A DNA stretch of 39,364 nt from Blastococcus sp. CCUG 61487. GTDB lineage: Bacteria; Actinomycetota; Actinomycetes; Mycobacteriales; Geodermatophilaceae. Positions 1-39,364 of this stretch are shown here, one piece after another (positions within the stretch are counted from its first letter, which is position 1; every line of letters starts with the position of its first letter). The stretch spans positions 1 to 39,364 of the forward strand of contig NZ_LWUA01000252.1 of NCBI RefSeq assembly GCF_005222955.1, in the 5' to 3' direction. Position numbers and translations under genes: made by a program. Below the pieces are notes generated by a model. The model ran no database searches. It was not told the origin of the DNA and saw only the letters and a program-made list of their open reading frames with translations.

Positions 1-1
1 G

Positions 2-640
2 ACCGTCGCGACGGAGGCCGCCGCCGCCCCGGTCGACAGGGAACGCGTCCGTGCCGGCGCGGCCCTGGCCTTCGCCGTCGAGTACGCGGCCACGCAGGAC
101 CGGGCCGGCCGGCCCGCGCGGTCCGACGGCTGGTTCGCCCCGCGCCCCGGGAGCCGATCGGCCGCCGACGACGTCGCCGAGGCGATGGTCGTCGCGGCCC
201 GCCGGTCCACCGACGAACGGCGGGTCCGGCACCTCGGCTACCTGCTCGCCGAGGTCTCCTGCTCCCCCGATCTCGACGCCGAGGTCGCCGCCCGCGGTCT
301 CCGGGCCGCCGACGGCCTCACCTGGCGGCAGCTGGCCCTGCTCGCCGCCGTCGGCCGCCGGGACCGGGTGCCGCTGCCGATGGCGCCGCTGCCCGACGAG
401 CCGCGGGCCTGGCGGGAGTGGGGCGCCCGCGAGGACCTCGCCGACCTCCAGCGCACGGGTCTGCTCGACCCACCGCCGTCGACCCCTCGCCCCGGGGGCA
501 CCGTCGCGCCCCGGCTGCGGGCCGCGGATCTCCGGCTCACCCGGCACGGCGTGCTGCTGCACCGGGTGCTCGCCCTCGACCTGCTGCACGAGGACGCGGT
601 CACGGCCGCGCTCGCGGACCTGGGCCTGCCCCGGAGCTGA
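2..640 (+). CDS. Hypothetical protein, 3' part (runs off left edge)
   Basis: An open frame without a stop runs from the window edge to a TGA at 638-640, so the true start lies upstream. The visible 212 residues form a soluble, Ala/Arg/Leu-rich, probably helical protein with no signal peptide or membrane segment. One part, about residues 85-110, reads like a winged-helix or small helical domain (GLTWRQLALLAAVG), but I recognise no family and assign no function. The gene converges on the siderophore lipoprotein gene. The last codons form the left arm of a strong inverted repeat that probably terminates both transcripts. An internal ATG at 185 gives a shorter reading, but codon use is equally good upstream, so I treat the gene as continuing off the edge. 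Confidence 0.6.
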   Translation, partial: TVATEAAAAPVDRERVRAGAALAFAVEYAATQDRAGRPARSDGWFAPRPGSRSAADDVAEAMVVAARRSTDERRVRHLGYLLAEVSCSPDLDAEVAARGLRAADGLTWRQLALLAAVGRRDRVPLPMAPLPDEPRAWREWGAREDLADLQRTGLLDPPPSTPRPGGTVAPRLRAADLRLTRHGVLLHRVLALDLLHEDAVTAALADLGLPRS

Positions 641-658
641 CCGCCCCGGGGCAGGCCC
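622..658. terminator. Bidirectional hairpin between convergent genes
   Basis: A perfect 13-bp inverted repeat (GGGCCTGCCCCGG at 622-634, its complement at 646-658) has an 11-base loop that holds the TGA of the upstream gene. It sits exactly where two genes converge. It has no T-tract, as is usual for actinobacterial terminators. Confidence 0.7.
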
Positions 659-663
659 GCGGG

Positions 664-1665
664 TCAGCCGACGATCTCGGCGAGCTCCGGCACCAGGTTC
701 TCCAGCAGGTACGGCAGGCTCAGCACGCTGGCGAACTGGAGGGCGTCGTAGTCCGAGCCCTCGACGAACAGCACCCGGCCCTCCGCGAAGGCCGGCAGGG
801 CGGTCAGCACGGGGTCGCCCTCGATGCCCGCACGCTCCTCGTCGGAGCCGGACTGGAACAGCAGCACGTCGGCCGCCAGCAGGCGCGCCTCCTCGCGGCT
901 CACCGTGCCGAAGAACTGGTCGCCGGCGATCTCGTCCTGCTCCGCCGGGACGGACATGCCGAGGTCGACGAAGAACCGGGCGCGGGTGTCGTCGGACGCG
1001 TTGAAGGGGTACTCGCCCTCGTAGCTGGTGCCGGACAGCGTGAACGTCCGCCCGTCCAGCTGCGGGAACTCGGCGCGGGTCTCCTCGAACAGCGCCTCCA
1101 CCTCGGCGATCAGCTCCTCCGCCCGCTCCTCCTGGCCGAGCGCCCGGCCGGTGATCCGGGTCTGCTCCTGCCACGGCGTCCCGAAGGCCTTGAACTCCTC
1201 GGGCTGCACGACGGTGGGTGCGATCTGGCTGAGGGTCTCGTACTCGTCCTCGGTGAGGCCTGCGGTGACGGCCATGATCAGGTCGGGCTCCAGGGCAGCG
1301 ACGGCCTCGAAGTCGACCTCGGCCCGCGGCATGATCTCCGGCTCGGCGTCCCCGGCCGCCTCGTCCGCCCACGGGAAGAAGACGTCGTCCTCCGGGCCGA
1401 ACGCGTAGCGCACCCCGACCGGGACGACGCCGAAGGCCAGGATCGAGTCCTGCTCGGTGTAGCCCAGGGAGACCACCCGCTCCGGCTCCTCGGCGATCTC
1501 CGTCTCGCCGTACGCGTGCTCGATGGTCACCGGGAAGGCGCCGCTCGCGTCCCCGCCACCTCCGTCGTCGGCGTCCGACGACGAGTCGGTGCCGCAGGCG
1601 CTGAGCAGGACGAGGGAGGCGACGCCGGCGAGCATCGTGCGCCGGACCTTTCCGGTGATCATCAT
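664..1665 (-). CDS. Iron-siderophore ABC transporter substrate-binding lipoprotein
   Basis: A 333-residue FecB/FepB-type (cluster 8) solute-binding protein. Residues 1-24 are a lipoprotein signal with lipobox LLSAC, followed by a Ser/Asp/Gly-rich linker. Then come the typical N-lobe features: a phrase like PERVVSLGYTEQDSILAFG and the PDLIMAVTAGL strand before the long backbone helix. It should sit on the outer face of the membrane and hand ferric-siderophore to a permease, which is not in this window. The start is one of two adjacent ATGs. There is no good ribosome-binding site, but a possible -10 (TAATGT, minus strand at 1678-1683) predicts a leader of only a few bases. A textbook iron box lies just upstream, so iron repression is very likely. 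It appears to be a single-gene transcript. Confidence 0.93.
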   Translation of the reverse strand: MMITGKVRRTMLAGVASLVLLSACGTDSSSDADDGGGGDASGAFPVTIEHAYGETEIAEEPERVVSLGYTEQDSILAFGVVPVGVRYAFGPEDDVFFPWADEAAGDAEPEIMPRAEVDFEAVAALEPDLIMAVTAGLTEDEYETLSQIAPTVVQPEEFKAFGTPWQEQTRITGRALGQEERAEELIAEVEALFEETRAEFPQLDGRTFTLSGTSYEGEYPFNASDDTRARFFVDLGMSVPAEQDEIAGDQFFGTVSREEARLLAADVLLFQSGSDEERAGIEGDPVLTALPAFAEGRVLFVEGSDYDALQFASVLSLPYLLENLVPELAEIVG

Positions 1666-1680
1666 GGCGGAGTTTCTACA

Positions 1681-1699
1681 TTAGGTAAGCCTTACCTGT
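1681..1699. promoter_or_regulatory. DtxR/IdeR iron box upstream of siderophore lipoprotein
   Basis: TTAGGTAAGCCTTACCTGT contains a 15-base palindrome, AGGTAAG-C-CTTACCT, and matches the established DtxR/IdeR consensus (TTAGGTTAGGCTAACCTAA) at nearly every position. It overlaps the candidate -10 region and ends 16 bases before the lipoprotein start, which is the geometry of a repressor site. Confidence 0.9.
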
Positions 1700-1722
1700 G
1701 CAGGCGGGTCGTGGGGGCCGGC

Positions 1723-2355
1723 TCAGCGCGTGCGCCTGGCGACCAGCACGGTGTCGGGGACCGGGTTGCCGGTCCGGTGCGCGGCGTCCGGATCGCGGTC
1801 CCGCTCCTCGGCGGCGACGACGACCCAGCTCTCCGGCTCGAGCACCGCGGCCACCTCGCCGGCGGTGTACAGCGCACCGGGTTCGTGCCGGTGCCCGTGC
1901 CCGTGCTCGTGCTCGGAGCTCTCGTCCAGCAGGTGACCGACCACGAGCAGCGTGCCGCCCGGCGCGACGGCCGCGGCCAGGCCCCGGAACATCCGGTCGC
2001 GGTCGGTCCAGGTGGCGTGCAGGTAGTGCGCCGTCACCAGGTCGAAGGAGCGCTCGGGCGGCGTCCAGCCGTCCAGGTCGGCGTGCCGCCACTCGATCCG
2101 GTCGGCGAGCCCGCGAGCGGCGGCCGCGGCCGCGCCCCGCTCCAGCGCCACGGGCGAGAAGTCGACGGCGGTGACGCGCCAGCCCCGCTCGGCCAGCCAG
2201 AGCGCGTCGCCGCCCTCGCCAGATCCGGCGTCCAGCGCCGTGCCGGGCGTCAGCCCGCTCGCCTCGGCGACCAGCTGCGCGTTGGGCCGGCCGCTCCACA
2301 CCGCCGGGGCCGAGCGGTAGAGCTCGTCGTAGGACTCCTGGTTCGTGGCGCTCAC
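1723..2355 (-). CDS. Class I SAM-dependent methyltransferase with His-rich loop
   Basis: A 210-residue Rossmann methyltransferase resembling the TehB/UbiE type. Motif I is LDAGSGEGG (residues 41-49), followed by an acidic strand end VTAVDFS (61-67) and motif II near HADLDGW (91-97). The region after strand 5 carries an unusual HEHGHGHRH cluster (149-157), with five histidines in nine residues; this is odd for the family and could bind a metal. The GTG start overlaps the TGA of the flavoenzyme gene (GTGA), so the two are translationally coupled. The substrate is unknown. Linkage to a thioredoxin-reductase-like enzyme suggests a detoxification or redox job, but that is inference from position. 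Confidence 0.88.
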   Translation of the reverse strand: MSATNQESYDELYRSAPAVWSGRPNAQLVAEASGLTPGTALDAGSGEGGDALWLAERGWRVTAVDFSPVALERGAAAAAARGLADRIEWRHADLDGWTPPERSFDLVTAHYLHATWTDRDRMFRGLAAAVAPGGTLLVVGHLLDESSEHEHGHGHRHEPGALYTAGEVAAVLEPESWVVVAAEERDRDPDAAHRTGNPVPDTVLVARRTR

Positions 2356-3299
2356 GCCGCCACGCCCTGCCGTTGCGCCACCGCGGCCACGGTGTCCTCC
2401 TCGATCAGGTCGGCGTTGATCATGGCACCGGCGCGCAGGCCCTGCGCCGCCGCGACGATCACCTGGGCACTCAGGTCGCCGGCGTTGCCGGCCACCCAGA
2501 CCCCGGGCACCTCGGTGCGACCGGTCGGGTCGGCCGGCAGGTAGGTGCCCAGCACCCCGCCGTGGGCCTCCAGCGGCACCGGCGTCGTCCCGAGGTCGGC
2601 GAGCAGCTCGGCGTCGGCGACCATCCGGGTCGCGACGACGACGGCGTCACGGGCGACCAGCTCGCCGTCGGCCAGGCGGACGTCGGCCCCGCCCTCGAGT
2701 CCGGCCACCTCGCCGGTCACGATCCGGACGCCGCGGGCCTCCAGCCGCGCCCGCTCCTCCGCCGACGGTTCGCCGCCGGTGTGCACGAAGAGGACGACGT
2801 CGTCGGTCCACTGCCGCCACAGCCCGGCGGCGTACGCGCCCATCGGGCCGGTGCTCACCACGCCGATGGCGCGGTCGCGCACCTCCCAGCCGTGGCAGTA
2901 GGGGCAGTGCAGCACCGTGCTCCCCCACCGCTCGGCGGCGCCGGGGAGCTCGGGCAGCTCGTCGGTGAGCCCGGTGGCGAGCAGCACGCGCCGCGCCCTG
3001 ACCTCGTCGCCGCCGTCCAGCACCACCCGGAGAGCGTCGTCCGCGCGGCGCAGGCCGACCACCCGGCCCGGCACGACGGTGCCGCCGTAGCTCTCCACCT
3101 CGCCGCGACCGACCGCGTACAGCTCCGCCGGCGGGGTGCCCTCCCGGCCGAGGTAGTTGTGCACGTGCCCGGCCGGCGCGTTGCGGGGCTCACCCGCATC
3201 CACCACCAGCACGCTGCGCCGGGCGCGAGCCAGGGTGAGCGCTCCGCTCAGGCCTGCCGCGCCGCCTCCGATGACCACCACGTCGTATCGCTCGTCCAT
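2352..3299 (-). CDS. Thioredoxin-reductase-like NAD(P)/FAD oxidoreductase
   Basis: A 315-residue two-dinucleotide-binding flavoprotein. The FAD motif GGGAAG is at residues 11-16, the redox-active CPYC at 132-135 as in thioredoxin reductases, and the C-terminal FAD-binding segment VPGVWVAGNAGDL near 280-292. The frame stays open another 35 codons upstream, but that extension is Arg/Cys-rich junk. MDERYDVVVIGGG is the natural N-terminus and leaves a 68-base divergent promoter region. The second nucleotide site reads GVVSTGPMGA rather than a clean GxGxxA, so NADPH preference is not certain. No thioredoxin gene is adjacent. It is divergent from an XRE-cupin regulator that probably controls it, and coupled to the downstream methyltransferase. 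Confidence 0.9.
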   Translation of the reverse strand: MDERYDVVVIGGGAAGLSGALTLARARRSVLVVDAGEPRNAPAGHVHNYLGREGTPPAELYAVGRGEVESYGGTVVPGRVVGLRRADDALRVVLDGGDEVRARRVLLATGLTDELPELPGAAERWGSTVLHCPYCHGWEVRDRAIGVVSTGPMGAYAAGLWRQWTDDVVLFVHTGGEPSAEERARLEARGVRIVTGEVAGLEGGADVRLADGELVARDAVVVATRMVADAELLADLGTTPVPLEAHGGVLGTYLPADPTGRTEVPGVWVAGNAGDLSAQVIVAAAQGLRAGAMINADLIEEDTVAAVAQRQGVAA

Positions 3300-3331
3300 G
3301 GCGACCACTGTGCGACCGGGTGAGACGGTCT

Positions 3332-3358
3332 GGCAATCGGCTTTGCCGGAGTGGCAAA
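3332..3358. promoter_or_regulatory. Candidate operator for the XRE-cupin regulator
   Basis: Three half-sites lie in the 68-base divergent gap: GGCAA (3332-3336), TTTGCC (3342-3347) and GGCAAA (3353-3358). TTTGCC-N5-GGCAAA is a perfect dyad, and the first half-site is spaced six bases before it. The position between an XRE gene and its divergent neighbour suggests the regulator's own operator. This is inference; the motif is not one I know. Confidence 0.5.
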
Positions 3359-3367
3359 CTCGGCGGC

Positions 3368-3943
3368 ATGTCCGACGACGACGTCCTGCAGAACGTGGGT
3401 CCACGTCTGCGGGCGCTGCGCAGCGAGCGGGGTGCGACGCTGACCGACGTCGCGGAGACGACGGGGATCTCGGTGAGCACGCTCTCCCGGCTCGAGTCCG
3501 GCGGGCGCCGGCCGACCCTCGAACTGCTGCTCCCCCTGGCCCGCACCTACGGCGTGGCCATCGACGACCTGGTGGACACCCCGGCGCCGGCCGACCCGCG
3601 GGTGCACGGGCGTCCGATCGAGCGCGAGGACGGCATGACGATGGTGCCGCTGAGCCGGCAGGCGGGGGGCCTGCAGTCCTACAAGATGGTGCTGCCGGCC
3701 CGGTGGCGGGTGCACGACACCGACCAGAAGACGCACGAGGGCTACGAGTGGCTCTACGTGCTGTCCGGCCGGATCCGGCTCCTGCTGGGGGCCCGCGACT
3801 TCGTGCTCACCCCGGGCGAGGTGGTCGAGTTCGACACCCGGGTGCCGCACACGTTCTCGAACCCGTTCCCCGAGCCGGCCGAGGGGCTGGTGCTCTTCGG
3901 GCCGCAGGGCGAGCGGATGCACGTCCGCGCCCGCCCCGCCTGA
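3368..3943 (+). CDS. XRE-family regulator with C-terminal cupin domain
   Basis: 191 residues. An N-terminal helix-turn-helix (about 8-65) has the recognition-helix phrase GISVSTLSRLESGGRRPT. A C-terminal cupin_2 barrel (about 100-185) shows HEGYEWLYVLSGRIRLLLG and TPGEVVEFDTRVPHTFSN. In this family the cupin senses a small ligand or metal and the HTH represses or activates neighbouring genes. The start at ATG 3368 is preferred because the family begins directly with a short lead-in to the HTH; the 16-codon upstream extension would cover the promoter. The divergent flavoenzyme-methyltransferase pair is the obvious target. The ligand is unknown. Confidence 0.9.
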   Translation: MSDDDVLQNVGPRLRALRSERGATLTDVAETTGISVSTLSRLESGGRRPTLELLLPLARTYGVAIDDLVDTPAPADPRVHGRPIEREDGMTMVPLSRQAGGLQSYKMVLPARWRVHDTDQKTHEGYEWLYVLSGRIRLLLGARDFVLTPGEVVEFDTRVPHTFSNPFPEPAEGLVLFGPQGERMHVRARPA

Positions 3944-3957
3944 CCGCGAGTGGTCGA

Positions 3958-4629
3958 ATGGCACCCGTGACCGGACGCCGCCCGACCATCCAGCGGATCG
4001 ACGACCCGGACGAGGAAGGTCCCGACGTCCGGCTCGCCGAGACCCGCGACGTCCCGCGCATCGCCGCCACGCTCACGGTGGCGCTCGCCGACTCCCGCTG
4101 GACCCGCTGGGCGCTGCCCGACGACGGCCGCATGCAGCGGCTGACCCGCCTGCACGAACTGGACGCCGGCCACCGGGGCGTGGCCACCCGCAGCGCCTGG
4201 GTGACCGAGGACGTCGACGCCGTCGCGGTGTGGGAGCCACCGCGGGACGCGGACGGCACCGCTGCCCTGCCGGCCGACGTCCAGGCAGCTCTCGCGAACG
4301 AACTCCCGTACCTGTCGGCGCACCGGATCAGCGTCGTCCGGGACACCGCGGAACTGCTCGCCGCGCACCGGCCGGACGAGCCGCACTGGTCGCTGCTGCA
4401 CCTGGGGGTGCGCCCCAGCTCGCGCCGCCGCGGGCTCGCGGCCGCGGTCCTGGCGCCGGCACTGCTGCGCTGCGACGCCGAGCAGACACCCGCCACGACG
4501 GCGGTGTTCTCGTGGGCGAACGTCCGCTTCCTGCGCGGCTTCGGCTTCGAGGTCGCCGCCGAGCTCCGGACGGCAGACGACGAGCTGCCGGTGTGGGTGG
4601 TCGTGCGGCAGCCGCTGCCCGCCCGCTGA
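3958..4629 (+). CDS. GNAT-family N-acetyltransferase
   Basis: 223 residues. The acetyl-CoA binding signature lies near 150-170: LLHLGVRPSSRRRGLAAAVL, the R/Q-x-x-G-x-A motif A. It is followed by VFSWANVRFLRGFGFEV, the usual C-terminal GNAT strand-helix. The N-terminal half, with TRDVPRIAATLTVAL, resembles the subgroup of standalone acetyltransferases of unknown substrate common in actinobacteria. It starts 14 bases after the XRE-cupin gene on the same strand, so the two are probably co-transcribed. A GTG three codons downstream (3967) is an alternative start. Confidence 0.87.
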   Translation: MAPVTGRRPTIQRIDDPDEEGPDVRLAETRDVPRIAATLTVALADSRWTRWALPDDGRMQRLTRLHELDAGHRGVATRSAWVTEDVDAVAVWEPPRDADGTAALPADVQAALANELPYLSAHRISVVRDTAELLAAHRPDEPHWSLLHLGVRPSSRRRGLAAAVLAPALLRCDAEQTPATTAVFSWANVRFLRGFGFEVAAELRTADDELPVWVVVRQPLPAR

Positions 4630-4646
4630 GAATTCTTCCCGCGAGG

Positions 4647-4674
4647 TGTCGATCTCGGCAGGATCGGTTCGTAC
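4647..4674 (+). promoter_or_regulatory. Candidate ECF42-type promoter
   Basis: TGTCGA (4647-4652) is followed after 17 bases by CGTAC (4670-4674). TGTCGA in the -35 region is, as I recall, the element reported for ECF42 sigma factors in Streptomyces. Here it lies about 75 bases before a DGPF-ECF42-DUF1905 operon, so autoregulation is the natural reading. Confidence 0.6.
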
Positions 4675-4723
4675 AGAGGGTGCGAGCCGGCAGCGAGCCG
4701 GCTCCGCTCCGAGGAGGAACGAC

Positions 4724-5077
4724 ATGCCGCAGTACCTGATGACCGTCGTGGAGCCGAGCACCGGTCCCGGGCTCGCCCCGGGTCAGCTCGACCAGATCAT
4801 GAAGGACGTCGACGCCCTCCACCGGGAGATGCAGGAGGCGGGGATCTGGGTCTTCGGCGGCGGGCTGCACCCGCCGGCCACCGCCACGACCCTGCGCCCC
4901 GGCGACGGCGACGTCCTGGTGGTGGACGGACCGTTCGCCGAAGGCAAGGAGCACGTCGGGGGCTTCTCGATCATCGACGTGCCGGACCTCGACGCCGCGC
5001 TGATGTGGGGACGCAAGCTGGTTGCAGCCACCACGATCCCCATCGAAGTGCGGCCCTTCTACGACACGACCGGGTGA
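4724..5077 (+). CDS. YCII/DGPF-domain protein, partner of ECF42 sigma
   Basis: 117 residues forming a single YCII-related (DGPF) domain, named for the motif seen here as VVDGPFAEGKEHVGG. Proteins of this family are soluble and dimeric with a ferredoxin-like fold. Genes for them are characteristically linked to ECF42 sigma factors, though their biochemical role is not established. The start follows a strong ribosome-binding site (GAGGAGG, 4710-4716). The TGA overlaps the GTG of the sigma gene by four bases, so the two are translationally coupled. An upstream in-frame ATG at 4646 exists but would bury the ribosome-binding site and the promoter. Confidence 0.93.
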   Translation: MPQYLMTVVEPSTGPGLAPGQLDQIMKDVDALHREMQEAGIWVFGGGLHPPATATTLRPGDGDVLVVDGPFAEGKEHVGGFSIIDVPDLDAALMWGRKLVAATTIPIEVRPFYDTTG

Positions 5078-6315
5078 CCCCGACCGCCCGGGCGGCGATC
5101 GAGCAGGTCTTCCGCGAGCACCGCGGACGCGCGGTCGCCGTCCTGACCCGGCTCCTCGGCGACATCGACGCCGCCGAGGAGGCGGTCCAGGACGCCTTCC
5201 TGATCGCGGTGCAGCGCTGGCCCGCGGACGGCGTGCCGCCCAGCCCGCCCGGGTGGATCGTCACCACCGCCCGCAACCGGGCGATCGACAGGCTGCGCCG
5301 GGAGGCCGGCCGCGCGGACCGGCACGCCCAGGCGGCGCTGCTGCGGGCACCCGACGAGCCGCGCGAGGAGGGACCTGTGCCCGACGACCGGTTGAGGTTG
5401 CTCTTCACCTGCTGCCACCCGGCGCTGGGCCTGCCCGCGCGGGTGGCGCTCACCCTCCGGCTGCTCGGCGGCCTCACCACGGCCGAGGTCGCCGCGGCGT
5501 TCCTGGTGCCCGAGCCGACGATGGCCCAGCGCATCGTGCGGGCCAAGGCCAAGATCCGCGACGCGCGGATCCCGTACCGGGTGCCGACCGAGGCCGAGCT
5601 GCCCGACCGGCTACCGGCCGTGCTCGCCGTCGTCTACCTGGTCTTCACCGAGGGCCACCGGTCCACGTCCGGCGACCGGCTGTTCCGCCCCGACCTGTGC
5701 GCCGAGGCGATCAGGCTCGGCCGGCTGCTCACCGAGCTCATGCCCGACGAGCCGGAGGTGACCGGACTCCATGCTCTGCTCCTGCTCACCGAGGCGCGCC
5801 GCCCGGCCAGGACCGACGCTGACGGCGGCCCGGTGCTCCTCGCCGACCAGGACCGGACGCGCTGGGACGGGGCGCTGATCGCCGAAGGTCAGGAGCTCGT
5901 CCGCCGCTGCCTGCGGCGCAACCGGCCGGGGCCCTACCAGGTGCAGGCCGCGATCGCGGCGGTGCACAGCGACGCCGCCACCGCTGCCGAGACCGACTGG
6001 CACCAGGTGCTCGCGCTCTACGACCAGCTGATGCACCTCGCGCCGGGCCCCGTCGTCGCGCTGCACCGGGCCGTCGCCGTCGCCGAGGTCGCCGGCCCCG
6101 CCGCCGGCCTCGAGCTCGTCGAGGCGCTGGACCTGCGGCAGTACGACGTCTTCCACGCCGTCCGGGCGGACCTGCTCCGCAGGTCGGGACGGCGGGAGGA
6201 GGCGGTGCGGGCCTACGACGCAGCGATCGTCGCGGCCGGCAACGCCGCCGAGCGGGCGTTCCTGCGGCGGCGCCGCGATGAGTTCTCGGCGACGCCGCGG
6301 TCGGAGGAGGCATGA
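5074..6315 (+). CDS. ECF42-group RNA polymerase sigma factor
   Basis: 413 residues, twice the length of a plain ECF sigma factor. Sigma region 2 lies at about 10-75 (RLLGDIDAAEEAVQDAFLIA, with the region 2.4 part WIVTTARNRAIDRLRR). Region 4 follows at about 110-165 (LTLRLLGGLTTAEVAAAFLV, then TMAQRIVRAKAKI). After that comes the long helical, TPR-like C-terminal domain (DUF6596-type; FTEGHRSTSGDRLFRPDLCAEAIRL) that defines ECF42. No anti-sigma gene is present; in this group the C-terminal extension is thought to control activity. The GTG start overlaps the previous stop and the stop overlaps the next ATG, so the three genes form a tightly coupled operon. Confidence 0.94.
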   Translation: MTPTARAAIEQVFREHRGRAVAVLTRLLGDIDAAEEAVQDAFLIAVQRWPADGVPPSPPGWIVTTARNRAIDRLRREAGRADRHAQAALLRAPDEPREEGPVPDDRLRLLFTCCHPALGLPARVALTLRLLGGLTTAEVAAAFLVPEPTMAQRIVRAKAKIRDARIPYRVPTEAELPDRLPAVLAVVYLVFTEGHRSTSGDRLFRPDLCAEAIRLGRLLTELMPDEPEVTGLHALLLLTEARRPARTDADGGPVLLADQDRTRWDGALIAEGQELVRRCLRRNRPGPYQVQAAIAAVHSDAATAAETDWHQVLALYDQLMHLAPGPVVALHRAVAVAEVAGPAAGLELVEALDLRQYDVFHAVRADLLRRSGRREEAVRAYDAAIVAAGNAAERAFLRRRRDEFSATPRSEEA

Positions 6316-6593
6316 GCACCCCCATCGCCCTGGATCTCACCTTCACCGCCCCCATCGAGAAGGACGGCGCCTTCCCCACCTACCTCGTCGTCCCGGACTC
6401 GGCCGAGGTGCTGGGCACCCGGCGGGCGGTGAAGGTGACCGGCACGGCCGACGGCCACCCGTTCGCCGCGACCCTGATGCCCTCGGGGACGGGACCGCAC
6501 TGGCTCCCGCTGCGGGCGGCGATCTGCACCGCGATCGGGAAGAGCCGAGCCGGCGAGCAGGTGACGGTCCGGCTGGAGCAGCGGCTCGGCTAG
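6312..6593 (+). CDS. DUF1905 domain protein
   Basis: 93 residues, the full length of a DUF1905 domain: a small beta-barrel-like protein with a LDLTFTAPIEKDGAFPTYLVVP start and a PHWLPLRAAICTAIG segment. Its function is unknown. DUF1905 proteins often travel with YdeI-type or YCII proteins, which fits this operon. The ATG overlaps the sigma stop (ATGA). The stop TAG lies in a CTAG that is also the stop of the convergent arfB, so the two genes overlap tail to tail by four bases. Confidence 0.9.
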   Translation: MSTPIALDLTFTAPIEKDGAFPTYLVVPDSAEVLGTRRAVKVTGTADGHPFAATLMPSGTGPHWLPLRAAICTAIGKSRAGEQVTVRLEQRLG

Positions 6594-7030
6594 TCCCAGG
6601 AGCGGCGCTGCTTCTTCAGCTGCCCGCGCTGCTTCTTCGCCTCGATCCGCCGCTCCTGGGAGCCGCGGGTCGGCTTGGTGCGCCGCCGGGCCGGCGGCGG
6701 GGGTGCCATCGCCGCCCGGAGGACGGCGGCCAGCCGCTCGCGCGCCGCCTGCCGGTTGCGCAACTGCTGGCGGTGCTCGCTGGCCGCGATCGTGAGGACG
6801 CCGTCGACCAGCCGGTCGCGCAGCCGCTGGGCGAGCCGCTGCCGCTGCGTGTCGGTCACGCCGGGCAGCTCCAGCGGGCTGACCGAGAGCTCCACCCGCG
6901 AGTCGGCGGTGTTCACCCCTTGCCCGCCGGGGCCCGACGAGCGGGAGAACCGCCAGCTCAGGGCGGACGCCGGGACGACGACGGAACCGGTGACCGGCAG
7001 GTCACCGGAGGCGTCGTCGATCGCGGGCAC
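6590..7030 (-). CDS. arfB: Alternative ribosome-rescue factor B (peptidyl-tRNA hydrolase)
   Basis: 146 residues, the normal ArfB/YaeJ length. The catalytic GGQ motif, in SSGPGGQGVN, lies at 31-40 (GGQ 35-37) and hydrolyses the ester bond of peptidyl-tRNA on stalled ribosomes. The long C-terminal tail is basic (TKPTRGSQERRIEAKKQRGQ) and is the part that threads into the empty mRNA channel of non-stop ribosomes. The protein lacks the codon-recognition domains of RF1/RF2, so it is a rescue factor and not a release factor. It acts in the cytoplasm on the 70S ribosome. It is monocistronic here. Confidence 0.94.
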   Translation of the reverse strand: MPAIDDASGDLPVTGSVVVPASALSWRFSRSSGPGGQGVNTADSRVELSVSPLELPGVTDTQRQRLAQRLRDRLVDGVLTIAASEHRQQLRNRQAARERLAAVLRAAMAPPPPARRRTKPTRGSQERRIEAKKQRGQLKKQRRSWD

Positions 7031-7051
7031 GCCAACAGTCTGCCGGTGGCC

Positions 7052-7909
7052 TCAGAGGATGGGCTTGCCTCCGGTGACGGCGATGCGGGCGCCGGAGACG
7101 TAGGACGCCTCGTCGCTGGCGAGCATCACGTACACCGGCGCGAGCTCGGCCGGCTGCCCCGGCCGCCCGAGCGGCACCTGCTGGCCGAAGCTCTCCACCT
7201 TCTCCTCGGGCATCGTCGCGGGGATCAGCGGCGTCCAGATCGGGCCCGGCGCGACGCTGTTCGCGCGGATGCCCTTCTCCGCCAGCAGCTGCGCCAGCGA
7301 GGCGGTGAAGTTGGCGATGCCCGCCTTGGTCATGGCGTAGGCCGCCAGATCGGGGCTCGGCATGTCCGAGTTCACCGAGGACGAGTTGACGATCGAGGAC
7401 CCCGGCTGCATGTGCGGGATGGCGTCCTTGGTCAGCGTGAACATCGCCGAGAGGTTGAGCCCGACGGTGTGGTCCCACTCCTCGTCGGAGATCTCCTCGA
7501 GCGTGGGGTGCGACATCTGGTAGGCGGCGTTGTTGACCAGGATGTCGACCCGGCCGAACTCCTCGACCGCCTTCGGGATGATCGTCTTCGCGTGCGCCCG
7601 GTCGGCGAGGTCGCCGGGGACCAGCACGCACTTCCGGCCGGCCTGCTCGACGTAGCGGGCGGTGTCCCTGGCGTCCTCGTGCTCGTCGAGGTAGGAGATG
7701 AGGACGTCGGCGCCCTCGCGGGCGAAGGCGATGGCCACGGCGCGGCCGATGCCGCTGTCGCCCCCGGTGATCACCGCCTTCTTCCCGGTCAGCCGGCCCG
7801 ATCCCTGATAGCTCTCCTCGCCGTGGTCGGGCTTCGGATCCATCTCGCCGAGCGTTCCCGGCGGGGTCTGCTGCTGGGCGGGCTGGGACTCGGGACGCGG
7901 CGACGTCAT
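7052..7909 (-). CDS. SDR oxidoreductase, stress-type (YhdF/YghA-like)
   Basis: 285 residues. A hydrophilic N-terminal extension of about 38 residues (Pro/Gln-rich, with MDPKPDHGEESY) precedes the Rossmann core. The cofactor motif TGGDSGIG is followed by NNAAYQ and the catalytic Ser/Tyr/Lys set in NSSSVNS...AAYAMTK. The C-terminus ends with the VTGGKPIL tail typical of this subgroup, whose Bacillus and enteric members are general-stress dehydrogenases of uncertain substrate. A strong GGAGGAG ribosome-binding site precedes the ATG at 7909. It is probably NADP-dependent, but the substrate is unknown. Confidence 0.92.
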   Translation of the reverse strand: MTSPRPESQPAQQQTPPGTLGEMDPKPDHGEESYQGSGRLTGKKAVITGGDSGIGRAVAIAFAREGADVLISYLDEHEDARDTARYVEQAGRKCVLVPGDLADRAHAKTIIPKAVEEFGRVDILVNNAAYQMSHPTLEEISDEEWDHTVGLNLSAMFTLTKDAIPHMQPGSSIVNSSSVNSDMPSPDLAAYAMTKAGIANFTASLAQLLAEKGIRANSVAPGPIWTPLIPATMPEEKVESFGQQVPLGRPGQPAELAPVYVMLASDEASYVSGARIAVTGGKPIL

Positions 7910-8011
7910 GGTTCTCCTCCGGTGCGCTCGGCGGGGCGGTCCCGGTGCGATGACCGGGACCGACCCCGGCGCGCTACCCGCCGAGGAGCGCGGGGAACCC
8001 GCGGGCGGTGA

Positions 8012-8170
8012 TCAGGCGGCTCGGGACAGCGGGCCGGCGACCGACGTCGCCTCCGCCACCGGCAGCTGCCACCGCATCTCCAGGCGCCGACGGCCCGAGC
8101 CGTCCACGACCGGGACCCACCGGCATTCCGGGTTCTCCTGAGTACGCACGTACGTCCACCTTCCGTTCAC
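8012..8170 (-). CDS. Small conserved-looking protein, 52 residues
   Basis: A short frame opposite the neighbouring helicase. GTG at 8170 leads a 52-residue protein with a protein-like composition: RWTYVRTQENPECRWVPVV, then RRRLEMRWQLPVAEATSV, and a TGA at 8012-8014. Codon third positions are almost all G/C across the frame. The alternative frames on either strand in this 400-base gap give only low-complexity Gly/Pro/Arg sequence. It is rich in Trp and Arg and has no signal or membrane segment. There is no clear ribosome-binding site, but a TAAGAT hexamer at 8180-8185 (minus) could be a -10 for a leaderless or nearly leaderless transcript. The function is unknown. It lies upstream of, and on the same strand as, the stress SDR. 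Confidence 0.55.
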   Translation of the reverse strand: MNGRWTYVRTQENPECRWVPVVDGSGRRRLEMRWQLPVAEATSVAGPLSRAA

Positions 8171-8179
8171 CAAGAATTC

Positions 8180-8185
8180 ATCTTA
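8180..8185 (-). promoter_or_regulatory. Possible -10 element for the 52-residue gene
   Basis: TAAGAT on the minus strand, in a short AT-rich patch (AAGAATTCATCTTA) that stands out in otherwise GC-rich DNA, ends nine bases before the GTG at 8170. I see no clear -35. Confidence 0.3.
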
Positions 8186-8307
8186 CCCCATGGCGTCCAC
8201 CCGGTGTGATCTTCGTTACTCGGCTCACGCGGCACGGTGACTCTGCGACCGGGGTGCGGCACGGGGTCGCGGGAACGTCGGCGCCGTCGGGCACGCTGGT
8301 GCTCCTG

Positions 8308-10869
8308 ATGCCTACGACCGCCGCACCTCCCCTGCTCGACGACGTCGCCGACCTCTCCTCGCTGCGCGCGAAGGGGGCCGACCCCGACGAGCTCTTCGCC
8401 TCGTTCGCGGCGTGGGCGGAGGCCGGCGGCACGACGCTCTACCCGGCCCAGGAAGAGGCGCTGATCGAGCTGGTCAGCGGCGCCAACGTCGTCCTGGCGA
8501 CGCCGACCGGCTCCGGCAAGTCACTGGTGGCGACCGGCGCCCAGTACGCCGCGCTGGCGGCGGGACGGCGCAGCTACTACACCGCTCCGATCAAGGCGCT
8601 GGTCAGCGAGAAGTTCTTCGCCCTGTGCGGGGTCTTCGGCGCGGCCAACGTCGGCATGCTCACCGGCGACGCCGCCGTGAACCGGGACGCGCCGATCATC
8701 GCGTGCACCGCCGAGGTGCTGGCGAACATCGCGCTGCGGGAAGGCGCCGACGCCGACATCGGCCTGGTGGTGATGGACGAGTTCCACTTCTACGGGGACC
8801 CCGACCGCGGCTGGGCTTGGCAGGTGCCGCTGCTCGAGCTGCCGAAGGCGCAGTTCCTCCTGATGAGCGCCACCCTCGGCGACGTCACCGACCTGCGCGA
8901 GGACCTCACCCGACGCACCGGCCGGCCCACCGCGCTGGTCGCGAACGCCGAGCGCCCGGTGCCGCTGCACCACTACTACGCGACGACCCCGATGCACGAG
9001 ACGATCCAGGAGCTGCTGGACACCAGGCAGGCACCGATCTACGTCGTGCACTTCACCCAGGCCTCGGCGCTCGAGCGGGCGCAGGCGCTGATGAGCGTCA
9101 ACGTGTGCTCGAAGGAGGAGAAGGCCGCGATCGCCGAGATGATCGGCGGCTTCCGGTTCTCCTCGGCCTTCGGGACGACGCTGTCGCGGCTGGTCCGCCA
9201 CGGCATCGGCGTCCACCACGCCGGGATGCTGCCCAAGTACCGGCGGCTGGTGGAGCAGCTCGCCCAGGCCGGGCTGCTCAAGGTCATCTGCGGCACCGAC
9301 ACCCTCGGCGTCGGCATCAACGTGCCGATCCGCACCGTCGTGTTCTCCGCGCTGTCGAAGTACGACGGCACCCGCACCCGGCTGCTGCAGGTGCGCGAGT
9401 TCCACCAGATCGCCGGCCGGGCGGGGCGCGCGGGGTACGACACCGCCGGAACCGTCGTCGTGCAGGCGCCGGAGCACGAGGTGGAGAACCTCAAGCAGTT
9501 CGCCAAGGTCGCCGACGACCCGAAGAAGCGCCGCAAGCTGGTCCGCAAGAAGGCACCCGAGGGCATGGTGCCGTGGAGCGAGGCCACGATGAACCGGCTG
9601 ATCGAGTCGGAGCCGGAGAAGCTGACCAGCAACATGCGGGTGTCGACGTCGATGATCCTCGACGTCGTCGACCGGCCGGGTGACCCGTTCCAGGCGATGA
9701 AGCGGCTGCTCACCGACAACCACGAGCCGCGCAAGAAGCAGCTGAAGCTGATCCGCGAGGCGATCGGCATCGCGCGCTCGCTGCTGCAGGCCGGCGTGCT
9801 GGAGCGGCTGCCCGAGCCGGAGCCCGACGGCCGCTGCTACGACCTGACCGTCGACCTGCCGGAGGACTTCGCGCTCAACCAGCCGCTCTCCACCTTCGCG
9901 CTGGCCGCGATCGACCTGCTCGACCCCGACAGCGAGACCTACGCGCTCGACGTCGTCAGCGTCATCGAGGCGACGCTGGACGACCCGCGGCAGATCCTCG
10001 CCGCGCAGCTGAACAAGGCCAAGGGCGAGGCCGTCGCGCAGATGAAGGCCGAGGGCATCGAGTACGACGAGCGGATGGAGCTGCTCGAGGAGGTCAGCTA
10101 CCCCAAACCGCTCGAGGAGCTGCTGGGTCACGCCTACGACGTCTACCGGCAGAGCAACCCGTGGGCCGCCGACGCGCACCTGTCGCCGAAGTCGGTCGTG
10201 CGGGAGATGTGGGAGCGGGCGTTCACCTTCCGGGAGTTCGTGAACACCTACGGCCTGACCCGGGCCGAGGGCGCGGTGCTGCGCTACCTGTCGGACGCGT
10301 TCAAAGCGCTGCGGTCCGGGGTGCCGGCGGCCGCCCGCACCGAGGAGGTCACCGACGTCGTCGAGTGGCTCGGCGAGCTGGTGCGACAGGTGGACTCCTC
10401 GCTGCTGGACGAGTGGGAGGCCCTGACCAACCCGGAGGACGGCGCGGTCGCGGAGGTCGCCGTCCCGGCGCGGCCGCGGCCGCTGACCGGCAACGAGCGG
10501 GCGTTCACCGCGATGGTGCGCAACGCGCTGTTCCGCCGGGTGGAGCTCATCGCCCGGCGCCGCTGGTACGACCTCGGCGAGCTGGACGCGGGCTCCGGCT
10601 GGGACGCCGAGCGGTGGGAGCAGGTGGTGCGGGCGTACTTCGAGGAGCACGACGAGGTGCGCACCGGCGCCGACGCGCGAGGGCCGGCGCTGCTCGTCAT
10701 CGACAAGTCCGAACCGGGGCTGTGGCGGGTGCGGCAGATCCTCGACGACCCGGCGGGCGACCACGACTGGGGCATCGACGTCGAGGTCGACCTCGAGGCG
10801 TCGGACGAGGAGGGCGCCGCGGTGCTCCGCGTGGTCGACGCCGGCCGCAAGGACGACGCCTGGAGCTGA
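8308..10869 (+). CDS. Ski2-like DEAD/DEAH-box RNA helicase with DUF3516 domain
   Basis: 853 residues. RecA-like domain 1 carries motif I TPTGSGKS (65-72), motif Ia TAPIKALVSEK, motif II DEFH (157-160) and motif III SAT. Domain 2 carries VHHAGMLPKYRR, GTDTLGVGIN and motif VI IAGRAGRAGY. The C-terminal half, from about residue 400, is the all-helical DUF3516 region found almost only in actinobacteria. Ski2-like enzymes unwind RNA; this family has no well-defined substrate that I know of. The frame is open 100 codons further upstream, but MPTTAAPPLLDDV is the first sensible start; the extension is Pro/Arg-rich and overlaps the 52-residue gene. It is a single transcript convergent with the next small gene. 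Confidence 0.93.
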   Translation: MPTTAAPPLLDDVADLSSLRAKGADPDELFASFAAWAEAGGTTLYPAQEEALIELVSGANVVLATPTGSGKSLVATGAQYAALAAGRRSYYTAPIKALVSEKFFALCGVFGAANVGMLTGDAAVNRDAPIIACTAEVLANIALREGADADIGLVVMDEFHFYGDPDRGWAWQVPLLELPKAQFLLMSATLGDVTDLREDLTRRTGRPTALVANAERPVPLHHYYATTPMHETIQELLDTRQAPIYVVHFTQASALERAQALMSVNVCSKEEKAAIAEMIGGFRFSSAFGTTLSRLVRHGIGVHHAGMLPKYRRLVEQLAQAGLLKVICGTDTLGVGINVPIRTVVFSALSKYDGTRTRLLQVREFHQIAGRAGRAGYDTAGTVVVQAPEHEVENLKQFAKVADDPKKRRKLVRKKAPEGMVPWSEATMNRLIESEPEKLTSNMRVSTSMILDVVDRPGDPFQAMKRLLTDNHEPRKKQLKLIREAIGIARSLLQAGVLERLPEPEPDGRCYDLTVDLPEDFALNQPLSTFALAAIDLLDPDSETYALDVVSVIEATLDDPRQILAAQLNKAKGEAVAQMKAEGIEYDERMELLEEVSYPKPLEELLGHAYDVYRQSNPWAADAHLSPKSVVREMWERAFTFREFVNTYGLTRAEGAVLRYLSDAFKALRSGVPAAARTEEVTDVVEWLGELVRQVDSSLLDEWEALTNPEDGAVAEVAVPARPRPLTGNERAFTAMVRNALFRRVELIARRRWYDLGELDAGSGWDAERWEQVVRAYFEEHDEVRTGADARGPALLVIDKSEPGLWRVRQILDDPAGDHDWGIDVEVDLEASDEEGAAVLRVVDAGRKDDAWS

Positions 10870-10881
10870 CCCCGCGTCAGC
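10865..10881. terminator. Small hairpin containing both convergent stop codons
   Basis: GCTGAC-cccgc-GTCAGC is a perfect 6-bp inverted repeat. Its arms hold the TGA of the helicase and the TGA of the minus-strand small gene. It is weak as a terminator, but the position fits. Confidence 0.35.
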
Positions 10882-11095
10882 GCAGGACGGTGCTCGCCAC
10901 GTCGGAGACGATCGCGCGAAACGTGCGGGTGTCCACCTCGTCGTCGACGGTGACCCGCACGATGTCGGCGACCTGCTGCTCCGTGTCCGGCCGGGCGGCT
11001 TCCGCCCGGGCGGCGGCGACGAGGTGCAGGTAGCGGACGCGGGCGGGATCGCCGGAGCGAGGAGCGGGCGGTGCGGGCACGCGCTGGGGTCGCAT
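10877..11095 (-). CDS. Small hypothetical protein, 72 residues
   Basis: Reading from ATG 11095 gives a short Pro/Arg lead (MRPQRVPAPPAPRSG) and then an amphipathic helical body, VRYLHLVAAARAEAARPDTEQQVADIVRVTVDDEVDT being split across its length, ending in IVSDVASTVLR. Codon use is normal for the window. A longer frame starts at 11137, but the added residues are low quality. The alternation of charged and hydrophobic residues suggests a small helical protein. I do not recognise a family. It is convergent with the helicase gene and stands alone. Confidence 0.5.
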   Translation of the reverse strand: MRPQRVPAPPAPRSGDPARVRYLHLVAAARAEAARPDTEQQVADIVRVTVDDEVDTRTFRAIVSDVASTVLR

Positions 11096-11222
11096 GCGGA
11101 GACGGTAGGCAGCTGACGATCGTGTGACGGGACACACCGCCGGTCACGCCGGTCCGGTTCGTCCCACCCGTCGCACCGGAGCCCCGCGACCTCCTCCGTC
11201 CCGTGTGCCCCGCGCCGCGTGA

Positions 11223-11238
11223 CGTTCCCGCGGGAACG
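11223..11238. promoter_or_regulatory. Perfect 16-bp palindrome, candidate operator
   Basis: CGTTCCCGCGGGAACG is its own reverse complement over all 16 bases. It lies 82 bases before the ATG of the DUF4349 lipoprotein gene, in a 225-base stretch (11096-11319) with no gene. A weaker dyad, GTGTG-N6-CACAC, lies at 11122-11137. The cognate regulator is unknown. Confidence 0.4.
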
Positions 11239-11319
11239 CGGCACGTCCGTCCTCGGGCATCAGTCACGATCGCGCATCGATGCTGGTCGGGTGCGCGGGC
11301 GCGGCCCTACGGTCCGCCC

Positions 11320-12162
11320 ATGAGGCGCCTCGTCGGCGGTGCGGCCGCCCTGCTGGCCGTGGTCCTGGTCGCCGGTTGCTCGGGCTCGGCCGGGAACGAC
11401 TCGAGCTCGGCGGACGGCGGCGGGAGTGCTGCCGTCGCCGACGAGGGCGGCGCCCCGGCCGACGCCGACGCCGACCGGCAGGTCATCACGACCGCCACCG
11501 CCTCGCTGTTGGTGGACGACCCCGCCGACACCGCCCAACGGGTCAGCGAGCTGGTGGAGTCCACCGGCGGCCGGGTGGACGAGCGGACGGAGCGGTCGGC
11601 GACGGACGATGACGGGGAGGCTGCCGACCTCGTCGTCCGCGTGCCGGCGGACGCGCTGACCGGCCTGCTGGCCGACCTCGAGGAGCTCGGCGAGGTGGCG
11701 ACGGTGTCGGTGTCCCGCTCCGACGTGACCGGCCAGGTCGTGGACCTCGACGCCCGCATCACCGCGTTGCAGACGTCGGTGGCCCGACTCCAGGGCCTGC
11801 TCGACGAAGCCCCGACGACCGAGGCCCTGCTGGCGGCCGAGGGCGCGCTCTCCGGACGGCAGGAGCAGCTGGAGTCGTTGCAGTCGCAGCGTGCGTTCCT
11901 CGCCGACCAGGTCGAGCTGTCGACCCTGCACGTGGAGCTGCGGACGGCGGGGGTGGCACCGCCCGGCGGTCCGGACGGGTTCCTCGACGCGCTGGGCACC
12001 GGCTGGAAGTCGCTCGTCACCGCCGGTGGTGCGGCTGTCATCGTGCTGGGGGTGCTCCTCCCCTGGCTGGTGCTGGCCGGGCTGGTCACCGCCGTCGTGC
12101 TCCTGGCGCTGCGGCGGACCCGGCGCAGCGCCCCCGTGGAAGCACCCGCACCGGCCGAATGA
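11320..12162 (+). CDS. DUF4349 lipoprotein
   Basis: 280 residues. A lipoprotein signal with lipobox VAGC (about 16-22) is followed by a Ser/Gly/Ala-rich linker. The DUF4349 domain starts at about residue 50 (RQVITTATASLLVDDPADTA) and includes the VSRSDVTGQVVDLDARI phrase. Next comes a coiled-coil hairpin of heptad-rich sequence (about 150-200, LDARITALQTSVARLQGLL). The C-terminus has a membrane segment at about 230-262 and a short basic cytoplasmic tail. It is therefore anchored at both ends in the envelope. The family's function is unknown. The stop overlaps the next gene's start (ATGA), so the two lipoproteins are made together. Confidence 0.92.
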   Translation: MRRLVGGAAALLAVVLVAGCSGSAGNDSSSADGGGSAAVADEGGAPADADADRQVITTATASLLVDDPADTAQRVSELVESTGGRVDERTERSATDDDGEAADLVVRVPADALTGLLADLEELGEVATVSVSRSDVTGQVVDLDARITALQTSVARLQGLLDEAPTTEALLAAEGALSGRQEQLESLQSQRAFLADQVELSTLHVELRTAGVAPPGGPDGFLDALGTGWKSLVTAGGAAVIVLGVLLPWLVLAGLVTAVVLLALRRTRRSAPVEAPAPAE

Positions 12163-13007
12163 GGAGCTGGCGGCACCTGCTGGTCGCCGCCGCCTGCCTG
12201 GTCGGGGTGGGCGGCTGCACCGGAGAGCCCGACGACGTCGTACGCACCAGTGGCCCGCTCGCCGCCGGCTTCGAGCTCGAACCGGGGTCCGGCCTGATCG
12301 GGACGGAGTTCCCCTACGACGGCGAGGGCCTGCACGTATACCTCCGGGTGGACGGGGACATGCAAGAGGTCCTCGAGGGTTACGTCCGGCAGGCCGGCGA
12401 GCTCGGCTTCCCGGTGACGGCGCCGGGTTGGTGGCCGGACGGGCAGTGGTGCAGCGACGACCCGGCCGAGTGGACCTCGTCCGGTGGCGAGGCCACGGCG
12501 TTCGAGCTCGAGTGCTCCGCCTCCGGTGGGGACCTCGACAGCCCGCCGTTCTGGTCGATGAGCCTGCGCGGCCTGGTCGAAGCGGACGGCTCGGGTTACC
12601 TCAGGATCTCCGGCGGCAGGTTCTCCGGTGAACCGGCGGCGCCCCGCCCGGCCGTCGGGGACGGAACCGTCGCATCCCTCACCGACGTCGAGATCGCTCC
12701 CACCCTGGCCGTCTACGAGGACGAGCCGATCCGCGTCGTGGAAGGAAGCGAGCTGGTCTTCGACCCGCTCCCCTCCACGTGCGCGACCGGTGGGTGGGTC
12801 GCCATGCTGCGGGTGGTCGGCGAGCTCCTCCCGGTCCTGCGCGGCTACGCGGAGCAGTTCGACGCCATGCGGGCGTTCGTTCCAGCGGAACTCGTCGGCG
12901 ACGACGAGGTGACTGTGTCGACGTGGGCGCCCGGTGGCGGCGGCCTGGGGGCCGTCGGCGTGGCCGGCGACCCGGCGTACGTGCTGATCCACCGCTGCAA
13001 CGACTGA
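12159..13007 (+). CDS. Hypothetical lipoprotein
   Basis: 282 residues with a lipoprotein signal (lipobox VGGC, Cys about 20). The mature domain is acidic and beta-rich, with at least four cysteines outside the lipobox (QWCSDD, LECSAS, STCATGG, HRCND) that could form two disulfides. Two similar halves may exist: each contains a phrase of the type LEGYVRQ/LRGYAEQ followed by a hydrophobic segment, suggesting an internal duplication. I do not recognise the family. Coupling to the DUF4349 protein (four-base overlap) suggests they act together at the outer face of the membrane. Confidence 0.8.
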   Translation: MRSWRHLLVAAACLVGVGGCTGEPDDVVRTSGPLAAGFELEPGSGLIGTEFPYDGEGLHVYLRVDGDMQEVLEGYVRQAGELGFPVTAPGWWPDGQWCSDDPAEWTSSGGEATAFELECSASGGDLDSPPFWSMSLRGLVEADGSGYLRISGGRFSGEPAAPRPAVGDGTVASLTDVEIAPTLAVYEDEPIRVVEGSELVFDPLPSTCATGGWVAMLRVVGELLPVLRGYAEQFDAMRAFVPAELVGDDEVTVSTWAPGGGGLGAVGVAGDPAYVLIHRCND

Positions 13008-13097
13008 CCGTGCCACCGGGGCGCTCGGTGTGAGCCGATCCTCGCCTGCGGACGGCGAGCGAGGCAGCGGCCGTGCGAGGCTCGCCGCGATGCGCGG

Positions 13098-13877
13098 ATG
13101 AGCGGGTGGGAGATGGTCGCTGTCCTCGCAGCGGGGTTCGCCGCGGGAGGCATCAACGCCGTCGTCGGGTCCGGGACGCTGGTGAGCTTCCCCGTGCTGC
13201 TGGCGGTGGGCATCCCACCGGTCCCCGCCACGATCAGCAACTCCCTCGGCCTGATCCTCGGCAACGCGTCGGCGTCGGTCGGCTACCGCCGGGAGCTGCG
13301 CGGCCAGCGCCGGCTGCTGCTGAGCCTCATCCCCGCCTCGGTCCTCGGCGGGCTGACCGGCGCCTTCCTCCTCCTGCACCTGCCGGCCGCGACGTTCGAG
13401 GCGGTCGTGCCGGTGCTGATCGCCCTGGCGGTCGTCCTGGTCGCCCTGCAGCCGCTGGTCCAGCGCGCGCTGGCCCGTCGACGCGGGCCCGACGAGGCGC
13501 AGCAGCGCATCGGCCCCGGCCGGCTGGCCGCGCTGTTCGGCGGCGCGTACCTGACCGGCACCTACGGCGGCTACTTCGCGGCCAGCCAGGGCGTGCTGCA
13601 GATCGGCATCTTCGGCCTGCTGCTGCGCGAGTCCCTGCAACGGCTCAACGCGCTGAAGAACGTCCTGACCCTCACCGTGAACACCGTGGCAGCTGGTGCG
13701 TACGTCGTCGTCGCGACCGACCGCGTGGTCTGGTCGGCCGCCGGGCTGCTCGCCGGCGGGTCCCTGGTCGGTGGCTACCTGAGCTCGCGGTACGGGCGCC
13801 GGCTGCCGGATCCGGTGCTACGGACGGCGATCGTCGTCCTCGGCCTGGTCGCGATCGCCGTGCTGGTGAACCGGTGA
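13098..13877 (+). CDS. TSUP/TauE-SafE family transporter 1
   Basis: 259 residues, the usual length for the sulfite-exporter TauE/SafE family. About eight membrane segments form two related halves. The first half carries GGINAVVGSGTLVSFPVLLAVGIPP split across its loop, the second GGAYLTGTYGGYFAASQGVL, matching the two conserved TSUP signature loops. Members export sulfite, sulfoacetate, sulfolactate or related organic anions; the substrate here cannot be read from sequence. The TGA overlaps the GTG of a second TSUP gene. Confidence 0.9.
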   Translation: MSGWEMVAVLAAGFAAGGINAVVGSGTLVSFPVLLAVGIPPVPATISNSLGLILGNASASVGYRRELRGQRRLLLSLIPASVLGGLTGAFLLLHLPAATFEAVVPVLIALAVVLVALQPLVQRALARRRGPDEAQQRIGPGRLAALFGGAYLTGTYGGYFAASQGVLQIGIFGLLLRESLQRLNALKNVLTLTVNTVAAGAYVVVATDRVVWSAAGLLAGGSLVGGYLSSRYGRRLPDPVLRTAIVVLGLVAIAVLVNR

Positions 13878-14629
13878 GCCCGCTCGAGTTCGGCTTCCTC
13901 GTCCTCGCCGGCATCGGCGCGGGGCTGACCGGCAGCATCGCGGGCCTCGCCTCGCTGGTCAGCTACCCCGCCCTGCTCGCGACCGGGATCCCGCCGGTCA
14001 CCGCGAACGTCACCAACACCGTCGCGCTGGTGCTCAACGCGGTGGGCTCGGTGAGCGCGTCGCGCCCCGAGCTCACCGGGCAGGTCCGGCGGCTGCGGCC
14101 GCTGCTCGTCGCCGCCGTGCTGGGTGGAGCGACCGGCGCGGCCCTGCTCCTCCTCACGCCGACCGAGGCGTTCGAGCGGATCGTCCCGTGGCTGATCGGT
14201 GCGGCGTCGGCGGCGATCCTCGTCCAGCGGTCACCGCGCGAGCTGGCGGCCGAGGGCGCCCAGCACCCGGCCGATCCGCGGTGGCTGCCGCTGGGGACGT
14301 TCGCGGTCACCATCTACGGCGGCTACTTCGGCGCGGCGGCGGGCGTGCTGCTGCTGGCGATGTACCTGCTGAGCACCGGCGAGGGAATCCCCCGCAGCAA
14401 CGCGATGAAGAACGTCGTCCTCGGCCTCGCCAACGGGGTGGCGGCGCTGGCGTTCGTGGTCCTTACGGACGTGGCCTGGTCGGCGGCGCTGCCGCTGGCG
14501 ATGGGGTTCCTGGTGGGCGGCCGCCTCGGGCCGAGCGTGGTGCGCCGGGCCCCGCAGGGCGTCCTGCGGACCGTCATCGCGATCGCCGGGCTCGGCCTCG
14601 CCGTCCACCTGGGCATCCAGGCCTACTGA
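13874..14629 (+). CDS. TSUP/TauE-SafE family transporter 2
   Basis: 251 residues, with the same fold as its upstream neighbour: GLTGSIAGLASLVSYPALLATG in halves across the first signature loop, VTANVTNTVAL, and TIYGGYFGAAAGVLLL in the second half. The GTG at 13874 is chosen because it makes the GTGA overlap with transporter 1 and gives a normal N-terminus; the frame is open much further upstream inside the other gene. The two proteins are clearly paralogous but diverged, so this is an old tandem duplication kept as a coupled pair. They may act as a heteromer, which is inference. Confidence 0.9.
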   Translation: MSPLEFGFLVLAGIGAGLTGSIAGLASLVSYPALLATGIPPVTANVTNTVALVLNAVGSVSASRPELTGQVRRLRPLLVAAVLGGATGAALLLLTPTEAFERIVPWLIGAASAAILVQRSPRELAAEGAQHPADPRWLPLGTFAVTIYGGYFGAAAGVLLLAMYLLSTGEGIPRSNAMKNVVLGLANGVAALAFVVLTDVAWSAALPLAMGFLVGGRLGPSVVRRAPQGVLRTVIAIAGLGLAVHLGIQAY

Positions 14630-14640
14630 TCCGGCTCGCG

Positions 14641-15234
14641 TCAGCGGGCGACGTAGGCGGCGACCACCAGGACGACGATGCTGCTGAGCAGCAGCAGCCG
14701 TGCCGGGGTCAGGCCGTTCACCAGGCCGGCGGTCGCCTCCACCCACTGCGGACGGACGGCGGCATCACGTGCCCGCTGCCGGAGCATGCGCACCTCGTCG
14801 GCGAGCAGCGTGCCGGCGGTGCCCAGCATGCCGAGCCCCAGCACCACGAAGACGAGCGACAACCGCTGCTCGTAGGACTCCGCGACCCCGCCCAGGATCG
14901 CGGCGACGATCCCGCCGAGGACCAGCCCGAGCAGGCCGCCGGCCACGGGAGCCCACGGGCCCATGACCGTCAGCGGGCCGCGGCGGGGCATCCGCGGGGC
15001 GGGGCGCACCGTCACCGGGGCGGTCGCCTGCCCTCCGGCGCGCTCCTTCTCGCCGGCGGGCTCGGGCACCGGCGGGGTCGCCGACTGCGTCGTCGGGCCG
15101 GTCGACGGCGGAGCGGCTGGGCTCGACGGCGGAGCCGCTGGGCTCGCCGGTGTGGCCGCCGATCCGGCGGGGCGGACCACCGGGATCTCGGCGGTGCCGG
15201 ACCCGGTCGTCGTGCTTCCGTTGCGCTCACTCAT
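14641..15234 (-). CDS. Pro/Ala-rich N-terminus membrane protein, unknown
   Basis: 197 residues. The N-terminal 80 residues are disordered, rich in Pro, Ala, Ser and Thr, with a tandem SPAAPPS repeat. Two hydrophobic segments (about 95-115 and 125-145), a charged stretch (LLADEVRMLRQRARDA) and a third at about 178-195 follow, so it is probably a three-pass membrane protein with its long tail in the cytoplasm. I recognise no family. It converges on the TSUP pair with only 11 bases between the stops. Upstream (15235-15342) lies a TCACGC-A-GCGTGA dyad that may be its operator. Confidence 0.75.
   Translation of the reverse strand: MSERNGSTTTGSGTAEIPVVRPAGSAATPASPAAPPSSPAAPPSTGPTTQSATPPVPEPAGEKERAGGQATAPVTVRPAPRMPRRGPLTVMGPWAPVAGGLLGLVLGGIVAAILGGVAESYEQRLSLVFVVLGLGMLGTAGTLLADEVRMLRQRARDAAVRPQWVEATAGLVNGLTPARLLLLSSIVVLVVAAYVAR
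15103..15144. repeat. 21-bp tandem repeat inside membrane-protein gene
   Basis: Two adjacent 21-base copies (15103-15123 and 15124-15144) differ at one base. They encode the repeated SPAAPPS of the disordered tail; this is an in-frame duplication. Confidence 0.85.
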
Positions 15235-15306
15235 GACTCGATCACCTCGCGCGCCACGCTAGGCGCGGCGGCCCCACCGGTTCGGCAGGGCGCACCAGCG
15301 AGCCGG

Positions 15307-15319
15307 TCACGCAGCGTGA
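15307..15319. promoter_or_regulatory. Dyad TCACGC-A-GCGTGA, candidate operator
   Basis: A perfect 13-base dyad 73 bases before the start of the Pro/Ala-rich membrane protein gene and 24 bases after the end of the GH13 gene. It could be a regulator site; no regulator is known. Confidence 0.3.
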
Positions 15320-15342
15320 TGCCGCGCCGGAGGACGCCCTGC

Positions 15343-17013
15343 TCAGGCCAGCCGGCGGCTGTCCCGGGCGACGACCCGCAGCCAGCGGTAGCCGTAGCCG
15401 TCCAACCGGAGCTCCACGGTGCCGTCGTCCGCCACCGCGGTGCTGCCCGCCTCCAGCAGGTCGACCAGCCGGTGCGAGGAATCGCAGTCCGCCAGGGTCA
15501 GCGGCACGATGCGCGGCTCGGGCCCGAGGTTGTGCAGCGCGACCAGCGCCCCGTCGTCCCAGCTGCAGAGGTGCGCCAGCACCTCCGTACAGGGGTGCTC
15601 GAGCACCTGGAACTCGCCCCAACCGAGCTCCGGCGATTCCCGGTAGCGGCGGACGAGCAGCTTCATGAACGACAGCAGCGAGTCGGGGTCGTTGCGCTGG
15701 TCGGCGACGTTGACGTACTCGGGGGCGAAGCCGCCGCTGACGACCGGGCCGGGCAGCTTCCGCCGGTCGGCGGGCGAGAACCCGCCGTTGCGCCCAGCGG
15801 TCCACTGCATCGGCGTCCGGACGGCGAGCCGCCCCTCGGCGTCGAGGTCCTCCCCCATGCCGATCTCCTCGCCGTAGAACAGCACCGGGGTGCCGGGCAG
15901 CGAGAACAGCAGGCTGTAGACCATCCGCACCCGCCGCGGTTCGCCGTCCAGCATCGGCGGAAGGCGTCGGCGCAGGCCGCGCCCGTAGACCTGCATCCGC
16001 TCCTCCGGACCGAATGCGGCGAACACCTCGGCGCGCTCGTCGTCGGTGAGCTTGTCGAGGGTCAGCTCGTCGTGGTTGCGGACGAACGTGGCCCACTGCG
16101 AGTCGGGGTGCAGGGTCGGGCGTGCCTGCAGGGCGGTCACGATCGGGCCGGCGTCGCCGCGGGCGAGCGCCAGGTACAGCGCCTGCATCCCGACGAAGTC
16201 GAACTGCATGGTCAGCTCGTCGCCGTCGGTCCCGCCGAAGAACTCGAGCTGCTGCTCGTAGGGCAGGTTCACCTCGCCCAGGAGGATGCCGTCGCCGGTG
16301 CGCCGGCCGAGGAGCCGGCGCAGGGACTGCAGGTACTCGTGCGGCTCCGGGAAGGAGTCGTCGTCGGCACCCGCCGTCTCCAGGAAGAACGGGACGGCGT
16401 CCACCCGGAAGCCGTCGAGGCCCAGCTGCAGCCAGAAGCCCATGACCTTGGCGACCTCGTCGCGGACCCGCGGGTTCGTGACGTCGAGGTCCGGCTGCTC
16501 CTTGTAGAAGCGGTGCAGGTACCACTCGCCGGTCTTCTCCGACAGCGTCCAGATGCCCTGCTCCTGGTCGGGGAACACGACCTGGTCGGAGGTGTCCGGC
16601 GGCGGGTCGGAGCGCCAGACGTAGAAGTCGCGGAACGGTGAGTCCTTCGACGACTCGGCATCGCGGAACCACGGGTGCTTCCGGGAGGTGTGGTTGACGA
16701 CCAGGTCGGCGATCACCCGCATGCCGCGGTCCTTCGCCGTCCGGATCACCTCGACCAGGTCGCCGTGGGTGCCCAGCCGGGGGTCGACGCCGTAGAAGTC
16801 GGTGATGTCGTACCCGTCGTCCCGCTCGGCGGTCGGATAGAAGGGCATCAGCCACAGGCAGGTGACGCCGAGGTCGGCCAGGTGGTCGATCCGCTGCGCG
16901 AGCCCGGCGAAGTCGCCGATGCCGTCGCCGTTCCAGTCCATGTAGGTCTCGACGTCGAGGCAGTAGACGACGGCGTTCTTCCACCACAGGTCCGCGGTGT
17001 CGGTGATCCTCAC
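15343..17013 (-). CDS. GH13 alpha-glucosidase family enzyme, trehalose-synthase-like
   Basis: 556 residues. The GH13 barrel begins VVYCLDVETYMDWNGDGIGD, close to the TreS start. Conserved region I is DLVVNHTS, region II GFRVDAVPFF with the nucleophile Asp205, region III ILLGEVNLP with the acid/base Glu247, and region IV FVRNHDEL with Asp315, so all catalytic residues are present. A small C-terminal beta domain ends at RDSRRLA. The overall similarity to trehalose synthase (maltose-trehalose isomerase) is high, but no maltokinase gene follows and a hydrolytic role is possible, so I leave the symbol blank. The GTG start overlaps the stop of the LLM oxidoreductase gene (GTGA), so the two are translated together. 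Confidence 0.88.
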   Translation of the reverse strand: MRITDTADLWWKNAVVYCLDVETYMDWNGDGIGDFAGLAQRIDHLADLGVTCLWLMPFYPTAERDDGYDITDFYGVDPRLGTHGDLVEVIRTAKDRGMRVIADLVVNHTSRKHPWFRDAESSKDSPFRDFYVWRSDPPPDTSDQVVFPDQEQGIWTLSEKTGEWYLHRFYKEQPDLDVTNPRVRDEVAKVMGFWLQLGLDGFRVDAVPFFLETAGADDDSFPEPHEYLQSLRRLLGRRTGDGILLGEVNLPYEQQLEFFGGTDGDELTMQFDFVGMQALYLALARGDAGPIVTALQARPTLHPDSQWATFVRNHDELTLDKLTDDERAEVFAAFGPEERMQVYGRGLRRRLPPMLDGEPRRVRMVYSLLFSLPGTPVLFYGEEIGMGEDLDAEGRLAVRTPMQWTAGRNGGFSPADRRKLPGPVVSGGFAPEYVNVADQRNDPDSLLSFMKLLVRRYRESPELGWGEFQVLEHPCTEVLAHLCSWDDGALVALHNLGPEPRIVPLTLADCDSSHRLVDLLEAGSTAVADDGTVELRLDGYGYRWLRVVARDSRRLA

Positions 17014-18059
17014 GGCAGCACCGCCGGCTGGGGCTGCTGGCCGGGCCGCAGCGGTTGACCTCGGCCGGGCGGGTCGATCGCGACGGCGGGCGCAGGTCGG
17101 GTCACGTCGAGCTGCGGGAGCACGTGCTCGCCGAAGGCGTCCAGGAAGGCCCGCTGCCCCGTGCCCACGTGGTGCAGGTAGATCTGGTCGAAGCCCAGCT
17201 CGGCGTACTCGGCCAGCCAGGCGGCGTGCTGCCCGAGGTCGGCGGAGATACGGACCGACTCCCCCACCGCGTCCGGGGTGACGTGCGCGCTGGCCTGGTC
17301 GAAGGCCCGCGTCGTGTCCAGGTCCCAGCACAGCGGCGGCGGGAAGACGTTGCTGCGCCACTGGTCGTGCGCGATCGCGGTGGCGCGCTCGGGGTCGGGG
17401 TCCCAGCTGACGTGCACCTGCAGGGTGAGCGTTCCCCTGCCGCCGGCGTCCCGGTAGGCGTCGATCACCTCGCGCAGCGTGTCGTGCGGTTGGTTGATCG
17501 TGGCCAGCCCGTCGGCCCAGTCGGCGTGCCGGGCGGCGGTGGCCGCGGTGACGGCGGGACCGATCAGCGCGGGCTGCTGCTCCGGCAGCGTCCAGATGCG
17601 CGCGCGGTCGACGGTGACCAGCCCCTCGTGGCTGACCTCCTCGCCGGCCAGCAGCGCGCGGATGATGTCGACGCACTCGCGCAGCCGGGCGTCACGCAGC
17701 TCCTTGCGCGGCCACAGGTGCCCGGTGACGTGCTCGTTCATCGCCTCGCCGGAACCCAGCGCCACCCAGAACCGGCCGGGGAACATGGCGCCCAGGGTCG
17801 CGATGGCCTGGGCCACGATCACCGGGTGGTAGCGCTGGCCGGGCGCGTTGACGGTGCCGAACGGCAGCGACGTCGTCGCCATCGCGGCACCGAGCCACGA
17901 CCAGGCGAAGCCAGAGTGGCCCTGCCGCTCGCTCCACGGTTCGAGGTGGTCGGAGCACATGGCCGCGGTGAAGCCGACCTGCTCGGCGTGCTGCACGGCC
18001 TCCAGCAGCCGTGCGGGGTGGACCTGCTCGTGCGAGTTGTGGAACCCGATCACCGGCAT
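17010..18059 (-). CDS. LLM-class flavin-dependent oxidoreductase (TIGR03885-like)
   Basis: 349 residues with a luciferase-like TIM barrel. The start MPVIGFHNSHEQVHP and SDHLEPWSERQGHSGFAWSW match the TIGR03885 subgroup as I know it; this is followed by LGSGEAMNEHVTGHLWP and the C-terminal LGFDQIYLHHVGTGQ. Related F420-dependent glucose-6-phosphate dehydrogenases carry similar phrases, but this subgroup is annotated as FMN-dependent. It is cytoplasmic with an unknown substrate. The tail after about residue 320 is Pro/Gln-rich and poorly conserved. Its stop overlaps the GTG of the GH13 enzyme, so it may act on a sugar made or used by that enzyme. Confidence 0.88.
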   Translation of the reverse strand: MPVIGFHNSHEQVHPARLLEAVQHAEQVGFTAAMCSDHLEPWSERQGHSGFAWSWLGAAMATTSLPFGTVNAPGQRYHPVIVAQAIATLGAMFPGRFWVALGSGEAMNEHVTGHLWPRKELRDARLRECVDIIRALLAGEEVSHEGLVTVDRARIWTLPEQQPALIGPAVTAATAARHADWADGLATINQPHDTLREVIDAYRDAGGRGTLTLQVHVSWDPDPERATAIAHDQWRSNVFPPPLCWDLDTTRAFDQASAHVTPDAVGESVRISADLGQHAAWLAEYAELGFDQIYLHHVGTGQRAFLDAFGEHVLPQLDVTRPAPAVAIDPPGRGQPLRPGQQPQPAVLP

Positions 18060-18091
18060 CGCCCATGCCTACCCAGGTCGGCGGCTCGCGG

Positions 18092-18249
18092 CTACACGAG
18101 CAGCGCGGCGATCCGCTCGATGCGCTGTCGACGGTGGCGCGGAGGTCCGGGACGGCGACGTCGTGGCCGCGGTGGCGGAGCTCGTCGGCCAACGGTCCCA
18201 GCACCGCCGGGCCGAGCAGTGGCGGGTGGACCAGGAGCCAGAGGGTCAC
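18092..18249 (-). pseudogene. Remnant of an alpha/beta hydrolase gene (internal deletion)
   Basis: From GTG 18249 the minus strand reads TLWLLVHPPLLGPAVLGPLA and on to DELRHRGHDVAVPDLRATVD. This is the typical first strand, loop and second strand of an alpha/beta hydrolase. Sense then fails at about 18126. In the next frame, directly after, comes IERIAALLV and a TAG at 18092-18094, which reads like a C-terminal helix end. The total length (158 bases) is not a multiple of three. The simplest account is a gene that lost its middle, including the catalytic Ser-Asp-His, with both ends left. It could instead be a start fragment plus chance. It is not expected to make a working protein. Confidence 0.55.
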
Positions 18250-18347
18250 CGGCTCAGTCTGCTCGCGACGTCGACGAGCTTCCGGTCATGGGCGCGGTCG
18301 CCTCCGTGACCAGCGGAATTGTCGTACCCCTTCCCTAGCGTGTCGGT

Positions 18348-19913
18348 GTGGCTCGGATCTCCGGTTCCTCGACCTTCGAGGGTCTGCTGATCGACTGGTC
18401 GATCGACCAGCCGGTCGGTATCTCTCGGTTGCCGGTGGGGCTGTTGTCCCGGGCGCAGGTGGCCGCCGAGTTGGAGAAGGTCCAGGGCCGTAAGGCGATG
18501 ACGGCGGCCTACGAGGCCGATCTGATCCTGCGGATGGCGCAGCTGTCCCCCGATGACCACGACCCGCGGCCGGGTTCTGCCGGTGCCCGGTCGGTCGGCT
18601 GGACGGCTGGTGCCGGCGAGCCCGGGGTGAGCGAGTTCTTCACCGGCGAGCTGGCGATGGTGCTCAACCGCGGCCGCGGCACCGCCACCCACCGGTACTC
18701 CCGGGCCCGGGCGTGGCGGGACAACCTGCCGGCCACCTACGCCGCACTCGGCCGCGGAGACCTCGACGAACCCCGGGCGGCCGCGCTGGCCGACGTGCTC
18801 GGCGACGTCGACCCGCAGCTGGCGGCTGCGATCGAGGGCCGGCTGCTGCCGGAGGCGGTCGACCTGTCGGTGACCCGGCTGCGCCAGCGGGCGGCGGAGC
18901 TGCTGGCCGAGCTGGACTCCGCGGCCGCCGACGAGCGCCACGAGGAGGCCCAGCAGGCCGCGGACGTGTTCCTGCAGCCCGGCCCGGACGGGATGGCCAC
19001 CCTGGGCGCGGACCTGCCGGCCGACGAGGCCGCCGAGGCCTACGCCGTCATCGACACCCTGGCCCGGATGGCCAAGGCCGTCGGCGACCAGCGGCCGATC
19101 GCCCGGATCCGCACCGAGCTGTACTCCCTGCTGCTACGCCGCCCCGGCGGGCACGGCCAACCCGATGTCGCCGCGCACCTGACCATCACCGCCACCCTCG
19201 ACAGCCTCGCCGGCGCCGGCACCCAGGCCGGGACGGTGAACGGGCTGGTGATCACCGCCGCCCACGTCCGCGGGCTGCTCGCCCGCATCGCCGCCCTCGG
19301 CCTCGAGCCGCCACCGGGCGGCAGCCTGACGTTCGCCCTCACCGACACCGACGGCCGGCTGCTGGCCACCACCACCGTCGCCGAACTGCTCCGCATCGCC
19401 AAGACCGGCTGCCCCGAGCACCCCGCAGACGACTGTGACTGCCCCGTCCTCGGCCCACCCCCGGCCACCGACGCCTACGCGCACACCGCCCGCCAGGAGC
19501 GCTTCGTCACCACCCGCGACCGGTGCTGCCGGATGCCCAACTGCGGTCAGCGAGTCGGGTGGACCGACCTGGACCACGTCGTCCCGCACGCCGCCGACGG
19601 CGACACCACCTGCACGAATCTGTGTTGCCTGTGCCGCTCGCACCACCGGCTGAAGACCTTCGCCCCCGGCTGGCACTTCCGCATGGAACCCGACGGCACC
19701 CTGCACGTCACCACCCCGACCGGCATCACCCGCACCACCCGCCCACCCGGCCTACGGCCACCACAGGCGGAACCGGCACCCGAGCCCCCGGACCTCTCCA
19801 CCCCGGCCGGAATCCTGGACCACCTCCGACGGACGTCCCCCGACCCACCCGACACCGGACCGCCGGGGCACGAACCAGACCCCGCACCGGACGACGACCC
19901 GCCGCCGTTCTAG
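18348..19913 (+). CDS. DUF222 / HNH endonuclease-domain protein (13E12 family)
   Basis: 521 residues. The N-terminal and central parts are the DUF222 region (AELEKVQGRKAMTAAYEADL, then YSRARAWRDNLPATYAALGR). An HNH nuclease domain spans about 385-440: CRMPNCGQRVGWTDLDHVVP, then NLCCLCRSHHRLKT, with the Cys pairs for zinc and the catalytic His in DLDHV. The C-terminal 80 residues are Pro/Thr-rich and disordered. This is the actinobacterial 13E12 repeat family, usually present in many copies per genome; its function and mobility are unproven. The GTG at 18348 is the start. It lies next to a degraded hydrolase gene, consistent with a locally unstable site. Confidence 0.93.
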   Translation: MARISGSSTFEGLLIDWSIDQPVGISRLPVGLLSRAQVAAELEKVQGRKAMTAAYEADLILRMAQLSPDDHDPRPGSAGARSVGWTAGAGEPGVSEFFTGELAMVLNRGRGTATHRYSRARAWRDNLPATYAALGRGDLDEPRAAALADVLGDVDPQLAAAIEGRLLPEAVDLSVTRLRQRAAELLAELDSAAADERHEEAQQAADVFLQPGPDGMATLGADLPADEAAEAYAVIDTLARMAKAVGDQRPIARIRTELYSLLLRRPGGHGQPDVAAHLTITATLDSLAGAGTQAGTVNGLVITAAHVRGLLARIAALGLEPPPGGSLTFALTDTDGRLLATTTVAELLRIAKTGCPEHPADDCDCPVLGPPPATDAYAHTARQERFVTTRDRCCRMPNCGQRVGWTDLDHVVPHAADGDTTCTNLCCLCRSHHRLKTFAPGWHFRMEPDGTLHVTTPTGITRTTRPPGLRPPQAEPAPEPPDLSTPAGILDHLRRTSPDPPDTGPPGHEPDPAPDDDPPPF

Positions 19914-19944
19914 CCGTTCCAGCGCGCCCTCCACACTGGACCGC

Positions 19945-22428
19945 GTGCTGCCGCCAGCCGGAACGCCGGGAACCGACCTGCCCGTGCGCTCCGCGGTGCC
20001 CGCGCTCGCGGACGCTCTGGGCACCCGCGGTACCGCCGTCCTCGTCGCACCGCCTGGCACCGGCAAGACGACGCTCGTCCCGCTCGCGCTCGCCGGCAAC
20101 CTCCCCGGCCGCATCCTCGTGGCCGAGCCGCGCCGCGTGGCCGCCCGGGCCGCCGCCCGCCGGATGGCCGCGCTGCTCGGCGAGGAGGTGGGCGGCCGGG
20201 TCGGCTACAGCGTCCGGGGCGACAGCCGCCGGAGCGCCGCGACCCGGGTCGAGGTGGTCACCACCGGCCTGCTGGTCCGCCGGCTGCAAGCCGACCCGGA
20301 GCTGCCCGGGGTCGCCGCGGTGGTCCTCGACGAGTGCCACGAGCGGCACCTGGACACCGACCTCGCGCTCGCCTTCGCACTCGACGTGCGCGCCGCCCTG
20401 CGCCCGGACCTGCAACTGCTGGCGATGTCCGCGACGGCGCAGGCCGAGCGGCTGGCCCGGCTGATCGGAGACGGCGAGCCGGCACCCCTCGTCGAGGCCA
20501 CCGGCTCCCTGCACGACGTGGACGTGGTCTGGGCGCCACCGCCGCACGCGGTCGATCCGCCGCACGGTCTGCGGGTCGACCCCCGCCTGCTCACCCACGT
20601 CGCCGCCACGGTCCGGCGGGCCCTGGCCGAGCGGACCGGCGACGTCCTCGTCTTCCTGCCCGGTGCCGGTGAGATCGGACGCGTGGTGGGCGAGCTCAGC
20701 GGGCTCGACGCCGACGTGCTCCCCCTGCACGGCCGGCTGCCCGCCGCCGCCCAGGACGCCGCCCTGCAGGCCGGGCCACGACGGCGCGTCGTCGTCGCCT
20801 CGGCGGTCGCGGAGAGCAGCCTGACCGTGCCCGGCGTCCGCGTCGTCGTCGATGCCGGCCTGGCCCGCGCACCCCGCGCCGACCTCGCCCGCGGCCTCGG
20901 GTCGCTGGTCACCGTGCGCGCCTCGCGGGCGGCGGTCACCCAGCGCGCCGGCCGTGCCGGTCGCGAGGGCCCGGGCGCGGTCTACCGCTGCTGGACCCCG
21001 GCCGAGCACGACCGCCTGCCGGCACACGACGAGCCGGAGATCGCCGTCGCCGACCTCACCGCCTTCGCCCTCGAGCTCGCCTGCTGGGGCGCACCCGGCG
21101 GGCAGGGGCTACCGCTGCTCGACCCGGCACCCGCAGCCGCCACGGCCGTCGCCGAGCAGACGCTGCGCACCCTGGACGCGGTGGACGACGACGGCCGCGT
21201 CACCTCCCGCGGGCGGGCACTCACCGCCGTCGGCGTCCACCCGCGGCTGGCCCGCGCCCTGCTCGACGGCGCTCCGCTCGTGGGCCGCCGCCGGGCCGCC
21301 GAGGTGGTCGCGCTGCTCTCCGCGGACGTGCCGATGCGCAGCGACGACCTGCTGGCCACCTGGCGGGAGCTGCGCTCCGGCACCGACCGCGGCGCGAGCG
21401 CCCGCTGGCGGGACGAGGTCGCCCGGCTCGAGCGGGCGGTCACCGACGTCGCTCCGCAGCAGCTCCCCGACGACACCGCGGCCGGTCTCGTGGTCGGGCT
21501 GGCGTACCCCGAACGGCTGGCACGCCGGCGGCCCGGCAGCAGCACCTACCTCATGGCCGCCGGCACCGGTGCCGAACTGGCGCCGGGCACGGCGCTGACC
21601 GGGGCCGCGTGGCTGGCGATCGCGGTCGCCGACCGCTCCCCCGGCCGCCGGGACGCCCGGGTGCGGGCAGCCGTCGCCGTCGACGAGGCCACGGCGCTCG
21701 AGGCCGGGAGGCCGCTGCACACCGACGGCGACGAGGTGACCTGGCGGGACGGGGACGTCCGCAGCGCCCGGGTGGAGCGGCTCGGCGCGATCGTGCTCGC
21801 CGAACGGCCGGCGAAGGGTCCGGACCCCGCAGCGGTGGCCCGCGCCGTGGCCGAGGGACTCCGCCTGGAGGGGCTCGGGCTGCTGCGCTGGACCCCGGCC
21901 GCCCACCGGCTGCGCGCGCGGCTCGCCGCCGCCCACGCGGGGCTCGGCGACCCGTGGCCGGCGGTCGACGACGACGCCCTGCTCACGGCGATCGACGTCT
22001 CCGGCGCTCGGAGCCGCGCCGACCTGGCCAGGATCGACGTCACCGCGGCACTGCGCGCGCTGGTGCCGTGGCAGGTCGCCGGCGACCTGGACACCGTCGT
22101 CCCCGACACCGTGACCGTGCCGACGGGCTCCCGCATCGCGGTCGACTACACCGACCCCGAGGTGCCCACCCTCGCCGTGCGCGTGCAGGAGGTGTTCGGC
22201 TGGGCGGACACCCCGCGAGTGGCCGGCCGGCCGTTGCGGCTGGAGCTGCTCTCCCCCGCGCACCGGGTCGTCGCGACCACGGCCGACCTCGCCGGCTTCT
22301 GGGGCACCGGCTATCCCGCCGTCCGCAGCGAGCTCCGCGGCCGCTACCCGCGGCACCCCTGGCCGGAGGACCCGGCCTCCGCGCCGGCCACGAAGCGAGC
22401 CAACTCACGCGCCCGTCCGCGCGACTGA
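19945..22428 (+). CDS. hrpB: ATP-dependent helicase HrpB
   Basis: 827 residues, the normal HrpB length. Motif I is APPGTGKTT (35-43), motif II DECH (129-132, DEAH-type), motif III MSATAQ, motif VI QRAGRAGREG. These are followed by the helical HA2-like region and the HrpB-specific C-terminal domain, visible at AVDYTDPEVPTLAVRVQEVF and FWGTGYPAVRSELRGRYPRH. Proteobacterial HrpB is a DExH-box nucleic-acid helicase linked to penicillin-binding protein 1B gene regions; its role in actinobacteria is unknown. It starts with a GTG 31 bases after the HNH gene. The C-terminal tail (ATKRANSRARPRD) is basic. Confidence 0.95.
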   Translation: MLPPAGTPGTDLPVRSAVPALADALGTRGTAVLVAPPGTGKTTLVPLALAGNLPGRILVAEPRRVAARAAARRMAALLGEEVGGRVGYSVRGDSRRSAATRVEVVTTGLLVRRLQADPELPGVAAVVLDECHERHLDTDLALAFALDVRAALRPDLQLLAMSATAQAERLARLIGDGEPAPLVEATGSLHDVDVVWAPPPHAVDPPHGLRVDPRLLTHVAATVRRALAERTGDVLVFLPGAGEIGRVVGELSGLDADVLPLHGRLPAAAQDAALQAGPRRRVVVASAVAESSLTVPGVRVVVDAGLARAPRADLARGLGSLVTVRASRAAVTQRAGRAGREGPGAVYRCWTPAEHDRLPAHDEPEIAVADLTAFALELACWGAPGGQGLPLLDPAPAAATAVAEQTLRTLDAVDDDGRVTSRGRALTAVGVHPRLARALLDGAPLVGRRRAAEVVALLSADVPMRSDDLLATWRELRSGTDRGASARWRDEVARLERAVTDVAPQQLPDDTAAGLVVGLAYPERLARRRPGSSTYLMAAGTGAELAPGTALTGAAWLAIAVADRSPGRRDARVRAAVAVDEATALEAGRPLHTDGDEVTWRDGDVRSARVERLGAIVLAERPAKGPDPAAVARAVAEGLRLEGLGLLRWTPAAHRLRARLAAAHAGLGDPWPAVDDDALLTAIDVSGARSRADLARIDVTAALRALVPWQVAGDLDTVVPDTVTVPTGSRIAVDYTDPEVPTLAVRVQEVFGWADTPRVAGRPLRLELLSPAHRVVATTADLAGFWGTGYPAVRSELRGRYPRHPWPEDPASAPATKRANSRARPRD

Positions 22429-22440
22429 GACTGCGCGCCG

Positions 22441-22473
22441 CCGGTCACCCGGCGAGGATCGCCGGGTGACCGG
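22441..22473. promoter_or_regulatory. 14-bp hairpin covering the malQ start codon
   Basis: CCGGTCACCCGGCG (22441-22454) and its exact complement (22460-22473) are separated by a 5-base loop. The malQ GTG (22466-22468) lies within the right arm. The hairpin also follows the hrpB stop by 12 bases, so it could act as the hrpB terminator, as a translational block on malQ, or as both. Confidence 0.6.
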
Positions 22474-24289
22474 AACACCGACCACCGACGAGTGGGGCAT
22501 CGACGCGAGCTGGATCGACGCGAGGGACCAGCCGCACGAGGTGGCGCAGGCGACGATCGACGCGCTGCGCGAGATCATCGGCACCCCGCCGGCCGACCTC
22601 GAGGACCGGGCGCCCATCGTCGCCCGGCCCGGTGACGCCCTCGAGGTCGACGAGGCCGACGTCGTCTGCGAGGACGGCGAGGTCCGGCACGTCGACGGCT
22701 CCCTCCCGGCCGACTTCCCGCTCGGGTACCACTGGCTCCAGTCCGCGGACGGGCCCCGGCGCCGGCTGATCGTCTCCCCCGGCCGCTGCTGGCTGCCCGA
22801 CGAGCGGGCCTGGGGGTGGGCGGTCCAGCTCTACGCCGCCCGCGGCCGCGAGAGCTGGGGCATCGGTGACCTCGGCGACCTGCGCAGCATCCGCCGCATG
22901 GCCGCCGACCAGGGCGCGGGCTTCGTGCTGGTCAACCCGCTGCACGCCGTCGCCCCCATCCCGCAGCAGGAGGCGAGCCCCTACCTGCCCGCCACCCGGC
23001 GCTTCCGCAACCCGATCTACCTGCGCGTCCCCGAGGTGCCCGGCGCCGAGGCCGTCGACGTGGAGGACGACGCCGGACGCGCGCTCAACGACGGCGAGCT
23101 CATCGACCGCGACGCGATCTGGGCCCGCAAGCGCGAGGTGCTCATGCGGATCTTCTTCGCGCACGGCGGCGGGGAGGCGTTCGCCCGCTGGCGGGAGGCG
23201 CAGGGCCGGCAGCTGCGGGACTGGGCGACCTGGGCGGCGATCGCCGAGGAGCACGGCGCCGACTGGCACACCTGGCCCGAGGAGCTACGGCGCCCCGGCG
23301 GTCCCGCGCTGGAGGCCTACGTGCAGCAGCACGGCGCCGTCGTCGCCTTCCACGCCTGGCTGCAGTGGGCGCTGGAGCTGCAACTCACCGCCGCCACCGC
23401 CGGCATGACCGTGATCCAGGACCTGCCGATCGGCTTCGCCGGAGGCGGGGCGGACGCCTGGACCTGGCAGGACGCCCTGGCCGACGGCGTGAGCGTCGGC
23501 GCCCCACCGGACGCGTTCAACAGCCAGGGGCAGGACTGGGGTTCTCCCCCGCTGATCCCCTGGCGGCTGCGCGACGCCGACTACGAGCCGTTCGTCCAGT
23601 CGATCCGGGCGACCATCGCCGGCGCCGGGGGCTTGCGGATCGACCACGTCATGGGTCTGTTCCGGCTGTGGTGGGTGCCGCGGGACGGCAGCCCGGCCGA
23701 CGGCGCCTACGTGCGCTACCCGGCCGAGGACCTGCTCGACATCGTCGCGCTGGAGAGCCACCGTGCGCAGGCGCTCGTCGTCGGCGAGGACCTCGGCACC
23801 GTCGAGGAGGGCGTGCGCGAGGCGATGGCCGAGCACGGCGTGCTCTCCTACCGGCTGCTCTGGTTCGAGGACGCCGACCCCGCGGAGTGGCCCGCCGACG
23901 CGATGGCCGCCATCACCACCCACGACCTGCCCACCGTCGCGGGGCTCTGGACCGGCGCCGACCTCGAGGAGCAGCGGGAGCAGGGCACCGGGACCGAGGA
24001 GGAGCTGGCGGACGGCCGCACAGCCCTGCTCGAGCAGCTGCCCGGCCTGGCCGACGACGCATCCGCGGCCCAGGCGGTCGAGCAGGCGCACCGGCTCCTG
24101 GCGCGGGCGCCCTCCCGGCTGCTCTCGGCGACCCTGGACGACGCCGTCGGGGAGTCGCGCCGGCCCAACATGCCGGGGACGACGAACCGCCCCAACTGGT
24201 CGCTCCCCCTGTCGGTGCCGGTGGAGGAGCTCGCGGACCACCCGCTGCTGCGCACCGTCGTGCGGACGCTGGCCGACGGCCTCCGCTGA
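22466..24289 (+). CDS. malQ: 4-alpha-glucanotransferase (amylomaltase, GH77)
   Basis: 607 residues. An N-terminal MalQ extension of about 100 residues precedes the GH77 barrel. Catalytic residues are the nucleophile Asp393 in LRIDHVMG, the acid/base Glu441 in VVGEDLGTV and Asp487 in TTHDLPTVAG; the substrate loop reads PPDAFNSQGQDWGSPP. The enzyme transfers alpha-1,4-glucan segments between maltodextrins in the cytoplasm. The only good start is the GTG at 22466; its N-terminus (WGIDASWIDARDQPHEV) matches the family start. No ribosome-binding site is visible, and the start codon is inside a hairpin. It stands alone, 4.5 kb from the GH13 enzyme, so the two are not one operon. Confidence 0.94.
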   Translation: MTGTPTTDEWGIDASWIDARDQPHEVAQATIDALREIIGTPPADLEDRAPIVARPGDALEVDEADVVCEDGEVRHVDGSLPADFPLGYHWLQSADGPRRRLIVSPGRCWLPDERAWGWAVQLYAARGRESWGIGDLGDLRSIRRMAADQGAGFVLVNPLHAVAPIPQQEASPYLPATRRFRNPIYLRVPEVPGAEAVDVEDDAGRALNDGELIDRDAIWARKREVLMRIFFAHGGGEAFARWREAQGRQLRDWATWAAIAEEHGADWHTWPEELRRPGGPALEAYVQQHGAVVAFHAWLQWALELQLTAATAGMTVIQDLPIGFAGGGADAWTWQDALADGVSVGAPPDAFNSQGQDWGSPPLIPWRLRDADYEPFVQSIRATIAGAGGLRIDHVMGLFRLWWVPRDGSPADGAYVRYPAEDLLDIVALESHRAQALVVGEDLGTVEEGVREAMAEHGVLSYRLLWFEDADPAEWPADAMAAITTHDLPTVAGLWTGADLEEQREQGTGTEEELADGRTALLEQLPGLADDASAAQAVEQAHRLLARAPSRLLSATLDDAVGESRRPNMPGTTNRPNWSLPLSVPVEELADHPLLRTVVRTLADGLR

Positions 24290-24337
24290 CCGGAGCGCCG
24301 TCGAACGCATGTTCGATCCGCGTGCGACACTGCCTGC

Positions 24338-24643
24338 ATGGCCGGAGGGATGCGACGAGGCGGTGCGCGGGAGTCCCTGGGGGCTCGCGCCGCCAACTCC
24401 GGCGCCGGCCACCCTCCCGCGCGCCCGGTCGCCCCACCGCCGGCCCTCGACGGCATCCCCGCCGGCCGGCACTGCTGGGTGCACGACCCGCCGGACCGGC
24501 CCGGCACCTGGCCGGGGCTGCTCGTGGAATGGCGTCAGGTCGCCGGCGGGTGGCAGGGCCGGGTGAGCTACGCGGTCAGCGGGCCGCACGGACCGGCCCT
24601 GGTCGAGGCGTGGCTGCCGGCGTCCCGGCTGGAGCCACGGTGA
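24338..24643 (+). CDS. Small hypothetical protein, 101 residues
   Basis: The first 40 residues are Ala/Gly/Pro/Arg-rich and probably disordered. The rest is a compact domain with conserved-looking aromatic positions: GRHCWVHDPPDRPGTWPGLL, WRQVAGGWQGRVSYAV, and ALVEAWLPASRLEP. The pattern of short strands and many Trp suggests a small beta barrel of SH3 type; this is inference. The start may instead be the second Met (24350). I recognise no family. It follows malQ by 48 bases and may be co-transcribed with it. Confidence 0.65.
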   Translation: MAGGMRRGGARESLGARAANSGAGHPPARPVAPPPALDGIPAGRHCWVHDPPDRPGTWPGLLVEWRQVAGGWQGRVSYAVSGPHGPALVEAWLPASRLEPR

Positions 24644-24723
24644 CCCGCGACGTGGTTAGCGTCCCCACCTCACGGGCTATGGCCGCGGGGACACGACGAC
24701 CTCCCGGACGGAGAGCCACCGAC

Positions 24724-24924
24724 ATGACGAGCCCGGAGAACGACGCGACCCTCGACGACGTCATCACGCCCGAGGAGCACCCGACCCGCGACCGCACTCA
24801 GCACGCCAAGGACCCGCACCCGAGCGACGAGCTGCTGGAGCAGCGCACCGAGCAGGAGCGCCAGGCGGTCGGCTCCGACGACGCCGACCCCGCCGGCGGC
24901 GTGCGCCATCCCGCCACCGACTGA
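24724..24924 (+). CDS. Small acidic disordered protein, 66 residues
   Basis: Starts MTSPENDATLDDVITPEEHP. It is strongly hydrophilic, rich in Asp, Glu, His and Arg, with no hydrophobic core, so probably disordered in solution. A weak ribosome-binding site (GGAGAG, 24710-24715) precedes the ATG, and an inverted repeat follows the stop. The frame is open far upstream, but only this last part has sensible composition; the upstream part lies antisense to good coding. The function is unknown; similar short acidic proteins are common in this group. Confidence 0.65.
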   Translation: MTSPENDATLDDVITPEEHPTRDRTQHAKDPHPSDELLEQRTEQERQAVGSDDADPAGGVRHPATD

Positions 24925-24932
24925 GCGAGCGC

Positions 24933-24963
24933 CCGGCGGCCGCGGTGCAGTCGCGGCCGCCGG
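24933..24963. terminator. GC-rich hairpin terminator
   Basis: A perfect 12-bp inverted repeat, CCGGCGGCCGCG (24933-24944) and complement (24952-24963), with a 7-base loop and no T-tract. It begins 8 bases after the stop of the small acidic protein gene. Confidence 0.7.
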
Positions 24964-24987
24964 CGAGCGGGCTGGGACCATGAGCGG

Positions 24988-25737
24988 GTGACCTCCCACC
25001 GGCTCCGCTGGGGCGCCCTCGTCTGGCTGCTGACCCTGCAGTTCTTCGTCGTCGAGACGATCGTGCAGTTCCGCGGTGAGGGGCACTCGCGGATCCACGA
25101 CGTCATCAGCGACCTCGGCGCCACCACGTGGCCGTGGCACCAGCTGATGAACGCCTCGTTCGTCGTGCAGGCAGCCCTGGTCGTCGGTGGAGCGCTGCTC
25201 CTGGCACCTGTGCTGGGCAGCGGCGCCGGCGTCGTGGCCCGGTGGCTGTTCGGCGCCGCCGCCGTCGGACTGCTCCTGCTCGCCGTGTTCCCCTCCGACG
25301 CCTCCGGGGCGGCGCACGGCACCGGGGCGGTCTTCTACCTGATCGGCAGCGCGCTGGGGCTCATCGCGCTGGCCTACGCGGTGCGGCCGCGATCGGAGCT
25401 GCTCGGGACCCTGCTCGTCGTCCTCGGACTGGTCGGGGCCTCGGCGACGACCTTCTTCCTCACCGGCGTGGAGGTGCTGGCCGAGGGCGCCACCGAGCGG
25501 GCGGCGACCTACGCCCTGCCGATCGGGCTGGCTGTGGCCGCGCTCGGTCTCTGGCGTCTGGGCCCGGGTGAGCCAGCCGCTACGGGTGAGGCCGGCATGT
25601 CCCTGCGCGAGGAGCGCGCGCAGGAGCGGGCACGCGCCGCCGAGCGCGCCCGGGAGCGCGACGCGGCCCTGGAGGCGGCAGCCCGCCGCGGCGAGGACCC
25701 CGAGGATCCCTGGGCCACCGGGCCCCGCGACAGCTGA
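24988..25737 (+). CDS. DUF998 membrane protein with charged C-terminal tail
   Basis: 249 residues. The DUF998 domain (residues 1-190) has about six membrane segments and the typical phrase RIHDVISDLGATTWPWHQLM in the first loop, then MNASFVVQAALVVGGALLL. Residues 205-249 form a highly charged segment (REERAQERARAAERARERDA) that is a likely single long helix or coiled coil on the cytoplasmic side. DUF998 proteins are of unknown function. It starts 24 bases after the upstream hairpin and so is probably its own unit. Confidence 0.9.
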   Translation: MTSHRLRWGALVWLLTLQFFVVETIVQFRGEGHSRIHDVISDLGATTWPWHQLMNASFVVQAALVVGGALLLAPVLGSGAGVVARWLFGAAAVGLLLLAVFPSDASGAAHGTGAVFYLIGSALGLIALAYAVRPRSELLGTLLVVLGLVGASATTFFLTGVEVLAEGATERAATYALPIGLAVAALGLWRLGPGEPAATGEAGMSLREERAQERARAAERARERDAALEAAARRGEDPEDPWATGPRDS

Positions 25738-25749
25738 GCCGGCGCGCGT

Positions 25750-25773
25750 CCGGCCGGTCGGTCAGTCGGCCGG
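25750..25773. terminator. Hairpin between convergent genes
   Basis: CCGGCCG (25750-25756) and CGGCCGG (25767-25773) form a 7-bp stem with a 10-base loop. The loop holds the end of the minus-strand Acg gene (stop at 25762), and the DUF998 gene ends 12 bases before the left arm. Confidence 0.5.
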
Positions 25774-26769
25774 TGCTCGGGTGAGGACGTCCTCCACGGG
25801 ACGCCGTCCGCTGCGCGCCGGCGTCGAGCCCTCCGCCGGGTACCCCATCCGCAGCAGCATCTGCGGATGGCCCACCAGCGACAGCCGGGTCCGCATCCGG
25901 CTGCGGGTCGCCGGCCAGTCCAGCGCCTGGGTGAGCGGCGAGGCGGCGACACCGGCCACCGTGGCCTGCAGCAGGACCCGGGCCAGCGCGCGGCCGGACT
26001 GCACCCACGCGTGCCGGTCGTCCCCGTCGGTGCCCATGAGCACCACGACCGGGCGCTCGACCTCCGGCGGCGGCGCGCCGGGGTCGGCCGGCTGCGCGGC
26101 GGCGTGCTCCCGGGTGCCGACGACGAAGTCGCGGATGGACCAGTTCGAGGGGCGCTGGTGCGGATCCCCGCTCGGCACCGCATCCACCGGCACGCCGTCG
26201 ACCGCGGTGGGGTCGGTGCGCACCCAGCTCCGCAGCTCCGCCAGGTAGGCCGGGTCGCCCTGCTCCAGCTCCTCGGCGCGGTCGATGAGGAAGACCGTCG
26301 CGACCTCCTCCTCCGACCTGGTCACCGGCTTGAACCAGCAGCCGAACGCACCGGCCTCGGCTTGCAGCCGGTCGAGCAGCTCGACGGGCACGGGCCGGCG
26401 CTGGAAGGGGTCGCGGACCGTCTGCCGCCGGTCGATCGCGGCGGCGAGCTCGCGGTCCTCGGCGGTCGGCTCGATGTCGGCGATGACTCGGATCGTGGCC
26501 AGGTGGTCCTGGTCGTCGGCGTCCGGGAGGAGCTCCACCTCGCTGACCCGCCCGGCTGCCGCGAGGGCGACGACGGCGAACTCCACGGCGATGCCGCAGC
26601 TGATCACCTGCTGGCGGCCGGTGGGGTCGAGCACGGGGAGGGCGCGGTCGCGGTCGAGCGAGACGTCGAGCCGGTCGGCCGTGGCCGCGAACCGCCACGG
26701 CTGGGTGTTGTGGATCGACGGCGCGCGGGTGGCCGCCTCGACCACCGTCGCCCACTCCTGGTGCTCCAC
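25762..26769 (-). CDS. Acg-family nitroreductase-like FMN protein
   Basis: 335 residues, double the length of simple nitroreductases, as in the mycobacterial Acg group (Rv2032, Rv3127, Rv3131). The N-terminal motif ATRAPSIHNTQPWRF lies at about 13-27; the second half has HAWVQSGRALARVLLQATVAGVAASPLTQA, here in two pieces of one helix-turn, and LSLVGHPQMLLRMGYP near the end. In mycobacteria these proteins belong to the hypoxia (DosR) regulon and are thought to bind or store FMN rather than reduce nitro compounds. No convincing DosR box is visible upstream. The GTG start is preceded by a good GGGAGGT ribosome-binding site. It lies downstream of an EamA transporter on the same strand. Confidence 0.9.
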   Translation of the reverse strand: MEHQEWATVVEAATRAPSIHNTQPWRFAATADRLDVSLDRDRALPVLDPTGRQQVISCGIAVEFAVVALAAAGRVSEVELLPDADDQDHLATIRVIADIEPTAEDRELAAAIDRRQTVRDPFQRRPVPVELLDRLQAEAGAFGCWFKPVTRSEEEVATVFLIDRAEELEQGDPAYLAELRSWVRTDPTAVDGVPVDAVPSGDPHQRPSNWSIRDFVVGTREHAAAQPADPGAPPPEVERPVVVLMGTDGDDRHAWVQSGRALARVLLQATVAGVAASPLTQALDWPATRSRMRTRLSLVGHPQMLLRMGYPAEGSTPARSGRRPVEDVLTRAPAD

Positions 26770-26879
26770 CGCCGGTACCTCCCGGTCACGTCAGGTGCTG
26801 CCCGCCGGACGCGTCAGCGGGACCTGTCGCCGACCTGCCTACCCCATCGTGCCCGCCACCCGAACGCCGCCCGGCGCGG

Positions 26880-27800
26880 TCACGGCACCGCAGCCGCCGG
26901 TTGCTCCTCGACCACCGTAGGTCGCCGGTCGCGCCGGCGGGAGACCGCCACCCCGACCAGGCAGACCGCACCGCCTACCACCGCGAGCGCGGGCGGCACC
27001 TCGTCCAGCAGCAGCCAGCCCAGCAGGATGACCAGCGGCGGGACGAGGTAGGTGGTGACGCCCAGCCGGCCGGCGTCCATCCGGCTCAGCGCGTAGGCCC
27101 AGGTGCTGAACGCCAGCGCCGTCGGCACCACGCCGAGGTAGACCATGCCGACGACGGATCCCGCCGGCGCGGCCGGCAGCTCGCGAGCGAGGACGCCGGC
27201 CCAGGGCAGGCAGCAGATCGCCCCCACGGCGCAGGCCATGAAGGTGACCTGCAGGCCCGGCAGCCGCGCCAGCAACGGCTTCTGCGCGACGGCGCCCGCG
27301 GCGTAGGTGACCGCGGCGACGAGGCAGAGCAGCACACCGACGAGGTCGGCCTCGGCACTGCGGGTGGCGAGGCCGATGAGCACCACCCCGGCGAACGCGA
27401 CGGCGATGCCGACGACCAGCCACCGGGGGAAGCCCTCGCCGAGGAGCAGCCCGGCGAAGACGGCGATGAGGATCGGCCCGATGTTCACCAGCATCGCCGT
27501 CGTGCCGGCGTCCAGGTGCTGTTCGGCCGCGTTGAGCGCGACGTTGTAGATGCCGAACCAGCCGACGCCGCAGACCGCCAGCAGGCCCCACTCGCGGCCG
27601 CGGGGCCGGACCCACGTGCGGCCGAGCAGGAGCAGACCCAGCACCGCCGTCCCGACCAGCAGGCGGCCGAGCGCGAGCGCCCCGGGCGAGAGGTCCTCCC
27701 CCACGCTGCGGATCGCCACGAAGGCCGAGGCCCAGGCCAGGAGCGTGACGGTGATGGCGAGGAGGGTGCGGCCGGAAGGAGTGCCCGCGGGAGAGCTCAC
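26880..27800 (-). CDS. EamA/DMT-superfamily transporter
   Basis: 306 residues with ten predicted membrane segments in two EamA repeats. The first ends near AIAVAFAGVVLIGLATR, the second carries MVYLGVVPTALAFSTWAYAL and YLVPPLVILLGWLLLDEVPP, the hallmark of the second repeat. Members export amino acids or other small metabolites by proton exchange; the substrate is unknown. The GTG at 27800 is the start. The cytoplasmic C-terminus is short and charged. It lies between an NAD(P)-binding protein and an Acg protein, all on the minus strand, with gaps of 110-150 bases, so co-transcription is possible but not tight. Confidence 0.92.
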   Translation of the reverse strand: MSSPAGTPSGRTLLAITVTLLAWASAFVAIRSVGEDLSPGALALGRLLVGTAVLGLLLLGRTWVRPRGREWGLLAVCGVGWFGIYNVALNAAEQHLDAGTTAMLVNIGPILIAVFAGLLLGEGFPRWLVVGIAVAFAGVVLIGLATRSAEADLVGVLLCLVAAVTYAAGAVAQKPLLARLPGLQVTFMACAVGAICCLPWAGVLARELPAAPAGSVVGMVYLGVVPTALAFSTWAYALSRMDAGRLGVTTYLVPPLVILLGWLLLDEVPPALAVVGGAVCLVGVAVSRRRDRRPTVVEEQPAAAVP

Positions 27801-27893
27801 GTGCGGACCCTAGGCACCGCTGCCGACACTTCTCCGCCGGTTCCCGGTCGTCGCAGCGAGGTCGGCCGACATCGTGCGGATCGCGGCAGGAAC

Positions 27894-27929
27894 GCCGTGG
27901 TCGCCGGAGTCGCCGTGGTCGCCGGGGTC
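27894..27929. repeat. 18-bp tandem repeat, two copies
   Basis: GCCGTGGTCGCCGGAGTC is repeated with one change (27894-27911, 27912-27929), with an internal 9-base period. It is in the 149-base non-coding gap between the NAD(P)-binding and EamA genes. No function is suggested. Confidence 0.7.
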
Positions 27930-27949
27930 GCCGTCGCGTCGTGCCGGCG

Positions 27950-28696
27950 TCAGCCGCGGACGTGCTCGGCGTAGGTGCGCCGGCCGCGGGCGCCGCTGGA
28001 GGGCACGGCCGCGCCGTCGCGGAACGCGGTGCTCAGCTTCCCGGGCACCGGCGTCGCGACGACGTGCACGCCGGGCGCCCGCGCCGCCGACCACGTCCGC
28101 GCCAGCTCCGCCGCGGTGAGCTCCTGCGGTCCGCCGAACTCGACGACCCCGCCGCTCGGCGGACCGGCCACGACGTCCACGAGGTGGGCGGCGACCTCGT
28201 CGACGTCCACCGGTGCGCCGCGCCAGCCCATCGGCACGGGCAGCACCGGCCCGCGCCGGGCGGTCTCGAGCAGCTGGTCGACGAAGTGGTGGAACTGCGT
28301 GACCCGCACCAGGGTGACCGGCAGGCCCGACGCGAGCAGCACCTGCTCGGCGGCGAACTTCGCCCGGTAGTAGCCGAACGGGATGCGGTCGACCCCGACG
28401 ATCGAGACGTACACCAGGTGCCGCAGCCGGTCGCGGTCGACCGCCTCCACCAGCCGGCGGGTGCCGGCGACGTCGACCTGCCAGGGGTCGCCCCGCGGGT
28501 CGCTGGCGGCGTGCACGACCAGCTCCGCGCCGGCGAGCGCCGGCCGCAGGTCGAAGCCGGTGGCGAGGTCGCCGCGCACCCCTCCGGGCCCGGTCCCCCG
28601 CCGCGACATCTGCCGCACCGTGTGGCCGGCGTCCTGCAGCAACGGGACCAGCCGCCGGCCGAGCTGCCCCGTCCCTCCGGTGATGAGCACGTCCAC
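27950..28696 (-). CDS. NAD(P)-binding protein, atypical SDR (NmrA-like)
   Basis: 248 residues. It begins VDVLITGGTGQLGRRLVPLL, with the atypical SDR nucleotide motif TGGTGQLG at the very start. VYVSIVGVDRIPFGYYRAKF carries the YxxxK pair, and FHHFVDQLLETARRG and a VDEVAAHLVDVVAG segment follow, as in the NmrA/complex-I-like SDR5 group. Such proteins are often NADP sensors or epimerase-like reductases; no substrate is evident. The GTG at 28696 is preferred over an upstream ATG (28753), because that one would lie in the operator of the divergent XRE-MurA gene and adds only low-quality residues. It may be regulated by the same operator. Confidence 0.88.
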   Translation of the reverse strand: MDVLITGGTGQLGRRLVPLLQDAGHTVRQMSRRGTGPGGVRGDLATGFDLRPALAGAELVVHAASDPRGDPWQVDVAGTRRLVEAVDRDRLRHLVYVSIVGVDRIPFGYYRAKFAAEQVLLASGLPVTLVRVTQFHHFVDQLLETARRGPVLPVPMGWRGAPVDVDEVAAHLVDVVAGPPSGGVVEFGGPQELTAAELARTWSAARAPGVHVVATPVPGKLSTAFRDGAAVPSSGARGRRTYAEHVRG

Positions 28697-28744
28697 GGGA
28701 GCAGTGTGGCCCGTCCGGAGGGTGCGGCGAGCCACCCGGCCCGT

Positions 28745-28764
28745 GTATCTCACAGACGAGATAC
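28745..28764. promoter_or_regulatory. HipB-like operator before the XRE-MurA gene
   Basis: GTATCTC (28745-28751), six bases, then GAGATAC (28758-28764) form a perfect 7-bp dyad. TATC and GATA are ten bases apart, exactly as in the E. coli HipB operator (TATCC-N8-GGATA). The right arm also holds a plausible -10 (AGATAC, 28759-28764) for a leaderless start at 28774, so binding would block transcription. Confidence 0.7.
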
Positions 28765-28773
28765 CGTGGCGCG

Positions 28774-30318
28774 GTGACGGTGACCGACTCTTCTCCCGAC
28801 ACCGCGATGGCCCGGATCGGTGCGCTGGTGCGCGACGCCCGCCGGCACCGCGGCCTCACCCAGCAGCAGCTGGCCGAGCGGCTGGGAACCAGCCAGAGCG
28901 CGGTGGCCCGCATCGAGCAGGGCAACCAGAACCTCACCCTCGAGCTGCTCGGCCGGCTCTCCGCCGCGCTGGAGAGCGAGTTGATCAGCGTCGGGCCGGC
29001 GGGGCCGACGCACCTGCGCGTGACCGGCGGCCGGCCGCTGTCGGGCAGCGTGGCGGTGAAGTCCTCGAAGAACGCCGCCGTCGCCCTGCTCTGCGCGGCG
29101 CTGCTCAACCGTGGCCGCACCACGCTGCGCAACGTGGCCCGCATCGTCGAGGTGGAGCGGATCCTCGACGTGCTGCGCTCGATCGGCGTCGTCGCCACCT
29201 GGGACGAGGCCGGGCGCGACCTGACCATCGCCGTCCCCGACGAACTGGACCTCGCCGGCATCGACGCGGACGCGGCCCGCCGGACGCGCAGCATCATCAT
29301 GTTCCTGGGGCCGCTGCTGCACCGGGCCGGCACCTTCGAGCTGCCCTACGCGGGCGGATGCGACCTCGGCACCCGCACGGTGCAGCCGCACATGATCGCG
29401 CTGCGCCCCTTCGGGCTGGAGGTCGAGGCGCGGGCCGGCGAGTACCACGCCACCGTCACCCCGACCGGCGCCAGCACGCGGACCATCGTGCTCACCGAGC
29501 GCGGGGACACCGTGACCGAGAACGCGCTGCTCGCCGCCGCCCGCGCCGAGGGCACGACGACCATCCGCAACGCCAGCTCCAACTACATGGTCCAGGACCT
29601 GATCCTGTACCTGCAGCTGCTGGGCGTGGGCATCGAGGGCCTCGGGACGACGACGCTGGTGGTCACCGGCCGGCCCGTGCTCGACGCCGACGTCGACTAC
29701 ACGATCAGCGAGGACCCGGTCGAGGCGATGAGCCTGCTGACCGCCGGCATCGTGACCGATTCGGAGCTCACCGTGCGGCGGGCGCCCGTGGAGTTCCTCG
29801 AGATCGAGCTCGCGGTGCTGGCGGAGATGGGGCTGCGCTACGAGCTCTCGCCGGAGTACCTCGCCGACAACGGGCACACGCGGCTGGCCGACATCACCAT
29901 CCACCCGTCCCGGCTGCGAGCACCCATCGACAAGATCCACCCGATGCCGTTCCCGGGCCTGAACATCGACAACCTGCCGTTCTTCGCGGTGATCGCCGCG
30001 CAGGCCGAGGGCTCGACGATGATCCACGACTGGGTCTACGACAACCGGGCGATCCACCTCTCCGACCTGACCCGGCTGGGCGCCGACGTCCGGCTGCTCG
30101 ACCCGCACCGCGTGCTGATCGACGGCCCGACGCGGTGGTCGAGCGCGGAGGTCGTGTGCCCGCCGGCGCTGCGACCCGCCGTCTGCATCCTGCTGGCGAT
30201 GCTCGCCGCCAAGGGGACGTCGGTGCTGCGCAACGTGGACATCATCGCCCGCGGCTACGAGCACCTCTACGAGCGGCTGGTGGAGATCGGCGCGTCCATC
30301 GAGGTCTTCCACGACTGA
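28774..30318 (+). CDS. XRE DNA-binding domain fused to MurA-type enolpyruvyl transferase
   Basis: 514 residues. Residues about 12-70 are a HipB-like XRE helix-turn-helix (RRHRGLTQQQLAERLGTSQS, then AVARIEQGNQNLT). Residues 83-514 are a complete EPSP/MurA fold. By comparison with E. coli MurA the active-site residues are kept: Lys99-Asn100 (K22-N23), the catalytic Cys196 in YAGGCDLGTR (C115), Asp399 in FPGLNIDN (D305) and Arg467 (R397). The enzyme should therefore be able to transfer enolpyruvate from PEP to UDP-GlcNAc, the first committed step of peptidoglycan synthesis. The fused HTH suggests it also binds DNA, and a matching dyad lies just upstream. The start is a GTG, with no ribosome-binding site, consistent with a leaderless mRNA. 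A housekeeping MurA is expected elsewhere; that is inference. Confidence 0.9.
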   Translation: MTVTDSSPDTAMARIGALVRDARRHRGLTQQQLAERLGTSQSAVARIEQGNQNLTLELLGRLSAALESELISVGPAGPTHLRVTGGRPLSGSVAVKSSKNAAVALLCAALLNRGRTTLRNVARIVEVERILDVLRSIGVVATWDEAGRDLTIAVPDELDLAGIDADAARRTRSIIMFLGPLLHRAGTFELPYAGGCDLGTRTVQPHMIALRPFGLEVEARAGEYHATVTPTGASTRTIVLTERGDTVTENALLAAARAEGTTTIRNASSNYMVQDLILYLQLLGVGIEGLGTTTLVVTGRPVLDADVDYTISEDPVEAMSLLTAGIVTDSELTVRRAPVEFLEIELAVLAEMGLRYELSPEYLADNGHTRLADITIHPSRLRAPIDKIHPMPFPGLNIDNLPFFAVIAAQAEGSTMIHDWVYDNRAIHLSDLTRLGADVRLLDPHRVLIDGPTRWSSAEVVCPPALRPAVCILLAMLAAKGTSVLRNVDIIARGYEHLYERLVEIGASIEVFHD

Positions 30319-30335
30319 CGTGCTGAGCTGGCTGG

Positions 30336-30362
30336 GCTGGGATCAGGTGACCTGATCCCAGC
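30336..30362. terminator. Hairpin 1 between convergent XRE-MurA and SDR genes
   Basis: GCTGGGATCAGG-TGA-CCTGATCCCAGC: a perfect 12-bp stem with a 3-base loop, 17 bases after the XRE-MurA stop. It is a strong terminator-like hairpin on both strands. Confidence 0.75.
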
Positions 30363-30400
30363 GCGTCCTCCCTCGGCGCGCACGGGGAGGGAGGACGCGC
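30361..30400. terminator. Hairpin 2 in the same gap
   Basis: GCGCGTCCTCCCTC (30361-30374) and its exact complement (30387-30400) form a 14-bp stem with a 12-base loop. The left arm starts where hairpin 1 ends. Its core GAGGGAGGACGC is repeated directly at 30407-30418, so the left arm could pair with either copy. Confidence 0.7.
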
Positions 30401-30422
30401 TGCGGCGAGGGAGGACGCCGCA
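30401..30422. terminator. Hairpin 3 in the same gap
   Basis: TGCGGCG (30401-30407) and CGCCGCA (30416-30422) form a 7-bp stem with an 8-base loop that lies inside the second GAGGGAGGACGC copy. It ends 7 bases from the SDR stop and would be the first hairpin met by minus-strand transcripts. Confidence 0.55.
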
Positions 30423-30429
30423 GAGGGGC

Positions 30430-31188
30430 TCAGCGCTCCTGGTCGGTGGGGCGGACGAGGAGCTCGTTCACCGCGACGTACGGCGGCTGGCTGACCACGT
30501 AGAGGATCGCGCGGGCGACGTCGTCGGCCTGCAGCGGCGTGATCATGGTGGCCGCCTTCTTCGACGCGGCCTTCGCCTCGGGCTGGGTGATGTGGTCGGT
30601 CAGCTCGGTGGCGACGGCGCCCGGCTCGACCAGGCTGATCCGCACACCCCGGCCGGTCACCTCCTGGCGCAGTGACTCGCTGAAGGCGTTCACCGCCCAC
30701 TTGCTGGCGTTGTAGGCCCCCGCACCCTTGCGGGCCGTCCGGCCCGCGACGCTGGAGATGTTCACGATGTCGCCCGCACCCTGCTCGACCATGCCCTCGA
30801 TCGCGGCGTGGGTCATGTACATGACCCCCAGGACGTTGGTGGACAGCATGCGCCGCCAGTCCTCCGGGTCCGCCCCGACGATCGTGCCGAGCAGCATCAC
30901 GCCGGCGTTGTTCACCAGGACGTCGAGGCCGCCCAGCTCCGCCCGCGTCCGGGCCACCGCGTCGGCGCAGGCCTGCTCGTCGGTGACGTCCAGGTCCAGC
31001 TCCAGCACCGTGGCGCCGTCGGCCCGCAACCGTCCGGCGAGCTCGGCCAACCGGTCCTTCCGCCGGGCACCGATCGCGACGGCGGCGCCGGCGGCCGCGA
31101 GGACCTCCGCCGTCGCCGCGCCGATCCCGGACGACGCGCCGGTGACCAGGGCGACCTTGCCCTGCAGCGGACGGGTGGGCTCGCTCAT
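30430..31188 (-). CDS. SDR-family oxidoreductase
   Basis: 252 residues, a classical SDR: TGASSGIG at about 15-22, NNAGVM, then the catalytic Ser in INISSVAGRTA-like sequence and Tyr/Lys in GAYNASKWAVNAF, and VEPGAVATEL after strand 6. It most resembles the serine/3-hydroxy acid dehydrogenase (YdfG-like) subgroup; NADP use is likely from the ARRKDR after strand 2. The start at MSEPTRP is preferred because GGAG lies nine bases before it; an ATG five codons upstream lacks a ribosome-binding site. It follows the PucR gene by 29 bases on the same strand and may be co-transcribed, which would place it under the purine/ureide regulator. Confidence 0.9.
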   Translation of the reverse strand: MSEPTRPLQGKVALVTGASSGIGAATAEVLAAAGAAVAIGARRKDRLAELAGRLRADGATVLELDLDVTDEQACADAVARTRAELGGLDVLVNNAGVMLLGTIVGADPEDWRRMLSTNVLGVMYMTHAAIEGMVEQGAGDIVNISSVAGRTARKGAGAYNASKWAVNAFSESLRQEVTGRGVRISLVEPGAVATELTDHITQPEAKAASKKAATMITPLQADDVARAILYVVSQPPYVAVNELLVRPTDQER

Positions 31189-31217
31189 GTACTTCTGCTC
31201 CATCGGGGACGTCGTCG

Positions 31218-33167
31218 TCACAGCAGCTGGTCGAGCCCCTCGTCGGGCGGGAGCTGCCGACCACCCTCCAGGGGCGGCCGGTGCGGCTGGTCCAGCCCGC
31301 TCATGCGGGCCGCGTGCAGCGCCAGCAGCAGGTTCAGCCGCAGCGTGGGGTCGCTGGTGAACGGGCCCAGCATCCGCTCCAGCTTGCCGATGCGGTAGCG
31401 CATCGTGTTGTAGTGGAAGTGCAGCCGCCGGGCCGACTCCGCGACGTTGAGGTTGGTCTCCAGCAGCACCCGCAGCGTGTCGCGCAGGTCCGCCGAGTCG
31501 GCATCGGTGGCGTCGGCCAGCGGGCCGAGCACCTCGTCGACGTAGGACCGCAGCTCGGTGCTGTCGGGGATCAGGGAGAGCAGCCGGAACACCCCGAGCT
31601 GGTCGAAGTGGGTCACCGAGGACCCGCCGTGGATCTCCTGCCCCACCCCCAGCGCGCGCTGGGCCTGCCGGTGCGCCTCGGCCAGCTCCGACAGCGAGCC
31701 CGCGGGCCGGCCGATGCCGGTGCCGAGCACCCGTCCCAACCGGCGCAGCCGGCCGTTGACCCGGGAGCTGACCGCGGCGACGAGGGCGGAGACCTCCTCG
31801 GGGGTCCGGCCGTCCAGCGGCAGGAGCGTGACGATCTCGGTCGCCAGCCCGGCGACGGCGGCCCCGGCCACCTCGCTCTCCAGCGCGGCTCGCCACCCGT
31901 CGGCCAGCCGGTCGAGGACGTCCAGCGCCCGGGTGGGGTCGCCGGCGGCGTCGGCGACGGTCTCGGTGGCGGTGACCAGCACGGCGACCGGGCCGTCCAG
32001 CCGCCAGCCGAAGGATCGGGTGTAGGCCAGCGTGCGCTCGGTGTGCCCGACCGACCCGCCGACGAGACGGCGCACCAGGTCGCCCTGGAAGCGCAGCTCC
32101 ACGGAGTGCACCGCCTGGAGCCGGATCACCGAGAGCGCGGCGATCACCGCGGCGCGCTCCAGCACCCCGCCGGCGCCCACCATCAGCTCGCCGGTCCGGT
32201 GCACCGCGACCAGCCAGCCGTGCCGCTGGTCGCCGGCCATGATCGGGGCGACGGCGTACTCCCCCACCCCGCCGGGGAGCTGGTGGTGGCCGGGCACCAG
32301 CAGGATGCCGTCGGCCGGTGACAGGTCGGCGTCGGCCAGCACGTCGGCCGGGGTGACCGCCGTCCGGTCCGCGCGCACCCCGGCGAGCCGGCGGGAGGGC
32401 CCCAGCTCCGCCAGTGCGTCGTCCGCCGCCGCGTCCAGCAGCCACAGCCAGTCGCTGATCTCTGTGACGTCGTCCCGCGGGCCGGCGCTGGTGACGACCT
32501 CGCGGTCCGGGCCGAGCCCGAGCACCGCGGCCCCGTCGAGCATGACGGCCAGCCGCTGGGTCACCTCGGCCAGGCCGCCCCCGGTGAGCGCCACCTCCAT
32601 GAACTCGTCGTCCATGCGCGAGGACAGCGCCAGCGCCTGCCCCTGCTTGGTGACGACGGCGCCGAGCACCTCGGACACCACCTCGTCGAGGCGCACCGTG
32701 CCCGGCAGCGCCAGCACCGGCAGTCCGCGGCGGTCGGCCTCGGCGAGCACCTCGGCCGGCACCGGCGGCGGCCCCTCGGCACGCCTGAACGCGAGTGCGG
32801 CGGTGCCCATCGAGTCCAGCCGCTCCACCAGGGCCCGGCAGTTGGCCGCGTCGGCCGGTGGCAACCGCGCGCCCAGGACGACGAGCACGTCGGGCCCGGC
32901 CGCCCCGAGGGGATCGGCGGGGCTGTCGACCACCATGTGGCGCACGGTCCGGGCCAGCCCGGAACGTCCGGCGACGACGGTCGCGCCGGCCAGGCCGGAC
33001 AGCTGGAGCACGTGCTCGACGGTCAGTCCCATGCGCTCCTGCCAGCTCCCCCGGTCGGACGGCGAGGGGTCGGTGCGCGTCGGCTCGTCGACGGCCCAGT
33101 TGCGCCGGAACGGAACCGCCCCGTCACGGTGAGTGGACGCCGAGAGTGAGGTGTCACTATGCGTCAC
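31218..33167 (-). CDS. PucR-family transcriptional regulator
   Basis: 649 residues from the GTG at 33167. The PucR N-terminal domain starts at about residue 46 (MGLTVEHVLQLSGLAGATVV). A central GGDEF-like CdaR/PucR domain follows, and a C-terminal HTH_30 motif lies near 585-625: LRDTLRVLLETNLNVAESAR, then RLHFHYNTMRYRIGKLERML. The family activates purine, allantoin, sugar-acid or other catabolic genes. The first 45 residues are atypical (low GC3 in the first 18 codons), so the true start may be ATG 33032; the GTG has an AAGGGG ribosome-binding-like stretch. It is divergent from an AllH gene across a 292-base gap with a large dyad. Confidence 0.92.
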   Translation of the reverse strand: MTHSDTSLSASTHRDGAVPFRRNWAVDEPTRTDPSPSDRGSWQERMGLTVEHVLQLSGLAGATVVAGRSGLARTVRHMVVDSPADPLGAAGPDVLVVLGARLPPADAANCRALVERLDSMGTAALAFRRAEGPPPVPAEVLAEADRRGLPVLALPGTVRLDEVVSEVLGAVVTKQGQALALSSRMDDEFMEVALTGGGLAEVTQRLAVMLDGAAVLGLGPDREVVTSAGPRDDVTEISDWLWLLDAAADDALAELGPSRRLAGVRADRTAVTPADVLADADLSPADGILLVPGHHQLPGGVGEYAVAPIMAGDQRHGWLVAVHRTGELMVGAGGVLERAAVIAALSVIRLQAVHSVELRFQGDLVRRLVGGSVGHTERTLAYTRSFGWRLDGPVAVLVTATETVADAAGDPTRALDVLDRLADGWRAALESEVAGAAVAGLATEIVTLLPLDGRTPEEVSALVAAVSSRVNGRLRRLGRVLGTGIGRPAGSLSELAEAHRQAQRALGVGQEIHGGSSVTHFDQLGVFRLLSLIPDSTELRSYVDEVLGPLADATDADSADLRDTLRVLLETNLNVAESARRLHFHYNTMRYRIGKLERMLGPFTSDPTLRLNLLLALHAARMSGLDQPHRPPLEGGRQLPPDEGLDQLL

Positions 33168-33198
33168 AGACCGCCCCTTTTCCGTTGCCGATCACGCT

Positions 33199-33242
33199 GT
33201 TGTCTCCCAGGAATCTGTCAGGAGTCCCTGGACGCGGACAAC
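33199..33242. promoter_or_regulatory. Two-part dyad between pucR-like and allH-like genes
   Basis: GTTGTC-N2-CCAGG (33199-33211) and CCTGG-N5-GACAAC (33227-33242) are mirrored about a centre near 33219, with arms of 5 and 6 bases. It lies in the 292-base gap 33168-33459, which has lower GC than the genes around it. It is a candidate PucR operator or control hairpin; no consensus is known to me. The rest of the gap holds no other clear motif. Confidence 0.45.
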
Positions 33243-33459
33243 CAATCTTGGCGAGTTCCGCCATGAGACGGCGTGCGACGCGCCGCATACCGTTCGAAGC
33301 CTGCTCGACCCCGCTGGCAGCGATGCTAGGCGGTCCACCGGGATCCGGTGCTCCTGGGCCCCCTCCCGGCTCCCCGCCCGGTCCGCGGCACGTGGACGTC
33401 GAGCGGGACTCCGACGGGGGCCGGTCTCACCTCCGTCGACCCTCCGGCGAAGGGCCGCC

Positions 33460-34458
33460 ATGCGCACCGTCGACCACACCACGAATTCCCTGGGCCGCGT
33501 TCCCGCGGCCCCCGTGCGGGGAGGTGGGCCGCGCGCCGGCATCCCCCCGATCCCCCATCCCCGGGCCGCGGGATCGGCCACGCGCACCGCGCGCCCCCCG
33601 CGCCATCTGGCCGGCGTGCCCGCAGCAGCCAGCACCGGTGTCGCCACCCTGCTCCGCGGACCCGTCCGGCGGGCACGCGTGGTCGCGAACACGCCGTCCG
33701 GCGTCTACCTCCACGTACCGGGTGAGCGGTCCGGCGACGTCGTCGGCGTGCTGACCAGCGACGCGGTCCGGCTCCCGCTGGGCTGCATGCTGTTCCGCCC
33801 GAGCACCGGCCGGCCGCTCGTGTCGGCGCCCGCGGGCGCCCCCGCGTACGTCGGCAGCGGCCGGATCGTCGTCGGCGAGCTCACCGTCACCGCGGCCGCG
33901 TGGTGGGACCCCCGCCCCCGGCTGCCCACCCCGCGCCCGGCGCTCCTCCCCGAAGGCGTGCGGCAGCTGCGCAACACCCTGTACGGCGAGGGCGTGCCGC
34001 ACAGCGCCTTCTCCCTCCCCGGCATGCCGACCGGCCCCGGCGGTCCGCTGGCCGCGCTCCGCGGTGCGGTCCGTCGGGCCGACCTCGACGCCGCGCTCCG
34101 CACGGCGTCCCGGCTGATCGGCCTCGGACCGGGCCTGACCCCGGCCGGTGACGACGTCATGGCCGGCACGGTGGCGGGTCTGGTGCTGCTGGGCCACCCG
34201 GCCGCCGAGCGGTTCGCCGCGGGCGTCACCGCGCTGGCCGCAGGCCGTGCCGGTGAGCTCTCCCGCGCCCTCCTGGCGCACGCCGCGGCAGGCCGGGTCA
34301 GCGGCGAGTACGCAGCCGTGCTGCACGCCCTCGTCGGCGAGCGGCCGCTCGGTCCGGCCGTGGCCGACCTGCTCGACTCAGGCAGCACCAGCGGCCGGGC
34401 GACGGCGCTGGGGCTGTGCACCGCGATCGACCTCGTCGACCGGACCGGGAGGGGCTGA
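33460..34458 (+). CDS. AllH / DUF2877 family protein (oxamate carbamoyltransferase subunit-like)
   Basis: 332 residues. A disordered Pro/Arg-rich stretch of about 50 residues leads to the DUF2877 domain, recognised by VYLHVPGERSGDVVGVLTSDAVRLPLGCML in parts and above all by RLIGLGPGLTPAGDDVMAG near 225-245. AllH is one of three proteins (FdrA/AllF, AllG, AllH) forming the oxamate carbamoyltransferase of anaerobic allantoin use. Here neither FdrA nor AllG is nearby, so a different or partner-less role is likely. The ATG at 33460 is the first sensible start, with a weak AAGGG site; the frame is open further upstream. A divergent PucR regulator supports a ureide or purine context. Confidence 0.88.
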   Translation: MRTVDHTTNSLGRVPAAPVRGGGPRAGIPPIPHPRAAGSATRTARPPRHLAGVPAAASTGVATLLRGPVRRARVVANTPSGVYLHVPGERSGDVVGVLTSDAVRLPLGCMLFRPSTGRPLVSAPAGAPAYVGSGRIVVGELTVTAAAWWDPRPRLPTPRPALLPEGVRQLRNTLYGEGVPHSAFSLPGMPTGPGGPLAALRGAVRRADLDAALRTASRLIGLGPGLTPAGDDVMAGTVAGLVLLGHPAAERFAAGVTALAAGRAGELSRALLAHAAAGRVSGEYAAVLHALVGERPLGPAVADLLDSGSTSGRATALGLCTAIDLVDRTGRG

Positions 34459-34465
34459 GCAGACC

Positions 34466-34948
34466 TCAACCGACCAGGTCGGCGCCGTCCACCGGGGGCA
34501 GGAGCGGGACCAGCGAGTCCCACTGGGCGATCCGGCAGCCGTCGACCCGGGAGACCGCGAGGTCGACCTGCTGCCCTGCCCAGCGGCCGGCGATCGTCGC
34601 CGTCTGCGGTCCGCCGTACTGCTGGGTGCACCAGACGTCCTCCGGCAGCGGCGCGAACGGGTCGTCCAGGCCGGCGAGGTGCTCGCACGCCGCCGGCGCG
34701 TCGGGGTGGCTGCCCTCGACGACCCCGGCACAGGTGAGGGTCCACAGCTGGGCCGGGCTCCCGTCACCGAGATCGAGCCGGACCTGGAGGTCGTTCTCGG
34801 CCTGGCTGATCCCGCCGGCAGCCGGGCCGCCGTCGCCGTCCGGAGCGCCCGCCGAGGGGGTGGCCGGCTCCTCGCCCTCGTCGGCGGAGCCGCACCCGGC
34901 CAGCGCGAGGACGACGACGGGCAGGAGCCCCAGGAGCAGCCGGCGCAT
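34466..34948 (-). CDS. SSI-family (subtilisin inhibitor-like) lipoprotein
   Basis: 160 residues. A lipoprotein signal has lipobox LAGC (Cys19), followed by an acidic linker and a domain with the Streptomyces subtilisin inhibitor pattern: LTCAGVVEGSHPDAPAACEHL, CTQQYGGP, GRWAGQQV and VDGC. The four SSI disulfide cysteines are present (C73-C88, C107-C138). The residue at the reactive-site P1 position is Gln109 instead of the Met/Lys/Arg of active inhibitors, so protease inhibition is doubtful. It is a membrane-anchored form rather than a freely secreted one. It starts 6 bases after hisG and so is the last gene of the rib-his cluster; that link is probably just transcriptional. Confidence 0.8.
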   Translation of the reverse strand: MRRLLLGLLPVVVLALAGCGSADEGEEPATPSAGAPDGDGGPAAGGISQAENDLQVRLDLGDGSPAQLWTLTCAGVVEGSHPDAPAACEHLAGLDDPFAPLPEDVWCTQQYGGPQTATIAGRWAGQQVDLAVSRVDGCRIAQWDSLVPLLPPVDGADLVG

Positions 34949-34954
34949 CGCTGC

Positions 34955-35815
34955 CTACAGCCGGGAGGCGTGGATGCTGGTCACGAGGATGGCGCGGGCA
35001 CCGAGCTCGTACAGCTGGTCCATGATCTGGTTGGTCTCGCTGCGGCGGACCATCGCCCGCACCGCCGACCAGCCGGGGCGCTGCAGCGGGCTGACCGTCG
35101 GGCCCTCCATCCCGGGGGTGATCTCCGTCGCCTCGGCGAGGATCTCGTCGGGGCAGTCGTAGTCGAGCATCACGTACTGCCGCGCGACCAGCACGCCCTG
35201 CAGCCGACGTCGCAGCTGAGCGACCGCCGGGATCTCCTGGGCGCCCTCGCGGCCCACGAGGATCGCCTCGCTGGCCAGCACCGGCTCCCCGATGACCTGC
35301 AGCCCGGCGGCCCGCAGCGTCGTCCCGGTCTCGACGACGTCGCAGACGGCGTCGGCTACCCCGAGCCGGCACGCGGTCTCGACGGCCCCGTCGAGCTTCA
35401 CCACGTCGGCCCCGATGCCGGAATCCGCCAGGAAGCGCCGCAGCAGCACCGGGTACGCCGTCGCGATGCGCTTGCCCGCCAGCTGCTCGACCCGCTCGAT
35501 GCCCGACCCCACCGGCGCGGCGAAGCGGAAGGAGGAGACGCCGAAGCCCAGCGGCATGACCTCGACCGCGGCCGAGCCGTCCTCCGGCGCCGTCTCGAGC
35601 AGCATGTCGCGCCCGGTGATGCCGACGTCCAGGGTGCCGGAGGCGACGTAGACCGCGATGTCCCGCGGCCGGAGGTAGAAGAACTCGGTGTCGTACTCCG
35701 GGTCGTAGACCACGAGGTCCTTGGTGCTCCGCCGCTGGTGGTAGCCGCTCTCGGCGAGCATCTCGGCCGCGGGCTCGCTCAGGACGCCCTTGTTGGGCAC
35801 GGCGATGCGCAGCAC
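34955..35815 (-). CDS. hisG: ATP phosphoribosyltransferase (long form)
   Basis: 286 residues, the long HisG with a C-terminal ACT-like domain that binds histidine for feedback inhibition. It begins MLRIAVPNKGVLSEPAAEML, then VGITGRDMLLE, then the ATP/PRPP site at DAVCDVVETGTTLRAAGL, and ends at RAILVTSIHASRL. It catalyses the first step of histidine synthesis. A GTG start follows an AGGAG site nine bases upstream. It lies 24 bases after hisE, as in many actinobacteria where hisE-hisG sit together, away from the main his operon. No HisZ is needed with this form. Confidence 0.96.
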   Translation of the reverse strand: MLRIAVPNKGVLSEPAAEMLAESGYHQRRSTKDLVVYDPEYDTEFFYLRPRDIAVYVASGTLDVGITGRDMLLETAPEDGSAAVEVMPLGFGVSSFRFAAPVGSGIERVEQLAGKRIATAYPVLLRRFLADSGIGADVVKLDGAVETACRLGVADAVCDVVETGTTLRAAGLQVIGEPVLASEAILVGREGAQEIPAVAQLRRRLQGVLVARQYVMLDYDCPDEILAEATEITPGMEGPTVSPLQRPGWSAVRAMVRRSETNQIMDQLYELGARAILVTSIHASRL

Positions 35816-35839
35816 GTCAGGAACTCCTAGGGGTCGGGA

Positions 35840-37965
<2,126 letters not shown>

Positions 37966-37969
<4 letters not shown>

Positions 37970-38652
37970 GCTTCCTCCTCGCTGGCGCTCGTCGGGCGCG
38001 TGACCGGCGGTGCTGTATCCCTGCTCGAGCTCGCCAGCTCGCTCGACGAGCGTGCCTCCAGCAGGCGCTCGACGTACTTGGCGATCACGTCGACCTCCAG
38101 GTTGACGGGGTCCCCCGGGGCTCGGGTGCCGAGCGTGGTCTCGCGGAGGGTGGTGGGGATCAGGCTGACCTCGAACCACGGCTCGGGGTCGGTGGCGCTG
38201 CTGACGGCGCTGACGGTGAGCGAGACGCCGTCGACGGCGATGGAGCCCTTCTCGACGACGTACCGGGCGAGGGTCTGGGGCAGCCCGATGCGGACGACCT
38301 CCCAGTGCTCGCTCGGCTCGCGGGAGAGCACGGTGCCGACGCCGTCGACGTGCCCCTGCACCAGGTGACCGCCGAGGCGGGTGTGCGCCGTGACGGCCCG
38401 CTCCAGGTTGACCCGGACACCGGCCTCGGCCTTGCCCAGGCTGCTGCGGAGGAGGGTCTCGGCCATGACGTCGGTGCTCCAGACGCCGTCGCGGACCTCG
38501 GTGACGGTCAGGCAGACGCCGTTGACCGAGATCGAGTCGCCCAGGGCGACGTCCTCGAGGACCTTGCGCGCCCGGATCTCCATCCGGGCGGCGTCGGCCT
38601 GGTCCTCGCGGAGCACCAGGGTGCCCACCTCTTCGACGATGCCGGTGAACAC
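37966..38652 (-). CDS. ribE: Riboflavin synthase alpha subunit, extended C-terminus
   Basis: 228 residues. Two lumazine-binding repeats are present: [10 protein letters not shown] at the very start (first MFTGI-type motif) with [11 protein letters not shown], and the second repeat with [13 protein letters not shown] and [12 protein letters not shown]. It dismutates two lumazines to riboflavin, as a trimer. The normal protein ends near [10 protein letters not shown] (residue 200); the last 28 residues (Ser/Glu/Thr/Pro-rich) are extra and coincide with inverted repeats in the DNA. The GTG at 38652 follows AAGGGAG and lies one base after the ribD stop. Some nomenclatures call this gene ribC. Confidence 0.95.
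37981..38051. repeat. Nested inverted repeats within the ribE 3' extension
   Basis: GCTGGCG (37981-37987) pairs with CGCCAGC (38032-38038), and GCTCGTCG (37987-37994) pairs with CGACGAGC (38044-38051). They lie in the part of ribE coding for the non-conserved C-terminal tail, suggesting a short inserted palindromic element. Confidence 0.5.
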
Positions 38653-38653
38653 C

Positions 38654-39364
38654 TCAGCTCCCTTCCCGGACGGACTGTCGGCCACCAGTGTGCCGGGTGG
38701 GCCGCAGACGGATCTGCACGTCCCCACCCAAGGGGAGGACATCGACCGTCTGGAGCGACAGCGCTCCGCCGATCGAGGAGATTCCCAGGTCACCGACCAG
38801 GGCGGGCCCGGAACCCAGCAGGAGCGGTGCGAGATGCACCACAACCTCGTCCACGAGACCCGCCCGCAGGAAGGCCGCGGCCAGCGTGGGACCGCCTTCG
38901 AGCAGCAGCCGGCGGACGTCGCGGGCGTACAGCTCGGCCAGCAGCTCGGCGGGACCGGCGGCGCGGCTCACCAGCGTGGGCGCGGCGTCGTCCAGCACGC
39001 GGGCGGCCGCGGGCAGCCGGCCCCGGCGGTCGACGACGACCCGCAGCGGCTGCCGGCCGAGGTCCCGCCCGTCGGCGTCGCGCACGGTGAGCTGCGGATC
39101 GTCGGCCAGCACCGTCCCGGAGCCGACGACGACGGCGTCGCAGGTGGCGCGCAACCGGTGGACGGCGGCGCGGGCCTGCTCGCCGGTGATCCAGCGGCTG
39201 CTGCCGTCGGCGGCGGCGACCCGGCCGTCGAGGGTGGCCGCGACCTTCCAGACCACCTGCGGGCGCTGCGCGCGGACACCGAGCAGCCACGACGCCAGGG
39301 CGCCGTCCTCGGCGTCGTCCTGCTCGACGCCCAGCTCCACGTCGATGCCGGCGGCCCGCAGCCG
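38654..39364 (-). CDS. ribD: Bifunctional riboflavin biosynthesis protein RibD, C-terminal part (runs off right edge)
   Basis: The visible 236 codons begin in RLRAAGID, the end of the N-terminal deaminase domain, and contain the whole reductase domain: VVWKVAATLDGRVAAADGSSRW, then VVVGSGTVLADDPQLTVR, then LLLEGGPTLAAAFLRAGLVDEVVV in pieces and the C-terminal LRPTRHTG. RibD deaminates and then reduces the pyrimidine intermediate, with NADPH. Zinc-ligand residues of the deaminase lie outside the window. The frame reaches the edge with no stop, and the GTG at 39340 is internal. The order ribD-ribE-ribBA-ribH is the usual actinobacterial one; any FMN riboswitch would be beyond the edge. Confidence 0.95.
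   Translation of the reverse strand, partial: RLRAAGIDVELGVEQDDAEDGALASWLLGVRAQRPQVVWKVAATLDGRVAAADGSSRWITGEQARAAVHRLRATCDAVVVGSGTVLADDPQLTVRDADGRDLGRQPLRVVVDRRGRLPAAARVLDDAAPTLVSRAAGPAELLAELYARDVRRLLLEGGPTLAAAFLRAGLVDEVVVHLAPLLLGSGPALVGDLGISSIGGALSLQTVDVLPLGGDVQIRLRPTRHTGGRQSVREGS

Follow-up and report, generated by a model that had tools for sequence, protein, structure and literature searches.

In MurA, the UDP loop binds the UDP part and Asp369 is catalytic. The nikkomycin enolpyruvyl transferase NikO is a MurA-like enzyme whose acceptor is UMP and not UDP-GlcNAc. BzdR and BoxR join an XRE helix-turn-helix (HTH) to an enzyme fold that is shikimate-kinase-like. In the accessible part of PMC3602430, BzdR is described as a regulator thought to derive from an enzyme, with the activity lost, that controls a catabolic operon. 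The operator of the XRE-domain protein HipB is given as TATCCN8GGATA in the accessible part of PMC3920265. Excerpts of the Streptomyces literature place MurA2 (SCO5998) beside SCO5999/acnA (PMC12161575), report a BldM-WhiI footprint at murA2 (sven5810) of S. venezuelae (PMC4125116), state that overexpressing murA2 failed to mimic the phenotype of whiI overexpression (PMC11005364), and assign SCO5998 of S. coelicolor a SigB-dependent promoter whose printed sequence is without the dyad described below (PMC8346170). These excerpts treat MurA2 as an ordinary UDP-GlcNAc transferase or leave the protein undiscussed, and they do not mention the HTH, the dyad, or the altered UDP loop reported here. 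No description of the HTH, operator, or autoregulation of such a fusion was found in the excerpts searched, a set that mostly excluded subscription papers. PMC12565409, PMC4255298, and PMC3521396 are, in the parts available, not about this protein.

The window analyzed here is the whole 39,364-nt stretch of contig NZ_LWUA01000252.1 from Blastococcus sp. CCUG 61487 (GCF_005222955.1). Its features of interest are listed in Table 1. The fusion of an XRE HTH with a MurA fold, first proposed in a sequence-only reading, is confirmed by the open reading frame and by Pfam matches to HTH_3 (residues 19–67, E 2.3e-12) and EPSP_synthase (residues 83–502, E 1.7e-49). An AlphaFold model built from 29 aligned sequences has a mean pLDDT of 86 and places the recognition helix at residues 41–48. 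The MurA part of the model matches many solved MurA chains in Foldseek with a TM of ~0.9 by target length.

Table 1. Features of the fusion locus, in window coordinates
Feature	Coordinates	Strand	Basis or remark
Perfect dyad GTATCTC-N6-GAGATAC, proposed operator	28745..28764		GTATCTCACAGACGAGATAC; core ATCTCA-N4-YGAGAT at 28747-28762
-10-like element TACCGT (TANNNT)	28762..28767	+	Overlaps right arm of dyad, 6 nt before GTG
XRE-HTH / MurA-fold fusion gene	28774..30318	+	ORF of 514 aa, GTG start, stop included; domain matches; AlphaFold model
XRE helix-turn-helix domain, residues 15-70	28816..28983	+	Pfam HTH_3; NCBIfam TIGR03070 below cut-off; model helices
MurA/EPSP-synthase-fold domain, residues 80-511	29011..30306	+	PEP-side residues conserved; UDP loop and Asp369 not
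Divergent NmrA-like/NAD(P)H-binding gene	27950..28753	-	Longest frame; not thought part of the unit

Comparison of the HTH with PDB sequences gave the best scores to DBP48, which we take to be a designed protein, and to restriction controller proteins, followed by others, with HipB at 0.002. Restriction-modification controller proteins thus slightly outscore HipB. The HTH scores 50.1 bits against TIGR03070, for which the cut-off is 71.65. Three neighbors were scanned (NAD(P)H-binding/NmrA-like, short-chain dehydrogenase, and PucR-type) and no HipA was found among them. A HipB or toxin–antitoxin reading was rejected on the TIGR03070 score and the absence of HipA from those three neighbors. An anti-phage role was also rejected, as all 22 PADLOC matches fall in the HTH part. 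The fusion shares with BzdR and BoxR an XRE HTH joined to an enzyme fold, but its C-terminal domain has the EPSP_synthase fold and not the shikimate-kinase-like one, which places it outside that group, and its HTH scores 35.5 bits against NCBIfam PRK08154, below the cut-off of 204. By analogy, BzdR is the nearest conceptual relative. It differs from the fusion, as far as the accessible part of its description goes, in controlling a catabolic operon with its activity lost, whereas only the fusion's own promoter was found as a target and the PEP-side residues are invariant. Elsewhere in the window, part of another open frame (3371–3619, forward strand) resembles fusion residues 7–89 (36% identity, E 1.1e-4).

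Fusion genes were found in 114 of 394 genomes of an even class sample (E 1e-58 or better). These span 25 of 137 genera and 12 of the family labels used by the tool. Apart from a few interrupted copies, the class matches are full-length, at 63–100% identity. An even phylum sample gave matches at 1e-100 in 16 of 396 genomes. Within the genus, 16 of 23 genomes encode the fusion, 7 are without it, and all 23 encode a separate canonical MurA. Named relatives, of which 138 were confirmed and the best 80 used for alignments and loci, include members of Blastococcus, Geodermatophilus, Modestobacter, Streptomyces, Kitasatospora, Pseudactinotalea, and Hamadaea. Interrupted copies occur in genomes G016 (L099/L107; the genome of L055), G161 (L259), G589, and G681. 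They match in two pieces or end early inside the MurA domain, and may reflect assembly error or decay.

The enzyme half retains much of the canonical MurA site. Lys99, Asn100, Cys196, Asp399, and Arg467 align to K22, N23, C115, D305, and R371 of E. coli MurA. The sequence-only reading had listed these five as kept, and they are kept in all of the 80 best fusions of 138, as are R91, R120, and R397. The fold and K22, N23, R91, R120, D305, R371, and R397 are shared with canonical MurA, which is without an XRE domain. The UDP side is replaced in the fusion. Residues K160, S162, V163, and G164 are E, G, D, and T in 80/80 fusions (best 80 of 138), forming an E242/G244/D245/T246 loop, while SVG is kept in E. 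coli and in 13/13 canonical copies of the genus, in which K160 is Phe. At the position of Asp369, which is Asp in 13/13 canonical copies, the 80 fusions have 79 Pro and 1 Arg (frameshifted L055); the alignment may place Pro or the next residue, Ala, opposite Asp369, and neither is acidic. Identity of the window protein to MurA is 29.5% for the E. coli enzyme and 33.9% for the canonical copy in its own genome, although values of ~30–34% do not by themselves prove a different acceptor. That canonical MurA is 46.6% identical to E. coli MurA. The fusion scores 311.2 bits against the murA equivalog TIGR01072 (cut-off 392.7) and 323.2 bits against the broader PRK09369 subfamily (cut-off 297). NikO is among the structural matches, and its sequence similarity to the fusion is lower than that of the best MurA (2.9e-29 vs 5e-53). 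The position of Cys115, which is Cys in the fusion, is Asp in all 13 canonical MurA copies of the genus (L002, L100–L106, and L108–L112). This change is known from naturally fosfomycin-insensitive MurA.

The description of the domain as an intact MurA enzyme is therefore too strong, because Asp369 and K160/S162/V163/G164 are not kept in the 80 relatives aligned. Feedback through UDP-GlcNAc, also suggested in the sequence-only reading, is not supported, given the same replacements and the canonical MurA encoded elsewhere in 23/23 genus genomes. We read the residue pattern as PEP binding that is probably kept and acceptor binding that is probably changed.

The dyad GTATCTCACAGACGAGATAC is perfect and ends 9 bp before the GTG of the fusion gene, as originally noted. 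A search of the window that tolerated up to 2 mismatches gave this single occurrence, compared with 0.02 expected from 100 shuffles. Its core, ATCTCAN4YGAGAT, has a single exact match in the 4.1-Mb genome, and one-mismatch sites also occur. Across relatives, left-arm bases A, C, T, C, and A are each present in at least 109 of 110 distinct sites, with T between A and C in 92. The proposed HipB geometry stands in part. TATC-N10-GATA is present in the window, and an XRE domain with this outer frame is common to HipB, going by the accessible text, and the fusion. However, only 60 of the 110 sites have the outermost left T of TATC, and the TA on the right falls on the −10-like box. The fifth base also differs, C in the HipB operator and T in the window dyad.

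TANNNT can serve as an actinobacterial −10 element, and leaderless mRNAs are common in actinobacteria. In 118 of 121 regions that carry the dyad, the final T of its core is also the first base of a TANNNT box. The first in-frame ATG, GTG, or TTG lies 6–8 nt after this box in 110 of the 121 (105 when any frame is counted). We infer from this arrangement that the box is the promoter −10 of the fusion gene. The right arm of the dyad runs into it near the start codon, so a bound protein would block the promoter.

In the class sample, the dyad lies upstream of the fusion in 112 of 114 fusion genomes. The pattern is exact in 69, and 43 of the 45 without the exact pattern have at least 10 of 12 arm bases. 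Within the genus, 15 of the 16 genomes with the fusion have an exact ATCTCAN4YGAGATA immediately before it, and the 7 without the fusion lack the pattern altogether; the sixteenth fusion genome (L090) has a one-base variant. Upstream regions were scored for the 12 arm bases at 79 of the 80 named loci and at the 45 class loci without the exact pattern, giving 124 regions, all different. L053 was excluded since its contig begins inside the gene. Scores of at least 10/12 were obtained for 121 of the 124 regions, compared with 9 of 2,480 dinucleotide shuffles, 0 of 13 canonical murA upstream regions, and 0 of 79 intragenic windows. The consensus was drawn from the named relatives, so scoring 79 of them is partly circular, while the 45 added regions were picked for absence of the exact pattern, which biases in the opposite direction. 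Away from the fusion, exact sites total 11 across the 114 genomes that have it and 17 across the 280 that do not; these raw counts, regardless of genome size, give no clear excess of second targets. Scans for the exact pattern, which are blind to degenerate sites, gave no consistent second target in the window's own genome, the genus, or the 394 class genomes.

The dyad is absent from 3 of the 124 genes: L025 (Geodermatophilus tzadiensis), and L246 and L254, which are from one genus. Among 125 HTHs, window included, Asp43 is found only in these three, and the other 122 have Ala43. L246 and L254 have also lost near-invariant Gln41, Ser42, Arg46, Gln52, and Asn53. These three genes represent about two independent losses, and position 43 was chosen post hoc. 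In L025 the dyad arms are degraded, while TACCGT is present at the distance from the GTG that is seen in its relative L017, so the operator is separable from the promoter. K22, N23, R91, C115, R120, D305, R371, and R397 are all retained in L025 and in L258, the latter being the complete gene from the L246 genome. The L254 gene is interrupted by a frame change (L259). In G161, where the fusion HTH is changed, three exact copies of ATCTCGTTCATGAGATA are present (C1:425834, C1:2406772, and C4:60082) and possibly belong to a repeat element.

Comparison of upstream regions thus shows that the XRE domain and the dyad over a −10-like box are conserved as a pair in many actinobacterial families and that loss of one goes with loss of the other. 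The check on homologs suggested in the sequence-only reading, co-occurrence of dyad and HTH, came out in its favor at 112/114, with the dyad absent where the recognition helix is changed. The fusion resembles self-regulating XRE regulators in having a dyad at its own promoter that co-occurs with the HTH and is lost with it. Although comparison is no proof of binding, joint loss of the dyad and HTH residues is hard to explain except by HTH–dyad binding, and the HTH of the fusion very probably binds the dyad.

We favor a model, probable on the comparative evidence, in which the fusion, a member of the MurA/EPSP-synthase superfamily, is both an enzyme and the repressor of its own gene. A dimer would bind ATCTCA-N4-TGAGAT through its two recognition helices, cover the −10 box, and block RNA polymerase at a probably leaderless promoter. 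With no consistent second exact site, the main output of this circuit would be the level of the fusion protein, implying a useful role for the C-terminal domain in its own right. That domain may use PEP as the enolpyruvyl donor for something other than UDP-GlcNAc, or for UDP-GlcNAc bound in another way, given an active site whose PEP half does not vary and whose UDP half is remodeled. Speculatively, substrate or product binding in the MurA domain could release or strengthen DNA binding, as in a trigger enzyme. Confidence in any named ligand is low, although the protein may sense PEP. A wider proposal is offered tentatively, at somewhat less than even chance: that the actinobacterial MurA2 group is a non-MurA enolpyruvyl transferase with another acceptor, which senses substrate or product at its active site and represses its own leaderless promoter.

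A model close to the sequence-only reading, in which the fusion works as a second MurA and adjusts its own expression to UDP-GlcNAc, PEP, or UDP-MurNAc, is rather unlikely. The fold (TM ~0.9 by target length), the PRK09369 score, and Lys22, Cys115, Asp305, and Arg397 in 80/80 fusions (best 80 of 138) all agree with it, and the presumed ortholog is named MurA2 in the available part of PMC12161575. Against it are the TIGR01072 score (311.2 vs 392.7), GDT in 80/80 fusions where canonical copies have SVG, the loss of Asp369, and the canonical MurA in all 23 genus genomes, 7 of them fusion-less. Loss of Asp369 also suits a protein that acts purely as a transcription factor and senses through a MurA domain devoid of catalytic activity, an architecture with the logic of BzdR as outlined in the accessible part of PMC3602430. 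This is improbable, since a dead sensor with no second target would be without output, which favors an active enzyme. The PEP-side residues are invariant, and L025 and L258, with a changed helix and no dyad, keep their active-site residues, which suggests a DNA-independent function.

The dyad could instead be the site of another regulator, with the fused HTH doing something else. Partial views of the published work on Streptomyces murA2 name BldM-WhiI, SigB, and a predicted DmdR1, and a similar dyad, TATCTCGA-N2-TCGAGATA, lies near Streptomyces acnA and occurs also in 10 fusion-less genomes. Absence of the dyad from the three Asp43 genes and from none of the other 121, and from all 7 fusion-less genus genomes, makes this explanation highly improbable. 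Self-repression by the fusion remains the preferred reading.

The dyad is found almost everywhere beside the fusion, and sharing of the operator with the divergent NmrA-like gene, as once suggested, is not supported as a general trait. A homolog of that gene is present in 20 of 80 loci (best 80 of 138) and directly upstream in 16. An alternative GTG at 28696–28694 would make the dyad intergenic. At 10 of the 80 loci (best 80 of 138), all Streptomycetaceae, a neighbor belongs to one homology group of ~860 aa, which is aconitase in the one member tested. This neighbor matches the SCO5998/SCO5999 arrangement, and by synteny and locus numbering the fusion is presumably the ortholog of Streptomyces MurA2 (SCO5998 / sven5810 / vnz_28735). 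A 16-base piece of the SigB promoter sequence, as printed in the accessible part of its source, was not found in the 170 loci searched, and since that sequence is without the dyad, more than one promoter may exist.

A second conserved dyad, TATCTCGATGTCGAGATA, is found upstream of the fusion on the aconitase side in L120, L121, L161, L168, and other Streptomyces loci, and fits a loose form of the operator. The form TATCTCGA-N2-TCGAGATA is present in 50 of the 394 class genomes. A wider regulon including aconitase was rejected since 10 of these 50 have no fusion, and the acnA-side dyad is probably the site of another regulator. TamR, a MarR-family protein that represses aconitase according to the available part of PMC5487221, is a candidate but only a lead; its site sequence was not found in the excerpts searched.

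If the wider proposal on the MurA2 group is true, the fusion would be the first XRE–enolpyruvyltransferase trigger enzyme known to us. Under the favored model it would provide a clear-cut example of an enzyme acting as its own repressor, for which genomes already contain natural knock-outs, and a second enzyme fold for the BzdR-type route from enzyme to regulator. The genes regarded in Streptomyces papers as a second MurA for the cell wall would then probably have another substrate.
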